Assembly: GCF_000258425.1 (NCBI RefSeq)
Contig: NC_017461.1
Span: forward strand, 960,949-1,024,948
DNA length: 64,000 nt
Direction of reading: 5' to 3'
From: Fervidicoccus fontis Kam940
GTDB taxonomy: Archaea; Thermoproteota; Thermoprotei_A; Sulfolobales; Fervidicoccaceae
Shown here: piece by piece, positions 1-64,000 of the stretch
Layout of the letters: every line of letters starts with the position of its first letter
Numbering within the stretch: the stretch's first letter is position 1
The notes under the pieces: model-generated
Told to the model about the DNA's origin: nothing
The model's database searches: none
Seen by the model: the letters and a program-made list of their open reading frames with translations, nothing else
Translations under genes and position numbers: made by a program

Positions 1-313
1 ACTACCTTCCTGCTCAGAGGCTTCTGAAAAGCTTTATGGACTAGGTAGCATTGTCTGTTTACTCAGATTTCCGATTAGTACTAATAAAGCCGATTTTTCT
101 TCCAGTACTAAGAACGAGGGTCTCTCTTCAAGCAGAGAATAGTGCTCGCATAAATTTCAGTTATTTAATTACGAAAATTCGGCCTAGCGCGATCAATGTT
201 ATTGATATATCATTCTTTAAGATTTAAAGCTATTTGCATCCTAAATAAGTAGATAAAAGAGTTAAAGATACTTGGACTAAACTCTTGAGACCTGACCCAT
301 AGGAGGAAAATAA
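1..313. other. Left-edge stretch without a recognised gene
   Basis: No start-bearing reading frame of useful length and no tRNA, SRP or RNase P landmark is visible. A short open stretch on the minus strand (about 30-160) has a protein-like composition but no start codon, so it may be a decayed fragment or chance. The last 100 bases are downstream sequence of the minus-strand radical SAM gene. I can assign no function. Confidence 0.5.
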
Positions 314-1360
314 TTAAAATAATCTCGACTTATTAACAATAAATCTCTCTCTCGTAGGATGCGCTTCAACTACATATGCTTTTCCTTTCTTATTGATAAG
401 ATCTTTTAATTTTTTTAAATCATCTAAATGAAAGCAAAGAGAATCTCTGCATCTTTGTATCAAACCTTCATCAATAAATTTTTCTATCTCAATATCAGTA
501 CTTTCTGGCTCTAAAATTCCGAATTTGATTAATCCTCCATCAGCCTTTTCATAAATTTTGATGTCATTTTGAGCGGTAATAATAAATCGATTTCTGGTTT
601 GGACGGCATCCTTAAATATAGCAGGACAGAAATGTATAGGTATTTTTAAGCTATGCTTTTTTGCGTATTCAATAACTTTCATGGCGGTTTCTCTGCTTCC
701 ATTAACAACTATACCGTTATCACTGATAACAAATCCGTTTATTCTTAGATTCTTTATATTTGTCTCATTGGCTTCCAGTTCATTTATATTTAAAAAATCG
801 GCTCCAGCTTTATCAAGAAATTCCGCTAATTTTATCATCCACTCTTCTTTCCCAGGTAAAGAAGGAATTTCGACTCCTACTGAAAGAGAAGTAACTTTTT
901 TTGCAATTACTACTTTCTTTTCTATTCCATCTATCGTAGGATGAATTCTAAGCTCATCCAATCCAGCTTTTTCTAGCTTTTTTAACACATCTTCATTAAT
1001 TAAAATGCCATTTGTGTACAAATGGATATGAAAATTGCTTCCAAAATTTTGTTTAAGCAATTCGATTATCTTCGTTGTTCTATCAAAAACTATTAAAGGT
1101 TCTCCGCCAGTTATACTCGCCGATTTTGCTCCAGATCTTTCTATTTCTTCAAAAATTTCTTCGAAATTTTCAATCTTTCTTTCATTTACATATATCAAAT
1201 CCTTATTTCTTCTCAAATAGCTTACTGGGCAATAGAAGCATTTTTCATTGCATAAACCTGTTAAAAATATGACCGCTTTGATCCCAGAAAAACATAAGTT
1301 GCAACCAACTGGAAGCTTATTTCCATATATAGCAGCTATTTCTGACTTTTTAATGCTCAT
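314..1360 (-). CDS. Radical SAM protein related to pyruvate formate-lyase activating enzyme
   Basis: About 348 residues. The [4Fe-4S]/SAM motif CNEKCFYC (three cysteines in CxxxCxxC spacing) is near residues 37-44, and the SAM-contacting GGEP motif is about 45 residues later, so this is a radical SAM enzyme. Extra cysteines (CNLC, about residue 20) sit just before the core motif. The substrate is unknown; it resembles the archaeal group annotated as pyruvate-formate-lyase-activating-like. I chose the ATG at 1360 because it overlaps the upstream stop as TGATG and has an AGAGGTA-type ribosome site six bases before it. A TTG three bases earlier is the alternative. It is translationally coupled to the nucleotidyltransferase upstream, which suggests a joint role. 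Confidence 0.85.
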   Translation of the reverse strand: MSIKKSEIAAIYGNKLPVGCNLCFSGIKAVIFLTGLCNEKCFYCPVSYLRRNKDLIYVNERKIENFEEIFEEIERSGAKSASITGGEPLIVFDRTTKIIELLKQNFGSNFHIHLYTNGILINEDVLKKLEKAGLDELRIHPTIDGIEKKVVIAKKVTSLSVGVEIPSLPGKEEWMIKLAEFLDKAGADFLNINELEANETNIKNLRINGFVISDNGIVVNGSRETAMKVIEYAKKHSLKIPIHFCPAIFKDAVQTRNRFIITAQNDIKIYEKADGGLIKFGILEPESTDIEIEKFIDEGLIQRCRDSLCFHLDDLKKLKDLINKKGKAYVVEAHPTRERFIVNKSRLF

Positions 1361-2085
1361 CAATACTTACCTCTCTCTCTAAGCACCTTCTTTAGAGCAG
1401 GATTTTTTTCTGAAGCTTTTAATACGGCATCTTCTATTGGGTCCTCTGGATATAGCTCTATGTTCAAATAAACCCCAGTTCTCCCTTTTTCATCTCTCCT
1501 TATCAGCACTCTCTCTCTTTCTAATATTGTATCAATGCTTATTTTTAAAAGACTGGCAATTTCTTCTTCTCTACCTATTATAGAGCTCTTCGTATAACCT
1601 TCTTCAATAGGTTTTATGAGCTCAAGCTTTTTGTTTACTCCGGGTACTCTCACATTCTTCATAAGTTGCCCATAGTCTATAATTCCCCCAAAAGAATAGA
1701 ATTCTACTTCCCTCTTCATTAGCTTTGTCAAGGGAAAGCTCACTACTACCTCTTCCTCGGGGTCCAAAATTAGATATGCCTTTGGGGAGTTCGATGGTGT
1801 TGCCTGAACTATTCTCTTGAGAACAGGCAAAATCCCAAAAGATTCAAGGGTTAGCTCAATTACATATGAGGGAATGTCTTGCAGGATTACAATATCTACA
1901 TCACTTTTACTGTGCACATCTCCTCTTGCCACGCTACCGTGCAAAAATGATCTTATGTTCTTAGATTCAAGTATACCCATAATATTTCTAGCTTTTTTTC
2001 TTTTCTCGTTTAGAATTTTTAGTTCTTTTTCACCGTATTCAAAGTAGAATTCATCATAATTTTTCGACACTTTCTCTCTTACCAT
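1360..2085 (-). CDS. Predicted nucleotidyltransferase (DNA polymerase beta superfamily)
   Basis: 241 residues. The superfamily motif GSVARGD...SDVDIVI is at residues 50-67, giving the GS pair and the two metal-binding aspartates (D62, D64). The C-terminal part is not a domain I can name; it contains a helical, possibly DNA- or RNA-binding segment. Length and layout match a small archaeal family of predicted nucleotidyltransferases of unknown substrate. It starts about 40 bases downstream of the split tRNA 5' half and is coupled to the radical SAM gene. Co-transcription with the tRNA half is possible, but nothing in the sequence proves it. Confidence 0.75.
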   Translation of the reverse strand: MVREKVSKNYDEFYFEYGEKELKILNEKRKKARNIMGILESKNIRSFLHGSVARGDVHSKSDVDIVILQDIPSYVIELTLESFGILPVLKRIVQATPSNSPKAYLILDPEEEVVVSFPLTKLMKREVEFYSFGGIIDYGQLMKNVRVPGVNKKLELIKPIEEGYTKSSIIGREEEIASLLKISIDTILERERVLIRRDEKGRTGVYLNIELYPEDPIEDAVLKASEKNPALKKVLRERGKY

Positions 2086-2124
2086 TTTAGTTCACGTTAA
2101 GAAACAAAGTATTGCCTAAGATAT

Positions 2125-2180
2125 GGGAGGAGAGGAGAAGGTCCAAAGCCCCGCATCCTTGGCCGCTAGACTACCCGGCT
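2125..2180 (-). tRNA. Split tRNA-Gln(UUG), 5' half with complementary tail
   Basis: Read on the minus strand from 2180: acceptor strand AGCCGGG (2180-2174), U8 A9, D-stem GUCU/GGAU around a nine-base loop, G26, anticodon 5' stem CGGGG (2153-2149), then loop bases CUUUGGA with anticodon UUG at 2146-2144. No anticodon 3' stem follows. Instead a 17-base pyrimidine tail (2141-2125) is complementary to the leader of the matching 3' half at 48160-48143. The acceptor strand pairs perfectly over 7 bp with the 3' strand encoded there. The predicted cut is after position 37 (2143), between the second and third bases of the GGA bulge. AT-rich promoter-like DNA lies at 2191-2220, up to the stop of the upstream gene. 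Confidence 0.93.
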
Positions 2181-2220
2181 TCTTATCATATATTTAATAT
2201 AATTCGTTTAATAAAAATTT

Positions 2221-2715
2221 TTATTCCTTTTCTACGTCTTCGTCCTCTTCTTCTAATTCTTCTGCAATATTTTCTTCTTTTTCTATTTCTTCTAATGTAG
2301 GCTTTTTAGTTGTCTCGATCAGCAATTCAGAAAGAAGTTGCGCATCTTCTTCTCTTATATAAGGTGCAACAACAGAAACTCCTCTATCATGATAGCTGTC
2401 TTCACTTATTTTCAGACTTTCATAGACTATCAAGTACACAGGCAAGGTTGCAACAAGAGTATCTTTATCTTTTCTCTTTAAGTTATATTCTTTGTACTTT
2501 GAAATTACCTCTTTTGGCAGGCTAGATTTTAATTCCACCTCGAAAATATCCCTAAGTATCATGAAATCACTGAAGGAAGGTAACCACTCATTCAATAAAA
2601 ACTCCTTTCCAGCATTTTTTACAACTTCTTCAAACTCTCCTTCTACTATCTTCTTATCCTTTACTTTTCCTGAATGAGCGTTTATTATAATAAAAGATTG
2701 CTTATTTCCGGACAT
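2221..2715 (-). CDS. Conserved archaeal hypothetical protein (DUF2286-like)
   Basis: 164 residues with an N-terminal beta-rich start, a mixed alpha/beta body and a strongly acidic Glu/Asp tail over the last 25 residues. It has no enzyme motif, cysteine cluster or membrane segment. It resembles, from memory only, a small crenarchaeal family of unknown function (DUF2286). It is read towards the split tRNA half, which begins about 40 bases beyond its stop. Confidence 0.6.
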   Translation of the reverse strand: MSGNKQSFIIINAHSGKVKDKKIVEGEFEEVVKNAGKEFLLNEWLPSFSDFMILRDIFEVELKSSLPKEVISKYKEYNLKRKDKDTLVATLPVYLIVYESLKISEDSYHDRGVSVVAPYIREEDAQLLSELLIETTKKPTLEEIEKEENIAEELEEEDEDVEKE

Positions 2716-2812
2716 ATGCTAACACCAAAAATTTCACGCATTAAAAAAGGGATTATTTTAGGAGTTTAAAAATTATTCGCCAAACAATTTAAATTCAATA
2801 AAAAAGTTAATT

Positions 2813-4033
2813 TTAAAGTCCGCTTGATAGATATTCATCATAAGCTTCTTTCAGTAGCCTGATTCCTTCTTTTATTTCATCTTCAGTTGGCATGCTAAAG
2901 TTTAACCTTATAGTATTTAACACGCTGAAGTCATGATAGAATGGTTGTCCAGAGACGAATAGTACTCCCTTTTTCTTCGCATATTCTAATAGTTTTTGTG
3001 TGTTAACTTTCTTGTTGTTGAATTGCACATATATAAACAATCCTCCCTTGGGCTTTGTCCAGTGAGCATCATTGCGGAACAGTTCATCTAGCATTTCCAG
3101 CATAATGTCTCTTTTCTGTTTATACCATGGAATAGCTATTTTTAAGAATTCTTCATGAATTCCATTTCTGAGCCAGATTGTCGCTAAATATTGAGATATA
3201 CCAGAGACACCTAGGTCTATGACTTCCTTCGCAGCAAGAAGGGCTTTAACAATTTCCTTGTTTGCAAATACCCACCCTATTCTAAGCCCTGGCGAAAGGA
3301 TTTTGCTTAAGGTGCTAGTAAATATTACTCTTCCTTCGGTATCTAATGATTTAATCGCAGGTAGTGCTTTTCCCTCATAGCTCAAATAGCAGTAAGCGTC
3401 ATCTTCAAATATTAGAAAGTCATACTGAGACGCGAGCTCATATAGATGCTTCCTTCTTTCCATTGGTAAGGTTGCTCCACTTGGATTTTGGTAATTTGGA
3501 ACGGTATACACAAATTTTATTCTTTTCCCTTCGCTTTTTAGCTTTCTTAGAAGAGTTTCCAACTCATCTGTTTTCATTCCGTTTTCATCTTGATTAACGC
3601 CAAGCATTTTAGCTTTATTGTACGTAAAAGCGAATATAGCCTCAAGATAAGTTGGTCTTTCAACTACTATATAGTCTCCAGGGTCTACAAGTATTCTAGA
3701 AACCATATATAAAGCTTGTTGACTTCCTGACATGATAATCATGTCATCATCTTCAGTTCCCTTAAGAGACACGTACTTTTCCATAAGCTTTCTCAATTCT
3801 TTCATTAGTTCAGGGTTTCCCTTTATTGGTGGATATTGTAGCATTGTTTGATATTCTGTCTTAAAGACCTCTTGTACGTATGGAAGGGCTTTGTCTAATG
3901 GAAACCTCGAAAAGTTAGGTCTTCCTTCGCTGAACATTATTACCTTTCTTCCCTGTGGTGGTTCTGGAAATCCTGGTACTTCTAGTGATAGAAAGTCTGA
4001 AATTTCCTTATTTAAGAACGAATTATAATTCAT
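2813..4033 (-). CDS. PLP-dependent aminotransferase, class I/II (2-aminoadipate/aromatic type)
   Basis: 406 residues, the normal length for fold-type I aminotransferases of the LysN/ARO8-like group. Visible motifs are SGSQQAL (about 102-108, phosphate cup), NPSG (183-186), EDDAY (210-214, PLP ring aspartate) and STLSK, with the Schiff-base lysine at 244, followed by an arginine-containing PGLRIGWV. It transfers an amino group between an amino acid and a 2-oxo acid using pyridoxal phosphate. Substrate could be aminoadipate, aromatic or branched-chain amino acids. In this peptide-fermenting context it could feed the indolepyruvate oxidoreductase. It stands alone, with a long AT-rich promoter region behind it. 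Confidence 0.88.
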   Translation of the reverse strand: MNYNSFLNKEISDFLSLEVPGFPEPPQGRKVIMFSEGRPNFSRFPLDKALPYVQEVFKTEYQTMLQYPPIKGNPELMKELRKLMEKYVSLKGTEDDDMIIMSGSQQALYMVSRILVDPGDYIVVERPTYLEAIFAFTYNKAKMLGVNQDENGMKTDELETLLRKLKSEGKRIKFVYTVPNYQNPSGATLPMERRKHLYELASQYDFLIFEDDAYCYLSYEGKALPAIKSLDTEGRVIFTSTLSKILSPGLRIGWVFANKEIVKALLAAKEVIDLGVSGISQYLATIWLRNGIHEEFLKIAIPWYKQKRDIMLEMLDELFRNDAHWTKPKGGLFIYVQFNNKKVNTQKLLEYAKKKGVLFVSGQPFYHDFSVLNTIRLNFSMPTEDEIKEGIRLLKEAYDEYLSSGL

Positions 4034-4388
4034 ATAAAATACCCCTTTATTTAGTCATCTAATTATTTTTTAATTTCTTTTATTAATAAATATATCTTCT
4101 TTTAAAAAACCTTTTAATAAAGTATCAGACAATTTTAAAAATAACTCTAATAAATTCTAATAATACATTACTTAAAAATATTATTTTTTGAAAACAACGA
4201 GTATATTTAATATCTATATATTTAATTTTAAGAATATACGTAATGACAAATTTGATTTAATTTAATAAATACTTTTTCATAAAAGTTTTATAAACAAATT
4301 TTTCATTTAACTATATTAACGAATAATTTTATTAAAAACAACTGTTAGTTAACGAGTTTCTTATAACAGCTTTAAAGGTGTTTTTTTT
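4034..4388. promoter_or_regulatory. AT-rich divergent promoter region
   Basis: About 355 bases of very AT-rich sequence between the minus-strand aminotransferase and the plus-strand ABC transporter. Several TATA-like runs are present, for example TTTTATAAAC near 4287. No gene, repeat array or structured RNA was seen. The GGTG at 4377-4380 followed by eight T residues precedes the probable ABC start. Confidence 0.5.
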
Positions 4389-5384
4389 ACGAAAGCAATT
4401 GAGATAAAAGGACTTGTAAAAATTTACGATAAATCGGTAAAGGCTTTAGATGATTTGAGCTTTGATGTAGAAGAAGAATCAATTCATGCACTTTTAGGAC
4501 CTAACGGTGCAGGAAAAACAACTCTTATACGAATACTTACAACTCAGCTTACCCCTACTAAAGGAACAGCATATATTTTTGGTTTAGATGTTAGAAAGAA
4601 CCCTCAGCAGGCAAGGGGCATGTTGGGTTACGTGCCTCAGGAAGTTTCATTATGGACAGATTTGACTGGATATGAGAATTTACTTATTTATTCGAAGATT
4701 TACGAGATTCCAAAAAGCGAAAGAGTTAAAAGAATAGAAGAAGCTCTAGATTTTATGGATTTAAAAGATGCTTCAAGAAGGCTGGTAAAAACATATTCAG
4801 GCGGAATGTTTAGGAGGTTGGAGATAGCAGCAGCTTTAATGGTCCGCCCAAAAATACTCATTTTAGATGAGCCAACTATTGGGCTTGATCCTATCGCTAG
4901 AAACAACGTATGGGAAAGAGTTATCTCATATAAAAAAGAATTCGGAACAACGGTGCTTTTTGCTACGCATTACATGGATGAAGCAGACAAATATGCAGAT
5001 ATGATCACGATAATAAATAAAGGCAAGCAGGTAATAAGCGGTAAACCAGAAGATCTTAAAATGATAATTGGAGGAGATAGAGTCACTCTAAAAGTAGACA
5101 ATAAAGAAAAGGTAAAAGCTATAATTGCTGAAAATTTTGGGATAGATATCATAGAGGAGAATTCTGATGTCTTAACATTTCTAGTAGAAAAATCTCAACT
5201 TGTTTTACCAAGAATATTAAGTGCTTTAGAAGCAGAAAAAATAGAAGTCAAAGAGCTTAGAATAAGAGAAGCTTCTCTGAATGATGTTTTCATTAAGCTA
5301 ATGGGAAAGAGGATTGAAGAAGAGGAGGAAGGAAGAATGAAAGAACTCATAAGTGAAAGGAAAATGATAAGAATGGGTGGATAA
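4389..5384 (+). CDS. ABC-2 type exporter, ATP-binding subunit
   Basis: Nucleotide-binding domain with Walker A GPNGAGKTT, a Q-loop region (GYVPQE), signature YSGGM, Walker B ILILDEPTIGLDP and a switch histidine (FATHYMD), followed by a C-terminal dimer-type extension. The first start codon in frame, TTG 4455, would remove the first beta strands that every family member has. The homologous N-terminus (AIEIKGLVKIYDK...) lies upstream in frame back to about 4389 without any ATG, GTG or TTG. Either a non-standard start (ACG 4389 after the GGTG site) is used, or the run of eight T at 4381-4388 should be nine, joining a GTG at 4378. The adjoining permease completes the transporter. Substrate unknown. 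Confidence 0.85.
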   Translation, partial: TKAIEIKGLVKIYDKSVKALDDLSFDVEEESIHALLGPNGAGKTTLIRILTTQLTPTKGTAYIFGLDVRKNPQQARGMLGYVPQEVSLWTDLTGYENLLIYSKIYEIPKSERVKRIEEALDFMDLKDASRRLVKTYSGGMFRRLEIAAALMVRPKILILDEPTIGLDPIARNNVWERVISYKKEFGTTVLFATHYMDEADKYADMITIINKGKQVISGKPEDLKMIIGGDRVTLKVDNKEKVKAIIAENFGIDIIEENSDVLTFLVEKSQLVLPRILSALEAEKIEVKELRIREASLNDVFIKLMGKRIEEEEEGRMKELISERKMIRMGG

Positions 5385-5385
5385 A

Positions 5386-6147
5386 ATGAAGCAGGAAAAT
5401 CTTATCTCTATTTTTGCGATGGCTGAAATGGAGCTAAGAAGAATAAGGCACGATCCTGTAGAAATATTTACCAGAGCAATTCAGCCTATACTTTGGGTTG
5501 CTGTATTTGGTAGCGTAATGGCAAAGGTAAGAGCATTTCCCTCTACTGGAGATTACGTCACATTTATATCTCCTGGAGTTATTCTTCAGTCTTCAACATT
5601 TATTTCTCTCTCCTACGGAATCATGCTTGTATTTGAAAGAGAGTCTGGTGTTCTAAAAAGGCTATTGTCGTCTCCAATGCCCAGAAGTTATATTGTTATT
5701 GGAAGATCTCTTGCAGGAGCATTGCGTTCATCAACACAATATATAATAGTCCTTGTTGCGGCCGCGTTAGTTGGTGCAAAGCTTACAACCGATCCTTTAG
5801 ATCTTATATTAGGATATTTCATACTGACATTTGCATCAATGGGCTTTACAGCCATTTCAATTGTTATCGCATCAACGCTAAAAACTAGAGAGAGATTTAT
5901 GGGAATAGTTGGCGCAATAACAATGCCACTGTTCTTTGCGAGCAATGCGCTCTACCCAATTCAGGTAATGCCTAGACCTATCCAGGTAATTTCTTTTGTT
6001 AATCCACTTACATATACAGTTTCAGCACTTAGAACACTTTTGGTTCAGAGTAGCTTATATATAGGAAGCGACATGTTGATAATAACAATATTTGTTCTTG
6101 TATCGATGTTTATTGCTATTAAATTGTTGCCTAGAATTATAGAATAA
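5386..6147 (+). CDS. ABC-2 type exporter, membrane permease subunit
   Basis: About 253 residues with roughly six hydrophobic segments and the DrrB/ABC-2 pattern: an N-terminal cytoplasmic helix, a region reading FERESGVLKRLLSSPMPR in the first cytoplasmic loop, and a FVNPLTYTVSALR stretch near the end. It forms the transmembrane pore for the ATPase encoded directly upstream; the stop of that gene is only a base or two before this start. The chosen ATG has GGTGG five bases before it. An in-frame GTG at 5377 overlaps the ATPase gene and is the alternative. Cargo (drug, lipid or polysaccharide) cannot be told. Confidence 0.85.
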   Translation: MKQENLISIFAMAEMELRRIRHDPVEIFTRAIQPILWVAVFGSVMAKVRAFPSTGDYVTFISPGVILQSSTFISLSYGIMLVFERESGVLKRLLSSPMPRSYIVIGRSLAGALRSSTQYIIVLVAAALVGAKLTTDPLDLILGYFILTFASMGFTAISIVIASTLKTRERFMGIVGAITMPLFFASNALYPIQVMPRPIQVISFVNPLTYTVSALRTLLVQSSLYIGSDMLIITIFVLVSMFIAIKLLPRIIE

Positions 6148-6180
6148 ATTTTTAAATTGAACTGAAAAAGAGGGGGATTA

Positions 6181-8493
6181 ATGAAAATAGCCCATAGGAT
6201 AAAAATTGTAGGTGTCGTTCAGGGAGTAGGGTTTAGACCATTTGTTTACAGATTAGCAACTAACTTAAACTTGTTCGGATATGTTGTAAATAAGGGAGGA
6301 GCAGAAGTAGAGATATTTATAGAAGGAGAAAAAAGAAATGTAGAAAAATTTACAGAATTGTTAGAGAAGGAGAAACCTCCTCCTGCGATTTTTGAAGAAA
6401 TTAGCATCAGCAATGAAGAACCAAAAGGGTTTACGGAGTTTAAAATATTGAAAAGTAAGCATGATTTTGATAAGAGAAGTATGATCCCCCCAGATATAGG
6501 AATATGTGACAATTGCTTGAGTGAAATACGGAGCCCGAGCTCGAGATTTTACAAATATCACTGGAATAGCTGTGCATGGTGCGGACCTAGATTTTCAATG
6601 ATGTACTCAGTTCCTTATGATAGAGAAAACACTTCTATGGAAGACTTCCCTTTATGCAAAGACTGTGAATGTGATTATAAGGACGTGAGCAACTTAAGAA
6701 GGTTTCATGCTCAGGGTATAAGTTGTCCTGTTTGTGGGCCAAAAACCATAGTTATTAAGAATGACGGAACAATAGTAAAAACCGAAGAAGATCCAGTTGA
6801 CTTTTCTGCTAGGATGCTATTAGAGGGGAAAATTTTAGCCATTAAAGGGGTCGGAGGTTATCATATAGCATCTATAGCTTCAGATGATAAAGTTGTTAGA
6901 AAACTAAGAAAAATAAAGAATAGGCCCAGCCAGCCATTTGCAATTATGGCCAAAGATATAGAAACGGTCAAGACTATTGCTTATCTAGACGAAATAGGGG
7001 AAAAGATAATTTTATCGCCTCAGAGGCCGATTTTAATTTTGCCAAAGAGAGATAGTTCAAAAGTATCCGAACTTGTAGCTCCAGGCTTGTCTACTATAGG
7101 GATCATGTTGCCTTATACTGGTTTTCAGCATCTTTTGCTTGAAAAAATTCCTGATGGATTTTTAATCATGACAAGTGGAAACATACATGGCAGACCAATG
7201 TGCAAAGATCTTGAATGCGCATTGAATGAGCTTGGCTCTATTGTTGATTTTATAATCGAGCATGAAAGGAAAATTGTTCATAGGGTTGATGATAGCGTAA
7301 TTAGATTTACTGATGGTGAGCCTGTTTTTCTAAGAAGATCAAGAGGATATGCACCTTTGTGGATTTCATCGCCATTTGAGTTAAAAGAAATAGTAGCGCT
7401 TGGGGCAGAGCTTCAAACAGCAGGAGCTGTCAGCTTTGAAAATAAGATTATACCAACACAATTTATTGGTGACTTAGATGACATTGGGACCCTTGAAGAT
7501 TTGGAGAGAGAACTTGAATGGTTTATAAAAACTTATGAAATTAAACCAAAAGCTATAGCAATAGACATGCATCCTCTGTATAAAAATAGAAAGTTGGCTC
7601 ATAAACTAAAAAGCATATATGGTGCAGAAATAATTGAAGTCCAGCATCACCATTCTCATTTAGCCTCCCTTATGGTTGAGCAAGGCTATAAAATTGATGA
7701 GAAAGCTGTAGGAATTGCAATTGACGGAATAGGATATTCACCGAACGGTGAAATATGGGGAGGGGAGGCTTTGATAGCTTCATATGAAGGTTTCTACAAG
7801 CTAGGAGGAATTATGCCGTTTTGCCTTTCAGGCGGAGACTCAGCTTCTGTATATCCGGTCAAATCTCTCATTTCTATTTTATCTTCAGTTTTAGATGAAG
7901 AAGAGCTGATAGAAGTCTTGAGAAGGAGAGAATTGTTGGCATCATTGCCTTATGGCGAGGAAGAAGCAAGGATTACTTATACGCTTTCAAGAAATGGAAA
8001 GTGCTTTAAATGTAGTAGCATTGGAAGGGTGATCGATGCTATATCTGTATTGCTAAAAGCCTCGTACTTAAGAAGCTATGAAGGAGAGCCTGCTATAAAG
8101 CTGGAAGCTTTGGCTGATAAGGCTAAAAAAGGAGCTGAACTTAACGCTCCAATCGTTTCAAATGACGGAATGTTTTTTATAAATACAACCGAGCTTATTT
8201 TAAATATTATAGACCATTTGGACAGTGTTGATTCGAGCGAACTTGCACTTGGAAGTCTAATCGCGCTCGGCAGAGCCTTTGGGCACATTGCTGTAGAAGC
8301 TATAAAAGGAAAAAGAAACCTAAGGGGAGAAATTTTAGTATCAGGAGGTGCATCGGTAAATACTTATTTAATAAGAGGTATAAAAGAAGAAGCGAGAGTG
8401 AGAAATATAGATGTAAAGATAAACAGAAAATTGCCCCCAGGAGATGGAGGCATTGCTGTTGGTCAAATTGCTGTAGCATCTAGTAAGATTTAG
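6181..8493 (+). CDS. hypF: [NiFe] hydrogenase maturation carbamoyltransferase HypF
   Basis: 770 residues, the usual full length. Domains in order: acylphosphatase (1-90, with GVVQGVGFRP and catalytic R19/N38), two zinc fingers (C109/C112/C131/C134 and C159/C162/C182/C185), YrdC-like domain (about 200-390, KxR region near 245) and Kae1-like carbamoyltransferase (about 400-770, metal-binding HHHSH at 489-493). HypF makes a carbamoyl adenylate from carbamoyl phosphate and ATP and passes the carbamoyl group to the HypE C-terminal cysteine for cyanide ligand synthesis. A GAGGGGGAT ribosome site precedes the ATG. It converges with hypE with a single base between the two stop codons. Confidence 0.97.
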   Translation: MKIAHRIKIVGVVQGVGFRPFVYRLATNLNLFGYVVNKGGAEVEIFIEGEKRNVEKFTELLEKEKPPPAIFEEISISNEEPKGFTEFKILKSKHDFDKRSMIPPDIGICDNCLSEIRSPSSRFYKYHWNSCAWCGPRFSMMYSVPYDRENTSMEDFPLCKDCECDYKDVSNLRRFHAQGISCPVCGPKTIVIKNDGTIVKTEEDPVDFSARMLLEGKILAIKGVGGYHIASIASDDKVVRKLRKIKNRPSQPFAIMAKDIETVKTIAYLDEIGEKIILSPQRPILILPKRDSSKVSELVAPGLSTIGIMLPYTGFQHLLLEKIPDGFLIMTSGNIHGRPMCKDLECALNELGSIVDFIIEHERKIVHRVDDSVIRFTDGEPVFLRRSRGYAPLWISSPFELKEIVALGAELQTAGAVSFENKIIPTQFIGDLDDIGTLEDLERELEWFIKTYEIKPKAIAIDMHPLYKNRKLAHKLKSIYGAEIIEVQHHHSHLASLMVEQGYKIDEKAVGIAIDGIGYSPNGEIWGGEALIASYEGFYKLGGIMPFCLSGGDSASVYPVKSLISILSSVLDEEELIEVLRRRELLASLPYGEEEARITYTLSRNGKCFKCSSIGRVIDAISVLLKASYLRSYEGEPAIKLEALADKAKKGAELNAPIVSNDGMFFINTTELILNIIDHLDSVDSSELALGSLIALGRAFGHIAVEAIKGKRNLRGEILVSGGASVNTYLIRGIKEEARVRNIDVKINRKLPPGDGGIAVGQIAVASSKI

Positions 8494-8494
8494 T

Positions 8495-9553
8495 TCAGCA
8501 TATTCTAGGAACGAGCTCTCCTCTTGGGGGTTCAACAACTCTTCTTCCCCCAATCGCAGTCTTCATTAAAACTATTCCCATTTCCTTTGCTTCTTTCTTT
8601 ACCTCTCCAATTATTTTAGCATCACTCAGACCATTTTTTTGTAGCTCATCTAAGATTTCCTCTGATACACTTTCTTCAACTGAAAGGACTGCGACGCCTT
8701 CGCTTGCTAAATGCAGGGGGTCTATTCCAAGCATTTCAGTGTACTTTACTACAGGCTCTCTTAAAGGAATAGACTTTTCGTCTATTTCAATTATTAGTTT
8801 ATTCTGCAATGCCCATTCGTTCAGGACTTCTGATAATCCTCCCCTTGTAGGATCTCTTGCAGCATTAATTTTTTCTCCATATTTTTCAAAAATAGGAAGA
8901 AGATATTTAGATAAAGGCATTACATCGCTTTGAAGTAACCCTGCATTGCCTGCTTTATCTTCGAGACCTAATCTATAGAGAGAAATAAGAACACCATGTT
9001 CAGCAAGATTACCGGTTACTATGATTTTATCGCCCACTTTTGGTCTATCTATTATAGGCTTTTTAGCTATTCCTATTGCAGTAGTAGTAATGATTATTCC
9101 ATCAAGTTCTTCTCTTGGCAAAACTTTAAAATCACCGCCAATTATGGAGACTTTTTCCTCTTTTAATGTGCTTATAAAAGACTCCATGATTTTTTCTAAT
9201 TCGTTAATTTCAAATCCTTCCTGTACTACTATAGAGTCTAAAATCGCTACAGGTCTGCCTCCCATCATAACAACATCGTTTATCGAGCCAGCTGCAGCAA
9301 GCTTTCCTATATCTCCTCCAGGAAAGAATAGAGGCTTGACTGTATATGAATCGGTTGATATTACAACATATCCAAGATCTCCTATAGGTATGGTTGCACC
9401 ATCATCTAGAACATCAATTCCAACACCACCTTCTACACGTTTAAGGGTTTCTTCGACTTTAGAGAAAAGTATTGAATTAAGAATCTCCGAAGTCTCAGGT
9501 CCTCCATTGCCATGACTTAATTTTACAGTTTTTCCCTCTTCCAAAATTTTCAC
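8495..9553 (-). CDS. hypE: Hydrogenase maturation protein HypE
   Basis: 352 residues with the PurM/ThiL-like fold. It has the N-terminal LSHGNGGPET motif and ends exactly in PRIC, so the C-terminal acceptor cysteine (C352) is present. HypE dehydrates the carbamoyl group received from HypF to a thiocyanate, which becomes the cyanide ligand of the iron atom. It is the last gene of hypD-hypC-hypE on the minus strand, six bases after hypC. Its stop lies one base from the hypF stop on the other strand, so the two partners are convergently encoded. Confidence 0.96.
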   Translation of the reverse strand: MKILEEGKTVKLSHGNGGPETSEILNSILFSKVEETLKRVEGGVGIDVLDDGATIPIGDLGYVVISTDSYTVKPLFFPGGDIGKLAAAGSINDVVMMGGRPVAILDSIVVQEGFEINELEKIMESFISTLKEEKVSIIGGDFKVLPREELDGIIITTTAIGIAKKPIIDRPKVGDKIIVTGNLAEHGVLISLYRLGLEDKAGNAGLLQSDVMPLSKYLLPIFEKYGEKINAARDPTRGGLSEVLNEWALQNKLIIEIDEKSIPLREPVVKYTEMLGIDPLHLASEGVAVLSVEESVSEEILDELQKNGLSDAKIIGEVKKEAKEMGIVLMKTAIGGRRVVEPPRGELVPRIC

Positions 9554-9559
9554 CTCAAG

Positions 9560-9796
9560 CTATTCGTTAAAATCTTTAAAAATTCCTTCTAAAAATTCTA
9601 TTTGCTCTTCAAGCTCGTTTTTATCTATTTTAGAAATGATTACTCCTGCATGCACAAGAACGGTATCTCCTGCCTGTATATTTTCATCTGGAATTGCATT
9701 AATTACCTCTCTTTGTATGCCATCTCCATAATCAACTATAGCTTTTAAATTATCTGAGGAAACGCTCTTAACAAGAGCAGGCGTTGCCCAGCACAT
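9560..9796 (-). CDS. hypC: Hydrogenase maturation chaperone HypC/HupF
   Basis: 78 residues, typical length. It begins MCWATP, a variant of the usual MCLAIP, with the essential Cys2 that holds the Fe(CN)2CO unit with HypD and later contacts the hydrogenase large subunit. A GDTVLVHAGVII segment forms the OB-like barrel, and the last helix is acidic. Two bases separate it from hypD and six from hypE, so the three are surely one transcript. Confidence 0.96.
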   Translation of the reverse strand: MCWATPALVKSVSSDNLKAIVDYGDGIQREVINAIPDENIQAGDTVLVHAGVIISKIDKNELEEQIEFLEGIFKDFNE

Positions 9797-9798
9797 CT

Positions 9799-10992
9799 CT
9801 ACTCTACCTCAAAGTTTTCAATTGTCCCAAATCTAGCCCAAATATAACATGTTCCTTCCATAGATACCATACAAGGACCGTATGGGTTTTCTGGAGTACA
9901 CTTTTTCATAAATAAGGGACATTCGATAGGTTTGATTTTTCCAATTATTACTTCACTACACCTACATCCAGGAAGTTTTTCGTCCTTCCAATTTAATGGA
10001 TCAATCTCCCTTATCCCTAATTTTTTAAAGGAATCATAATCCTCAAATTTTTCTCTAATTCTCAGTCCACTTTTAGGAAGAATCCCTATTCCTCTCCATG
10101 CATCATCGCTAGGATAAAAGACTTCATTTATTAAATTTTTAGCGAATTTATTGCCCTCCCAATTAACTGCTCTTTTATATTCTATTACGGTTTCTGCCCT
10201 TTTTCTAACGATCTGTTTTAATATTTCCATTATCGAGACTAAAATGTCTATAGGCTCAAAACCGGATATCACTGTTGGAATATTGTAATCATTTGATAGA
10301 AATTTCCAGGAATTAGCACCTATTACTGATGAAACATGACCTGGTGCTATTATTCCAAAGACACTTTTTTCTTCTTCTGTCAGTCCTTTTATCGTGTACA
10401 ACATAGCAGGTGGCGTCAATTTTAGCAGGCTCATTATGCTCATTTTCTTTGGGATTAAGTTCGAAGAAATTGCAATCGCATATCCAGGTGCAACGGTCTC
10501 AAAGCCTATCCCTAAAAAAATTGACTCCTTTGAATCACTATTTGCGTATTTCGATGCATCCAATATACTCGTTACTACCTGTACATCTCCGCCCAAAGAC
10601 TTAACCTCGCTTAAAGATTTGACTCCACTTATGTTTTTTACAGCCATCAATCTGTATGTATCGCCGTAAGTATAGATTTTGTACCCTTCTAAAGCAAGCT
10701 TTATCGCTTCTTCTATATAATAGGAGGGCGTAACGCATACAGGACACCCTGGTCCTGCGATCAGTTCAACATTTTTTGGCATTAATGCTCTAATGCCGTA
10801 TCTTACAATGCTCCACTCATGCGTCCCGCAGAAATTCATTATCTTGATCTTTTTCTCTTCTCCAAACTTGGCTTTAATCTTTTTGCTGAGTTCCTCTATT
10901 TTTCTCTTTAATTCTAATGCCAGCTGACTATTATCTTTGAAAACCTTCTCTATCAGTCTCATTTCATTACTGATGTTATCAGAAGATTTCAA
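9799..10992 (-). CDS. hypD: Hydrogenase maturation protein HypD
   Basis: 397 residues. Signature motifs are CGTHE (C55), GPGCPVC (C83, C86), GFETVAPG, PGHVS and the C-terminal iron-sulfur region with CRC, CPLF and CxPxxPYGPC. HypD carries a [4Fe-4S] cluster and, with HypC, is the scaffold on which Fe(CN)2CO is assembled. The start is TTG 10992, six bases after a GGTGG ribosome site. It heads the hypDCE operon and is transcribed away from the hydrogenase operon across a 164-base AT-rich gap. Confidence 0.96.
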   Translation of the reverse strand: MKSSDNISNEMRLIEKVFKDNSQLALELKRKIEELSKKIKAKFGEEKKIKIMNFCGTHEWSIVRYGIRALMPKNVELIAGPGCPVCVTPSYYIEEAIKLALEGYKIYTYGDTYRLMAVKNISGVKSLSEVKSLGGDVQVVTSILDASKYANSDSKESIFLGIGFETVAPGYAIAISSNLIPKKMSIMSLLKLTPPAMLYTIKGLTEEEKSVFGIIAPGHVSSVIGANSWKFLSNDYNIPTVISGFEPIDILVSIMEILKQIVRKRAETVIEYKRAVNWEGNKFAKNLINEVFYPSDDAWRGIGILPKSGLRIREKFEDYDSFKKLGIREIDPLNWKDEKLPGCRCSEVIIGKIKPIECPLFMKKCTPENPYGPCMVSMEGTCYIWARFGTIENFEVE

Positions 10993-11168
10993 TAACTTCC
11001 ACCAAAAATTTTACTGTTATTCTTAAAGTATATAAAATATTTTTTAAAACTTTAATTTTTTATATCTTATTTCTTATTTTTTGCAAATAAATTAATATAC
11101 TTAAAAGTTAAATTTTGTATTGAAAGTTTTCACTTCGATTAATTATTAATAAGGATGTGAGTAACTAT
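10993..11168. promoter_or_regulatory. Divergent promoter region, hypDCE and hydrogenase operons
   Basis: AT-rich gap with no gene. TATA-like elements face each way: a TTTTATATAC-type element near 11026-11040 for hypD on the minus strand, and TTAATATACTTAAA near 11091-11105 for the hydrogenase operon. Co-expression of enzyme and maturation genes from one region is likely, but no operator could be recognised. Confidence 0.5.
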
Positions 11169-12212
11169 ATGAAATTTTATGTTGGAGGAGTAAGTGCGCT
11201 AGAAAAACTTTTTTTGTATTTTAAATCCAATGGCTTAAATATTTATGGACCAAAGAAAGATCGCAATAGTATAATCTACGGCGAACTGAACGACTTTTCG
11301 CAACTATGCTTATCTCCAGAAGGCATAAGCTCAAAAACTCCACAATCTATAAAAAACATCGTCCATCCATCGTCGCAACTATTCTTAAAGACAAAGAGCG
11401 ACTATAGCTCTTATGCTGTTTATGATAATGAAAGCGGAGACAAGGTTTTGTTTGGAATAAGACCTTGTGACCTTAACTCACTATATATACTTGATAAAAT
11501 GCTGTCTGAAGATCCTTATTATTCTCACCGAAGAGAAACGATAAAAGGAATCGTTGTACAGGAATGCACAATTCCCGGGAAATACTGTTTTTGTAGTAAG
11601 GTCGGAACAGGTCCAAATACGGAGAGCGGTTTCGATATATCTTATGCTTTTATCGGAGAATATTTGGTAGTGTTTAAATCAGGAAGCAAATTAGGAGAAA
11701 GTGTTCTTTCAAAGTTATTTCTTAGAGAGGCAAATGAAGAAGAAGTTAAACTATATAATGAAAAGATAAAAAACGCAAAAGATACAATTGAAAAGAATTT
11801 TCCCTTGGATGTTAAAGATATCGAAGGCGCTTTAGAAAAGTCAATAAACGATGCGGAACTTTGGAAAGAGATTAGTAAAGATTGTATTGGGTGCTCTAAT
11901 TGTAACATGGTTTGTCCAACGTGTACATGCACAGAGTTTATCGATGATATAAGAATGAATGGAAATGCAGAAAGAAAAAGGATTTGGGTGGGGTGTTTAT
12001 CTCCAGTTTATGGGCAAATAGCAGGAATGCATTTCAGAAAAGAGCAGTATATGCGATATCGTCACTTTGTTCTTCACAAGTTTCTTTTTTCAAAAAAGGA
12101 AATTGGAACAAAAATTTGTGTAGGATGCGGTAGGTGTATAGCATTCTGCCCTCTTAGATTAGATTTAAGAAAGACCTTAAACAGTGTGGTGAGCATTTAT
12201 GGTAAGAAATGA
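11169..12212 (+). CDS. hydB: Cytoplasmic (sulf)hydrogenase, beta subunit (iron-sulfur protein)
   Basis: About 347 residues, similar in plan to sulfhydrogenase beta subunits and anaerobic sulfite reductase subunit A. The last third has two ferredoxin-type [4Fe-4S] motifs: CxxCxxCxxxCPTCTC (about residue 238) and CVGCGRCIAFCP (about 316). It passes electrons between the gamma flavoprotein and the delta subunit. I prefer ATG 11169, which has a GGATGTGAG ribosome-like site; a GTG at 11157 is also in frame. It is the first gene of the operon and overlaps hydG by 14 bases. Confidence 0.9.
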   Translation: MKFYVGGVSALEKLFLYFKSNGLNIYGPKKDRNSIIYGELNDFSQLCLSPEGISSKTPQSIKNIVHPSSQLFLKTKSDYSSYAVYDNESGDKVLFGIRPCDLNSLYILDKMLSEDPYYSHRRETIKGIVVQECTIPGKYCFCSKVGTGPNTESGFDISYAFIGEYLVVFKSGSKLGESVLSKLFLREANEEEVKLYNEKIKNAKDTIEKNFPLDVKDIEGALEKSINDAELWKEISKDCIGCSNCNMVCPTCTCTEFIDDIRMNGNAERKRIWVGCLSPVYGQIAGMHFRKEQYMRYRHFVLHKFLFSKKEIGTKICVGCGRCIAFCPLRLDLRKTLNSVVSIYGKK

Positions 12213-13038
12213 CATACTAGTTCCATCTATTGCTAATGTAAAGGAAATAATCAATGAAACTAGCGATATAAAAACTTACAAATTATTTTCCAATGCAGAA
12301 AAAGCTCAAAAATTTAAACCTGGACAGTTTGTGATGGTCTACTTAAAAGGATTCGGAGAAGTTCCAATTTCTCTTTCAGACCTTGTTTATGAGGAAGATG
12401 GAGGCTCTCTCATAACACTGACAATTAGAGGAACGGGGACGGTGACTAAATACATGCTTTCAACAGTGAATATCGGTGACAAGATTGGGATCAGAGGTCC
12501 ATATGGAAACAATTGGCCAATAGAAGAGGCTTTAGGAAAGGACATATTAATAGCAGGTGGAGGAATTGGTTTTGCTCCATTGAGGCCTGTTTTAAGATTT
12601 GTTTCAAATAACAGACAAAAGTTTGGGCGGTTGGTTGTAATTTATGGCGCAAGGAGTCCTAATGACATTATATATAAATATGAAATTGAAGAATATAAGA
12701 AAATTCCTGGCATAGAATTATTTCTAACAATCGATAAACCGGCTGAAGATTGGAAGTGGAATGTGGGGTTCGTCCCAGACATGCTTGATAAAGTAAAGTT
12801 GGATGGAGACTTCAAATACTTCGTTTGTGGCCCAGAAATAATGATGAAAATAACGGCTAAGAAGCTGGTAAACAAAGGGGCAGATCCGAGGGATATTTTC
12901 GTATCTTTAGAAAGGAGGATGAGGTGCGGGGTAGGAATATGCGGTACATGCCAATTGGGGCATTACTATGTATGTAAGGACGGACCGGTCTTTTCATTTG
13001 ATCAGGTTTCCCAATACATGGAGGTAGAAGGGATATGA
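12199..13038 (+). CDS. hydG: Cytoplasmic (sulf)hydrogenase, gamma subunit (FAD/NAD(P) oxidoreductase)
   Basis: 279 residues of the ferredoxin-NADP reductase family: FAD-binding barrel (about 1-100), NAD(P)-binding Rossmann part (GGGIGFAPLRP near residue 120, ending CGPEIMM), and a C-terminal [2Fe-2S] loop with four cysteines (CGVGICGTC...VC, about 239-254) of the dihydroorotate dehydrogenase electron-transfer type. It links the hydrogenase to NAD(P)H. It overlaps hydB by 14 bases and hydD by 4 (ATGA), so the subunits are probably translated in step. Confidence 0.93.
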   Translation: MVRNDILVPSIANVKEIINETSDIKTYKLFSNAEKAQKFKPGQFVMVYLKGFGEVPISLSDLVYEEDGGSLITLTIRGTGTVTKYMLSTVNIGDKIGIRGPYGNNWPIEEALGKDILIAGGGIGFAPLRPVLRFVSNNRQKFGRLVVIYGARSPNDIIYKYEIEEYKKIPGIELFLTIDKPAEDWKWNVGFVPDMLDKVKLDGDFKYFVCGPEIMMKITAKKLVNKGADPRDIFVSLERRMRCGVGICGTCQLGHYYVCKDGPVFSFDQVSQYMEVEGI

Positions 13039-13817
13039 ATAAGCTGAGGATAGGAGTGGAAAAATTCGCCTCCTGTTCAGGATGCATAAATGAAATTGTA
13101 TATGCCCTGCTTTCTGATCCACAAATCATGGAAAAGATACAGATAGATTATTTTCCAGAGCTTCAAGATAAGAACAACTTTGAAGGAAAATTTGATATTT
13201 TTCTCGTCGAAGGATCTGTTGTAAACAAAGAACAGATAGAAAGGCTAAGAGAAATAAGAAGCAAAACCAGGTTTGTTTTAGCAGTAGGAACATGCTCAGC
13301 TTATGGCGGTATTCAGTCCTTGAGGGATCGAACCAACGTTGAGGATGTAAAGAAAAGTGTGTACATTAAGCCTGAATATATTGATATAGAAGGAGATGTC
13401 TACTCTGTTTCGGAGATTATAAAGCCCGACTTTATAGTTCCAGGATGTCCAGTAAATGGAGATAAGCTATTAACATTGTTAAGAAAGGTAGTTTTAGGTG
13501 GAGGAGAAATTACTATCACCGAATCTCTTTGCGCAGAATGCAAAAGGAGGGGAAATGAGTGCATTTTAATAACTAAAGGCAAGCTGTGCCTCGGACCAAT
13601 AGTTTCTACAGGATGCGGTGCACTGTGCCCTAGCTTTGGCAGAGGATGCATCGGATGCTTTGGGATAAGAACAGATCTTTCAATGAATGATATAGAGAGG
13701 TTTGCAAACAAAATAGAAGAGCTTGGCATAGCAAGCAAAGAGGACGTTTTATCTTATGTTATGAGGTTTAGCTACTCTAAGGATAAAGAATTTTTCTCTA
13801 AAAAACAAAAAGTTTGA
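13035..13817 (+). CDS. hydD: Cytoplasmic [NiFe] (sulf)hydrogenase small (delta) subunit
   Basis: 260 residues. Cluster ligands are CSGC (C14, C17), GTCSAYGG, PGCPVNGDKL and a later cysteine-rich zone (CAEC, CLGPI, GCGALCPSFGRGCIGCFG) that can hold the medial and distal clusters. It has no twin-arginine signal peptide, so the enzyme is cytoplasmic. It carries electrons from the NiFe site in the alpha subunit to the beta subunit. The start overlaps the gamma gene by ATGA. Confidence 0.94.
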   Translation: MNKLRIGVEKFASCSGCINEIVYALLSDPQIMEKIQIDYFPELQDKNNFEGKFDIFLVEGSVVNKEQIERLREIRSKTRFVLAVGTCSAYGGIQSLRDRTNVEDVKKSVYIKPEYIDIEGDVYSVSEIIKPDFIVPGCPVNGDKLLTLLRKVVLGGGEITITESLCAECKRRGNECILITKGKLCLGPIVSTGCGALCPSFGRGCIGCFGIRTDLSMNDIERFANKIEELGIASKEDVLSYVMRFSYSKDKEFFSKKQKV

Positions 13818-13828
13818 GGTGTAAGATA

Positions 13829-15100
13829 ATGGAGAAGAGCTCATTAAGCCTATTAACTAGAGTCGAGGGGGAAGGCAGGGCTAATATTGTTGTTGGAGAT
13901 GGAAAGATCAAGAGAATAGAAGTTCACATATTCGAAGCACCGAGATTCATAGAATTTGGACTTAAAGGGAGAAAACCTATAGAAGCACCCGAAATAACTA
14001 GTAGAATATGTGGAATTTGTAGCGTTTCATATCAGATGGCATCTGCCAAGGCGTTCGAATATGGAATGGGCATAGAAGTTCCCTATGAAGAAGAGGAAAT
14101 GAGGAAGGCGATTTTTATAAATGAACATATCAAAAGCAATGTTCTGCACGTACTATATCTGCAACTTCCAGATCTCTTGAATGCATCATCATCTTTAGAG
14201 GTATTTAATAAGAACCCTGAAATATATAAGATGGCAACAGATCTGTTTATGTGGTCTCGGAAACTTATGAAGGTTTTAGGTGGTAGGTTCCATAATATTG
14301 TTAACATTAGAGTTGGTGGAGTCTACAGCATGCCAGAAAAGAAGGAAGTAGAAGCTTTATCTTCGCAATCAGAAAGAGCTATTACATATGCAAGAAAACT
14401 TTCCGAATTCGTACTTGACAACCAAGACAAATTCCCAAGTTATGAGCAAAAAATAAAGCCTTTAGTATTGTGTGACTCTATAGAATATCCATTCATTTCA
14501 AGGAATATATGTAGCGATGAAATGAGGTTTGAAATAAGTAAATTCGAAGAGGAAGTAGTACCAGAGCAGGTTCCATACTCGAATTCTCTTAGATATAGGC
14601 TTAGAAGCGGAGAAAACTACGTCGTTGGACCGATCTCAAGGTTCAATACTTCTTTTTACAATCTTAGAGGAGAAGTCAGGAGAATGCTGAAGTCTTATGG
14701 ATACATGCCGCCGCTGAAAAATATGAGCTATAGCATAGTTGCTAGAATAGCAGAACTTTATGAATTTATCCTAAGAATAACAGATTTTATCGATAATTAT
14801 AGATATGTTCAAGTAAACGAAAAAAGTTTTGAGATAAAAGAAGGTACTTACTACGGAGCAGTTGAGGCTCCAAGAGGGATCCTTTATCATAGATATACCG
14901 TAAATAAGCGCGGACTCATTGAAGATGCAAATATAATTCCCCCAACATCCCAAAACTTGATCTCAATGGAGGCATTTTCAATGTACCATTTGGAGAAGAT
15001 TGGATTGATAAACAAAGCTGAACAGTTAGAAAAAGCTCATCAAGAAGTTCAGAAAATAATTAGGCTCTTTGACCCCTGCATCTCGTGTTCTGTTCATTAA
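13829..15100 (+). CDS. hydA: Cytoplasmic [NiFe] (sulf)hydrogenase large (alpha) subunit, no C-terminal extension
   Basis: 423 residues from ATG 13829, which has GAGGTG seven bases before it. The nickel-binding pairs are RICGICS (C61, C64) and DPCISC (C417, C420). The protein ends at His423, the residue after which maturation proteases normally cut. No C-terminal peptide is encoded, unlike most NiFe large subunits and the Pyrococcus homologue as I recall it. Maturation would then not need an endopeptidase. It contains the H2-activating Ni-Fe site and completes the beta-gamma-delta-alpha operon, the same gene order as Pyrococcus sulfhydrogenase. It may use H2, protons or polysulfide with NAD(P)(H). 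Confidence 0.95.
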   Translation: MEKSSLSLLTRVEGEGRANIVVGDGKIKRIEVHIFEAPRFIEFGLKGRKPIEAPEITSRICGICSVSYQMASAKAFEYGMGIEVPYEEEEMRKAIFINEHIKSNVLHVLYLQLPDLLNASSSLEVFNKNPEIYKMATDLFMWSRKLMKVLGGRFHNIVNIRVGGVYSMPEKKEVEALSSQSERAITYARKLSEFVLDNQDKFPSYEQKIKPLVLCDSIEYPFISRNICSDEMRFEISKFEEEVVPEQVPYSNSLRYRLRSGENYVVGPISRFNTSFYNLRGEVRRMLKSYGYMPPLKNMSYSIVARIAELYEFILRITDFIDNYRYVQVNEKSFEIKEGTYYGAVEAPRGILYHRYTVNKRGLIEDANIIPPTSQNLISMEAFSMYHLEKIGLINKAEQLEKAHQEVQKIIRLFDPCISCSVH

Positions 15101-15105
15101 AATTT

Positions 15106-15798
15106 TTAAATGCAGAATTTTTTCATAACTTCCAATATAACCTGCGTGCTACTATTTGGATAAAAATCATTGAACCTATTCTTTAATCTTATTACTTCTA
15201 CATTATTTAAACCTCTTTTTTTAAGTTCTTCTTTTAATTGTTCCTCACCGAACTTTTGGTCTGGTCCTAAAACGATTATATCTGGAGAAACTTCTATAAC
15301 TTTTTTAAGATAATCATTTTCATCTCCAAGCATTGCCATTTTTACATTTTTGATAGAGCTCACAATTTTTAACCTGGAATTCTCAGGAAAGATTACTTCT
15401 CTTCCCTTATTTTTCTTTGCATTAACATCTCTTGAAACTATCACGTATACATCTCCAAGCTTAGAGGCTTCCTCTATCAATCTTATATGTCCTTCATGCA
15501 AAATATCAAACGTACCTGTAATGAGGACTTTTTTCCGTTTCTCTCTTTTCCATTCAATTTTTAGTTTCCCTAACCTCGCTAAAGCATCTAAAAGTCCCTC
15601 TGCATATGAAATAGTTGCAAGCGAAGTAACAAGATCTTCTTTTTCAAGATAATATTTGGAATCTTCGAGATATAATTTTGCCAGATTTATTAAATCTGAC
15701 TCCTCTTTGTTCAAAGAAGATTTTTGGCATTCAGTCTGTTCTAAAGCGTTTTCCACCATTTTTATATATGTAGCAATTCTATCTTTCATTTCGTTCAA
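15106..15798 (-). CDS. DUF357 domain fused to RibL/FAD synthetase-type nucleotidyltransferase
   Basis: 230 residues in two parts. Residues 1-80 are helical and resemble DUF357. Residues 88-230 are a cytidylyltransferase-like Rossmann domain with GTFDILHEGH at 95-104, and an STQVI segment near the end stands where the ISSTxI motif usually is. Related archaeal stand-alone proteins are FAD synthetases (RibL) or other nucleotidyltransferases; the exact substrate is uncertain here. It overlaps the upstream diphthine synthase gene by 20 bases. A later in-frame ATG (M4) could also be the start. Confidence 0.75.
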   Translation of the reverse strand: MNEMKDRIATYIKMVENALEQTECQKSSLNKEESDLINLAKLYLEDSKYYLEKEDLVTSLATISYAEGLLDALARLGKLKIEWKREKRKKVLITGTFDILHEGHIRLIEEASKLGDVYVIVSRDVNAKKNKGREVIFPENSRLKIVSSIKNVKMAMLGDENDYLKKVIEVSPDIIVLGPDQKFGEEQLKEELKKRGLNNVEVIRLKNRFNDFYPNSSTQVILEVMKKFCI

Positions 15799-16612
15799 TT
15801 GAAAACGCCTCTAAAGACTGTTCTTCCATAAAGTGGAGCTTTCCAGGAATAATAATAGAATTAGGCGGATTAAATCTCATGTTATAAAGGAGACTTATTT
15901 TACCGTAATATATCTTCTCATCAGGCCAGCCAAGTCTTTCTAGAACAACAATTTTTGTTTCAGGCGTAATTATCCCTAATCTCTCTTCTTTTTCCATTTC
16001 TATTAGTAACTTAATTGCTTCACTAGCATTCAATGGACCTCTCTCCGCGTCTATGTCCAAAAAGAAAAAAGTATGAAGTCCTCTGCTTAAGTTTCCTGAT
16101 AAAACTAAATAAGGATAAACTGAAAGTATGCCTTCTCTTTTGTAAACGATTGTTGCAGACGGACCGAATTTATAGTTAAAGAGACCAGTAGCTGACATAG
16201 CATAGGAAAAAATGTTTATTCCTGGAATATAATTAACCTTGCAACCTTTTTCTTTCGCGTAGTTTTTTAAAGAGAGATGTGTTGTCGCAATAAAAGGATC
16301 GCCTATCACTGCCATTGAAATGTTTTTTCCTTTTAACAATAAATCAATAATTTCTTGTCCAGACTTCTCTTCGATATCTCTTCTACTAATAATCTTGAAA
16401 CGGTCACTTTTTATACCTATGACCTTCATTGCCGCATTAATTTCTGGAAAATAAAAACTAGTATAGCCCTCTAAAAATATAAAATCAGAGGACTTAAGTT
16501 TTTTTATCCCTTCTATTGAGATGTGAGAAAGCGATAGCCCCAATCCAACAAAGCTCAATTCTCCTAAGCACTTTCCATTTGTAATTTCATTGTTGGTCAT
16601 TATTATTGGCAC
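15779..16612 (-). CDS. dphB: Diphthine synthase DphB
   Basis: 277 residues, the normal length of the tetrapyrrole-methylase-fold family. Characteristic stretches are SFVGLGLSLSHISIEG, the EGYTS region near residue 50 and VIGDPFIATTH near residue 105. It methylates the modified histidine of elongation factor aEF-2 with S-adenosylmethionine in diphthamide synthesis, so it marks the host as archaeal. Its 3' end overlaps the DUF357-nucleotidyltransferase gene. An N-terminal extension of about 16 residues precedes the core; a later start is possible. Confidence 0.9.
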   Translation of the reverse strand: MPIIMTNNEITNGKCLGELSFVGLGLSLSHISIEGIKKLKSSDFIFLEGYTSFYFPEINAAMKVIGIKSDRFKIISRRDIEEKSGQEIIDLLLKGKNISMAVIGDPFIATTHLSLKNYAKEKGCKVNYIPGINIFSYAMSATGLFNYKFGPSATIVYKREGILSVYPYLVLSGNLSRGLHTFFFLDIDAERGPLNASEAIKLLIEMEKEERLGIITPETKIVVLERLGWPDEKIYYGKISLLYNMRFNPPNSIIIPGKLHFMEEQSLEAFSIERNER

Positions 16613-16806
16613 TCCTTAGAATATTTTAGAATATTTATTATTTATTTTGTATTTATTAAGGCATAAGGGAGCAATATGGTCTAAATTTCGCTCATGACGA
16701 GTTATTTCAAATCTTCCTTCCAAAAAAGAAATATAACATTGAACTTATAAATCTTCAATCTTTCCTTATAGATATAAAATGTTTAGGAGCCCATCTTCAT
16801 TTAATG

Positions 16807-16883
16807 TGGCGGGCCCGCCGGGATTTGAACCCGGGACCAACGGGTTAAAAGCCCGCTGCTCTACCTGGCTGAGCCACGGGCCC
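16807..16883 (-). tRNA. tRNA-Lys(UUU)
   Basis: Complete cloverleaf on the minus strand: acceptor GGGCCCG pairs with CGGGCCC, D-arm GCUC...GAGC, anticodon arm GCGGG-CUUUUAA-CCCGU with anticodon UUU, T-arm CCGGG-UUCAAAU-CCCGG, discriminator G, and an encoded CCA (16809-16807). No intron. It is a stand-alone gene between dphB and iorB. Confidence 0.96.
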
Positions 16884-16966
16884 ATTATATTCCATGTCTT
16901 ATTTTATCAAATGATGAAAAAAGATTTTTATTTTTTTCTATGTGTTTTTAAACGTAGCTTCAGTTG

Positions 16967-17578
16967 TTATTGAGTTGAGAGAATTTCTTTACCATAATTC
17001 ATTCCAACTTCGAGCGCTCTAATATTTAATTCAACATACTTCCTGTCGAACATTTCCTCAATAGATGCTTTTATGCTTTCTTCCTTTAATGGAAAACCAG
17101 GAATGGTCAGCGCAATTCCAATAATTGCTGTATTTAAGAGCAAACTATTTTTTAGTTTTTCTGTAAGCTCATTTCCATTAATTATCAGTATTTTTCCATC
17201 AAAGGCGCTCTTCATCATTTTCTTTATTTCATTAATATCAGCGATTTTCGGATCAACTGATATGGTCTTAAAAGGTTCTGTCATCAAAGTATTCATTAAT
17301 ATGAGACCATCTTTTTTCATATATTTTAAGTATCTAAGCGTTTCAATTGCTTCAAGCGAGATTAATAGATCGCCCCTCCCAAGCGGTACAATAGAGCTAT
17401 ATACATCTTCGCCTATTCTTACATGCGTAAATACGCTTCCAAATCTCTGACTTAATCCGTGTATTTCTCCTACTCTCGCCTTAATACCTTGTTTGAACGC
17501 AGCAAGCCCTATCAAGTTAGCTATTGTTATTACACCCTGACCTCCAACACCTGAAATTATGATGTTATATTCTTTCAT
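16967..17578 (-). CDS. iorB: Indolepyruvate:ferredoxin oxidoreductase, beta subunit
   Basis: 203 residues of the pyruvate/2-oxoacid oxidoreductase gamma-type domain. It starts with YNIIISGVGGQGVITIANLIG, the conserved GVGGQG loop, and has HGLSQRFGSV shortly after. With IorA it oxidatively decarboxylates aryl 2-oxo acids such as indolepyruvate and phenylpyruvate to acyl-CoA and reduced ferredoxin. Two bases separate it from iorA, and it ends the acdA-iorA-iorB operon. Confidence 0.95.
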   Translation of the reverse strand: MKEYNIIISGVGGQGVITIANLIGLAAFKQGIKARVGEIHGLSQRFGSVFTHVRIGEDVYSSIVPLGRGDLLISLEAIETLRYLKYMKKDGLILMNTLMTEPFKTISVDPKIADINEIKKMMKSAFDGKILIINGNELTEKLKNSLLLNTAIIGIALTIPGFPLKEESIKASIEEMFDRKYVELNIRALEVGMNYGKEILSTQ

Positions 17579-17580
17579 TT

Positions 17581-19491
17581 TTACTCACCTTCGTGTATAG
17601 CGTTAAACGGACAAACACTTACACAACTGCCACAGCCATAGCAAAGGTCTTCTTGAATGAATGCCTTTTTCTTATCAGAGTTCCAGGAAATTGCGGGACA
17701 GCCAAATGTAAGAATGCATGTTTTGCATCCTGTGCACTTTTCTTCATCTATGACATATCTCTTAAATTTCTGGCCAGATCTTCTCACTCTTGAAGCGTAA
17801 AGCAAAGCGCACTCCCTCCTAGCTACTATAAAGCTTACTCCGTTAACAGATAGAGCCTTTCTTAAAGCTTGTTCAGTTGCCTTCATATCATATGGATCAA
17901 CAACCTCAACATAGTCTGCACCCATTGCTTTAGCTATGTCTTCTATTTTTATCTCTTTTCCGTTGTTAGAAATAGAATAGCCCGTTCCGGGGTGAGGCTG
18001 ATGTCCAGTCATTGCGGTTGTTCTGTTGTCAAGTACAAACAATATGAAATTGGACCTATTATAGATAGCATTTGCGAGAGCAGGTAGACCTGCATGAAAG
18101 AATGTAGAATCGCCTATTGTTGCTATAATCGGTTTTTTTGAAGCACTGCCCTCTAATGCCTTGCTTATCCCATGAGCTAGACCTATCGATGAACCCATAT
18201 GTGTGCTTGTATCAACAAGCTTCATTGGAGGATAGTATCCGAGAGTATAACACCCAATGTCGCTTGGATATATTCCATTGTACCCTGTGACTTTTTTGAT
18301 TACATAAAAAACGTTCCTATGAGGACACGCAGGGCAGAACACGAGTGGTCTTCTTGGGATTTTAGCCTCAATGTTTTTTTCTATAAATTCTGCCCTTTCA
18401 ATATCAACTGGCGATTTAATTCCAAAGAACTTGGCCAACGAAGTAACAACTCTATCAGTAGAAAGCTCATAATATCTCGGAACGAGGTCTTTTCCCCTTA
18501 TCTCTGCTTTAATATTTTTGTCAAAAGCCCAAGTTTTCACCTGCTCTTCTACTACAGGTTCAAGCTCTTCAACTATTATAGCTCTTTCCAAACCATTGAA
18601 AAATTCGTTTAAGAGTCCAAATGGTACTGGGAAAGGTGTCCCGAGCTTTAGTATTTTTACATCATTGATATCTAGCCAGCTAAGCGCTTCTTTTACATAT
18701 GCATATGCTAATCCGCTAGCTATAACTCCTACTTTTGAGCTTTTATCTCCTTCAATGTAATTAAATTTATGATTAAATTCTTCTCTAATTTTTTCTATTC
18801 TCTTTAATGATTCCAGTCTAAGAATCCTGGCGTTTAATGGGAGGTTAACAAATTTCTCCGGATTCTTTGAAAAATCACCTGAGGCTCTTTTTCCAGCCTG
18901 TGTTCTTTCAGGCAGAGGTCCAAAAACTACTTCTCCTCTCATATGCGAAAGCCTTGTAGTTGACCTCAAAACAACTGCAGTATCGAACTTTTCACTCAAT
19001 TCAAAAAGCTCTTTCGCAAATAGTCTCGCTTCATCGGGAGAACTTGGCTCAACGACTGGAAGATTAGCTAGCTTAGCAAAAAGTCTCGTATCTTGCTCAT
19101 TTTGGCTACTCCACATACTTGGATCGTCTGCAACAACTATGACAAAACCGCCTTTAACTCCATTCATTGCAGTGCTCATAAATGCATCTGCTGCAACATT
19201 CAGACCAACATGCTTCATTGAGGTCATAGATCTGAGTCCGCTCCATGAAGCACCCAAAGCAGCTTCATAGGCAATTTTTTCATTACTTGAAACTTCTACA
19301 TATACTCCTGCATCTTTTGCTATAGCAGAAAAAGTGTCTAGAATTTCGCTACTAGGTGTTCCAGGGTATGCAGCAAAAAATGATATATTCCCTTCTAAAG
19401 CACCTCTTACTATTGCTTCATTTCCAAGCAAAAAAGCTCTTTTTCCAGCCTCTTTATTTAGAATTATTTCTTTAATGTTCATTTTTTTCAC
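17581..19491 (-). CDS. iorA: Indolepyruvate:ferredoxin oxidoreductase, alpha subunit
   Basis: 636 residues, full length. The N-terminal pyrimidine-binding half has AAYPGTPSSEIL. The thiamine-diphosphate half has TIGDSTFFHAGLPAL and a DNRTTAMTGHQPHPG stretch. Two C-terminal ferredoxin motifs follow: CTGCKTCILTFGCP and CYGCGSCVSVCP. The first cluster motif is altered from the canonical CxxCxxCxxxCP form, which is known in this family. It carries the catalytic and electron-transfer centres. It overlaps acdA by four bases. Confidence 0.96.
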   Translation of the reverse strand: MKKMNIKEIILNKEAGKRAFLLGNEAIVRGALEGNISFFAAYPGTPSSEILDTFSAIAKDAGVYVEVSSNEKIAYEAALGASWSGLRSMTSMKHVGLNVAADAFMSTAMNGVKGGFVIVVADDPSMWSSQNEQDTRLFAKLANLPVVEPSSPDEARLFAKELFELSEKFDTAVVLRSTTRLSHMRGEVVFGPLPERTQAGKRASGDFSKNPEKFVNLPLNARILRLESLKRIEKIREEFNHKFNYIEGDKSSKVGVIASGLAYAYVKEALSWLDINDVKILKLGTPFPVPFGLLNEFFNGLERAIIVEELEPVVEEQVKTWAFDKNIKAEIRGKDLVPRYYELSTDRVVTSLAKFFGIKSPVDIERAEFIEKNIEAKIPRRPLVFCPACPHRNVFYVIKKVTGYNGIYPSDIGCYTLGYYPPMKLVDTSTHMGSSIGLAHGISKALEGSASKKPIIATIGDSTFFHAGLPALANAIYNRSNFILFVLDNRTTAMTGHQPHPGTGYSISNNGKEIKIEDIAKAMGADYVEVVDPYDMKATEQALRKALSVNGVSFIVARRECALLYASRVRRSGQKFKRYVIDEEKCTGCKTCILTFGCPAISWNSDKKKAFIQEDLCYGCGSCVSVCPFNAIHEGE

Positions 19492-20870
19492 CTATTTTTT
19501 GAGGAAATTAAGCTAAAAGAGTAAAGAGCTCTTGTAGCTGAAACTACATCTTCAGGTCTCTCATATGTAGGTATTCCGTTGCTTTCAAGAAACCTTTTAG
19601 CATCTTCGCTTATATCTCCTGCCATAAACATCGCTAGGATAGGTTTCTTGACTTCGCTTTCATTAATCGCTTTTACTATGCCCTCTGCATGCTCAGTTCT
19701 GGTCATGCCTCCGAATGTGGGAACGACGCAAGACTCTATAATTATGTCTACATCATCATCTTTCAAAAGAGCTTTAGTTGCTCTATAGTAATCATTACCA
19801 GTAGCACTAGCTATCATATCAATAGGATTCTTAAGAGATGCCATAGGAGGGAGAAAGGATGAGAGATAGCTTATTGTTTCATCTTTAAGCTTAGACATTT
19901 CTAAACCATTTTCCTCTATCAAATCGGAAATTAAAACTCCTGCACCTCCAGCATTTGTTATGACCCCTACTCTTTTCCCTTTAGGAAGTGGTTGCGTGAA
20001 GGATCTAGCCATCGACAAAGCTTCATCAATGGTTTTAGCTTTTATAGCCCCTCCTTGCTTTAAGGCTGTCATAAAAATTTCGGCATTTCCGGCAATGCTA
20101 CCTGTGTGAGAAGATACGGCCCTAGCCCCTGTACTGTATATTCCTCCTTTTAAAGCAATTATAGGTTTTTCTTTTGAGTGCTCTTTCAAAACTTCTAAGA
20201 ATCTTTTCCCAGATTTCACTCCTTCCAAATATAAAAGTATTGAGGCTGTATCAGGATCTCTTGAAAAATATTCTATAAGATCAGAAAAGTCCACATCGCT
20301 CATATTTCCTACACTAACAAATTTTGCAAAGCCTATGTTTTCTTTTATGGTCTTATACACAATACCTCCTCCTAGCGCACCACTTTGAGATATAAAGGTA
20401 ACGCTTCCTTTCTTAGCTTTTTCTATAAAAGTTGCATTTAAGTCTATTTTAGTGTTCATTACTCCTACACAGTTAGGTCCAATAACTCTCATTCCATAGT
20501 CATGGGCAACTCTCACTAGTTCTCTTTCCTCTTCTTTCCCTCTCTCTCCAGTTTCACCAAATCCTGCAGTAATGATTATTATTCCTTTTGCTCCCTTCTC
20601 TCCACTTTCAATTACTGCTTGCTTTACTGCAGGTTTCGGTACTACGATCACTGAGAGATCAATTTCGTCTTGTATATCTTTAATTGTTTTGTATGCCTTC
20701 ACTCCCATTATGCTTTCTTCTTTAACATTTACTGGAAAAACTTTTCCTTTGTAAGAAAGCAAATTTTTAAAAACTTGATGCCCAAGCTTAGTTTCGTTGT
20801 TACTTGCTCCTATTACTGCTATCGATTTAGGCTCAAAAAAATATCTATAATCAAAATTCACATTTCTCAA
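19488..20870 (-). CDS. acdA: Acyl-CoA synthetase (ADP-forming), alpha subunit
   Basis: 460 residues. It has the CoA-binding Rossmann domain (SIAVIGASNNETKLGHQV near the start, GPNCVGVMN near 150) and the succinyl-CoA-synthetase-like ligase domain with SSHTGSIAGN, which contains the phosphorylated histidine. It is the alpha part only; the ATP-grasp beta subunit is not in the window. Its place at the head of the iorAB operon says that arylacetyl-CoA made by IorAB is converted to the acid with ATP formation, the classic energy step of peptide-fermenting archaea. Confidence 0.93.
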   Translation of the reverse strand: MRNVNFDYRYFFEPKSIAVIGASNNETKLGHQVFKNLLSYKGKVFPVNVKEESIMGVKAYKTIKDIQDEIDLSVIVVPKPAVKQAVIESGEKGAKGIIIITAGFGETGERGKEEERELVRVAHDYGMRVIGPNCVGVMNTKIDLNATFIEKAKKGSVTFISQSGALGGGIVYKTIKENIGFAKFVSVGNMSDVDFSDLIEYFSRDPDTASILLYLEGVKSGKRFLEVLKEHSKEKPIIALKGGIYSTGARAVSSHTGSIAGNAEIFMTALKQGGAIKAKTIDEALSMARSFTQPLPKGKRVGVITNAGGAGVLISDLIEENGLEMSKLKDETISYLSSFLPPMASLKNPIDMIASATGNDYYRATKALLKDDDVDIIIESCVVPTFGGMTRTEHAEGIVKAINESEVKKPILAMFMAGDISEDAKRFLESNGIPTYERPEDVVSATRALYSFSLISSKNR

Positions 20871-20956
20871 CTCTAATCAAATTTAAATTTTTTATTTATT
20901 AATAATATATACATATTTTTAAAATTTTAAATTTAACTTTAAATGGTTGATAAATT

Positions 20957-21952
20957 TTGTATATTAATAAAAAATTATTTGACATTCAAATAACTAAGGA
21001 AGCAGTAGAAATTGCCGAAAAATTTGGCATCTCTCCCTTTATGGCTCAAAGATACATAATGTTTATGGGGGATAAAGAGGCAATAGAGTATTTAATTTCT
21101 GCGGAAAAGGGAATAGAAAAAAGCTTTAGATGTAACTCTATATTAGTTAAAGACTGTAATGTGGTCGAGAGAAGTTTAACAGAAAAAGGATTTATTTTAG
21201 AAAAAACGCCATATTTGAATTACGCTTATTACATAAAAAGAGAGCCTTTTTCCATAGGTTCTACAGTTGAGCATTTGTCCGGTAAGATATACGTTCAAGG
21301 AGTCGGCAGCATGTTAGCATCAGAAGTTCTTTCTCCTGTAGAAGACGATAAAGTTGTAGATATGGCAGCTGCACCAGGAGGTAAAACTACTCATATGGCT
21401 CAACTGATGAAGAACAAAGGCATTATTTTAAGCATTGATATCAATAGAGAAAGAATATGGAAACTAAGAGTAAATATTGAGAGATTGAATGCAAAAAATG
21501 TCTATGTATTAAGGACAGATGCTTTAAAAATAAATGGGCTAGATGAATATTTTGATAAAGTAATGCTAGATGCACCATGCACAGGCGAAGGATTGATTGT
21601 ATATAAAAAAGAGAGAAAATTCTCAAAAGGCATTGAAGATTATAAGAAAATGATACCTCTTCAAATAAGCATGCTTAAGAAAGCATTTAAACTCTTGAAA
21701 AGAGGCGGCAAAATTCTTTATTCTACATGTAGTATAGCTCCGGAAGAAAATGAATACGTAATATCTCAAGTATTGAACGAACTTAAAGATATAGAAATAC
21801 TTCCTACAAGATACAATGGAGTTAAAGGAAATGAAGGATTGCCAGAATATAATGACATATTTTTTGGGGACGAACTAAAAAACTGCTTGAGACTTTATCC
21901 TAATACCGATAAAACGGAAGGGTTTTTCCTATGTCTGATGAGGAAAAAATAA
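20957..21952 (+). CDS. RNA m5C methyltransferase, NOL1/NOP2/Sun family
   Basis: 331 residues. An N-terminal RNA-binding part of about 115 residues is followed by a SAM-dependent methylase: DMAAAPGGKTTHMAQ (SAM loop, about 136), LDAPCTGEG (motif IV with the PC cysteine, about 200) and STCSIAPEENE (catalytic cysteine, about 254). It methylates C5 of cytosine in tRNA or rRNA. The start is TTG at 20957 with no good ribosome site, so it may be leaderless. It overlaps by 22 bases a small gene that probably supplies the RNA-binding part. Confidence 0.92.
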   Translation: MYINKKLFDIQITKEAVEIAEKFGISPFMAQRYIMFMGDKEAIEYLISAEKGIEKSFRCNSILVKDCNVVERSLTEKGFILEKTPYLNYAYYIKREPFSIGSTVEHLSGKIYVQGVGSMLASEVLSPVEDDKVVDMAAAPGGKTTHMAQLMKNKGIILSIDINRERIWKLRVNIERLNAKNVYVLRTDALKINGLDEYFDKVMLDAPCTGEGLIVYKKERKFSKGIEDYKKMIPLQISMLKKAFKLLKRGGKILYSTCSIAPEENEYVISQVLNELKDIEILPTRYNGVKGNEGLPEYNDIFFGDELKNCLRLYPNTDKTEGFFLCLMRKK

Positions 21953-22467
21953 AGTTAAAAGAGATATTTCCTTGTGAAGTTGGAAAGAAAAAAGTAGATG
22001 TTTTTTTAAAAAAAGTATTTGGCTATGGAGTAGATAAAATCTTGAACGACTGTTTCATTTTTTATTGCAATGAGAGGAAAAAAAGAAAAGATATCTTCTG
22101 CATGTCCAAAGAGCTTGAAAATTTATATGCAAGACTGAAAGAAAACGGTATTTTACCCTACAGTATTGGTCTTTTTTTAGGTTCTATTATGAACAACCGA
22201 TATAAACCATCACTTCAATTAGGTTCAGAAATTAGCTTAAAAGCGAAAAAACTCGAAAAAGGCATTATATATGTTAAAAATGCAAAAATCAGTTTTGGAA
22301 AAACTATAAGTTTGAATGAGATAGCATTGATAAAAAGAAACGAAAGCGGCATATATCTGGTTTTACTTCAGGACGAAACTTTCTTAGGGTGGGGTATTTT
22401 AAAGAGAAAAATATTGGTTCCTCTTGCAGACATCGGTCTTTACCTCAGAGGATTTGAATTTTCTTAG
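21931..22467 (+). CDS. Probable PUA-type RNA-binding partner of the methyltransferase
   Basis: 178 residues, basic N-terminus and a beta-rich C-terminal half ending in an LGWGILKRK...GLYLRG pattern like PUA-type modules found at the C-terminus of NOP2-class enzymes. No catalytic motif. Its gene overlaps the methylase gene by 22 bases, so the two proteins are probably made together and may act as one enzyme in two chains. Assignment rests on pattern and context, not on a search. Confidence 0.55.
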   Translation: MSDEEKIKLKEIFPCEVGKKKVDVFLKKVFGYGVDKILNDCFIFYCNERKKRKDIFCMSKELENLYARLKENGILPYSIGLFLGSIMNNRYKPSLQLGSEISLKAKKLEKGIIYVKNAKISFGKTISLNEIALIKRNESGIYLVLLQDETFLGWGILKRKILVPLADIGLYLRGFEFS

Positions 22468-22499
22468 AACTTCTTTTATCTTAGAGCATATATTGACTT

Positions 22500-22585
22500 C
22501 CTTGTCACTCTGACCTCCTCCCTGCCCTAAAGGGCGAGGGTTTCAGTTGTAAATGACAAGACCTTCAGTTGTAATAAGGACAAGG
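22500..22585. mobile_element. Solo IS200/IS605-type end remnant with short repeats
   Basis: The palindrome GCCCTAAAGGGC (22524-22535) within CCT-CCCT...GAGGG is the hairpin form usual at the right end of archaeal IS200/IS605 elements. Two imperfect direct copies of TTCAGTTGTAA-n-GACAAG follow at 22542-22560 and 22564-22583. CTTGTCA (22501) and TGACAAG (22554) form a short flanking inverted repeat. No transposase gene is attached, so this is a scar or a small non-autonomous relative. It matches similar scars at 48.0 and 52.5 kb. Confidence 0.6.
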
Positions 22586-22766
22586 TATTTTATGAAGTTA
22601 ATAAATAAAAAACAACGAATTTCTTAAAAAGATATAAACTCTATTAAATTAAAATTCCATATTAAATAAAGCATTATAACCTATTAGGAAATAATAAAAG
22701 CATGTGTATTTTAGAAAGCATTTAAACAAAAGAAAACAATATAATATTCATATAGAGGTGTATGCA

Positions 22767-23534
22767 ATGCCTTTCAAGGAAAAAGATTTTATATTGATCG
22801 ATTATACAGCTACTGTTAAGGAAACTAATACAGTGGTTGATACAACAAATTCTGAGAAAGCGAAAGAAAGTAACATCTATGATGAAAATAAAACATATGA
22901 GCCAACGTTAGTTATAATAGGAGAAGGGAGAGTAGTCAAAGGTCTGGAAGAAGCGCTACAAGAAATGAATGAAGGAGAGCAGAAAGTAATAGAATTACCT
23001 CCTTCAAAAGCTTATGGAGAGAGAGATCCGAATAGGCTTAGAAGAATACCAATAAGAGAGTTTAAAAAAGGCGACGTAGAGCCTGTTCCTGGAAAAGTTG
23101 TAGAAATAAATGGCGTACCTGCATTAATAAGAGATGTAACTGGAGGAAGAGTATTAGTAGATTTTAACCATCCTTTGGCAGGAAAAACTATTGTTTACGA
23201 AGTTAAAGTGATAAAATATTTACAGAATGACGATGAAAAAGTAAAGGCATTATTGAAGAGGAGGCTAAGACCTAAAAATATCGATGATTATAACATAAAA
23301 ATATCCAAAGAGGAAGGCTTTGTTCAAATAAAAATACCTGAAACTGAGATGATTAATCCAGATATTCAACTAGCAAAAAGGGCATTAGCTAGAGAAATAT
23401 TTAACTATATTGAAGGAATTAAAAAAGTTGAATTTATTGAAGAAATAATCGCACCTGAAAAGCCGAAGGAAGAAACTGCTGAGGAAAAAGAAAAACCAAG
23501 TGAAGAGAAACCTAAAGAAGAAGCCAAGCAATAA
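22767..23534 (+). CDS. FKBP-type peptidyl-prolyl cis-trans isomerase (SlyD-like)
   Basis: About 255 residues from ATG 22767, seven bases after GAGGTG. The FKBP core (1-150) is interrupted by an insert-in-flap segment and has VIIGEGRVVKGLEEAL, GEQKVIELPPSKAYGERD and the closing FNHPLAGKTIVYEVKVI. A second mixed domain (about 155-220) and a Lys/Glu/Pro tail follow, as in long archaeal FKBPs. It speeds prolyl isomerisation and acts as a folding helper in the cytoplasm. An upstream start at 22704 is in frame but lacks support. Confidence 0.93.
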   Translation: MPFKEKDFILIDYTATVKETNTVVDTTNSEKAKESNIYDENKTYEPTLVIIGEGRVVKGLEEALQEMNEGEQKVIELPPSKAYGERDPNRLRRIPIREFKKGDVEPVPGKVVEINGVPALIRDVTGGRVLVDFNHPLAGKTIVYEVKVIKYLQNDDEKVKALLKRRLRPKNIDDYNIKISKEEGFVQIKIPETEMINPDIQLAKRALAREIFNYIEGIKKVEFIEEIIAPEKPKEETAEEKEKPSEEKPKEEAKQ

Positions 23535-23879
23535 AATTTATCAATGTATTTTTTGCGATATAAGAAATTTTTATAAAATTTGTTGCAATTTAAATAAAGG
23601 AATAATAAAAGAATCTGATAATTTTGTCTTGAGATATATCAGTTAATAAAAAACAATATAATACTTTAGCAAGTCAATATAAGTAAAAAATGATATTAGA
23701 AATCAACATCTAAAATTCTTATTCTTTAAGAAGAAACAAAAGTTTAACTTAAAAAGAGTTGTTTTATAAATATTAATTTAATAAGGATAAAACTTATCTC
23801 TTCCCGGGATATTAAATGAACAAAATTTAATACATTGGGCATTTCTTTGTTCTATGGGAAGAGAACGAGGTGTAAATAA
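23535..23879. promoter_or_regulatory. serS leader region with a predicted hairpin
   Basis: 345 bases with no gene. Most is AT-rich with a TATA-like TTTTATAAATAT near 23762. The last 80 bases hold a 9-bp inverted repeat, TCTCTTCCC (23797-23805) and GGGAAGAGA (23856-23864), which closes a loop of about 50 bases. It ends two bases before the GAGGTG ribosome site of serS (23867-23872). A structured 5' leader is therefore likely; whether it regulates is unknown. Confidence 0.5.
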
Positions 23880-25259
23880 ATGCCTAAATGGACTGTGCTA
23901 GAATATCTTAGAAATAACCCTGATGAATACATGCAAATGGTAAAGAGAAGGGGTCTAGACGAAAGCATTGTGAGAGAGGCTATTGAAATAGATAAGGCAT
24001 ATAGAAGTAAGCTTAGGGAAGTAGAAAATTTAAGAAGAGAACACAACTCCCTAACAAAGGAACTATCTAAAGAGAATAATCAAGAAAAAAAGAATGAACT
24101 GCTGAGAAAGGCTAAGGAAATTCTTCAACTTTTAGAGGAAAAAGAAAAAGAAGTAAGCGAAGCTGAGAGAAATTGGTATGATTCGTTGAAAAAACTTCCG
24201 AACATTTTAGCACCAGACGTACCTTATGGCACTTCAGATGAAGATAACTTGCCAGTTAAATTTTGGGGCAGGCCAAAAGTCACTACTGACAAGCTTGAGG
24301 AATTCAAAAAACAAACCGAAAAGTGGGGATTTAAAGTAGATTTTGATCTTGTAGAAAACAAGAGTTTTATAGGACACGCTGATATGTTGGAAAAAGTTTT
24401 AAATATGGCAGATACAAATCAGGCAGCTAAGGTAGCTGGATCCAGGTTTTTCTATCTTATTGGAGATATAGTATGGTTAGATTTTGCTATTAGCCTTTAT
24501 GCGTTAGATGTTATAACTAGAAAAGGATTCATTCCGATAATACCTCCTTATATGCTTAGAACAGAAGTTTTAGAAGGAGCTTTGGACTATTCTTCTTTTA
24601 AAGACATGATATACAAAATTGAAAACGAAGATCTCAATCTTATAGGAACTGCTGAGCACCCATTAATGGGACTTGCATATGATAATCCGATAAGGGAGCA
24701 AGATCTTCCGCTTAAACTTGTTGGTTGGAGTCCTTGCTTTAGAAGAGAAGCAGGCGCAGGCAATAGAGATTTAAAAGGAATTTTCAGAGTCCATCAGTTT
24801 CATAAAGTTGAGCAATTTGTGTTTGCCCATCCCGATAATAGCTGGAAATTCTTAGATGAAATGGTAGCAAATACTGAAGAAATACTTCAAGGCTTAGGTC
24901 TACCATATAGAGTAGTTAATGTGGTGAGTGGCGAGCTTGGATTGCCTGCTGCAAAGAAATACGATATTGAAGTTTGGATGCCCGCACAAGGAAAATATAG
25001 AGAAATTGCTAGCATTAGCCAGGTTTTGGATTGGCAGGCTTTTAGGGCTAACTTAACGTATATCAAAGCAAGCGATGGAAGAAGAGAGTACCTTCATACA
25101 TTAAATGGCACTGGAATTCCAACAACTAGGGCTATTTCTGCAATAGTAGAAAACTTTCAAGATGAAGAGGGAAATGTCGCAATACCTTCTGTACTGAAGA
25201 AATATTTAGAAAATATTCCAGGCGCACCGACTGATGTCCTTAAGCCAAGAAAAAGATAA
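23880..25259 (+). CDS. serS: Seryl-tRNA synthetase
   Basis: 459 residues, class II, common (bacterial-like) SerRS form. The N-terminal long coiled coil (about 40-105) binds tRNA-Ser. Class II motif 2 is CFRREAGAGNRDLKG...HQFHKVE and motif 3 is GTGIPTTRAISAIVEN. It charges tRNA-Ser with serine. A GAGGTG site lies seven bases before ATG, behind a hairpin leader. Its 3' end overlaps the next gene by 26 bases. Confidence 0.97.
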   Translation: MPKWTVLEYLRNNPDEYMQMVKRRGLDESIVREAIEIDKAYRSKLREVENLRREHNSLTKELSKENNQEKKNELLRKAKEILQLLEEKEKEVSEAERNWYDSLKKLPNILAPDVPYGTSDEDNLPVKFWGRPKVTTDKLEEFKKQTEKWGFKVDFDLVENKSFIGHADMLEKVLNMADTNQAAKVAGSRFFYLIGDIVWLDFAISLYALDVITRKGFIPIIPPYMLRTEVLEGALDYSSFKDMIYKIENEDLNLIGTAEHPLMGLAYDNPIREQDLPLKLVGWSPCFRREAGAGNRDLKGIFRVHQFHKVEQFVFAHPDNSWKFLDEMVANTEEILQGLGLPYRVVNVVSGELGLPAAKKYDIEVWMPAQGKYREIASISQVLDWQAFRANLTYIKASDGRREYLHTLNGTGIPTTRAISAIVENFQDEEGNVAIPSVLKKYLENIPGAPTDVLKPRKR

Positions 25260-25824
25260 AATATTTATTGGTATAGATTTATCTGCTAAAGAGAACAAAC
25301 CTTCTCCAATCTGTATATTTTTCTCTTTAAGCCGTACTTTTAATTTCTTCACCATTCACAAGAATGAAGAAATAATTAACATTATTGATAGCTTATACGG
25401 ATTGAAAAAAAGAACGAAGATATACGTTCTATTTGATTCCCCCCTCTTTTCAGAAAGTGGAGTAAAATTTAGATCCATGGATTTAATAGCTCTTAAATTG
25501 GGCGGAAAGCTTCTTCCTCTTTCTTTTAAGTCAATAAAAGAACTTGGCCAAAGAGGCGAATTGTTGTCTCATCAGCTTTTATCAAAGTATAAAGAACTGG
25601 TTATTTTTGAAACTCATCCATATACCGCTTCAAAAATTCTTGGCTATAGTAACACAAAACAACTTTCAGAAAAGCTATTAGGCACTTCACTGAATAAAGG
25701 ACTTTCGGATGCTTTTGCTTGTTGCATAAGTGGTATCATCTTTTTTAAAATTGGAGGAATTGCTATAGAAGACGACTATTCACACTTCACGATGATTTTT
25801 CCAAAAAATATTTCAAGCTCTTAA
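25234..25824 (+). CDS. DUF429-like protein with predicted RNase H fold
   Basis: 196 residues. It begins with a GIDLSAKE motif (residues 12-19, the first acidic strand of the RNase H-like fold). It has a DSPL segment near residue 65, FETHPYTA near 128 and a DAFACC helix near 164, the pattern of DUF429 predicted nucleases. No substrate is known. The gene overlaps serS by 26 bases in another frame, so it is co-transcribed. Confidence 0.65.
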   Translation: MSLSQEKDKIFIGIDLSAKENKPSPICIFFSLSRTFNFFTIHKNEEIINIIDSLYGLKKRTKIYVLFDSPLFSESGVKFRSMDLIALKLGGKLLPLSFKSIKELGQRGELLSHQLLSKYKELVIFETHPYTASKILGYSNTKQLSEKLLGTSLNKGLSDAFACCISGIIFFKIGGIAIEDDYSHFTMIFPKNISSS

Positions 25825-25836
25825 TTCAAAAATAAT

Positions 25837-26307
25837 ATGATGTCTCAATTGGATTGTTGCATTATATTTGACATCGATGGAGTAATTATTGATAATACCG
25901 AAAGAATTGAAAAATACGGATTAAATGAAAATAAAGAAGATTTCTATTCTGATAGATTAATGGCTTTTGATAAACCAAGGGAACTCGGAATAAAATTGCT
26001 TGAGGAGAAAAAGAAAGTAGGAAAAATTGTTATAGTAACTGGAAGACCGGAGAGAGTTAGAAAGAAAACGACACAGGAGCTTTCTAGTTTTGGCGTTGAG
26101 TTGAAAGAGATAAAGATCATTTTCAGACCTAATAACATAGATAAAATAGAAGAGTGGAAAGTAAAGAAAATCCTTGAGCTGAGAGACTCAGGTTGTAATA
26201 TATGTGAAGTTCATGAAGACTCCGAAGAAGTCATTTATATGTTGAAATATAAAATTAAAGGAACAAAATTCTTTTTGCATAAAGGAAATAAAGTAGAATC
26301 CATATAA
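25837..26307 (+). CDS. HAD-superfamily hydrolase
   Basis: 156 residues. Motif I is FDIDGVIID (residues 10-18, nucleophile and acid aspartates), motif II is VTGRP with the conserved T, and motif III/IV is VHEDSEEV near residue 128. It is a small capless HAD, probably a phosphatase acting on a metabolite or nucleic acid end. It follows the DUF429 gene by 12 bases and probably shares its transcript with serS. Confidence 0.8.
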   Translation: MMSQLDCCIIFDIDGVIIDNTERIEKYGLNENKEDFYSDRLMAFDKPRELGIKLLEEKKKVGKIVIVTGRPERVRKKTTQELSSFGVELKEIKIIFRPNNIDKIEEWKVKKILELRDSGCNICEVHEDSEEVIYMLKYKIKGTKFFLHKGNKVESI

Positions 26308-26310
26308 GGA

Positions 26311-26844
26311 TCAGCTTATGCTCTTCCACTTTCTATTCTTTGCATCAAAGTAAATCAAACCTTCTTTTAAAAGCTCAAAAAAGAGCTCCTTAAGATCCCC
26401 AATCTTTTCAGCCGCGCTTGAAGGATCACTGTCGCTAATGCTTGAAAGTTTTTCTAAAAATTCTTTCCATTTTCTGGGGTAGATTAAATATCTATCCTTG
26501 GTCCCGATAACTTCTATAGCACCTAACTTCTTTATTCTATCTGCTACGAAATCTTTATCTTTTACTCTAGCAAGATCTTCTGATTCTTTTAAATAACCTT
26601 TGTTTCTTAGTTTATCTAAAAGCATGTTTATCTGTTCTATTTTTCCAGATGCTTCCTTGCTTCTTCCAAATACGTTTTCAATTTCATTAATTTTTTCCCT
26701 CAGTTCTTCGATCTTTTTTTCCAGTTCAGAAACCTTCATTTCTAAAATATCCATTCTTTTGATGATTTCCTCTATCTCATCATTATGTGTTTCTTCTTCC
26801 TTTTCGCCCTTCAAAAAATCTTTGAGCGTCTTTTTTGCTTTCAT
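26311..26844 (-). CDS. Coiled-coil hypothetical protein
   Basis: 177 residues, not recognised. Residues 20-62 have clear heptads rich in Glu, Lys, Ile and Leu (a coiled coil). Two compact helical segments follow that look like winged-helix pieces (about 65-110 and 140-175), the second rich in aromatic residues. No enzyme motif. It ends four bases from the HAD gene on the other strand and may follow the CitG-like gene in one transcript, 54 bases downstream. Confidence 0.55.
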   Translation of the reverse strand: MKAKKTLKDFLKGEKEEETHNDEIEEIIKRMDILEMKVSELEKKIEELREKINEIENVFGRSKEASGKIEQINMLLDKLRNKGYLKESEDLARVKDKDFVADRIKKLGAIEVIGTKDRYLIYPRKWKEFLEKLSSISDSDPSSAAEKIGDLKELFFELLKEGLIYFDAKNRKWKSIS

Positions 26845-26898
26845 TTTTTCTCATTCCAAGTTTAGCTATAGGTAATTTGAAAAGTTTCTATTTGAAGA

Positions 26899-27765
26899 TC
26901 AGAATTGGGGAAAGTTAGATTTTCTCATTATATTATTTGATTTGCATTTATAAAAATAAAAAAATAATGTTAAGGCGACGAGATCCGATAAAGATCCCAT
27001 AGAGCATAGTTCATCAGGACTTTTTCCTTCGCAACAACTTCTTGCACAACTTTCCGAGCGTTCTAATCCGTACTTCCTATAGACTATATAATCGTTATAT
27101 TTACAACAAAAACTGCGAAAAAGCTTATCAATTTCTTCCGATGTAGGGATAGAACAGTGCTCTTCTTTTATAAGCTTTTCAGCTTCTCTTATGGAGTTTG
27201 TAAAGCATGTTGATGCTTCTTGGCTAACAGGATCAAATATGTTCAGTCTAAGAAAGTCTATGAGTTTTTTATCATCCCACTTTTCATAATTGGTGAAAAC
27301 ATCTGTGAGTGATGGATAAAGAGAGGATGAGAATCTATGCAGAAAACTCGAGTTAGTAAGCATCAAAGATTTGAAGTAAATACTCGGCTTGATTGAAATA
27401 AGATATGAAAAAGCACCTTCCCCAATTTCATTTAAGTCTCTTTTGTTTTTTAAGATTATTGACGCAGCATTAAAAAAGATTAAAAACACCGTTCCAAAAC
27501 TTGTATTGGTTCCCGTCTTTTCTATTATGCTTTTCATTGATTTTAGAAAACCCTCTCCTAAATCAGAATTAAATCTCAATATATTGTCTATTAAAATATC
27601 ACCTGATAGAAATCCTATATATATGTAATCCTGTAGCGTCTTATCAAGATGATCTTTCATCCTAGATACATTTCCTCCTATTCCCCATCCAGTTGGCTCA
27701 AGCATCATAGATAAAGAGATAGAAAATTTCACATCATCGATCGTTTTTCTTTCAATTTTTTTCAT
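26899..27765 (-). CDS. CitG-like (triphosphoribosyl-dephospho-CoA synthase family) protein
   Basis: 288 residues, all-helical. Several stretches fit the CitG/MdcB family: EPTGWGIGGNVSR (a variant of KPGNVxR), TGTNTSFGTVFLIFFNAA (family TNTNxGxxLLxxPL) and GSLSDLVALTLFFYF near the C-terminus. Bacterial CitG makes the citrate lyase cofactor precursor from ATP and dephospho-CoA. No citrate or malonate lyase gene is here, so the substrate probably differs. It overlaps by 14 bases a DUF447-like gene, a pairing I recall from other archaea but could not check. Cysteines are unusually frequent near residues 190-255. Confidence 0.6.
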   Translation of the reverse strand: MKKIERKTIDDVKFSISLSMMLEPTGWGIGGNVSRMKDHLDKTLQDYIYIGFLSGDILIDNILRFNSDLGEGFLKSMKSIIEKTGTNTSFGTVFLIFFNAASIILKNKRDLNEIGEGAFSYLISIKPSIYFKSLMLTNSSFLHRFSSSLYPSLTDVFTNYEKWDDKKLIDFLRLNIFDPVSQEASTCFTNSIREAEKLIKEEHCSIPTSEEIDKLFRSFCCKYNDYIVYRKYGLERSESCARSCCEGKSPDELCSMGSLSDLVALTLFFYFYKCKSNNIMRKSNFPQF

Positions 27766-28387
27766 ACCCCTCTATCATCTCCTCTATAAATTTGATATAT
27801 GAAAGAAGTCTCTCATTCTCAGTTGTCCTCCTTATATTAGAGAGTAATCTTTTGATGTAATTTATTTCCTCACTATCGGAAATTCCTAAATACAGCCTGC
27901 TATGACTTATTATAGCCTCAATCAGTAAATTTACAGGTCTATATGGAGGAAGCAGATTTTCAATTTTTATCCATACATTTTCTTCTATTGAAAGCTTTAA
28001 GTAAATCAGCCCATCTTTCAAAGTTATTTCCTCGATAGTCGTAGGGATAAGAAAATAGCTACGATTTGTATGAGGGGGGACCTTTTTTCCCTTAACGATT
28101 TTTAACTTTTTTAAATAGAAAAGCTGAAAGATCTCATCAAATGAATTAGAATAATTCAAAGTAATTATATCGCCAGCTTTAACTTTTTTCTTCTCAATTA
28201 AAGAATAAATATAACTACCAGGGAAAAGCCTGGCAGTACCCTTGAGATGCTCAGTATCTAAATATACTCCTAGAAAAAAAGGGTGATTTGTTAGCTTGTT
28301 TAATACTGCTATAGACTCTGTATATGTTTTATCTATATTATCTAAATTTTTTATCAGCCTATCAATTGCAATTTTTTTCCAAGCCAA
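27752..28387 (-). CDS. DUF447-like protein (flavin-reductase-like barrel)
   Basis: 211 residues. The early part (PFFLGVYLDTEHLKGTARLFPGS...) is beta-rich and resembles the split-barrel FMN-binding fold of DUF447 proteins; the rest is helical. No catalytic motif can be named. It sits 12 bases downstream of a nucleotidyltransferase and overlaps the CitG-like gene by 14 bases, so these three are one operon. The family name is from memory and moderate in confidence. Confidence 0.5.
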   Translation of the reverse strand: MAWKKIAIDRLIKNLDNIDKTYTESIAVLNKLTNHPFFLGVYLDTEHLKGTARLFPGSYIYSLIEKKKVKAGDIITLNYSNSFDEIFQLFYLKKLKIVKGKKVPPHTNRSYFLIPTTIEEITLKDGLIYLKLSIEENVWIKIENLLPPYRPVNLLIEAIISHSRLYLGISDSEEINYIKRLLSNIRRTTENERLLSYIKFIEEMIEGYEKN

Positions 28388-28399
28388 AGCTGGATCACC

Positions 28400-29317
28400 C
28401 TATTGCTTTTCAATCGGAAGTAAAAAATGCTCATTATCCCACAAATACAGTTGCAAGAAAGTTTTTCCTTCGTCATTGACTCTTTCCAGTTCTCCCCTTA
28501 CAAATGCAAAATCTCCAGGTTTTAAAATCTCGCAAAATCTTCCTCTATCAGATGTAATTGTTATTTCTTTTCTGCTTTTATTATCAAATGCCCTATATGA
28601 ACATGGATATAAATAGGATAAGGAGGAATCAGTAATTGTAACATTTGTTGTTATAGTGCCTAATTTTTCGATGCTTCTAGTGCACTTTTGTGGGCATTTA
28701 GGTGTATAAGGAACTAATCTTATATATACATCCACCCCTTCAAATTTACCTTGCAAAATTTTTTCCATCTCTCTTTTGACAATTAATTCATTATAGTATT
28801 TTTCTCTTCTATTTTCTAGTAGGTTCAATACTTCATTTCTACCATATTTTTCTAGAGTTTTACTTTCCATAAGAAATTTGTAAACTTCCTCGCACGTCTT
28901 TCTGCCATAAACGATTACATCAATATCACTGGTTCTCTTCCCTACAAGAATCCCGCCCGTTATACCTATATCAACGCTATTTGTGTGTTCTCTCAGCTCT
29001 GAAAGTAATTTCATAGCTTTTTTGTGCAGCGGATTTGAAACCTCCAAGGCTACTGATCTAGGATCTAAAACTCTGCCAACTTCACTTTTCTTAAGGAATG
29101 GAACCTTTCTTCCAAAACACTTGCATTCTTGCAACTTCTCAGGATAATAAGTGCTTACGAATTCTATTGCTTCTTTAACTTCCTTGATTGTTCTGTTCAT
29201 GTCAAAAACATAACGTGGAATTGCAAATAAATAATCCCCAAAATCATAGTAAGATCTGATTATCCAATAAGTATTTTTATATTCAACAATAAAACCTTCA
29301 ATCATTTTATACATCAA
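28400..29317 (-). CDS. Predicted nucleotidyltransferase with C-terminal beta domain
   Basis: 305 residues. A nucleotidyltransferase signature GITGGILVGKRTSDIDVIVYG covers about residues 118-138, giving the GG loop and the DxD metal pair D131/D133. The C-terminal third has CPQKC and a small beta domain (about 210-300). Archaeal relatives have no proven substrate. It is first in the operon with the DUF447-like and CitG-like genes, which suggests it modifies the same nucleotide-like cofactor. Confidence 0.65.
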   Translation of the reverse strand: MMYKMIEGFIVEYKNTYWIIRSYYDFGDYLFAIPRYVFDMNRTIKEVKEAIEFVSTYYPEKLQECKCFGRKVPFLKKSEVGRVLDPRSVALEVSNPLHKKAMKLLSELREHTNSVDIGITGGILVGKRTSDIDVIVYGRKTCEEVYKFLMESKTLEKYGRNEVLNLLENRREKYYNELIVKREMEKILQGKFEGVDVYIRLVPYTPKCPQKCTRSIEKLGTITTNVTITDSSLSYLYPCSYRAFDNKSRKEITITSDRGRFCEILKPGDFAFVRGELERVNDEGKTFLQLYLWDNEHFLLPIEKQ

Positions 29318-29385
29318 ATTTATTTTTTGTTAGTGATTATTTTTATTCATAACTAAAATTAAACTTAAATAAAAGCTGATAAAAA

Positions 29386-30174
29386 ATGAGAGCCCTCGTA
29401 ACATTCAGTTACCAAGATCCTGCAGGAGTTGGAATGGCTGAAGAATTGAAAAAAATAAGCGGCAGTGAAATTGAAATAAAAGGATTTGATGTAAATGACG
29501 TTGAGTTTTCCTTTTTAGAAGATTTTAAAGAATATAATGCTTTCATCGTTCTTTCTATGCACATGAGTGAGGCAGGGATCCCCTGTTTAACTGTTCATCA
29601 TACGGGAAATCTCACTTCTAAAGCACTGCTTGGTGGAAGGCCTCGAGAAATAAGCGTTTCTTTTCCAAGGCTGTCTGGATTTCTTATAAAGAAAATACAT
29701 TCTCTCGTAAGCTATTACGGGCTAGCTGAAAAGATGAAAGTATCTTATGAAGCTACTCACCATGGACCAACAAATATAACTCGTCCATTGGTTTATGTTG
29801 AAATAGGAAGCTCAGAAAAAGAGTGGAAGGATAAAGAACTGCAGAAATTAATGGCTGAGGCAGTATATGATGCTTATATGCTTTTAAAAGAAGACAGGTT
29901 GCCTGATTGCGAAAAAGCTATAGGATTTGGAGGAGGTCATTACAGCGAACGGCATACAAAAATTAGTATAGAAAATAATGTATGCTTTGGGCATCTTGTT
30001 CCTAAGTATGCCATTAAAGAAGGAATTGATTCTTTTGTACTAGATCAGATTTATGATAAGAATTATGAAGGAATAAATTCTGTATATGCAGAAAAGAAAA
30101 TAGGTACAAGAGAATTTAGAGAAGAAATTGAAAAAAAGGCAAAAGAAAGAAATGTAAAATTTGTGTACTTTTAA
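29386..30174 (+). CDS. dtdA: D-aminoacyl-tRNA deacylase, archaeal DtdA type
   Basis: 262 residues. Characteristic segments are LSMHMSEAGIPCLTVHHTGN, SYEATHHGPTNIT and FGGGHYSERHT; their histidines bind zinc in this family. It removes D-amino acids wrongly attached to tRNA. It stands alone between divergent and downstream genes. Confidence 0.93.
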   Translation: MRALVTFSYQDPAGVGMAEELKKISGSEIEIKGFDVNDVEFSFLEDFKEYNAFIVLSMHMSEAGIPCLTVHHTGNLTSKALLGGRPREISVSFPRLSGFLIKKIHSLVSYYGLAEKMKVSYEATHHGPTNITRPLVYVEIGSSEKEWKDKELQKLMAEAVYDAYMLLKEDRLPDCEKAIGFGGGHYSERHTKISIENNVCFGHLVPKYAIKEGIDSFVLDQIYDKNYEGINSVYAEKKIGTREFREEIEKKAKERNVKFVYF

Positions 30175-30253
30175 TAACACCAATTAACTTAATATGTTTA
30201 TAAACTAGCTTATATATACAAAAGGGTAAGAGATTTCTAACGGGTTATCTGAT

Positions 30254-30685
30254 ATGAGAATTAGCAATATAATGTGGGGGCTGAGTATTTTATTTTTAGC
30301 AATGTTCTTTATTATGTCTTCTAATTCTCCGTTATATAGCGAATTTGTAAACATATTTGGAAATTCTATAAAGATTTATCAATCACTGTTTGGTTTCTTT
30401 AGCTTAATACTGTTGCTAGTTGCTTATTATCAAAATGAACTTGAATCTCATCCCAAAAAAATAGCCCAGCTAAGATTTTTCAACCTCGTTGCTTACATCG
30501 CATGGTTGCTTTCTTCTTTAGCTCTATATTCGTTATTTTTGTATAGGTTTGGCTTTCCTATAGGTTTAGTAGTTTCTATACTAATACTTTTTCCTCTTTT
30601 TATATCAATACTTCAATACACAAAAAAGATGATAAAAACAATTGAACTGCATTACGAGAAAAATCAGAAAAAGAAAAAAAGATAA
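30254..30685 (+). CDS. Small four-helix membrane protein, unknown
   Basis: 143 residues, not recognised. Four hydrophobic stretches (about 8-27, 42-60, 75-95, 98-117) are followed by a lysine-rich cytoplasmic tail (last 15 residues KNQKKKKR-like). No motif of a known transporter or enzyme. A TATA-like TTATATATAC lies about 45 bases before the start, so it has its own promoter. It is convergent with the carboxypeptidase gene. Confidence 0.6.
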   Translation: MRISNIMWGLSILFLAMFFIMSSNSPLYSEFVNIFGNSIKIYQSLFGFFSLILLLVAYYQNELESHPKKIAQLRFFNLVAYIAWLLSSLALYSLFLYRFGFPIGLVVSILILFPLFISILQYTKKMIKTIELHYEKNQKKKKR

Positions 30686-30690
30686 ATTTT

Positions 30691-32190
30691 TTAAAGATAT
30701 TTATTTTTGAGATAGCTTATATAGTATTCAGGATTTACATCTTCATTTAGATTGCGTCTTATCAGCTCTTTAGGAGCATATGTTGCGCCAAATCTATGGA
30801 TTTTTCTTTTAAGCCATTCTTTAATTTCTGCAAAATTTCTGCTGTCAATTATATCTCCAAGCTTTTTGCCTAGATCTTTCTCAATCGCGTATCCGACCTG
30901 AGCAGATATTATAGTACCTAAACTGTACGTCGGGAAATATCCTATGCTTCCCTGACTCCAATGTATATCCTGAAGTACACCGCTTTTGTAATCCTTAGGT
31001 CTAATTCCAAGGTACTCTTCCATAGTATTATTCCATATGTCTGGAACATCAGAAACTTTTATCTCATTTCCTATTAGCATTTTTTCTATCCTAAATCTTA
31101 AAGCTACGTGGAAGTTGTAAGTAAGTTCGTCAGCATCTACTCTAATTAAGCTAGGTTTAACAGTATTTATGTAATAATAAATATCTTCATCGCTAAAGTT
31201 TTTCAGTTCTGGGAAGTATTCTCTAATCAGACTTCCAACAATTTTTGTGAATGCAAAATTTCTTCCTACAACATTTTCCCAAAATCTAGATTGACTTTCA
31301 TGAATTCCCATGCTTACTCCTCTGGCAAGTGGAGTTCCGGAAAGAGATTCATCGATCTGTAATTCATAAGTTGCATGTCCGAATTCATGTACTGCAGAAT
31401 ATATGGTCCTCTTAATATCGTAGCCTTCATAACGAGTAGTTATTCTGGCATCTCTTATTCCAAAGTTTATAGTAAATGGATGTTCAGAAACATCAATTCT
31501 AGCTCTAGTTCTTGGAAATCCTAGTATATCGAGTAACCTGTTATTGATTTCTACAGCTTTTGTAATATCATATTTGTAGCTTTCTAGATAATGACATTTT
31601 GGATATCTGCTATCGCTCATTACTTTTTCTAGAATAGATTTCAGTTCAGGAATAATGGAATCATACATTCTTTCTACATCTTTTGTAGTCCAGCCTTCTT
31701 CATAGTAGTCTATTAAGGCATCGTATGGATGCTCAACATATCCCAGATAATCTGCCATCCTTTTCTCAAGCTCAACAATCTTCTCTAGATATGGTTTAAA
31801 TATACTAAAATCATTCTTTTCTCTAGAAGTAACCCATGCTTCATGTGCTCTTATAGTTACCTCTCTTAATTCCGCAATTAGAGACTCTGGTATCTTTTTG
31901 GCTTTTGTAATTTCTCTGTCGAGAACTCTTACTACGCCTTTTTCATAATCGTTTAGCGTTTCGATGCTTTTTGCCTTTTCTACTAATGATACAAGCTCTG
32001 GATCTAGAAGAAGCCTATGCTCTAAGACGGAGAGATGTCTATTCGCAATACTTCTTTCTATAATGCCCTCTTTTGGCATATAAGTTTCCATGTCCCATTC
32101 CAAAAGACCCATTGCATAGTCAATGCTCCAAATAAATTTATATCTATTAATAATTTCTTTTATTACGCTGTTTTCAAAAACTTCTCCCAT
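30691..32190 (-). CDS. M32-family metallo-carboxypeptidase (Taq type)
   Basis: 499 residues, the usual length. The zinc site HEFGH is at 268-272, with HESQSRFWEN about 30 residues later supplying the third ligand and a conserved ESQ. Upstream GMRD-like and DYYEEG segments fit the family. It removes C-terminal amino acids from peptides in the cytoplasm, which fits a peptide-using archaeon. Single-gene unit. Confidence 0.95.
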   Translation of the reverse strand: MGEVFENSVIKEIINRYKFIWSIDYAMGLLEWDMETYMPKEGIIERSIANRHLSVLEHRLLLDPELVSLVEKAKSIETLNDYEKGVVRVLDREITKAKKIPESLIAELREVTIRAHEAWVTSREKNDFSIFKPYLEKIVELEKRMADYLGYVEHPYDALIDYYEEGWTTKDVERMYDSIIPELKSILEKVMSDSRYPKCHYLESYKYDITKAVEINNRLLDILGFPRTRARIDVSEHPFTINFGIRDARITTRYEGYDIKRTIYSAVHEFGHATYELQIDESLSGTPLARGVSMGIHESQSRFWENVVGRNFAFTKIVGSLIREYFPELKNFSDEDIYYYINTVKPSLIRVDADELTYNFHVALRFRIEKMLIGNEIKVSDVPDIWNNTMEEYLGIRPKDYKSGVLQDIHWSQGSIGYFPTYSLGTIISAQVGYAIEKDLGKKLGDIIDSRNFAEIKEWLKRKIHRFGATYAPKELIRRNLNEDVNPEYYISYLKNKYL

Positions 32191-32404
32191 TTCTTAACAC
32201 CTAAATTTGTGAAAATTCTTTATAGATGACTATAATAGTTTAAATAAATTTTTATAAATATTTTGCCAATTACTAAATTCAAGCACAATATTAGTTTAAA
32301 ACTATAGCTAGAGATAAAAAATTTTTAGGGTAACTTTTTAAATTAAATAGAAATATATTATTAAAAACTTGTTAAGAACATTAGAAATTTTAGCGGTGTT
32401 CATA

Positions 32405-34249
32405 TTGTGCGGAATAATTGGAGTAGCGATTGATGTTAATAATAACTGCTCAGAGTTTAAGGCCGCTGAAATAATTACAAAAGGACTTAAGTCCCTCGAA
32501 TATAGAGGTTACGATAGCGTTGGAATTGCACTAATAGATAAAAATACTAGAAAAATTATAGTAAAAAAAGGTAAAGGAAAGCTAGATGATGTTTCTAAAG
32601 AATACTCATTTTTGCTTACTCCTGGATGCATAGGTATAGGTCATACAAGATGGGCTACACATGGAGCTCCTACAAATATAAATGCCCATCCCCACACTGA
32701 TTGCAAGGGTGACATAGCGTTAGTCCACAACGGAATAATAAAGAATTTTCTAAGCCTAAAAAAGATGCTATTAAACTCAGGTCATACTTTCAAAAGCGAT
32801 ACAGATACTGAAGTTGTAGCACATCTTATAGAAGAATTAGCAAGTACATCTAGCAATTTTTACGAAGGATTCAAAAAATCAATTTCTATGCTTGAGGGTA
32901 GCTTTGCATTGGCGGTCGTCACTACTTATGAACCAGAAAAAATATTCTTTGCTAAAAAAGAGAGTCCGCTTATAATAGGCCTTTCAAAATCTTCTAATTT
33001 TTTAGCAAGCGATATACCTGCAATGCTGGAATACACAAATGAATTCGTGCCATTAAATGATGGTGATATTGGTTGGTTATCCCCCAGAGAAGTATTTATT
33101 GAAAACTTGAAGGCTGGCATCGTCGAAATAAGGAAAAGAAAAATCCTTGTTGATTGGAAGCCCGAAATGGCGAAAAAAGGAGGCTATCCTCATTATATGA
33201 TAAAGGAAATATATGAGCAACCCTTGGCGCTAAAAAGCACATTTGAAGGACTTATTAGCGATGAAACGATAATTGAAGCAGCAGATCTTATTTCCAAAAA
33301 AGATAAGATATTTATAGCCGCGGCAGGGACGAGTTATCATGCTGGTCTTGTTACTAAATATTTTATTGAAAAAATAACAGGAAGAGCAGTCTATACGTTT
33401 ATATCCTCCGAATATAAAAATATTGAATACTTAGTAGATAACGACACTGCAATTATAGTCATAAGTCAAAGTGGTGAAACTATAGATACAATTAAGGCAA
33501 TGAGATCTTCAAAAAATAGAGGCGGAGTGATTTTTGCGATCACAAACGTCATAGGAAGCACGATAGGAAGAGAAGCTAATTACGTAGTACCTATGCGAGC
33601 TGGGCCAGAGATCGGAGTGGCAGCTACCAAGACTTTTCTCACACAGGTTTTAGTTGGAAGTATGCTAGCAGTAAACCTTGGAAAATCGATTGGAAAGATA
33701 AATGAAACAGAATATAATCAAATGATAAATACACTTAGCTATTCACCCAATATTGTAGGGAGCTCAATTAGTATGACTGAAGGTATAATGAAAAAGTTGC
33801 CAGAGAGGTTTTCAAGTAAAAATAGCATTTACTTTTTAGGTAGGGGTTTAGGCGTTCCTTTAGCTTATGAAGCTGCTCTTAAAATGAAAGAAATAACCTA
33901 CATACATGCTGAAGCTTATCCTGCCGGCGAGTCTAAACATGGTCCAATAGCATTAATCGAGAAGGACTTTCCTGTTTTCTTTGTAGTTACTAAAGATACA
34001 TATGAAGAAATAGCTAGCAACATTGCAGAAATGAATGCTAGAGATGCTTACACTATTGCTTTAGCATCAGAGGAAAAGCTTGAAAATTTGCAACCAAGAT
34101 TGACAATTACTGTTCCAAAAGTTGATTTGCTTCTAGAACCGTATTCTCTTATTCCTCCGATCCAGCTTCTTTCTTACTATACTGCAGTTGTGAGGGGTTT
34201 AGACCCTGACAAACCTAGGAATTTAGCAAAAACTGTAACAGTGGAGTGA
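32405..34249 (+). CDS. glmS: Glutamine:fructose-6-phosphate amidotransferase
   Basis: 614 residues from TTG 32405. I chose this start because the next codon is TGC: the family needs Cys directly after the initiator as catalytic nucleophile (CGIIGV), and GCGGTG lies six bases before it. A longer frame from 32369 would bury the cysteine. The glutaminase domain (1-225) has RWATHG and NGIIKN; two SIS domains follow (TSYHAG, SQSGETIDT, PAGESKHGP), and it ends with the KTVTVE motif. It makes glucosamine-6-phosphate. Six bases separate it from the GlmU-like gene. Confidence 0.96.
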   Translation: MCGIIGVAIDVNNNCSEFKAAEIITKGLKSLEYRGYDSVGIALIDKNTRKIIVKKGKGKLDDVSKEYSFLLTPGCIGIGHTRWATHGAPTNINAHPHTDCKGDIALVHNGIIKNFLSLKKMLLNSGHTFKSDTDTEVVAHLIEELASTSSNFYEGFKKSISMLEGSFALAVVTTYEPEKIFFAKKESPLIIGLSKSSNFLASDIPAMLEYTNEFVPLNDGDIGWLSPREVFIENLKAGIVEIRKRKILVDWKPEMAKKGGYPHYMIKEIYEQPLALKSTFEGLISDETIIEAADLISKKDKIFIAAAGTSYHAGLVTKYFIEKITGRAVYTFISSEYKNIEYLVDNDTAIIVISQSGETIDTIKAMRSSKNRGGVIFAITNVIGSTIGREANYVVPMRAGPEIGVAATKTFLTQVLVGSMLAVNLGKSIGKINETEYNQMINTLSYSPNIVGSSISMTEGIMKKLPERFSSKNSIYFLGRGLGVPLAYEAALKMKEITYIHAEAYPAGESKHGPIALIEKDFPVFFVVTKDTYEEIASNIAEMNARDAYTIALASEEKLENLQPRLTITVPKVDLLLEPYSLIPPIQLLSYYTAVVRGLDPDKPRNLAKTVTVE

Positions 34250-34255
34250 TGAAAT

Positions 34256-35413
34256 ATGGTCTCTTTAATATATTTGTCACATAATGAGATAGAGTCTGTT
34301 TATCCAATAACTGAAAGCGGAGAACCTCTTCCTAATTTAAAATTATTGGGAAAACCGATTGGAGTTAGAGTGATAGAGTCATTTGAAAATGAAGGAATAA
34401 ATGACATGTCTGTCTATTATTCAAATATATCTAGTGAAGTATATGAACTCATAGGAAAGAGGGTGAAATTGGAAGAAACAGGCAAACTGGATTTCTTGAA
34501 TTCATTAAAAAATGCAGTCGAGAATTCAAATTCTCAGGAGATAATACTAGTTTTAGGTAGCTTTTTATTAAATGAAGGCTTTATAAGAGAGTTACTTTAT
34601 AAATGGAACGAAAAAGGAAGCTCTATGCTGATTGCACTTGTACCTGGAAGTCAGAAGTTAGAAGATCTTGTATGGAAGATCGGCGTAGATGTTGAGTTTG
34701 TCGAGGGTAATGTGAAGAAGGCATATCTTATCAAAAATAACGCATCCTCCTTCTACATATTCTCAGGAATAATTGTTTCAGAAAAAGAGTTCTTACTTAG
34801 AAAAATAGATTTAAGCATTAAAGATTATAATCAGGCATTATTAAAGCTTATAAATGAAACTAATCCGCCCTTCTATATTTACACAGGGGAATACGTCTCA
34901 TTCGCAAGCCCCTGGTCTATTCTCAATGCCATGAAAATGCTCCTTCAAAAAATTTCTGGTCAGTTTATCAGTAAAGAAGCAAAAGTTAGCCCAACTGCTG
35001 TATTAGAAGGTCCTGTATTAATTGAAGATGGTGCCGTAATAGATCATTATACAGTTATCAAAGGACCTGTATACATAGGTAAGAGGTCATTTATCGGTGC
35101 GCATAGCTTAGTTAGAAACTATGTTTCATTGGAAGAAAGCTCTGTACTGGGTTCAGGAGTAGAGGTTAAAAGAAGCTATATAGGCCCTAGAGTAACTATA
35201 GGATCAAACTGTCTAGTTACTGACAGTATATTAGGGGAAAATGCGACATTCAAGCCATTTGTAGTTACTTTGAATTATGACCCACATGAAGCAAAAAGGC
35301 TTGGGGAATTCTATATTAAAAGAGGTGTAATTTTAGGAAAAGGGTCTTTAATCAATGGTGGCAGTGTACTTAAACCAGGAACTATCATAGAGTCAAGAAA
35401 AATATACCCTTAA
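34256..35413 (+). CDS. GlmU-like protein: degenerate nucleotidyltransferase domain plus left-handed beta-helix
   Basis: 385 residues. The C-terminal part (about 235-385) has hexapeptide repeats typical of a left-handed beta-helix acyltransferase. The N-terminal 220 residues follow the sugar-phosphate nucleotidyltransferase layout, but where the GxGTRxxP phosphate loop should be it reads SHNEIESVYPITESG, with no glycine-rich loop or arginine. It directly follows glmS, so glucosamine-1-phosphate acetylation is a natural role. The uridylyl step may be lost or done by another enzyme. That split is an inference. Confidence 0.75.
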   Translation: MVSLIYLSHNEIESVYPITESGEPLPNLKLLGKPIGVRVIESFENEGINDMSVYYSNISSEVYELIGKRVKLEETGKLDFLNSLKNAVENSNSQEIILVLGSFLLNEGFIRELLYKWNEKGSSMLIALVPGSQKLEDLVWKIGVDVEFVEGNVKKAYLIKNNASSFYIFSGIIVSEKEFLLRKIDLSIKDYNQALLKLINETNPPFYIYTGEYVSFASPWSILNAMKMLLQKISGQFISKEAKVSPTAVLEGPVLIEDGAVIDHYTVIKGPVYIGKRSFIGAHSLVRNYVSLEESSVLGSGVEVKRSYIGPRVTIGSNCLVTDSILGENATFKPFVVTLNYDPHEAKRLGEFYIKRGVILGKGSLINGGSVLKPGTIIESRKIYP

Positions 35414-35421
35414 AAATTTTT

Positions 35422-36225
35422 TTAAGTATAATGTTCTTTTCCCGGAAAAATGCCATTTCTAACTTCACTTGCATATTTACTTATTGCTTCTTCTGCGATT
35501 TTTGATAAATCTGCGTACTTTTTTGCAAAAGAAGGCGGTTTTTCGGTTAGACCTAATAAGTCGTGAAGAACTAAAACTTGTCCATCGCAATATGGACCAG
35601 AACCTATACAAATTGTCGGTATTGAGAGCTTTTCTGTAATTTTTCTTGCAACTTCAGATAGTGTGTATTCTACTACTATTGAAAAAACACCGGCTTCCTG
35701 AAGTGCTTCGGCGTCTCTTAGTAGTTGTTCTTCTTCAAACGGCTTTTTCCCGATCATCCTATAACCTCCGAGCCTCAGAAATCTTTGCGGTGTCAAACCA
35801 ATATGTCCCATGACAGGGATCCCCGCTCTTACAAGACTTTTTACCTGTTCAATTATTTCTTCTCCTCCTTCAAGCTTAACTGCCTCTGCTCCTCCTTTTA
35901 TCATTAGGGATGCATTTTTAAGAGCTTGTTTTGAGCTCACTTCGTAGCTCATAAATGGCATGTCTCCCACAATAAGTGCTCTTGGCTTCGCTCTAGCTAC
36001 CGCTTTTACGTGATCTATCATTGTTCTTAGAGAGACGTTAATGGTATTTTCCATCCCTAAAACTACCATAGCTAATGAATCTCCGACTAAAATAGAGTCC
36101 ACACCCGCTTTGTCAGCAATTCTAGCAAATGGTGTGTCATACGCTGTTATCATAACGATTTTTTCCTTAAGCTCTTTCTTCTTTATGAACTTTCTCATGG
36201 TTATTTTTTCGTCCAAAAAGAGCAC
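35422..36225 (-). CDS. panB: Ketopantoate hydroxymethyltransferase
   Basis: 267 residues. Conserved VMITAYDTPFARIADKAG near residue 25, ILVGDSLAMVVLG near 45 and GHIGLTPQ near 140 with magnesium ligands D48, D87 and E119-type residues. It adds a hydroxymethyl group to 2-oxoisovalerate in pantothenate/CoA synthesis. The given start is GTG at 36225; ATG at 36198 would begin at MRKFIKKKE and is also possible. It is followed about 200 bases away by panE on the same strand. Confidence 0.93.
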   Translation of the reverse strand: MLFLDEKITMRKFIKKKELKEKIVMITAYDTPFARIADKAGVDSILVGDSLAMVVLGMENTINVSLRTMIDHVKAVARAKPRALIVGDMPFMSYEVSSKQALKNASLMIKGGAEAVKLEGGEEIIEQVKSLVRAGIPVMGHIGLTPQRFLRLGGYRMIGKKPFEEEQLLRDAEALQEAGVFSIVVEYTLSEVARKITEKLSIPTICIGSGPYCDGQVLVLHDLLGLTEKPPSFAKKYADLSKIAEEAISKYASEVRNGIFPGKEHYT

Positions 36226-36428
36226 CCCGCTCTAAAATTGGAACTAATTTGCTAAATTATCTCAGTTTTAAAATAAATAAGAATATTTATTTATATGGAG
36301 AGATAATAAAATATTTTTACTTACCTTATTTATAACTTAAAAATTTTCTAAAACAATCAACAAATTCATTAATTTTTGCAATAAAACGGCAAGAGATATC
36401 TTTTTTAGAGAGATATATAGAAATAAGT

Positions 36429-37328
36429 TTAAGTAATAAAGAGCTCTTTTTCTAGAGCTTTTACCATTAGATAGAGAGTTTTGTTTGTTTCCACGTTCAA
36501 CGAAAGTTTTTCTCCTTGGAGAGCTATATAGCCGTTTATATAATCTATTTCTGTTCTTTTTTTGTTTTTTATGTCTTGTAGCATACTGCTATAATTTTCT
36601 CCTGTTTTTGTTGCAATTTCAAATAGCATTTTTTCAGGATCTGAAGGAAGCTTAATGCCTAAAGCACTTGCAACCTTTTCACCTTCTTTTATTGTTTTTA
36701 AAGCCAGACTCTGAGCAAAATCATTTTCTATAACAGCTTTGTTTTTACTACCAAGCAGTGTAGTTATTGGATTTATCGCAGAGTTAATTATTGCTTTTAG
36801 CCACAAATAAGGCATAATGTCATCAACAACTTCTATGTTTCCACCACCTTTTTTTATAGCATATGAAAACTCAGATAGAACATTTTCATCATATTTTTTA
36901 CCTAGCTGGCCTACAATTATTTCACCCAGACCTTTAATCTCGGTACAGTATTTGCCACAAGACGAGACTCCATACGTTATTGAGGAACCAAACGAATTTT
37001 TCACACCAAAATTATTAACAAGAATTTCTATTATGCCCAACCCATTTTGGAACGAAAAAACATTTTCCGCTTTTCCTTTTATTTTACTTACAACTTCTTC
37101 TACATTGTAAGCTTTTGTTGCTATTAAAGCTTTTCTGCAAAAAAAATTGTTTTCTATTTCAAACGAAACAAACCTTTGCTCCCAGCTTTTTTCACCATTT
37201 AATAATCTAACATAAGTTATTTCTGAATTATTTTTCTTAATAATTGCTACATCCTCATTTCTCAGAAAATATGACAGAAGAATACCTATATTTCCTGCAC
37301 CAATTATGCAATATTCGTGTTCATGCAA
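36429..37328 (-). CDS. panE: Ketopantoate reductase (2-dehydropantoate 2-reductase)
   Basis: 299 residues. N-terminal nucleotide-binding IIGAGNIGILLSYFL, a FSFQNGLGIIE segment near 95 and a KAIINSAINPITTLLG stretch (catalytic lysine and asparagines, about 170). It reduces ketopantoate to pantoate with NAD(P)H, the step after PanB. PanB is transcribed in the same direction just upstream, with a 200-base gap that could hold its own promoter. Confidence 0.88.
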   Translation of the reverse strand: MHEHEYCIIGAGNIGILLSYFLRNEDVAIIKKNNSEITYVRLLNGEKSWEQRFVSFEIENNFFCRKALIATKAYNVEEVVSKIKGKAENVFSFQNGLGIIEILVNNFGVKNSFGSSITYGVSSCGKYCTEIKGLGEIIVGQLGKKYDENVLSEFSYAIKKGGGNIEVVDDIMPYLWLKAIINSAINPITTLLGSKNKAVIENDFAQSLALKTIKEGEKVASALGIKLPSDPEKMLFEIATKTGENYSSMLQDIKNKKRTEIDYINGYIALQGEKLSLNVETNKTLYLMVKALEKELFIT

Positions 37329-37351
37329 TTCAGGCTACCTAATTTTAAATT

Positions 37352-38479
37352 TTACTTATCGATCACGATATTAATTGATTTAGGCGGTACAATATTAATG
37401 TAAAGTAAATTACCACGAATCAAATACCCTTCTTTCGGAACGTATCCAAAGCTATTTAACTTTTGCAGCTGTATTCCATTTGCAGTAACATCAGTAACTT
37501 TTCCTGAAACTTGGAAAACTAAAGTAACGGGCAAGATATCTTGGCTAGAAAAGTTCAATTTTCTATCAAAGTACACGTAGAAAGAGGTAGAGTTTATGGC
37601 CTTTATAGAAACTGAGCTCTGCTCTTCGCTATATCTATAAAGTTCGTATGGAGTCGTTATCCAATTATTACCTTTTTCAACTATATTTAGCATTTCATTA
37701 AAAGCTTTTATCATTTGTTCGGGGTCTTTCCAGTCAAACGAAGTAGGATGTGTATAAATAATAATGCAACCGTTCTTTGTATATTTTGCGAGACTCAGCT
37801 CTAGCCTAAGTATATCAATCCAAGGCAATCTGTCACTCATTTTTAGGCTTATATGAACATCGTACCAATTTTTAGGCAAAGTAATTTCAAATGGTTTATC
37901 ACTCATCACGATTTTTATGCCATTCTCTCTCAATATAGACAGTTCATTTTTAGTTACTTTGCCGTAAGGAGGAATGTATGTATGTACAGTATATCCGCTT
38001 ATATTACCCTCTATATCTTTCAAACTACCTAATATGTCAGTTATATTTCTAGGTGGCGGTTGATGATACCTGGTATGCGATGCTGCTTCCCATCCATACT
38101 CTTCAACTACCTCTCTGTACAAATTCCATATATATGTATTGTTTTCTCCCGAATTATCCGAAGTTACTATACCAAAAACCAGTCTTGCTTCGGGATGATT
38201 ATTTATTAAATAATTTATAAGATCTAGTTCGTACTCCTGGTAAGCTTTTGTTGATTTTCCAGGAATGACGGGAAATCCATGAGAAATATAATAAGGATCT
38301 GCAACAAAGTCATCTAATCTTATAATCACCGCAGTGTCATAGTTGCCGTAAAGTTTTGGCACTCCTTTAAATGTTATGTATGAGCTCTGAGATTCAGCTT
38401 CAGCTCTCTCAAATGAAAAATATACGATAGTCAAAATAGCAACAATCAACACAGCTATAATAATAGCTTTTCGAAGCAT
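37352..38479 (-). CDS. Membrane-anchored polysaccharide deacetylase-like protein (DUF2334-like)
   Basis: About 375 residues. One N-terminal hydrophobic helix (about 3-23) anchors it outside the cell. The outer domain has IIRLDDFVADPYY, AASHTRYHQPPP and THPTSFDW segments, which supply the Asp and His residues of a NodB-like barrel, and a C-terminal beta domain. It may deacetylate a surface glycan made with the glycosyltransferase upstream. I chose ATG 38479, three bases past that gene's stop. A GTG at 38488 overlapping it is the alternative. Confidence 0.75.
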   Translation of the reverse strand: MLRKAIIIAVLIVAILTIVYFSFERAEAESQSSYITFKGVPKLYGNYDTAVIIRLDDFVADPYYISHGFPVIPGKSTKAYQEYELDLINYLINNHPEARLVFGIVTSDNSGENNTYIWNLYREVVEEYGWEAASHTRYHQPPPRNITDILGSLKDIEGNISGYTVHTYIPPYGKVTKNELSILRENGIKIVMSDKPFEITLPKNWYDVHISLKMSDRLPWIDILRLELSLAKYTKNGCIIIYTHPTSFDWKDPEQMIKAFNEMLNIVEKGNNWITTPYELYRYSEEQSSVSIKAINSTSFYVYFDRKLNFSSQDILPVTLVFQVSGKVTDVTANGIQLQKLNSFGYVPKEGYLIRGNLLYINIVPPKSINIVIDK

Positions 38480-38481
38480 TC

Positions 38482-39948
38482 TTACCACTTGCTTAATTTC
38501 TTTTTTGCTAATATCTGAAATACTGTTATAGGAAAGGCTATAAGAGCTATAAATGATTGAACCCATAATATAAGAGGCACAAGTATCAGACCGCTTTTTG
38601 ATCTGTCAAGAGCGTTTCTAATAATTTTTTCGTCCTTATAAATGATCCTTAGAAAGTAATAAGCGGCAACTACTTCTAAAACCCCAGTAACATAACTTAG
38701 TATTAAATAGATTATCGGATATTTTAGAAAAGCTAGCAATATAATAGAAATTGGTGTAAACTGAAATATTTCATACATTTTTTCTAATATGCTTGAACTA
38801 TATATTCCTAAGCTAGCTAATATAATTGAGTTAATAGTATTAGCTATCATTAAAATAAAGGGAAGGCTTCCAAAGCTAGTATAAATAGAGGTCAAAAGTA
38901 AGTTGTATTTTTTCTTTTTAATAAGCTTTGGAAGCCTTGTAAGGAAAAGTTTTTGTATACCCACAGTAATTCTGAGAACTTTTGAAAAGAATCTTTTCGG
39001 TGATGATGGATCGACTGTAAAAGAATAAGCTGTAGGGATATAAGCTACGGAATATCCTAAAAGTTGGAGATGCCAGCTAGTAGAAGAATCCTCTACATAT
39101 GTATCTGTAGGAATTCCGCCGATTTCTAAAAGGGGTTTTAATTTGTAAATAGAACAACTACCATTTAAGCTATTTACGCTATTAAATACAGTCTCGGAAA
39201 ATCGCAGGGTTAAAAGATAGTACAACGATGCTAAATTTCTAAAGGCTTTAGCGAAGAACCAGGAAAACCTTCCTTCTTTTTCAGGCTTCCAAAGAAGTAT
39301 TGTACCATTGACTCCTGCTAGTTTACTATCCCTATTCAGAAAAACTAGCATTTTTTCTATATACCTTCTTTCAATTATAGTGTCAGAATCGAGAATTAAT
39401 ACATAGTCCACTTTATCATTGAGGGAAGGCAATACTTCATTTATCATCGAAGGCTTTCCCATATGTTCTTTAAAGTCAACTACGTTAATTTCAACTTTAA
39501 TTCCATCGCTTCTTTTTACATCATATGATATAAAAATATATTTGTCTTTGTAGATTACACGTTTGAGCTTTCCATTTTTTTGAGATATAAAATTCATAAC
39601 TTTTTTAATCGTATTATCTGTGGAATTGTCATTTAGAATATAAATGCTCTTTGGAGGTACAGATTGATTAAAAGCTGAGAGTATTGATGATATTATGTAA
39701 TTTTCCGAATTTCTTGCGGGTATCAAAACAGAAATTTTTCCCTCAATTGTTTTTATTTCTTCCGCTAATTCTTGTACGCTATAAAATGAAAAATTCTTCC
39801 TCCATGACTTGAAAGTCATAGCGAGCCTGTAAGCAGGAACAATCCATATAGTATAAAAAGTGTACTTAATCAGTAAGATAATCATATTTATTTGTATCAA
39901 ATCCTGAATATCGACGTAATTTGTGATTAATGATGGGTCTAAATACAT
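38482..39948 (-). CDS. Membrane glycosyltransferase, family 2
   Basis: 488 residues. One N-terminal membrane segment (about 20-42), then a GT-A domain with SVLIPARNSENYI, ILDSDTII (the DxD-type metal site) and TYVEDSSTSWHLQ (the ED acid), and three or four C-terminal membrane helices (about 330-480), the plan of processive family 2 enzymes. It adds sugars to a lipid or surface polymer. It is coupled to the deacetylase-like gene downstream. Acceptor and sugar unknown. Confidence 0.88.
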   Translation of the reverse strand: MYLDPSLITNYVDIQDLIQINMIILLIKYTFYTIWIVPAYRLAMTFKSWRKNFSFYSVQELAEEIKTIEGKISVLIPARNSENYIISSILSAFNQSVPPKSIYILNDNSTDNTIKKVMNFISQKNGKLKRVIYKDKYIFISYDVKRSDGIKVEINVVDFKEHMGKPSMINEVLPSLNDKVDYVLILDSDTIIERRYIEKMLVFLNRDSKLAGVNGTILLWKPEKEGRFSWFFAKAFRNLASLYYLLTLRFSETVFNSVNSLNGSCSIYKLKPLLEIGGIPTDTYVEDSSTSWHLQLLGYSVAYIPTAYSFTVDPSSPKRFFSKVLRITVGIQKLFLTRLPKLIKKKKYNLLLTSIYTSFGSLPFILMIANTINSIILASLGIYSSSILEKMYEIFQFTPISIILLAFLKYPIIYLILSYVTGVLEVVAAYYFLRIIYKDEKIIRNALDRSKSGLILVPLILWVQSFIALIAFPITVFQILAKKKLSKW

Positions 39949-40098
39949 AAATTTTTACCGTGCCATTTTTGTAAAAATATTTATGATCTCTTTATTCTAC
40001 AAGAAAATAAATTTTTCATTAAATATATAACCAATAGACCTAAATCCTTAACCTAAAGAATTTAACATTAACATATATTATAAAGGAAAAATAATGAA

Positions 40099-41364
40099 TT
40101 ATGTCCCTGTACAAACATTTTCAACTGGTTCCGTCGCAAGTCTTTCTTTTACAGAAATTATTTTTTGAAGTTTTTCTACGAAATAATCAACCTCTTCCTT
40201 TGTATTATAAATGTAATAGCTAGCTCTCACAGATCCTTGATAGTTTAACCTGTAATGAAGAGGATGAGCGCAATGTCCTCCACTTCTTACGGCAATTCCA
40301 TACATGTCTAGAGCTTTTGCAACAATATGATGGTGCAATCCTTTTATATTGAAGGCAACTAATCCAGTTCTTTTCTCCGGGTCTAATGGACCTAGTATTT
40401 CAATATCATCGATTTCTTTCATCAACTTGATAGTATGCTTTACTAATTCGATATCATGTGCTCTCACTCCATCCATTCCGATTTTCTTTAAATATCTTAC
40501 TGCCTCAGCGAGGCCTATGACACCCGCAATATGTGGCGTTCCCGCATCGAACCTCCACGGAAGATCGTGCCATACTACATTATCAAGTGTTACGTCTTTT
40601 ATAGTATCCCCTCCAACTCTAAATGGCTTCATCTCTTCAAGTATTTCCTTTTTTCCCCAAAGTATACCTATCCCAGTAGGGCCAAGCATTTTATGACCGC
40701 TAAAAGCGAGAAAATCAACATCCATTTTTTTCACATCCGTTTCCACATGAGGTACGTATTGAGCTCCATCCGCAATAACAATTGCTTCAACCGAATGTGC
40801 TAAATTAACTATCTTTTTATAGTCATTAATTGTTCCAACAACATTGCTTGCTAAAGTAAAAGCTACAATTTTTGTTCTTTCGGTAATTTTGCTCTCCAGA
40901 TCCTTGTAATTAAGCTCTCCATCTTCAGTTATATCTACATATTTAATTTTAGCGCCAGTAAGCTCAGCTAATTCACGCCATGGCAACATATTACTGTGGT
41001 GCTCCATTACCGTCGTAACGATTTCGTCGCCTTTTTTCAGATTTCTAAGTCCCCACCCATATGCTACAATATTTATAGCATCAGTAGTGTTAATGGTTAA
41101 AATAGTCTCTTCCATGTTGCCATTTATGAATTTAGCTATTTCTTCATAAGACTCTTCGAATAACTGACTAGCTTCTTGTGAAAGGGTATGAAAACCTCTA
41201 TGCACATTTGCATTATAATATAAGTAAAATTTAGCTATAGCTTCTACAACCTGTTTAGGTCTTTGTGTAGTTGCCGCATTATCAAAGTAAACTAGTTCCC
41301 TACCATGTATTTTTCTTTTTAATATAGGAAAATCTTCTCTGATAGAATTAACGTCATAAATCAT
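40099..41364 (-). CDS. sufS: Cysteine desulfurase, SufS type
   Basis: 421 residues. PLP lysine in AFSGHKMLGPTG (about 233), the NTTDAINIVAYGW segment, MEHHSNMLPW and the active cysteine in VRSGGHCAHPLHY (about 373). It moves sulfur from cysteine to iron-sulfur cluster assembly or thiolation. The sulfur-accepting SufE/U is not next to it. Single gene facing AT-rich DNA. Confidence 0.95.
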   Translation of the reverse strand: MIYDVNSIREDFPILKRKIHGRELVYFDNAATTQRPKQVVEAIAKFYLYYNANVHRGFHTLSQEASQLFEESYEEIAKFINGNMEETILTINTTDAINIVAYGWGLRNLKKGDEIVTTVMEHHSNMLPWRELAELTGAKIKYVDITEDGELNYKDLESKITERTKIVAFTLASNVVGTINDYKKIVNLAHSVEAIVIADGAQYVPHVETDVKKMDVDFLAFSGHKMLGPTGIGILWGKKEILEEMKPFRVGGDTIKDVTLDNVVWHDLPWRFDAGTPHIAGVIGLAEAVRYLKKIGMDGVRAHDIELVKHTIKLMKEIDDIEILGPLDPEKRTGLVAFNIKGLHHHIVAKALDMYGIAVRSGGHCAHPLHYRLNYQGSVRASYYIYNTKEEVDYFVEKLQKIISVKERLATEPVENVCTGT

Positions 41365-41398
41365 TTCTAATCCCAGTGTTCATATAGTATTTTTATCG

Positions 41399-41671
41399 TT
41401 ATAATTTTTTAGTTGACCTTCTCTTCTCGTAGTACTTTCTGTATAATTCACCCAAATACTCATCTAAATCTTTGACAACATATGTTTTACCCACAATACT
41501 TATCATGCCAAAATTAATAAGCCTTTTAATTATGTGCTTTGAAGTTTTAATATTATAGCCCAAGTTATCATGAACGTATGATATCATTTCATGAAAAGAG
41601 ACCTCTTTTTTTCCAAAATTTTTATAAAGCGCATAAAAAGTCAAAAATTCTCTTTTCTTAGGCCATCTCAA
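41399..41671 (-). CDS. Small winged-helix-like hypothetical protein
   Basis: 90 residues, basic. A helix-turn-helix-like stretch (SFHEMISYVHDN...TSKHIIKRLINFGMISIVGKTYVV) ends with a beta wing, so it may bind DNA. No family name recognised. Two bases separate it from the next gene upstream, so it is the second gene of a pair. Confidence 0.6.
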   Translation of the reverse strand: MRWPKKREFLTFYALYKNFGKKEVSFHEMISYVHDNLGYNIKTSKHIIKRLINFGMISIVGKTYVVKDLDEYLGELYRKYYEKRRSTKKL

Positions 41672-41673
41672 CT

Positions 41674-42039
41674 TTAACCATCCTTTTCAACGCAAGATTT
41701 TATGAAAGCATCTAAAAAGCTATCTGCATTTACACTCTTTAATTTTTCTGCATTTATAACTACTCCTTCTCCCCATGCATCTTTGAGCAATTCGTATCCT
41801 CCTAATCCGCAATAATCGCTTCTAGCAATTATCGAGCCTCGTGAAACAACCATCAGTTTTTCACTTTCTACAATTTTGTCGTTTTTATATAAATTAAATA
41901 AGCCATATATTGGTTCACACGTTATTAGAACCTCATCATAGCTGATATTTTTCTTTTTTAGACATTCAATTATATCTTTATATTCATTTACAGAAGGATC
42001 ATAGGCGAAATATCCCTTAGGAAACCTCAATTTAGACAT
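41674..42039 (-). CDS. Conserved hypothetical protein
   Basis: 121 residues, not recognised. Alpha/beta composition, three scattered cysteines (in ITCEP, DYCGLG, KSCVEK) that do not form a known metal motif, and no membrane segment. It is coupled to the winged-helix-like gene by a two-base gap. Confidence 0.5.
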   Translation of the reverse strand: MSKLRFPKGYFAYDPSVNEYKDIIECLKKKNISYDEVLITCEPIYGLFNLYKNDKIVESEKLMVVSRGSIIARSDYCGLGGYELLKDAWGEGVVINAEKLKSVNADSFLDAFIKSCVEKDG

Positions 42040-42099
42040 CCTCGTTTTGAAATAATGCTTGTAGATGGTTTAAATTTTAAAATAGGTATGTTTCATATT

Positions 42100-42426
42100 T
42101 TACTCTTCATTTTCTTCAAAGAGCTCTATTATTATTCTAGCTTTAACTTCTTGTTTGCTAAATGGTGGAGGATTCTCCCCTAAATCGATCCCAATCGAAA
42201 CCTGATTGCCTAAAGAATCAGTAAACCTAACCTCTGCTATATATTTCTTCTTAGGTCCTTCTTCGAAAGCTTTAAGTATACCCTCATACATTCTTGAAAT
42301 TGCCATTTGCAAAGCTATAGGGCTTGAAAAATCCTCTGGCTTGAGTTGTATATTTGCTAATCCGCCAAGCATCTCCCCAACCTTTGCTTTTCCCTCGAAT
42401 TCTACAGTTTTTTTAAATTCTTCCAT
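42100..42426 (-). CDS. Small acidic hypothetical protein
   Basis: 108 residues, not recognised. It has a central helix pair and a beta hairpin (KYIAEVRFTDSLGNQVSIGIDLG), is acidic overall (many Glu), and ends LFEENEE. The ATG is preceded by GGTGT. It may be the first gene of the three small genes here, with a 60-base gap to the next. Confidence 0.5.
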   Translation of the reverse strand: MEEFKKTVEFEGKAKVGEMLGGLANIQLKPEDFSSPIALQMAISRMYEGILKAFEEGPKKKYIAEVRFTDSLGNQVSIGIDLGENPPPFSKQEVKARIIIELFEENEE

Positions 42427-42813
42427 GAATTGACACCTTATTCATTATTTAATATAATATCTTATTTCGCTAATATTAGTTTTGTTCGTATCTACGAGAC
42501 TAACATTTTTGAAGCATATTTAACAAAAAATTGTTTTATAAGTTATGAGATACGAATCCAGCATATAAACTTTGAAAAAACAATTGTTGATTATCCTTAT
42601 TAATAAAATAAAAATTCTAATTTGTTTTTAATCTCGATGCTTCTTGGTAAGTAATGGCGATGAGCCGATAACTTATCCGGGATTATGTTAAAAAGCTTAA
42701 AGCGTCCTAAATATTAAAAGAAAAACATCTAATTTCAAGGTTTATTATTAGTTACAAAATAATAGCAATCTATAGCTTAGTGCCAAAAACTATCATATAT
42801 AAGTGTGATTAAC
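42427..42813. promoter_or_regulatory. Intergenic region upstream of tgtA
   Basis: About 387 bases without a gene. Mostly AT-rich. A GC-richer patch at 42652-42690 has a CGATGA that resembles a C box, but no D box (CTGA) follows, so I do not call an sRNA. The tgtA start is preceded by a GTGTGAT ribosome-like site. Confidence 0.4.
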
Positions 42814-44331
42814 ATGGACATAATGGATAAAGATCTTGCCGGCAGGATTGGAAGGATAAAAATTAAAGGAAAAACTATTGAAACTCCATATTTGTTTCCA
42901 GTTATAGATCCTACTAGGCAGGAGGTGCCAATATCTTCTATAAAATCTATGGGCTTTAACGGAGTTATTACCAATGCGTATTTAGCATATAAAAGAGGAT
43001 GGAACAGAGATATTCACGAACTTATTGGAGATGGAGAGCTCGTTGTGATGACAGACTCAGGGGCATATCAACTAATGCAATATAACAATATTGAAGTAAG
43101 CAACGAAGAAATCATCAAAATACAGAAAGGACTTAATTCTGACATAGCAGTTATATTGGACGTTCCTACGGGGGATTCTTTAGATCAAAATTATGCGAAA
43201 TGGACTGCAGAAGAAACTCTAAGAAGGGCTTCTGAGGCACAAAAAATTATAGACAGAGATAACAGAATGTGGGTTTTACCGATTCAAGGAGGGATTCATT
43301 TAAGTATTCTCGAAGAAAGCTCTAAGAAATCGTCCCAGCTTGAATATGATATTTATGCGATAGGCAGTCCTACTAAGTTTATGGAAAGATATCGTTATGA
43401 TGTTGTACTAGATATGATAAGAATTGTGAGGGAAAACATAAGGGCTGATGTTCCTCTGCATTTATTTGGCGCAGGTCATCCTATGATAATACCCTTTGCA
43501 GTAGCAATGGGAGTTGATCTCTTTGATTCAGCATCATATATTCTATTTGCAAGAGACGGAAGATATATGATTGAAGGTGGAACTTTAAGACTTGAAGATA
43601 TAGAATATTTTCCCTGTAGCTGTCCAATTTGTTCAAGATATACTCCTAAAGAACTAAAAAACATGAACAAAGATGAGAGAACAAGACTTCTGGCGGAGCA
43701 CAATCTATATATGATCAAAAAAATTTTAAATGAAGTAAAGCAAGCAATAAATGAAGGAAGGTTGTGGGAGCTTTTGCAATCTTATTCGAGAAAGCATCCG
43801 AGTTTATATTCTGCCTTCAATAATATTAAAAATAAGCATGTAGAATGGATGGAAAAGTATACTCCAAGAGTGAAAGGGGAGCAAAAAGCCATATATCTAT
43901 TTGACAACGATTCTATGTTTAATCCAAAAATATTGAGAGCTAGAAAATATATAATGCAAAATTACATGCCACCCAGCGAGTTTAAAGAGGTCGTTTTCTT
44001 ATATGCTACATACAAGAACCAGAGAAAATTTGAGGAAGGCAAGCACTATATATATTATGCGCCTGGAATTGGTTTAATTCCACAGGAGCTTAGTGGAACA
44101 TATCCTTGGGGGCAAAATGTTATTCCATCAAAGATCTCTTATGAAACAATGCAGTCGATTGCTAACGACGTGGTTAAATATATAGAAAAATTCTCAGATA
44201 AGTATTTGAAAGTTTCAATAGGTATATGCGATGAAATGAGTATTATGCAAGAGAAAATTTCATCATTACTAGATGAAGAAACAAAGGAAAAGGTATACTT
44301 CTTCAAAGATTCTTGTGAAAATGAACAATAG
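42814..44331 (+). CDS. tgtA: Archaeal tRNA-guanine transglycosylase (archaeosine pathway), PUA-less
   Basis: 505 residues. Catalytic aspartate in MTDSGAYQ (D81), ILDVPTGD about 30 residues before the second nucleophile region, LFGAGHP, and zinc cysteines in CSCPICSRY (about 268). It swaps guanine-15 in tRNA D-loops for preQ0. After the catalytic and first auxiliary domain it stops with no C-terminal PUA domain, although full-length archaeal enzymes have one. A PUA-type chain at the right edge of the window may be the missing partner. ATG 42814 chosen over GTG 42805, whose bases look like the ribosome site. Confidence 0.92.
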   Translation: MDIMDKDLAGRIGRIKIKGKTIETPYLFPVIDPTRQEVPISSIKSMGFNGVITNAYLAYKRGWNRDIHELIGDGELVVMTDSGAYQLMQYNNIEVSNEEIIKIQKGLNSDIAVILDVPTGDSLDQNYAKWTAEETLRRASEAQKIIDRDNRMWVLPIQGGIHLSILEESSKKSSQLEYDIYAIGSPTKFMERYRYDVVLDMIRIVRENIRADVPLHLFGAGHPMIIPFAVAMGVDLFDSASYILFARDGRYMIEGGTLRLEDIEYFPCSCPICSRYTPKELKNMNKDERTRLLAEHNLYMIKKILNEVKQAINEGRLWELLQSYSRKHPSLYSAFNNIKNKHVEWMEKYTPRVKGEQKAIYLFDNDSMFNPKILRARKYIMQNYMPPSEFKEVVFLYATYKNQRKFEEGKHYIYYAPGIGLIPQELSGTYPWGQNVIPSKISYETMQSIANDVVKYIEKFSDKYLKVSIGICDEMSIMQEKISSLLDEETKEKVYFFKDSCENEQ

Positions 44332-44475
44332 AATAAGTTAAAAACTATTATTTAAATGATCTTTTTTATTAGTATAGAGATATTAGCATAATTTTCTTTT
44401 CATTAAAACAATAAACTTAAAGAATTTACTTAATAAAGCAATTTTGGCATTATCTTATTTGCAAAATTTTTAGTA

Positions 44476-44742
44476 TTAAAACTTATTAGAGCGTTTTTTT
44501 GGTATTATTATATATTTTATCTTATCATTTTCAGGCTTTACGTCTATTAAAACATTATATTTGTTAGCATAATCGAGTAGGAGATTAAAAGGAACAGTCC
44601 CTGAAGGAACTGTAACTGCAAATATCTCACCGTTTTCATTTGCACACTCCATTTTTTCTATTAGTAATGTAAACGGATGCTCTGTACATTTGCTAACATC
44701 TTCTATTACAATTTCCTTCTCTTTACAACTGCTTGAAGACAT
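44476..44742 (-). CDS. Small hypothetical protein
   Basis: 88 residues, not recognised. A cysteine near the N-terminus (SSSCKE), another two in KCTEHP and ECANENG, and a compact beta-alpha-beta pattern of the size of a sulfur-carrier TusA-like domain; that likeness is weak. It lies downstream of AT-rich DNA and convergent with tgtA. Confidence 0.5.
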   Translation of the reverse strand: MSSSSCKEKEIVIEDVSKCTEHPFTLLIEKMECANENGEIFAVTVPSGTVPFNLLLDYANKYNVLIDVKPENDKIKYIIIPKKRSNKF

Positions 44743-45207
44743 CTCACATCACATATTAAATGTTTGTTTATACTTTATAAAAATATTATCAGATTTTCCT
44801 CTCTGGTTGTTTAACAGTTTTATTGTTCTCTGTGTCTTTTTGTGAATATATCATTTCATCTATTCGGAAAGTTTCGAGCTTCATAGGACTTGATATCGCT
44901 TATATATCAGTCTCTTGCCATATGGAATAATAGCGCGCTCTCGAGCTCCATTTCTACGAAGTCCATATTCAATATCATTGAGCTCATTCCTCCTTGTGTG
45001 ACCCTTACCAACTTACCAACAATTAATCCCTTTAAATTTTTTTAGAATAAAATATCCTAGCAATACATTAAGTTTATTGACATCAATATTTATAAACCTT
45101 TATGAAACAAGAAAAGTCCGCATAGGCACTAAGCTGTTATGAATAAAAATTTTCTAATTATTCTATTATGATATGAAATCAAAGTTTTTTATCTGCTATC
45201 ATCTTTT
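44743..45207. other. Gene-free stretch with a possible decayed fragment
   Basis: 465 bases without a supported gene. On the minus strand, 44882-45008 is open for about 43 codons and reads as a basic peptide but has no start codon. It shares the 13-mer CACACAAGGAGGA with the tnpB remnant at 53.1 kb. That may be coincidence or a mobile-element scar. The rest is AT-rich. Confidence 0.35.
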
Positions 45208-47355
45208 TTACTCCTCTTTGCGTCTTTCAAAGAATATTTGTCTAAGAACATCGATTGAAAAGCTTCCCCTCTTAAAAACAAAATATGGAAAGATCAGCTT
45301 TTTCATCGTCCATTTATATTTAGTCAATTTTTCCCATATGTTGAAGCTCATTAATATTATTGCAGTGTCGCTTTCTTTACTAAGTACTTCATTTAAAGTT
45401 TTTGAGATGTTATTAGTATTAGGCTCTTTTTCAATTATTATTTCTTCTATTTCTCTATCTGGAAAAATTTCCTTCACTTCATCTACTATATACTTTTCGT
45501 CTTCGCTCAGTATCGCAATTATTTTTTTGGATTTCATGTATGATATATATGGATACTCGGTATTTACTATTAAAATATCACAAGTAGATAACCTCATAAC
45601 ACTATTTAGCTTCATTGCATCTTCTGCGCTCATTATTAGCAAATCTATTCTTTCTTCATCTATACTTGCGATAATAGCCTCGGTTTTTGAGCGCGCTGCT
45701 TTTATCGAATATCTCGCATGTATTCCAGTTTCGTTTAGGTGATCTATGATATCCTTCAGCGATCTAACATCTTTCTTTACGGCTTCATTTCTATAATCTT
45801 TAACAGAAAGCTGATATGGAGTTTTAATTATTTTTAAGAGGTTTATTTCTCCATTTTTAGCTTTGGCTATGTCTGAAGCTAATTGAATCAAATTTGTTCT
45901 TATTTCCGGAGGTAGTAATACCATTATTCTAAAATCACTTCTAACCAAACTTCCTTGTGATTCTAAGGTTACAAATTCATGTTCGACTTCATATTTGAAT
46001 AGGTAAGACCTATATATCAAATATCCAATAACTATTAATAAGAGAGCAAATAGTGTTGCAGATGGATATATAATTAAGGCAGCAAAAAAGAGGAAAACTT
46101 TTATAATCAATCCTGTAAGAGGAATTAAAGGATAATACGGAGTGAGAAATTTGTATTTCAACTTTTCTCCATAAAATTCTCTTAACTTTATGCCAGTGTA
46201 ATTAACGATGATAAATAAAACATTAAAAAGAACTCCTACGATAAATGCCGATAGAGTTAGATCCAAAATCAAACTCATTATTATCATTACTGCCATTGTA
46301 AAAAGAATTGAATTGCTAGGAGTTCTATACTTCTTGTGTATTTCCGAAAAAACTATTGGGAACTCTCCTGCTCTAGACATCGCTAAAAGAACTCTAGATG
46401 CAGAGTACATGATAGAATTTATAGAAGAAAGGACTGTAGCTAGTCCGCCTGCCGCAACAATTATACCTCCATATCTAAATGCGAGAGATGCTGTACGAAT
46501 TACCGTGTCAGGACCCCATATTGTTGATAAAGAATAAGCTTTAGTTCCCAAGATCCCTATAGTTGAAATCGTTACTGATATATATAGAATTGTTGCAACA
46601 ATTAATGTTTCCATTATAGCTCTTGGAAGATTTTTCGTTGGGGCTTTTGTTTCTTCAGCTGTTTGAGCGAGAATTTCGTATCCCTCAAATGCTATAACTA
46701 CTGATATCATTGCAATGAAAAACGACGATACTGATGTGAATTTTGCGGGAGAATTTAACAATCCATTTATAAGCTCTCCGCTTTTTATTCCACTGAAAAT
46801 TCCAATTGTTGAGAAAAGAAGTATTGAGGCAACAAAGAAAATTCCGATGACAATAGAAAATCTTCCTGTTTTCGAAACTCCACTGTAATTCAAATATGCA
46901 AATGCAATAATTAATATTATAGCTATAAGTCTTTCAGAAATATATGGGGGGAGGAATGGAATATTAAAACCAATTTCAGCGAGAAACTGCAGAAACATAG
47001 ATGAAAAAGAGAGTGCGTAAAATGTTCCACCCATCATATGTGCCATCCAATTTACCCAACCAGATATAAATGGAAAAGGCCTCGGCATAGTTAATTTTGC
47101 CCATAGAAAGCCTCCACCAACTTCTGGTATAGCTGATGTAATTTCTGAATATATTAATGCTGTAAGAGTTGCAATGATAGCGCTCATGATAAGAACAATT
47201 ATTGCTCCTAAACTTCCAGAAAGGTAGATTATTGGACCTATTAAAACAACAATAGATCCTCCTACGATAGCTCCAAGTCCTATGAAAAATGTATGTAAAT
47301 TTCCTAACGATCTCAATAACTTCTGCCTTCGTTCGCTTGACAAACTTCCATACAC
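45208..47355 (-). CDS. APC-family amino acid permease with C-terminal stress-protein-like domain
   Basis: 715 residues. The first 430 hold about twelve hydrophobic helices with the APC start (LHTFFIGLGAIVGGSIVVLIGP) and EVGGGFLWA. The last 270 are soluble and read like two universal-stress-protein-like lobes (FRIMVLLPPEIRTN..., IDEERIDLLIMSAEDA). It probably imports or exchanges amino acids, with the cytoplasmic domain sensing nucleotides or state. An in-frame alternative start was not needed. It is a single gene. Confidence 0.88.
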   Translation of the reverse strand: MYGSLSSERRQKLLRSLGNLHTFFIGLGAIVGGSIVVLIGPIIYLSGSLGAIIVLIMSAIIATLTALIYSEITSAIPEVGGGFLWAKLTMPRPFPFISGWVNWMAHMMGGTFYALSFSSMFLQFLAEIGFNIPFLPPYISERLIAIILIIAFAYLNYSGVSKTGRFSIVIGIFFVASILLFSTIGIFSGIKSGELINGLLNSPAKFTSVSSFFIAMISVVIAFEGYEILAQTAEETKAPTKNLPRAIMETLIVATILYISVTISTIGILGTKAYSLSTIWGPDTVIRTASLAFRYGGIIVAAGGLATVLSSINSIMYSASRVLLAMSRAGEFPIVFSEIHKKYRTPSNSILFTMAVMIIMSLILDLTLSAFIVGVLFNVLFIIVNYTGIKLREFYGEKLKYKFLTPYYPLIPLTGLIIKVFLFFAALIIYPSATLFALLLIVIGYLIYRSYLFKYEVEHEFVTLESQGSLVRSDFRIMVLLPPEIRTNLIQLASDIAKAKNGEINLLKIIKTPYQLSVKDYRNEAVKKDVRSLKDIIDHLNETGIHARYSIKAARSKTEAIIASIDEERIDLLIMSAEDAMKLNSVMRLSTCDILIVNTEYPYISYMKSKKIIAILSEDEKYIVDEVKEIFPDREIEEIIIEKEPNTNNISKTLNEVLSKESDTAIILMSFNIWEKLTKYKWTMKKLIFPYFVFKRGSFSIDVLRQIFFERRKEE

Positions 47356-47554
47356 CCATTGTCATTAATTATTAAAGATCTACAGCTTCCCAGTCTACTA
47401 TATAAATAATAACAGATACTAGTCTAGTATATTTTTTAGATGTTAATTATGAGATCAATACAATACTCATATCAAAAATAAATTAATATTATTTAGAAGA
47501 TTATATATATTATTTAATTATTAAAAATCTCGTTTTTGAAAAAATTCTGTAAGG

Positions 47555-47794
47555 TTATTTATTTAATTCGTTAATTTTTTTCTCCAATAAAGCCAGTTTT
47601 TCTTCTATTCTAACGATATGTTCTTCTAGGTGCTCTAAAGCGTGAGCTATGGCTTGCATATATTCTACTAATTCCTCGCCTTCTTCTTCGTGATGGTGCT
47701 CATGAGCCATTTCAGGATGTGTACTCATAACTTCGTCAACAACTTTTTGAATATCTTGTTCGTTTTTTGGCATTGTCATTCTAAGCTTTCCCAT
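47555..47794 (-). CDS. Small His/Glu-rich coiled-coil protein
   Basis: 79 residues from ATG 47794, which has AGAGGTGATA just before it. It has a histidine-rich segment (HEHHHEEEGE, residues 31-40) that could bind metal, followed by a heptad-like helix to the end. No known family. A longer frame running up to 47956 would read through the tRNA-His gene, so I reject it. It begins 27 bases after the tRNA-His 3' end. Confidence 0.7.
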   Translation of the reverse strand: MGKLRMTMPKNEQDIQKVVDEVMSTHPEMAHEHHHEEEGEELVEYMQAIAHALEHLEEHIVRIEEKLALLEKKINELNK

Positions 47795-47812
47795 CTTTAT
47801 TATCACCTCTAA

Positions 47813-47947
47813 GCAAAAGGGGCCGCCGCCGGGATTTGAACCCGGGACCTCCGGATCCACAGTCCGGCGCTCTTCCAGCTGAGCTACGGCGGCCACAACG
47901 TCATTTTCTTCATCGCAACATTTAGCTCTGCGGCGGCCCCCCTTTGC
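47813..47947. repeat. Inverted repeat flanking tRNA-His
   Basis: On the minus strand, GCAAAGGGGGGCCGCCGC (47947-47930) lies 36 bases before the tRNA. It is complementary, with small bulges, to the tRNA 3' acceptor strand plus trailer GCGGCGGCCCCTTTTGC (47829-47813). About 16 bp can form and would compete with the acceptor stem. It looks like an inverted duplication of the tRNA 3' end and trailer. Confidence 0.8.
47821..47894 (-). tRNA. tRNA-His(GUG)
   Basis: Complete cloverleaf: G-1 at 47894, acceptor GCCGCCG pairs with CGGCGGC, D-arm GCUC/GAGC, anticodon arm CCGGA-CUGUGGA-UCCGG with anticodon GUG, T-arm CCGGG-UUCAAAU-CCCGG, discriminator C. The extra G-1 opposite C73 is the usual tRNA-His identity element. 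CCA is not encoded (CCT follows). No intron. Confidence 0.96.
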
Positions 47948-48000
47948 CATTTTCAATATTGTCTAACTGAATTAATAAAATTAGCTTTTCAACGTCTTAC

Positions 48001-48036
48001 CTCATTTCAACCCTTAGGGAGGGCATTAGTTGTGAA
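48001..48036. mobile_element. Possible IS200/IS605 end-like scar
   Basis: The stretch CCTCATTTCAACCCTTAGGG followed by AGGGCATTAGTTGTGAAT parallels the remnant at 22.5 kb, where CCCTAAAGGGCGAGGG is followed by TTTCAGTTGTAAAT. The likeness is partial and there is no transposase. It lies about 60 bases from the split tRNA 3' half. Confidence 0.35.
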
Positions 48037-48080
48037 TATAATTGCATATTTATGTTAATGAAGAAGTATTTGATTTATAT

Positions 48081-48150
48081 GAGGCAGGAGATTTTTTATG
48101 GTAGCCGGGCGGGGATTCGAACCCCGGTCGCGGGGGATCTCTCCTGCCTC
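48081..48150. repeat. 11-bp inverted repeat around the tRNA 3' half
   Basis: GAGGCAGGAGA lies in the leader (minus strand 48150-48140), and its exact complement UCUCCUGCCUC lies just after the CCA (48091-48081). In one transcript they can pair and enclose the tRNA exon, hiding part of the leader needed for pairing with the 5' half. Confidence 0.85.
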
Positions 48151-48160
48151 CTCTCCTCCC
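48099..48160 (-). tRNA. Split tRNA-Gln(UUG), 3' half with complementary leader
   Basis: Read on the minus strand from 48160: an 18-base purine-rich leader (48160-48143), AGAG (48142-48139), bulge AUC (48138-48136), anticodon 3' stem CCCCG (48135-48131), variable CGAC, T-arm CGGGG-UUCGAAU-CCCCG, acceptor CCCGGCU (48109-48103), discriminator A and encoded CCA (48101-48099). There is no D-arm or 5' acceptor strand beside it. The leader pairs with the tail of the 5' half at 2141-2125. AGAG pairs with CUUU of that half to form the four-base central helix, and two three-base bulges (GGA, AUC) complete a canonical splice site. Confidence 0.93.
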
Positions 48161-48211
48161 TAATAATTTGTTTTATTTTTAAGAATTAAAAATTTTTTCT
48201 ATCATCAACGG

Positions 48212-48586
48212 CTAATGCTTATCAATACAGAAGAAGTAGTCTTCAGTAATGTTTAATCCTTGAAGTTCTTGGCGTGAAACCAGTCTTATAATAAAGCCAC
48301 CACTGGAAAAAAGGTATACTTTACTATTATCCTTTTCTTCCTTTATAGAAAATAATGTAGTTTTCCCACAGAATGCAAAAGAAGAAGATGGTTTAATCTT
48401 CTCTCTCGAAAATTCTAAGAAAATCTTCTCTCCTTTTTTATAACTTATTCCAAATTTTTCTGAAACTTCAAATGTCAATTCAATTTTTTCATTTCTTGCA
48501 GTTATAATTGTTATTGTTGGAATAATTGACGGTTTTGTATCGACAATTTCTAGATATTCCCACTTCAATTTTACATTGCACCTCAA
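48212..48586 (-). CDS. Small beta-rich protein, possible RNA polymerase subunit Rpo8/RpoG
   Basis: 124 residues, nearly all beta strands, with a SSGGFIIRL turn near residue 100 and a YFFCI ending. The pattern (ITIITA..., IELTFEVS, IFLEFSRE, CGKTTLFSI, SSGGFIIRL) resembles, from memory, the crenarchaeal Rpb8-like polymerase subunit. No metal or enzyme motif. The match is weak and needs a profile search. It is immediately upstream of the split tRNA 3' half on the same strand. Confidence 0.45.
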   Translation of the reverse strand: MRCNVKLKWEYLEIVDTKPSIIPTITIITARNEKIELTFEVSEKFGISYKKGEKIFLEFSREKIKPSSSFAFCGKTTLFSIKEEKDNSKVYLFSSGGFIIRLVSRQELQGLNITEDYFFCIDKH

Positions 48587-48851
48587 TTTCTCATAGAAAA
48601 ACTATCTAAAATATTATTAAATTGTTTTTAAATAAGTTTTGAACGAGTTTAAAAACTTTTTATAATGTTATATAAGGATATGCCTTGGTAATTTTATCAT
48701 GAATATATGCAGAGAATTTGAAATGCAAAAAAGTTCTTTTTGGATAAAAATAAAGCTAAATTTGTAATCAAAGCATTAAAATGAATATGTATAATTTATT
48801 ACCGTTATTTTTTAATTTATTATTCAATTATCATTTGAGGGTGAGTTTTTA
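48587..48851. other. AT-rich divergent intergenic region
   Basis: 265 bases between two divergent genes. I see no gene, repeat or structured RNA, only AT-rich sequence with several TATA-like runs. A GAGGGTGAG ribosome site precedes the SmAP start. Confidence 0.5.
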
Positions 48852-49304
48852 ATGAGTATGTCAATGGCAAGCAAAAGAGTATTTAGTGAGCTTAACGCAT
48901 TGCTTGATAAGCAAGTCACAATTAAGCTGAAAGATGGAAGAACTATAAAAGGTACTTTATATGGATTTGACGATAAACTCAATATATTGTTAAAAAATGC
49001 AACGGAAAACGAGGGAAACTCTTCAGTACCGACAATGTTGATTTATTCTGATTATATAGCATATCTTTCTGCAATAGAAGCCCCAATCTTCAATCCAGAT
49101 GAATTTGCGAGGCTAATTGTAAGTAAACTTAACATTAGGGAGGCAGATATAAAGACTTATCCAGAAGCAGGCGTTCTGGTTATCTTAAATAACATAAGAG
49201 TATCAGATAAAGGAGTAGAAGGTAGTGGTCCGTTAGCTCACAAAATATATGGTTTATACACCGAATATATTGAAAACAAGAAAAAAGAAATAGAAAAAAG
49301 ATAA
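48852..49304 (+). CDS. Sm-like archaeal protein with C-terminal domain (SmAP3-like)
   Basis: 150 residues. The Sm fold (1-80) shows Sm1 motif VTIKLKDGRTIKGTLYGFDDKLNILL and an Sm2-like end. Residues 80-150 are a further mixed domain, as in crenarchaeal SmAP3. Sm rings bind U-rich RNA and affect RNA stability and processing. ATG 48852 has GAGGGTGAG before it. Other in-frame methionines at M3 and M5 are possible. Confidence 0.88.
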   Translation: MSMSMASKRVFSELNALLDKQVTIKLKDGRTIKGTLYGFDDKLNILLKNATENEGNSSVPTMLIYSDYIAYLSAIEAPIFNPDEFARLIVSKLNIREADIKTYPEAGVLVILNNIRVSDKGVEGSGPLAHKIYGLYTEYIENKKKEIEKR

Positions 49305-49519
49305 CATAATAAGTTAATTTTTAAATATCTTTTTATTCAAATTTTCTTTTAAGAGTATTTTGATATTTATTTTGGTAGGAGTTATAGGTTTTTCGGTTAT
49401 AATGTTATAGTTAAACTTGAAATTCTTCGATAAGATTATATGTTTTTACATCGAATTATAAATTGATTTTTTAGAAAACTTTAAATATACAATTTTGGAT
49501 CTTTTATCCAGGTGTTAAA

Positions 49520-50746
49520 ATGGCACAATCTGGTCAAAAGGAATCAAAAACAACATTATATGTCCTTATTCTTGTAGGAATCATAGCTATTGGAAGCATC
49601 ATAATTTCTTACCAAAATACAAGAGGAATTTCCCAAATAAACAATGATATAGAAAAAATGACTCAGATTACTTTAAATCTCAGCAATCAAATAGACAGCA
49701 TACAGCAGAGTCTTAATGAATATAAGTTAATGTCGCAACAAATATCCTCTCTAAATCAATCTCTTTCACAACAGATACAGTCACTTAACAACATGATAGC
49801 TCAGATGAATTATCCAATACAAGTTTATGACGCATTAAATAGGACTGTTGTAATTACACAACAACCTACTCGAATTGTATCATTAGCACCTAGCACTACT
49901 GAAATGCTTTTTGATATTGGGGCAGGAAATCTCGTAGTAGGAGTTGATGATAACTCAAACTATCCCCCTATCGTTAATGAGCTAGTAATCAATGGAACAA
50001 TACAAAGAGTTGGAGGGTTTGATAGTATAAGCTTAGAGAAGGTAATATCGCTCAAACCAGATCTCGTTGTTGGAAGCACAGGCGTTCAATTCAAATATAT
50101 ATATCAGCTTTCGCAATACGGAATTACCGCATTATCTTTAAACGACGAAAGCATAAGTGACATTCTAACGGACATTCTTTTGTTGGGAAAAATTACAGGA
50201 CATTATCAGCAAGCTTTAAACCTTACCAATAATCTCAAAAATGAGATAATCTCCATATATTCAAAAGTCTCCGGGTCTCAAAATAAGCCAACTGTATTGT
50301 TTATAGTATGGGTAAACCCATATTATGCAGCAGGAGGAAGTAGCTTTTGGAATGATTTAATTTCATTGTCCGGCGGATTAAATTCATTGGAAAACGTATC
50401 ACAGGCATGGCCAGCAATTTCATGGGAAGATGTAGTTAAGTTAAATCCACAAGTGATAATAGCAACTGAATATGCTGGTGGATTTTCTAATGCTACGCAA
50501 TTAATAAATTGGCTAGAGTCTCAGCCCGGTGGAGCTAACATATCAGCGGTTGAAACCGGTAGAGTTTACATGTTGCATGGTAACTTAAGTGATATAGCAA
50601 GCAGGCCATCTCCAAGAATAGTAGAAATGCAAGAGGTCCTTGCTGCTATACTTCATCCAGAAGATTTTGGAAATATACAGCTTCCTAATGACTTAAATGA
50701 TACGATATTAGCACAGATCAGCCAATACGTTCAGTCTTTTAGTTAA
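49520..50746 (+). CDS. ABC importer substrate-binding protein (cobalamin/iron-siderophore type)
   Basis: 408 residues. A hydrophobic N-terminal helix (about 13-32) anchors it to the membrane. A coiled coil rich in Gln, Asn and Ser (about 35-92) follows, then the BtuF/FepB-type domain (95-408; RIVSLAPSTTEMLFDIGAGNLVVGVD, VVGSTGV, VWVNPYYAAGGSSFWNDLISLSGG). It captures cobalamin or an iron chelate and delivers it to the permease downstream, four bases after its stop. Confidence 0.88.
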   Translation: MAQSGQKESKTTLYVLILVGIIAIGSIIISYQNTRGISQINNDIEKMTQITLNLSNQIDSIQQSLNEYKLMSQQISSLNQSLSQQIQSLNNMIAQMNYPIQVYDALNRTVVITQQPTRIVSLAPSTTEMLFDIGAGNLVVGVDDNSNYPPIVNELVINGTIQRVGGFDSISLEKVISLKPDLVVGSTGVQFKYIYQLSQYGITALSLNDESISDILTDILLLGKITGHYQQALNLTNNLKNEIISIYSKVSGSQNKPTVLFIVWVNPYYAAGGSSFWNDLISLSGGLNSLENVSQAWPAISWEDVVKLNPQVIIATEYAGGFSNATQLINWLESQPGGANISAVETGRVYMLHGNLSDIASRPSPRIVEMQEVLAAILHPEDFGNIQLPNDLNDTILAQISQYVQSFS

Positions 50747-50749
50747 AGT

Positions 50750-51739
50750 ATGATAAAGAAATTTGTTAAGTTGAGGAAAATGATAAAACTAAAATTTTTT
50801 TCGTTTATCTTCTTTTTCGCTATACTTGTTTCATCTTTGCTGAGTTTGTATTTAGGTTCTTCCGGATCAATCGCTTTTGATGAGTGGAAATGGGAAAATG
50901 TGATCTTTCAAATAAGAATGTATAGAACTTTAACGGTAATATTCACATCGGAGACTCTGGCGATTATAGGTTTAATTCTTCAGACTATTTTTTCTAATCC
51001 ATTAGTGGACTCAAGCATTTTAGGTATATCTTCAGGTTCTTCTTTAGGAGCAGTTATTGGATTGTTATTAGTAAGCAGAATGGGCTATTCTGCAATCTTC
51101 ATTTTTTCGTTCATTTTTTCATTGTTGGCTTTTATAGTAATTCTGTTTTTGAGCAAAATCACAGGCTATAAAACTATATCCATGGTGCTTTCCGGTGTAA
51201 TAATCTCAACGCTATTCAATTCATTTTTGTATTTACTTTTCATGACAAATACTATACTTGCAAGAGTACATAGCGTTAGTTGGATGTTCGGAACGTTTGA
51301 ATTTTCTAATTCGTCTTCCTTTTATGCCTCTTTTATTTCCTTTTTGATCGTCTTTGTTTTTTTATATGTAAAAGGACCAAGATTAAGACAGCTACTTTAT
51401 GGCGATGATTTTGCTATAGCTAGAGGTGCAGATCCAAAAAATCTTAGAAGAGAAGTATTGATAGTAACAAGTATATCAATTTCGCTAATTTCTGTATATG
51501 AGGGTCCAATAGGATTTATAGGCCTAATAGTTCCACATATTGCGAGGATGATGTTGGGGGGAGATATTTCTGTAGCATCTTTAGGTTCTTTATTTATTTC
51601 TCCAGTAATTTTGTTGCTCTCTGATGTCGTAGCAAGAGTGCTTCTTGCTCCATCTGAGATACCTATCGGAATTATAACCAGCCTAATAGGCGCACCGTTT
51701 TTCCTTATGCTACTTGTAAAATCTTACAGAGGTGAATAA
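50750..51739 (+). CDS. ABC importer permease, FecCD/BtuC family
   Basis: 329 residues with about nine to ten hydrophobic helices. Family features are TIFSNPLVDSSILGISSGSSLGA near residue 80 and the coupling-helix region (GARGADPKNLRR..., FIGLIVPHIAR). It forms the pore of the importer with the binding protein upstream and the ATPase five bases downstream. Confidence 0.92.
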   Translation: MIKKFVKLRKMIKLKFFSFIFFFAILVSSLLSLYLGSSGSIAFDEWKWENVIFQIRMYRTLTVIFTSETLAIIGLILQTIFSNPLVDSSILGISSGSSLGAVIGLLLVSRMGYSAIFIFSFIFSLLAFIVILFLSKITGYKTISMVLSGVIISTLFNSFLYLLFMTNTILARVHSVSWMFGTFEFSNSSSFYASFISFLIVFVFLYVKGPRLRQLLYGDDFAIARGADPKNLRREVLIVTSISISLISVYEGPIGFIGLIVPHIARMMLGGDISVASLGSLFISPVILLLSDVVARVLLAPSEIPIGIITSLIGAPFFLMLLVKSYRGE

Positions 51740-51744
51740 ATGAT

Positions 51745-52497
51745 TTGAGGCTTGCATTTTCTGGCACTTTAGGATATGGTAAAGCAATAACTAAAAGAGT
51801 TGAGTTAGAAATAAAAGAAGGAAAGCTATTTTGTGTTTTAGGACCAAATGGTGCCGGAAAAACAACTTTTTTAAAAACTCTTGCAGGGATAATACCTCCT
51901 TTTGAGGGAAAAGTTTCAGTTGAGGACTCGTCGAAGAAATTATATATATCGCCAGATCCTCCTTATTTACCATCATTAAGAATAATTGATGTGATTTTAA
52001 ATTTCATAATTGGCGATAGAAAATTTTTTCTTTATTCTATTAGCGATGACAATGTAACAAAAAGAACGATTATGGCAGAGGAAATTCTGAATACATTTGG
52101 ACTAAAATATGGAATGGACTACGAATATGAATATTTGAGCACAGGTGAAAAATCAAAGGTAATGTTGACAGGCGCATTAGTTTCTGAAGCAAATTTACTG
52201 TTCTTAGACGAACCAAATAGTCATTTAGATCTTCGTTCAAGAATTATTCTCTATCAGCTTTTAAAAAATGAGTCTAATAGGAGAATTATACTAATTTCAT
52301 TGCACGATTTAAACGAATCCCTTAATTTTTGCGATTCTATACTTTTAATTGGTAAAGACGAAGGTATATTTGGTCCCTATTATTCAGGAAGATCAATTGA
52401 AATTGCTCTTTTTGAAAAAATCTATGGAGTTAGTTTTGATGTTTTCGAAAAAGACAATAAAATTTTTCTATTTCCGAAAGATAAAACAAACACATAA
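51745..52497 (+). CDS. ABC importer ATPase (BtuD/FecE-like)
   Basis: 250 residues. Walker A GPNGAGKTT, signature LSTGEKSKVM, Walker B LLFLDEPNSHLD and switch histidine SLHDLNES. It powers the cobalamin/iron-type importer. TTG 51745 is used: the GAGGTGA site is nine bases before it, and an ATG at 51740 would be out of frame with an immediate stop. The third gene of the operon. Confidence 0.93.
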   Translation: MRLAFSGTLGYGKAITKRVELEIKEGKLFCVLGPNGAGKTTFLKTLAGIIPPFEGKVSVEDSSKKLYISPDPPYLPSLRIIDVILNFIIGDRKFFLYSISDDNVTKRTIMAEEILNTFGLKYGMDYEYEYLSTGEKSKVMLTGALVSEANLLFLDEPNSHLDLRSRIILYQLLKNESNRRIILISLHDLNESLNFCDSILLIGKDEGIFGPYYSGRSIEIALFEKIYGVSFDVFEKDNKIFLFPKDKTNT

Positions 52498-52529
52498 TTA
52501 GAAAACTTCACTATCGAAACTGATTTTTT

Positions 52530-52784
52530 CCTCGTCCTAAAGGGTGAGGGTTTCCTCTAAAGCAGATCATTGGTTTGAGGTTTACCGTTTTCATCCTCAC
52601 AACTTCGCAGTTAGTGGGTATATAAAGTACCTACTCTGCTCTATTCGTCCAACGATAGATCGTGGCTGGGTCTTCAGTTATTACTCTATCCCTTACTGGG
52701 GTTTTCCCGTTTCCCGTCCTATATCGCTATAGGTTTGCCTATGGCGGGTTGTGCCTCAAATCCATGATTCACCGTGGTCACTAG
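52530..52784 (-). mobile_element. IS200/IS605 right-end and possible omega-RNA remnant
   Basis: CCTCGTCCTAAAGGGTGAGGG (52530-52550) is a right-end hairpin of the kind that closes archaeal IS200/IS605 elements. Between it and the tnpB remnant stop (52785), GC-rich, partly self-complementary DNA (for example CCTATATCGCTATAGG near 52719) lies where such elements encode the guide (omega) RNA. No complete element remains. Confidence 0.6.
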
Positions 52785-52948
52785 TCACTCTACGTGGGGG
52801 TCATGGGCACCCTTCGAGCCCAAAGGCACGGGGCTCATACCTAAGAGGTACTTTTTGACTATGTTTATTGCTCCTATTACATCCCTGTCGTGTTTAAAAC
52901 CACACTTGTAATACCTCATAAATCTAGGCTCCAACCTCTCCTCTGGGA
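52785..52948 (-). pseudogene. TnpB C-terminal fragment A (IS200/IS605 family)
   Basis: The minus strand encodes YYKCGFKHDRDVIGAINIV, the last RuvC-like motif of TnpB with its DRD signature, and ends at TGA 52785. Upstream the frame is broken by a stop about 55 codons back, and no N-terminal domain follows. A dead transposon-guide nuclease fragment. Confidence 0.85.
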
Positions 52949-53020
52949 ATTACCCGTCATAGGAAAGAGCTTAGAGCCACTCCAGAGGCCTAGGTCAACA
53001 GAAAAAGACCCACAAAAACC

Positions 53021-53158
53021 TCAATAAACATTTATACACAAAACTGTTGAAAACCCTCTGCTTCCAGCTTCTAGGGACTTGGGGATATATAAGATGTTTA
53101 TTGTCCTATTTAAGTCCGCATTAATAATCCTCCTTGTGTGGGGACACCTGAACAGACC
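53021..53158 (-). pseudogene. TnpB C-terminal fragment B (different lineage)
   Basis: A 45-codon frame reading RCPHTRRIINADLNRTINIL has the NADLN motif of a second TnpB type; the zinc finger is damaged (CPH where CPxCG is expected). It ends at TGA 53021, about 70 bases upstream of fragment A. The two differ in sequence, so two separate elements decayed here. Confidence 0.75.
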
Positions 53159-53301
53159 GCGTTTTATATGGTAATGAATAATTTAAAAGCAATCTATATT
53201 TTATGCAGTAAGATATTTTTACAAGAAAAGACTAGTTTAATTTAATTAAGGAATTTCTTCCTTTTATTTTAAATAAGCAGGTATTGAAGGTGCTTTTTCT
53301 T

Positions 53302-54354
53302 TTGACAGAATTGAAGCCGATTATTAATGCGAGCATTACGGAAAGCGGAGCAATTTTACTTGGCGAATTTTTTGAAATAGATTCTTACGCCGGAAGACCT
53401 GTAAGGGTAGTAACTCATATGCATAGTGATCATACCCTTTATCTTTCAAAAAGTAAGAGGCATTCTACATATATATTGGCAACTCAGCCTACTTTGGATT
53501 CTTTAACAGTATTGGGAGAAAAATTACCGGAGAATAAAACGATCCCTTTAGGATATAATAAGCCATTAAGAATAGTCGATGAAACCATTACTTTTGTAAA
53601 ATCGACTCATGTAATAGGCTCAGCACAGGTTGTTGTTGAAACGAAAGAAGGCTTCAGGTTAGGCTATACAAGTGACTTCAAATTTCCAGGGACAAAAATA
53701 ATGAGCGATCTGGACGTATTGGTTATCGATGCTACATATGGGCAAGAACATATGATCAGACCTTTTAAGCAAGAGATTGAAACGCTTCTTGCTGATCTTG
53801 TTAATGAGATTTTAAGCAAGAATAAGCCGGTTAGAATTTTAGGCTATTATGGAAAATTACAGGAAGTTATGGAAATCCTTAGAAAAAATAATGTTAGTGC
53901 ACCATTTGTAATGCCTAAAAAGGTTTATGAATTGACAAACGTAGCATGTAAACACGGAATGAAAATCAATGATTTTTTTGAAGAAGATAGTAAAGAAGGA
54001 AGCGAAGTCAAAAAAGATAACTGGTATGTTTATTTTCAGCATATGAACTCAAAAAAAGGAACCTTATCACAAACTGCAGATTTAATTCTTTCAGGCTGGT
54101 TTTTTGAATCTCCCATCAAAAAAATTATCGAAAAAAATAAATATGAAAAATGGTTGGTTGCCTTCAGCGATCACGGTGACTTTCAAGATGTATTTGCGTA
54201 TGTTTCTGAATCAAAGCCAAAAATGCTTATTGTGGATGGTTCGAGAACTGATAGAGTTACTGCTGATTTCTTTTCGAATTTTGTTAAGAAAAAGCTAAAC
54301 TTAAAATCTTCTGTTTTGCCAAGTCAAAAAATCCAATTGAAAGAGGAAGATTAG
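53302..54354 (+). CDS. Metallo-beta-lactamase-fold nuclease (mRNA 3'-end processing factor-like)
   Basis: About 350 residues from TTG 53302, which has GGTG nine bases before it; TTG 53284 is the longer choice. The zinc motif HMHSDH is at 39-44, with further metal residues in STHVIGSAQ, DFKFPG and VIDATYG, and a late FSDHGDF histidine. This is the beta-CASP-less layout of archaeal COG1236-type exonucleases. It may process RNA ends or DNA. Operon with the next two genes. Confidence 0.8.
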   Translation: MTELKPIINASITESGAILLGEFFEIDSYAGRPVRVVTHMHSDHTLYLSKSKRHSTYILATQPTLDSLTVLGEKLPENKTIPLGYNKPLRIVDETITFVKSTHVIGSAQVVVETKEGFRLGYTSDFKFPGTKIMSDLDVLVIDATYGQEHMIRPFKQEIETLLADLVNEILSKNKPVRILGYYGKLQEVMEILRKNNVSAPFVMPKKVYELTNVACKHGMKINDFFEEDSKEGSEVKKDNWYVYFQHMNSKKGTLSQTADLILSGWFFESPIKKIIEKNKYEKWLVAFSDHGDFQDVFAYVSESKPKMLIVDGSRTDRVTADFFSNFVKKKLNLKSSVLPSQKIQLKEED

Positions 54355-54356
54355 CT

Positions 54357-55205
54357 TTGATTTTTCCTTTCTACTCTCAGAGATTTACGTCCTTAAGAAT
54401 TCCAAGGACACCGGGTTTTTACATAAACATGTTTAAAGAGTATTCAAATTTACTTGGGATAGCATTGGGAAAAGAAAATGGTTTAATTGATTTTATGTCT
54501 TTTAACTACAGCCTCATCGAATCCTTAATATGGATAAGATCATTTCAATGGTTAGGAATTCTAGATTCTTCATTTGTTTCAAATCCCTACAGATATGGTG
54601 TTAAATCTGTTAAGATCAAGTATCTTCCAATAGCAAAGTATCTTAGAGAGCTTCCTCAGGAGGAAGCTGGTTGCTACTCACTGCTTTTCTCTTATATTTT
54701 GCCAACTCCGTTCAGAAGCGCGATTTTAATATCTCAAAGCTCAAAAAGTTTGGAGGAAGTTGCAAAAAACCTTTTAGAAAAAGGAAAGGCTGTTGAAAGG
54801 ATGCTAGCAATAGAGTTTCTTCAAAGCCAAAGTGAAGACTTAGTATTTTTAATGAAAATGGCATTTGCGAGTGGGTTCGTCAGGAGAGGTAAGAAAAGCG
54901 ACAAGGGTGGTTATTTTACATATCTCAGAGAGCAGTCAAGGAAACAATGGAAAGAGCATCCATGCTATACCTATTTTCCATTAAATTCAATTTTCATAGA
55001 GCTGGTAGAAAAAGAGATCTACGGAGATGTTGAAGCCTTTCTGAAAAATGAGAAAAGCAGACTTGGCATTAATGAGTATTTAAGTGAAAGAAAAGAAATT
55101 AAAAGCAGAGAAAGACTTATTGATGTTTTATTTAAGATTAAAGAAGATTTTGCGTCGATTTATGAGTATTACACCAATTACTATGATATAAGAATTAATG
55201 AATAA
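54357..55205 (+). CDS. Hypothetical protein between MBL nuclease and XPF
   Basis: 282 residues, mostly helical, not recognised. It starts TTG 54357, two bases after the nuclease gene's stop, and its end overlaps the region of the XPF start. It has no nucleotide-binding or metal motif that I can see. Its place between two DNA/RNA-acting enzymes suggests a repair or processing role, but that is inference. Confidence 0.55.
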   Translation: MIFPFYSQRFTSLRIPRTPGFYINMFKEYSNLLGIALGKENGLIDFMSFNYSLIESLIWIRSFQWLGILDSSFVSNPYRYGVKSVKIKYLPIAKYLRELPQEEAGCYSLLFSYILPTPFRSAILISQSSKSLEEVAKNLLEKGKAVERMLAIEFLQSQSEDLVFLMKMAFASGFVRRGKKSDKGGYFTYLREQSRKQWKEHPCYTYFPLNSIFIELVEKEIYGDVEAFLKNEKSRLGINEYLSERKEIKSRERLIDVLFKIKEDFASIYEYYTNYYDIRINE

Positions 55206-55215
55206 AGGTGAGTAT

Positions 55216-55923
55216 ATGACAAACATAACGTTGCTTATGCCTACTGATGTCATAATGGATGAGAACGAAAAAGCTACTAATCCAGAAATTTTTGAAGGAC
55301 TAATAAAAGGAAAGCTTTCAGTTGCAGTAAAACAGCTGGAAGCCGGAGATTATCTTCTTTTGTCTAAAAAAGGAGAACTTCCCATACTTGTGGAAAGGAA
55401 AACTGCAGAAGATTTTGTTAACAGTATAATAGATGGAAGAATATGGAAGCAGTCCGCAACACTAAAAAAAATCAAAGAGAGGGGGGAAGCTTTACCAGTC
55501 ATTGTTTTGGAAGGCAATCTATCTTATACACTAGAAAAAAGGAAGATTTCTGAAACTGCGATTCTTAGAACGATTGATGAGCTCGTATTAAATAGGGATA
55601 TACCTGTTATTTATACGCTTTCGAAATCTTCGACGATTTCCTGGCTTATCGCAAAAGCGAGATCGCTTGGTAACACTAAAGAAAAAACGGTTTTTATTTA
55701 TAATAAAAAGAAAGCAAAAACTCCTAAAGAAAGAGTGTTGCTTTCTCTTTCAATAATAACTGGTACTCAAACAGCAAGAAAGCTTTTAACAAAGTTTGGT
55801 ACCATTAGAAACATTGCTAATCTTACTGTAGGTGAGTTAATGCAAATTGAAGGTATAGGTGAAGTTAAGGCAAAGAAAATATACGAATTATTTAATTTAA
55901 ATTATGATGAATCAATAAAATAA
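55216..55923 (+). CDS. xpf: XPF/ERCC4-type structure-specific endonuclease
   Basis: 235 residues from ATG 55216, with AAGGTGAG just before it. The ERCC4 nuclease has GDY (D45) and ERKTAED (residues 60-66). Tandem helix-hairpin-helix motifs follow (GTQTARKLLTKFGTIRNI, QIEGIGEVKAKKI). It cuts 3'-flaps and other branched DNA. It lacks a helicase domain, as in crenarchaeal XPF, which usually works with PCNA. No clear C-terminal PCNA-box is seen. Confidence 0.93.
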   Translation: MTNITLLMPTDVIMDENEKATNPEIFEGLIKGKLSVAVKQLEAGDYLLLSKKGELPILVERKTAEDFVNSIIDGRIWKQSATLKKIKERGEALPVIVLEGNLSYTLEKRKISETAILRTIDELVLNRDIPVIYTLSKSSTISWLIAKARSLGNTKEKTVFIYNKKKAKTPKERVLLSLSIITGTQTARKLLTKFGTIRNIANLTVGELMQIEGIGEVKAKKIYELFNLNYDESIK

Positions 55924-55973
55924 TTTTAGAAAAAATCCTCGATGAAAATTTTAATACTATCAAAGGGACCTTC

Positions 55974-57041
<1,068 letters not shown>

Positions 57042-57199
57042 TGCCGTTCATCACCATTTTCATTGACATAACTTAAATTGATAAGTTTCAAATCGGGCTA
57101 TCTTTTTAAAAGCAATATTTTCAAATTATATAAAATTTTTAATAGATTTAACATTTAATGTTATAAGCTTTATTGCGAAATAGAGATTTAACAATATAG

Positions 57200-58798
57200 T
57201 TAATTTTTTTGTATTGCTTTCTGTTCTAAAATTTTTATTTCTTTCAAACTCTGTTCTGACATCTCCATTATTTTTTCCAATTCTACTAAATCTTCTTCTT
57301 CGGGCTTCTTTCTTAGCTTAAACCACAAAGCAATCGCTGTAAACGGGAGTTTACATATACCTGCAAAATATCTAGGAATCCTTCTAATTATAAATCTGGT
57401 TCCATTTGTTAAATAAACATCTTTTTCTCTTTTTGGCGCAGAAAGCAAAGTTCCTTTTCTAATTCCTTTAATTCCTTTTGTTAAAAAGAAACTGTAATAA
57501 GCAAGTCTATCTTTTAAAAAAAGCTTAATGGGCGAAATCTTCGTTCTTTCAACCGGATGTAGAGTGTCATATAGATCCCAATCCAGCGTCAGTAAAGCTT
57601 TTTCCTTTAATGCCCTGTGAAAGGCATCTGTTCCAGGAAGCGGTGTATAAATAGAGAACTGAGCAGAATCTAAGCCATAGTCTATTAGCGATTTTGCAAA
57701 GCTTATAGTCCTGTTCATTGCCTTTTCTGTTTCATAAGGTGCGCCAAGAATAAAGCCAGCATGAACAATAATACCGGCTTTTGATAGAAGGCTAACGGCT
57801 AAAGCTGAATCATTAGGAACTAAGTTCTTTCTCATATTTTTTAACGTTTCAGGATCTCCAGACTCTATTCCAAGAAAAGTGAGTCTTATCCCCCCTTCAT
57901 ATAGTTTATTTACTATCCACTGGTTCTTTGCGACAAAATCAGCTCTCAGTTGGACTATAAGTTTAAGTTTTTTGAGAGAGCTTTTCGCTATTTTGTCTAA
58001 AAGGATTAATCTTTCGTCAATAATTTTCTTTATGGGTATTATGAAGTTGTCATCAATAAAGAAAACCCATTTATATCCGAGTTCCTTCACTCTTTCGAGC
58101 TCTTTAATAACCCTATCAACTGATTTAAATCTCCATGTTCCTCCCCACATTTTCGTGACTGAGCAGTATTCGCAGTTAAATGGACAACCTCTCGATGTTT
58201 CTAGAGTTATGACTTTACTTCCCGGATCAAGCACTCCCATGTCATATTTTTCTTTATCATATATTTCAAAAAGCGGGAAGGGGAGTTCATCTAAATTCAT
58301 TACATAATTTACTTTAGGATTGACCTTAATTTCCCTTCCATCTTTTATATATGCTATGCTATTTATGTTTTCAAAATTTTCTCCTTGTTTTATTTCATTG
58401 AGAAAGTTCGAAAAAGTAACTTCACCTTCTCTTAAAAAAATTACATCGAAACCGTTTTTTAGGAGAAGCGAATAAGTAAATGTAGCATGATGACCGCCGG
58501 CAACAACATATTTTACATTACCAGCTTCCTTTAGCTTTTTTGCAATTTTTATGCTAGGATTAGCATATGTAGAAGCATTTATTAAAAAAGCAGCGATATC
58601 CGGATCATATGCAGAAATTAGTTCTGCCAGTTTTTCTTCGTTGGCATTTAATGCAAAAGCATCGAAAAACTTGGCATCGTAGCCTCTTTCTTTAGCTACT
58701 GAGGCAAGATATGCTGCAGAGAGTGGAGGCATGCTTATGCCAAAAGTTTGCTCATATGCTCCCGCTTTTCTGTGAGAGGCTATAAGAGCAACCCTCAT
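57200..58798 (-). CDS. B12-binding-domain radical SAM protein
   Basis: 532 residues. N-terminal B12-binding-type domain (1-140; the usual DxHxxG histidine motif is absent, as in many relatives). The radical SAM core has RGCPFNCEYC (C205, C209, C212). A C-terminal region of about 120 residues is unassigned. Relatives methylate or rearrange lipids and other small molecules. Substrate unknown. Confidence 0.85.
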   Translation of the reverse strand: MRVALIASHRKAGAYEQTFGISMPPLSAAYLASVAKERGYDAKFFDAFALNANEEKLAELISAYDPDIAAFLINASTYANPSIKIAKKLKEAGNVKYVVAGGHHATFTYSLLLKNGFDVIFLREGEVTFSNFLNEIKQGENFENINSIAYIKDGREIKVNPKVNYVMNLDELPFPLFEIYDKEKYDMGVLDPGSKVITLETSRGCPFNCEYCSVTKMWGGTWRFKSVDRVIKELERVKELGYKWVFFIDDNFIIPIKKIIDERLILLDKIAKSSLKKLKLIVQLRADFVAKNQWIVNKLYEGGIRLTFLGIESGDPETLKNMRKNLVPNDSALAVSLLSKAGIIVHAGFILGAPYETEKAMNRTISFAKSLIDYGLDSAQFSIYTPLPGTDAFHRALKEKALLTLDWDLYDTLHPVERTKISPIKLFLKDRLAYYSFFLTKGIKGIRKGTLLSAPKREKDVYLTNGTRFIIRRIPRYFAGICKLPFTAIALWFKLRKKPEEEDLVELEKIMEMSEQSLKEIKILEQKAIQKN

Positions 58799-58957
58799 TT
58801 TTAGGGCCTTCTAGATTAATTTTTATCATTATAATAGAATCATGATAGAATGTTATATTAATAATTATATGTATATATTTCTCCTAAATATATGTTAAAT
58901 CAAAACATAAAAATTTTCTAAAAAAGATAATTTTTAATTTGCATCAAAGTTATATTT

Positions 58958-60610
58958 TTAATCCTTCTCTTCTTCTTTCTCTCCTTCTTCTTTCTTTCCT
59001 TTCTCTCCAGCTCCTGCTCCTGTTGATTTGCTTGCAGCAATGAAGTCATCTATCCTTAATATCATTGTAGCTGCTTCTGTAGCTGCTTTTATAGCATTAA
59101 GCTTTATAGCTGCTGGCTCAATTATACCGATATCTTTCATATTGACGATGTTACCTGTATATACGTCTATTCCCATAAACTTTCCATTACTGTTAGCATG
59201 CGCAGCTCTTAACTTCATCATTATTTCTAGCGCATCGTAGCCTGCATTTTCTGCAATAGTTGATGGAAGAGTTTCAAGAGCTCTGGCAAAAGCCTCAACA
59301 GCTAGTTGCTGTTTTCCTCCTATTTTTGGTGCAATTTCTTTTAGCCTTTTTGCAACTTCTACTTCAGTAGCTCCTCCTCCTGCGACAATTTTGGCCATTT
59401 TAATAGCATCTGCGACTGCACTCAATGCATCCCTAAGCGCTCTCTCTCCCTCATCTACTAATCTCTCAAACCCAGCCCTTATCAAGATAGTAACGCTCTT
59501 AGCGCTCTTCGCTCCCTCAACAAACACCATCTTGTCTTCTCCTATTTTTCTCTCTTCTACTAAGGCTGCTTCTCCAAGATCAGAAGGTTGGAGATCATCA
59601 ATATTGGAAACAATTCTTCCTCCTGTCGCCCTCTCAAGCTTCTCCATATCGCTCCTCTTCACTCTTCTAACAGCAAGTATTCCCCTTTTCGCGAGGAAGT
59701 GTTGCGCAACATCATCGATGCCTTTTTGTGCTATGACTACATTCGCTCCAACTTCAGCTATTTTATCAACCATTCTTTTCAGCATTTCTTCTTCTTCCTG
59801 TAAGAACTTTCTCATCTGTGTAGGATCGTTAATTCTGATTTCTGCATCAATTTCTGGTTTCTCAATTTCTAGCGGGGCGTCAAGAAGCGCAATTTTTGCA
59901 TTTTCTACTCTCTTAGGCATCCCTGGATGGACTACTTCTTTATCTATGACTACTCCATCTATAAGCATTGTATCTAAGAGGCTTCCACCATATTTCTTGA
60001 TGATTTGTATTGAATCTAGATCAACAAAATAGCTGTCTCCCCTCTTTTCAGCAACTCTTGTTGCAGCTTCAACTGCAATTTCTGCCAGCTTATCTCTTGA
60101 ACCTTGTACGGCCTTGCTGTATAAGCTTGTCGTCGCAATTTTCTTTAGAATTTCTTTGTTATTAATGTCAATAGGCTCGCTGATTTCTTTGATTATTTTT
60201 TCTGCTTCTTCAGCCGCTTTTTTATATCCAGATACTATTACAGTAGGATGTATCCCCTTATCAAGCAAATCTTCTGACTGCCTTAACAGCTCTCCCGCTA
60301 AAATAACCGCTGTTTTTGTTCCATCTCCTACCTCTTCATCTTGTCCTTTAGCAATCTGGACCATCATTTTTGCTCCAGGATGTTGGATGTCCATCTTATC
60401 TAGAATGGTGGCACCATCGTTAGTTATGGTGATGTCTCCAAGGCTATCGACGAGCATTTTATCCATTCCCTTAGGACCATATGTGGTTCTTAATGCCTCG
60501 CTGATTGCTTTAACTGCCATTATATTGTTTCTAAGGGCATCCCTTCCTGCAGTTCTTTGTGTCCCTTCTTTTAAAATTAATACAGGAATTCCTGTAGGTT
60601 CAACTGACAT
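58958..60610 (-). CDS. Thermosome subunit (group II chaperonin)
   Basis: 550 residues. ATPase motifs NDGAT (64-68) and GDGTKT (95-100), a [13 protein letters not shown] stretch near 400, and a charged tail ending in KEEEKD rather than GGM repeats. It folds proteins in the cytoplasm, vital in heat. A GAGGTGA site precedes the ATG; the long divergent AT-rich region behind it is shared with the CBS regulator gene. Confidence 0.97.
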
Positions 60611-61028
60611 TCATGTCACCTCAAGATGAATGAAGCTTTATTAAACTTCAAAAGTTTCTATATAGATAATTCAAAGATAGATTTTTTATCACTTCTATAT
60701 AAACTTTTCGCAATTTTACACCATCTTTTATGGAACTTTTTAAAATTTTTAGACATAGCATTAAATATACCAGAAGGCTCTATGTAGCAAAAATAATGTT
60801 TAATAAATTAATTGCAAAAAATATTTAAAAATTTTGTTAAATAACTTTTACTTTTCTAAACTAATTCATGGATAGTTTATTTTTAAAAGATATTTAAACT
60901 ATAGATTCTTCTTAATTAAAAATATTTATGAAAAAAAATTTATATATAGCTATATTAAATTTTATTTATAATTATAGTATTTTTTCTTAAAATAAACTCT
61001 TGGAATAGCATTCTTAGAGGAATGATTT
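60611..61028. promoter_or_regulatory. Divergent promoter region, thermosome and HTH-CBS gene
   Basis: 418 bases without a gene. Very AT-rich. A CTATATAG-type palindrome near 60659-60666 sits about 50 bases from the thermosome ATG. Many TATA-like runs exist, for example near 60935-60960, so individual boxes cannot be fixed. GAGGTGAC lies just before the thermosome ATG. Confidence 0.45.
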
Positions 61029-61919
61029 ATGTATATGTATGAATTAACCCAAACGCAGCGAGAAGTTTTACTAGCACTGATAAAGCTGTACGAACAAAAT
61101 AACAGACTTGTTAAGAGTATAGAGATCGCTCAACAAATAGGAAAAGATGAAGGTACGGTAAGGAACATAATATCAAGCTTGAGAAGTCTGGGACTGTTAG
61201 AAAGTAAAACTGGACCAAGTGGGGGATACATGCCCACTTTAAAGGCAAAAGAGCTTATAAAAAGCTATGGAATTGTAACATATGGGTCTTTAAGAATAAA
61301 GAAAAATGGAAATGAAACTAACGTAACAGCATATTCTATAGAAATAATGGATGTATTAAACCCTGCGGGTGCAAAGGCCATTCTCAAAGCTAATGGAAAT
61401 TTGGATGAACTTAAAGAAGGAGATATTATACGTCTTGGACCTACAGATTATAATAGATTACTCATAGATGGAGAAATTCAGCATATTGATAGATCAACGG
61501 GACAAATAGCAATATTAATAAAAAGGCTTGTCAGTATTCCGAGGGAAAATGTTGGCGAAGTTGCCACGAAAAATCTAGTTACTTTAACTTCTCAGATGCC
61601 ATTGAGAGAGGCCTCTTCTTTGCTTTTTAGAGAAAAAATAAGAGGAGCGCCAGTCATAGAAAATGAGCGGATAGTGGGAATAATAACAACTACAGATATA
61701 GCAAAAGCTTATAGTGAGGGCAATGTTAAAGCTAAGGTAGAAGACTACATGAGAAAGCATGTAGTAACAATCAGGGAAGATGAAGATATTATGGACGCTG
61801 TAAGAATAATGGAATTGCATGGCGTTGGAAGGCTGATAGTTGTTAATGCTGTTGGTGAGCCTAAAGGGATAGTAACAAGGACTGATATACTTAAGAGAAT
61901 TAGCGCTTTAGGAACATAA
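61029..61919 (+). CDS. HTH regulator with CBS domain pair
   Basis: 296 residues. An N-terminal winged helix (1-75; EIAQQIGKDEGTVRNIISSLRSLGLLESKTGPSGGY) is followed by a middle beta domain (about 80-175) and two CBS motifs (about 180-296; VTLTSQMPLREASSLL, VVTIREDEDIMDAVRIME). It probably binds DNA and senses an adenine nucleotide through the CBS pair. It is divergent from the thermosome gene, which may be its target, but this is inference. Confidence 0.85.
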   Translation: MYMYELTQTQREVLLALIKLYEQNNRLVKSIEIAQQIGKDEGTVRNIISSLRSLGLLESKTGPSGGYMPTLKAKELIKSYGIVTYGSLRIKKNGNETNVTAYSIEIMDVLNPAGAKAILKANGNLDELKEGDIIRLGPTDYNRLLIDGEIQHIDRSTGQIAILIKRLVSIPRENVGEVATKNLVTLTSQMPLREASSLLFREKIRGAPVIENERIVGIITTTDIAKAYSEGNVKAKVEDYMRKHVVTIREDEDIMDAVRIMELHGVGRLIVVNAVGEPKGIVTRTDILKRISALGT

Positions 61920-62041
61920 GCATATTTTGATTTTCTACTTGATTTATATATAAATTAATTTTTACGTAAAAAACATGAATAAATAAAATATATACTAAAT
62001 AATTATAAATAACATTATTTTATTTAATAAATGTGGGAAAA

Positions 62042-62779
62042 ATGTCTTTTAAGAACAGAACTTCTATAGTAACTGGGTCTGCAATGGGAATTGGAAAAGG
62101 AATAGCACAAAAACTGGCATCATTAGGCTCAAACTTAATTCTTTTTGATATCTCAGATAAGATTTTTGAAACTGCAAAAGAAATTGAACATCTAGAAGTT
62201 GAAGTTTTGCCATTTAAAGGAGATGTTACAAACAAAGAAGATGTTGAGAGATCAGTTGAAGAAGGTATTAGTAAGTTTGGAAAAATTGATATATTAGTTA
62301 ACAATGCTGGGATATATCCTAGCAAACCCTTCATTGAGATGACAGAATCTGATTGGGATAGGGTATTAAATATAAACTTAAAAAGCATGTTCCTATTTTC
62401 AAAAGCAGTTTTGCCGAATATGATGAAAAATTCCTATGGAAGAATTGTAAACATATCTTCAATAGCCGCAATTGTGGGATTTCCAGGTCTAATTCATTAC
62501 AGCGCAAGCAAAGGAGGAGTCGTCGGGTTTACAAAAGCATTGGCTTTAGAAGTAGCAAAATTCGGAATAACAGTAAATGCAATTGCACCAGGTCCTATAG
62601 AAACCTCTGGAACAAAAGTAGATGAACAGACGGCAGAAATATATAAGAGATTGATTCCAGTAGGGAGAATGGGAAAACCTGAAGATATTGCAAATGCAGT
62701 CGCATTCCTTGCTTCCGAAGAATCTCAATTTATTACTGGACATTTGCTAGTAGTCGACGGTGGCTATACTATTCAGTAA
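62042..62779 (+). CDS. Short-chain dehydrogenase/reductase (FabG-like)
   Basis: 245 residues. NAD(P) site GSAMGIGKGIA near residue 10, NNAGIY (about 85), catalytic serine in VNISSIAAI and the YSASK motif near 150. It reduces a ketone or oxidises an alcohol; the substrate cannot be told. ATG 62042 is chosen; GTG 62033 is in frame. Its stop is about 13 bases from the sRNA candidate on the other strand. Confidence 0.93.
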   Translation: MSFKNRTSIVTGSAMGIGKGIAQKLASLGSNLILFDISDKIFETAKEIEHLEVEVLPFKGDVTNKEDVERSVEEGISKFGKIDILVNNAGIYPSKPFIEMTESDWDRVLNINLKSMFLFSKAVLPNMMKNSYGRIVNISSIAAIVGFPGLIHYSASKGGVVGFTKALALEVAKFGITVNAIAPGPIETSGTKVDEQTAEIYKRLIPVGRMGKPEDIANAVAFLASEESQFITGHLLVVDGGYTIQ

Positions 62780-62791
62780 ATTTTTTATTTT

Positions 62792-62862
62792 TCAGTACGA
62801 ATCGGCCTTTCTTCATTGCAGTTATCTGCTCAAATAAAGACCCGGATTCGCTCATCATCAAA
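62792..62862 (-). ncRNA. C/D-box sRNA candidate
   Basis: On the minus strand directly after the PAC2 gene's stop: box C within UGAUGAUGA (62860-62852), a guide zone, a C'-like AUGAAG (about 62811-62816), a second guide GGCCGAUUCGUA and box D CUGA (62795-62792). T-rich and A-rich flanks could pair as a terminal stem. Internal boxes are weak and the targets were not identified. About 70 bases, the usual length of archaeal 2'-O-methylation guides. Confidence 0.6.
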
Positions 62863-62868
62863 AAATTC

Positions 62869-63588
62869 TTACATATATGGTTCTTTTCCTGCACGTGAAG
62901 CCGCGATTTCTTCAAGCTTCTTTATTTCTTCTTCTATCATTTTTCCTTCCTCTATAAGCTTGGAATTATCAATACTTAAGCTGAACAGCCTGTTTAAGGC
63001 TTCAATAGCTGTTGCAGCAGCTGCAGGATCAGGGGTCTCTGCATTTGCATATGGAAGTAGAACTATCGCAGGCACTTTCAAGAGCTCAGAATACATGAGT
63101 TGCAATGCAAGAGGTCCGATTATTAGCAGACCTTTTTCAAGTTCTTCTGCATCAATGCTTTCACCACGATAATAGGAGTTCTTTAGCCACCTCATTTTTT
63201 CATCTTCTTTGTTTTTAAATTTTTTATCGAGTCCTCCGATTAAAACTAATGGAGAAATTCCATATTTTGCTGCAAATTTTGTTATTTCATATACGTATTC
63301 ATCTCTTATTCTCTCGTCAGGAATTTCCCTAGTGACAAAAACAACAAGCTTATTCTCTTTGCTTGCAAAGATTTCGAACGGATATGCTATACCGTAATCA
63401 TCTCTATAAACATACTCTGGGTGGTACTTTGTCGTTATAATGCCTATTCTTTCCATTTTTAATGAATTTACGAGATGTAATGCGGATATGATACCTACTG
63501 CACCGAACCCTTTAAAGCCAGAAACGCCTCTAAATCCTTTCCCTATTACCCCTCTTTTTATAATATGTAAACCGATTCTGTCAACCAA
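62869..63588 (-). CDS. PAC2-family protein (proteasome assembly chaperone-like)
   Basis: 239 residues. The start and first half (GVSGFKGFGAVGIISALHLVNSLKMERIG, TRFP-like EYVYRDDYGIAYPF) and PLVLIGGL, KVPAIVLLPYANAETPDPAAAATAIEALNRL match the ATP-grasp-like PAC2 family. In archaea it is linked to proteasome assembly or to unknown roles. Start TTG 63588 with AGGTGA before it. It follows the PUA gene by nine bases, and a C/D sRNA candidate lies in its 3' flank. Confidence 0.88.
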   Translation of the reverse strand: MVDRIGLHIIKRGVIGKGFRGVSGFKGFGAVGIISALHLVNSLKMERIGIITTKYHPEYVYRDDYGIAYPFEIFASKENKLVVFVTREIPDERIRDEYVYEITKFAAKYGISPLVLIGGLDKKFKNKEDEKMRWLKNSYYRGESIDAEELEKGLLIIGPLALQLMYSELLKVPAIVLLPYANAETPDPAAAATAIEALNRLFSLSIDNSKLIEEGKMIEEEIKKLEEIAASRAGKEPYM

Positions 63589-63597
63589 AGCTATATT

Positions 63598-64000
63598 TCA
63601 CCTTTTTCTTTTTATTAAAGCTACTTTTCCCCTCTTTATCTTTTTTATCTCTTCATGACACAAAAGAGCCTTCCCTAAAGCTAAAAGCTCTCCATTTTCA
63701 TTTACAATAAAAACTTCATCGCCATCTCTTATATCATTTGTGCTCCATGCTACAGCAGGAGCTAATAATGTCTTTTTAGTATAATTTTCAAATACCTCTG
63801 TAATAACTGCGATCCTTTTTGTCTCTTTTGGTATGCTTGGAAATATTAGGCTAGCTCCGTACATACTTAAAGAAAATAGCCCTATTTTAGGATTGAAGTA
63901 TAAGGCTTCTTCTCCGTTTATATATACAGTTCTTATTCTTCCGGTAGAATACCTGCTTACTTCAATGCTATTGTTACTTTTGAATATAGACTCTACAGCT
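63598..64000 (-). CDS. PUA-domain protein, partial (N-terminus beyond the window)
   Basis: The frame is open to the window edge (134 codons seen). The C-terminal 75 residues are a PUA domain (TKKTLLAPAVAWSTNDIRDGDEVFIV...LLALGKALL...RGKVALIKRKR). The preceding part, with VYINGEEALYFNPKIGLFSLS, resembles the auxiliary domain before the PUA in archaeosine TGT or its paralogue. It may be the second chain of a split TgtA, since TgtA at 42.8 kb lacks a PUA. Nine bases separate it from the PAC2 gene. Confidence 0.7.
   Translation of the reverse strand, partial: AVESIFKSNNSIEVSRYSTGRIRTVYINGEEALYFNPKIGLFSLSMYGASLIFPSIPKETKRIAVITEVFENYTKKTLLAPAVAWSTNDIRDGDEVFIVNENGELLALGKALLCHEEIKKIKRGKVALIKRKR

What the first reader, a model, noticed from the sequence alone, without database searches (positions are those of the whole stretch)
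48081..48150. Inverted repeat folds the tRNA 3' half onto itself
The leader segment GAGGCAGGAGA (48150-48140) is exactly complementary to UCUCCUGCCUC (48091-48081) directly after the encoded CCA. In one transcript this 11-bp stem would enclose the exon and cover the AGG and AGAG bases needed for trans-pairing. It could protect the unspliced half, act as a switch between cis- and trans-pairing, or be left over from the event that split the gene.
Basis: partly seen in the sequence, partly recalled or inferred. Interest (0 to 1): 0.7.

Follow-up and report, generated by a model that had tools for sequence, protein, structure and literature searches.

The report
Self-pairing lid on split tRNA half
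In a heat-loving archaeon (probably Fervidicoccus) the glutamine tRNAs are made from separately encoded halves, and the shared 3' half carries a tail that can fold back on the stretch meant for its partner; close relatives keep this lid with matching base changes, which suggests a real cis/trans switch in tRNA assembly, although nothing has been measured.

Summary
The inverted repeat is real: 11/11 bp, window 48150-48140 with 48091-48081, 7 nt after the encoded CCA. It flanks the 3' half of a genuine split tRNA-Gln. The genome has no intact tRNA-Gln, two 5' halves (UUG at window 2180-2143, CUG near 102.1 kb) and one shared 3' half; joined exons give perfect cloverleaves. The repeat is not chance: none of 41 other tRNA trailers in this genome exceeds 7 bp. 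Three sister-genus genomes carry the same kind of lid (11, 11 and 7+6 bp), with two positions changed on both sides. No comparable lid is seen in the other Fervidicoccaceae genera (one doubtful), nine other split tRNA-Gln genomes or 28 cis-intron genes. The split is older than the lid, so the lid is not a scar of splitting. It also outlived a relocation: the 3' half sits beside an XPF-type nuclease gene in relatives but about 7 kb from it here. Predicted folds at 68 C have the lid closed in the lone 3' half and displaced by either 5' half, leaving a 10-nt free toehold. Best reading: a toehold-displaced cis lid on a shared tRNA half. Transcript ends, processing and function are untested.

The parts
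2143..2180 (-). 5' exon of split tRNA-Gln(UUG), 38 nt, ends ...CUUUGG
   Evidence: joins with the 3' exon to a perfect cloverleaf
2125..2142 (-). trailer of the UUG 5' half: A (third base of bulge GGA), CCU inner helix, U, then CUCCUCUCCUCCC (2137-2125)
   Evidence: sequence; pairs with 48160-48148 in the predicted complex
48148..48160 (-). leader of the 3' half, trans helix GGGAGGAGAGGAG; its first 10 nt (48160-48151) lie outside the lid (toehold)
48140..48150 (-). lid, leader arm GAGGCAGGAGA
48136..48145 (-). bulge-helix-bulge strand of the leader: AGG (inner helix), AGAG (central helix), AUC bulge with predicted cleavage AU^C
   Evidence: sequence reading; the same arrangement is present as an 18-nt cis intron in outgroup tRNA-Gln genes
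48099..48136 (-). 3' exon of split tRNA-Gln (38 nt, CCA encoded at 48101-48099), shared by the UUG and CUG 5' halves
48092..48098 (-). spacer between CCA and lid (TAAAAAA)
48081..48091 (-). lid, trailer arm TCTCCTGCCTC
   Evidence: kept as a pairing partner in three sister-genus genomes
55198..55923 (+). XPF/ERCC4-family nuclease gene; in three related genera a 3' half sits convergently against this gene, here it is about 7 kb away

Best explanation
[quoted passage not shown] In the lone 3' transcript the trailer arm pairs with the leader bases that must form the bulge-helix-bulge with a 5' half, closing the exon in a loop and leaving about 10 leader nucleotides at the 5' end free. A 5' half (UUG or CUG) docks on this toehold and displaces the lid by branch migration; this creates the splice substrate and frees the trailer, so that splicing and trailer removal can follow. 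The lid would keep the G-rich leader from pairing with the exon's C tracts or with wrong partners, and keep the 3' half from being processed until a 5' half arrives. Shown: sequence, complementarity, conservation, synteny. Predicted: folds and displacement. Inferred: transcription through the trailer, order of events, benefit.
For: Exact 11-bp stem beyond chance. In a test of 45 tRNA-Gln loci the three lowest shuffle p-values (0.005, 0.020, 0.020) are this genome and two sister-genus genomes; the third sister-genus genome is at 0.050, just behind one cis-intron control at 0.040. The leader GGC[A/T]GG[A/G]GAGA differs at two positions between genera and the trailer differs to match (A-U to U-A, A-U to G-C). 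The lid persisted although the 3' half no longer adjoins the XPF gene. In G003 the GGGGAGA tract is read in another frame of the XPF tail. At 68 C the lid dominates the lone 3' half and is gone from the predicted complex with six of seven 5' halves, net -13 to -18 kcal/mol. An XPF tree groups the lid-bearing genera (support 1.0).
Against: Only four genomes carry it, three of one genus, and the per-locus p-values are modest when 45 loci are tested. In the sister genus the trailer arm overlaps the end of a convergent protein gene. Nothing shows that the transcript reaches the trailer arm; in G007 a T5 run just before it could end transcription. In G006 the predicted CUG complex keeps the lid. 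Other split tRNA-Gln genes, including shared 3' halves in three Sulfolobales MAGs, have no lid, so it is not required.
Confidence: 0.5

Rival explanations
1. The stem is real RNA but its job is 3'-end metabolism only: it closes the end of the transcript against exonucleases or sets the 3' end for trailer removal, with no role in partner binding.
For: It encloses the exon and CCA in the predicted fold; the spacer length varies (7-12 nt) while the stem is kept.
Against: A plain 3' hairpin would do the same; here the arm matches exactly the leader part needed for trans pairing, and other split tRNA-Gln 3' halves do without it.
Confidence: 0.22
2. Coincidence: purine-rich leaders meet pyrimidine-rich trailers by chance, and in the sister genus the match is a by-product of the C-terminal codons of the XPF gene.
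For: Leaders are G/A-rich in the split tRNA-Gln genes; the sister-genus arm lies in coding DNA; genus g2 shows a 9-bp C-rich match of p about 0.04-0.17; a 12-nt identity run is not very rare at 63% identity.
Against: In the window's genome the trailer is AT-rich, the arm is its only G+C-rich part and no ORF of 60 aa or more covers it; p about 0.005 or less there; two two-sided changes; frame shift in G003; this genome's XPF ends before the tail.
Confidence: 0.2
3. Relic of the event that split or permuted the gene: the trailer arm is what is left of a 5' half's tail that once lay downstream.
For: The arm resembles the 5' halves' tails, since both pair with the same leader.
Against: The arm pairs without the GGA bulge that a true 5'-half tail would carry; the split predates the lid (family members and other families have the split without lid); the arm has changed together with the leader.
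Confidence: 0.05
4. DNA-level element: terminal inverted repeats of a small mobile unit, or a recombinase site, around the 3' half.
For: The 3' half lies away from the XPF gene in this genome, unlike in three related genera.
Against: No target-site duplication next to the arms; in three genera the 3' half is at one orthologous place, and two of these genera lack the repeat; no second copy of the unit was found.
Confidence: 0.03

Closest known systems
Split tRNA genes of Nanoarchaeum equitans, with one 3' tRNA-Glu half shared by two 5' halves (Randau et al. 2005; PMC4033280, PMC3491384)
   Same: Separate 5' and 3' halves, complementary G+C-rich leaders, junction at 37/38 for Glu, one 3' half serving two isoacceptors
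   Different: No self-complementary trailer on the 3' half is mentioned in the sections read; N. equitans tRNA-Gln joins at 32/33 (PMC3218864, Table 1); its genome was not examined here
Split tRNA-Asp and tRNA-Lys of Desulfurococcales (Chan et al. 2011, PMC3218864)
   Same: Related crenarchaea, canonical hBHBh' motif plus 14-bp G+C-rich stem at the 37/38 junction for Asp
   Different: Different isoacceptors; no cis stem between leader and trailer described in the part read
cis-intron tRNA-Gln of related Thermoprotei (L007, L008, L101, L116)
   Same: Same intron site and the same BHB geometry
   Different: One transcript; no lid above chance
Toehold-mediated strand displacement (RNA switches)
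   Same: A cis stem occupies bases needed in trans, with a free single-stranded docking stretch
   Different: Known mainly from engineered RNAs (own knowledge); searches for it with tRNA halves or trans-splicing in archaea gave nothing relevant

Membership tests
Archaeal split (trans-spliced) tRNA | Halves encoded at separate loci, no intact copy of the isoacceptor | tested here: met
   5' halves at 963.1 kb and 102.1 kb, 3' half at 1009.1 kb; no intact tRNA-Gln among 46 RF00005 matches
Archaeal split (trans-spliced) tRNA | Complementary leader/trailer and bulge-helix-bulge at the junction | tested here: met
   13-bp helix, CUUU/AGAG central helix and 3-nt bulges GGA and AUC by reading; complex predicted. 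At 68 C the central helix is predicted for CUG but not for the weaker UUG pairing
Archaeal split (trans-spliced) tRNA | Joined exons give a canonical tRNA | tested here: met
   tRNA-Gln(TTG) and tRNA-Gln(CTG), 76 nt each
Archaeal split (trans-spliced) tRNA | Half transcripts and spliced product seen in RNA | not testable with these tools
   no RNA data available
Toehold/strand-displacement RNA switch | Cis stem sequesters the bases that pair in trans, leaving a single-stranded toehold | tested here: met
   predicted at 68 C in the window genome and three sister-genus genomes
Toehold/strand-displacement RNA switch | Stem kept by selection (two-sided changes) | tested here: inconclusive
   two positions with changes on both sides between genera, but only four genomes
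Toehold/strand-displacement RNA switch | Displacement shown to control the reaction | not testable with these tools
   needs in vitro trans-splicing
Permuted tRNA gene | 3' half directly upstream of the 5' half in one transcript | tested here: not met
   no 5' half near the 3' half; the nearer 5' half is about 46 kb away

The most novel reading that the evidence does not exclude
tRNA assembly in Fervidicoccus and its sister genus includes an encoded strand-displacement step: the shared 3' half is kept shut by its own trailer until a correct 5' half opens it, so that one 3' half can serve two 5' halves and its 3' end is processed only after pairing. This would be a natural toehold switch in tRNA biogenesis.
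Probability: 0.25. Interest if true: 0.75.

Novelty: new variant of a known kind. Interest (0 to 1): 0.55.

Why it matters
How separately transcribed tRNA halves find each other, and what keeps a half from misfolding or decaying meanwhile, is open. A conserved cis stem that covers exactly the trans-pairing bases makes an ordered assembly step directly testable. The survey also shows that split tRNA-Gln is spread over several lineages of this order, with repeated use of one 3' half by two 5' halves, which the 2011 and 2014 papers read here do not list.

Tried and rejected
The inverted repeat near tRNA-His (47819-47829 / 47930-47940) was checked in relatives and is not conserved. The 9-bp repeat 48014-48022 / 48155-48163 is at chance level for 800 bp (own estimate). 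I tested whether the lid is a general feature of split or intron-bearing tRNA-Gln genes: it is not. I tested whether the sister-genus arm is explained by the XPF reading frame: partly possible, but the tail is an extension absent from this genome's XPF and the frame differs in G003. Split tRNA-Lys 3' halves of the same genomes show no leader-trailer lid by inspection, though they have another conserved trailer motif. MAFFT did not align the trailer arms in register, so pairs were compared by eye and no automatic pair count was made. A bootstrapped IQ-TREE run timed out; FastTree was used. No paper in the held library has both Fervidicoccus and split tRNA.

Full report
WHAT IS THERE. The window is 64 kb of a 1.319-Mb archaeal genome. 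Its size, and a same-family relative titled Fervidicoccus sp. ARK-14, suggest Fervidicoccus fontis; that name is inference. On the minus strand, 48136-48099 reads CCCCCGCGACCGGGGTTCGAATCCCCGCCCGGCTACCA, the 3' part of a tRNA with encoded CCA. Neither ARAGORN nor Rfam calls a tRNA there. A matching 5' part, AGCCGGG...GGGGCTTTGG, lies at 2180-2143, and a second one, with anticodon CUG, at 102.1 kb of the same genome. Joined to the single 3' part both give a clean 76-nt tRNA-Gln. No intact tRNA-Gln appears among the genome's tRNA matches. So one 3' half serves two 5' halves.

THE JUNCTION. The 5' tail CUUU-GGA-CCU-U-CUCCUCUCCUCCC faces the 3' leader GGGAGGAGAGGAG-GC-AGG-AGAG-AUC-CCCC. This is a bulge-helix-bulge with 3-nt bulges, followed by a 13-bp helix. 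The same geometry is present as an 18-nt cis intron in outgroup tRNA-Gln genes, such as CUCU-GGC-CCA-AUGUG-UGG-GGAG-AUC in L007.

THE INVERTED REPEAT. 48150-48140 and 48091-48081 are exactly complementary. No shuffled trailer of 500 reaches 11 bp; a gapped score gives p = 0.005. The longest match of the leader to 41 other tRNA trailers of this genome is 7 bp. Of 8526 overlapping 60-nt stretches of the window, 12 reach 11 bp or more; I take these to be the lid, the leader itself and the 5' half's tail, but did not inspect each one. The trailer is otherwise AT-rich.

RELATIVES. Eight genomes of the family are held, in five genera. In genus g4 (G003, G006, G007) the leader is G4-5 TTGAGGAGGCTGGGGAGAT. 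The trailers hold TCTCCCCAGCC (G006 and G007) and TCTCCCC-TG-GCCTCC (G003): 11 bp, 11 bp, and 7+6 bp with a small internal loop. The bases between CCA and the arm, and after it, differ. Against g1 (the window), two leader positions differ (A/T and A/G) and the trailer differs to match. In g3 and g5 no convincing lid is found; g2 has a 9-bp C-rich match of doubtful meaning (p 0.04 to 0.17). In a common test of 45 loci the window genome, G006 and G007 have the three lowest p-values (0.005, 0.020, 0.020) and G003 has 0.050; the lowest of 28 cis-intron controls is 0.040, and the nine other split 3' halves range from 0.060 upward. With 45 loci tested these p-values alone are modest; the case rests on the combination of evidence.

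AGE AND PLACE. A 3' half lies convergently against an XPF/ERCC4-type nuclease gene in g3, g4 and g5 (domains). In g4 the trailer arm falls into a short C-terminal extension of that gene. In g5 the gene ends 2 nt from the CCA with no lid. In the window's genome the XPF gene (55198-55923) ends in NYDESIK and the 3' half is about 7 kb away, yet has the lid. A tree of XPF separates g1+g4 from g2+g3+g5 with support 1.0. Split tRNA-Gln is found in all five genera and, with 5' halves identified, in several other lineages. The lid therefore most likely arose once in the g1+g4 ancestor, after the split, and moved with the 3' half. In g1 and g4 only one tRNA-Gln 3' half was found per genome, serving two 5' halves in g1, G003 and G006; G007 showed one 5' half in a 79% complete assembly. 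Shared 3' halves without a lid exist in three Sulfolobales-type MAGs, so sharing does not require it.

HOW IT COULD WORK. At 68 C the minimum-energy fold of the lone 3' half has the lid closed in g1 and g4. Without the trailer the g4 leader is predicted to pair with the exon's C tracts. In predicted complexes with 5' halves the lid is replaced by acceptor, anticodon and trans helices in six of seven cases, with a net gain of 13-18 kcal/mol over the separate RNAs. In G006 with CUG the toehold helix forms while the lid stays, which looks like an intermediate. About 10 leader nucleotides (48160-48151) lie outside the lid and can dock the 5' half. These are model energies, not measurements; tertiary folding and base modification are ignored.

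WEAK POINTS. Transcription through the trailer arm is unproven; in G007 a T5 run sits just before it. The sister-genus arm is in coding DNA. A 12-nt identity run at 63% identity is expected about once in the gene, so that run alone is weak (own estimate). The support comes from the combination: a G+C-rich arm in an AT-rich noncoding trailer in g1, paired changes, persistence after relocation, and absence elsewhere. The number of genomes is small.

KNOWN OR NEW. Split tRNAs, BHB junctions and shared 3' halves are known (PMC3218864, PMC4033280, PMC3491384). N. equitans half transcripts have been mapped; [quoted passage not shown] I found no description of a cis stem between leader and trailer of a 3' half, nor of split tRNA-Gln in Fervidicoccales, but subscription journals and databases such as GtRNAdb were not searchable. 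I file the locus as a split tRNA, and the lid as a new variant of that kind.

Noticed in passing
G000:C1:360836 (+) (L142) and G000:C1:272866-272919 (-) (L098, L194): A second split tRNA in the same genome: tRNA-Lys(CUU), joined near 30/31; 3' halves also split in G003, G004 and G006, cis intron in G001, apparently intact in G002. Joined exons give a clean tRNA-Lys.
   Followed up: partly
trailer of window tRNA-Lys(UUU) at 16807; L098, L144, L146, L195-L197, L201-L203: A conserved motif GGGCTC about 20 nt after an encoded CCACA in both tRNA-Lys genes and one intron-rich GGGCCC tRNA, in three genera; other tRNAs of the genome mostly lack encoded CCA and lack the motif. It could pair with the GGGCCC acceptor strand, or mark an old integration site.
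   Followed up: partly
47819-47829 and 47930-47940: 11-bp inverted repeat: a second copy of the tRNA-His acceptor 5' strand about 40 nt upstream of tRNA-His; not conserved in relatives.
   Followed up: partly
L099, L104, L107, L108, L125, L127, L129, L131, L136 with L148-L161: Split tRNA-Gln in many Thermoprotei MAGs (Sulfolobales, Ignisphaera, Acidilobaceae, Thermodiscus labels), three of them with two 5' halves and one 3' half found.
   Followed up: partly
window 1360-2085, L012, L013, L018: The UUG 5' half is followed by a nucleotidyltransferase-domain gene starting MVRE or similar in three genera, so its place is probably old.
   Followed up: no
G000:C1:115573-115689 (L097): Probable initiator tRNA-Met interrupted by two introns.
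   Followed up: no
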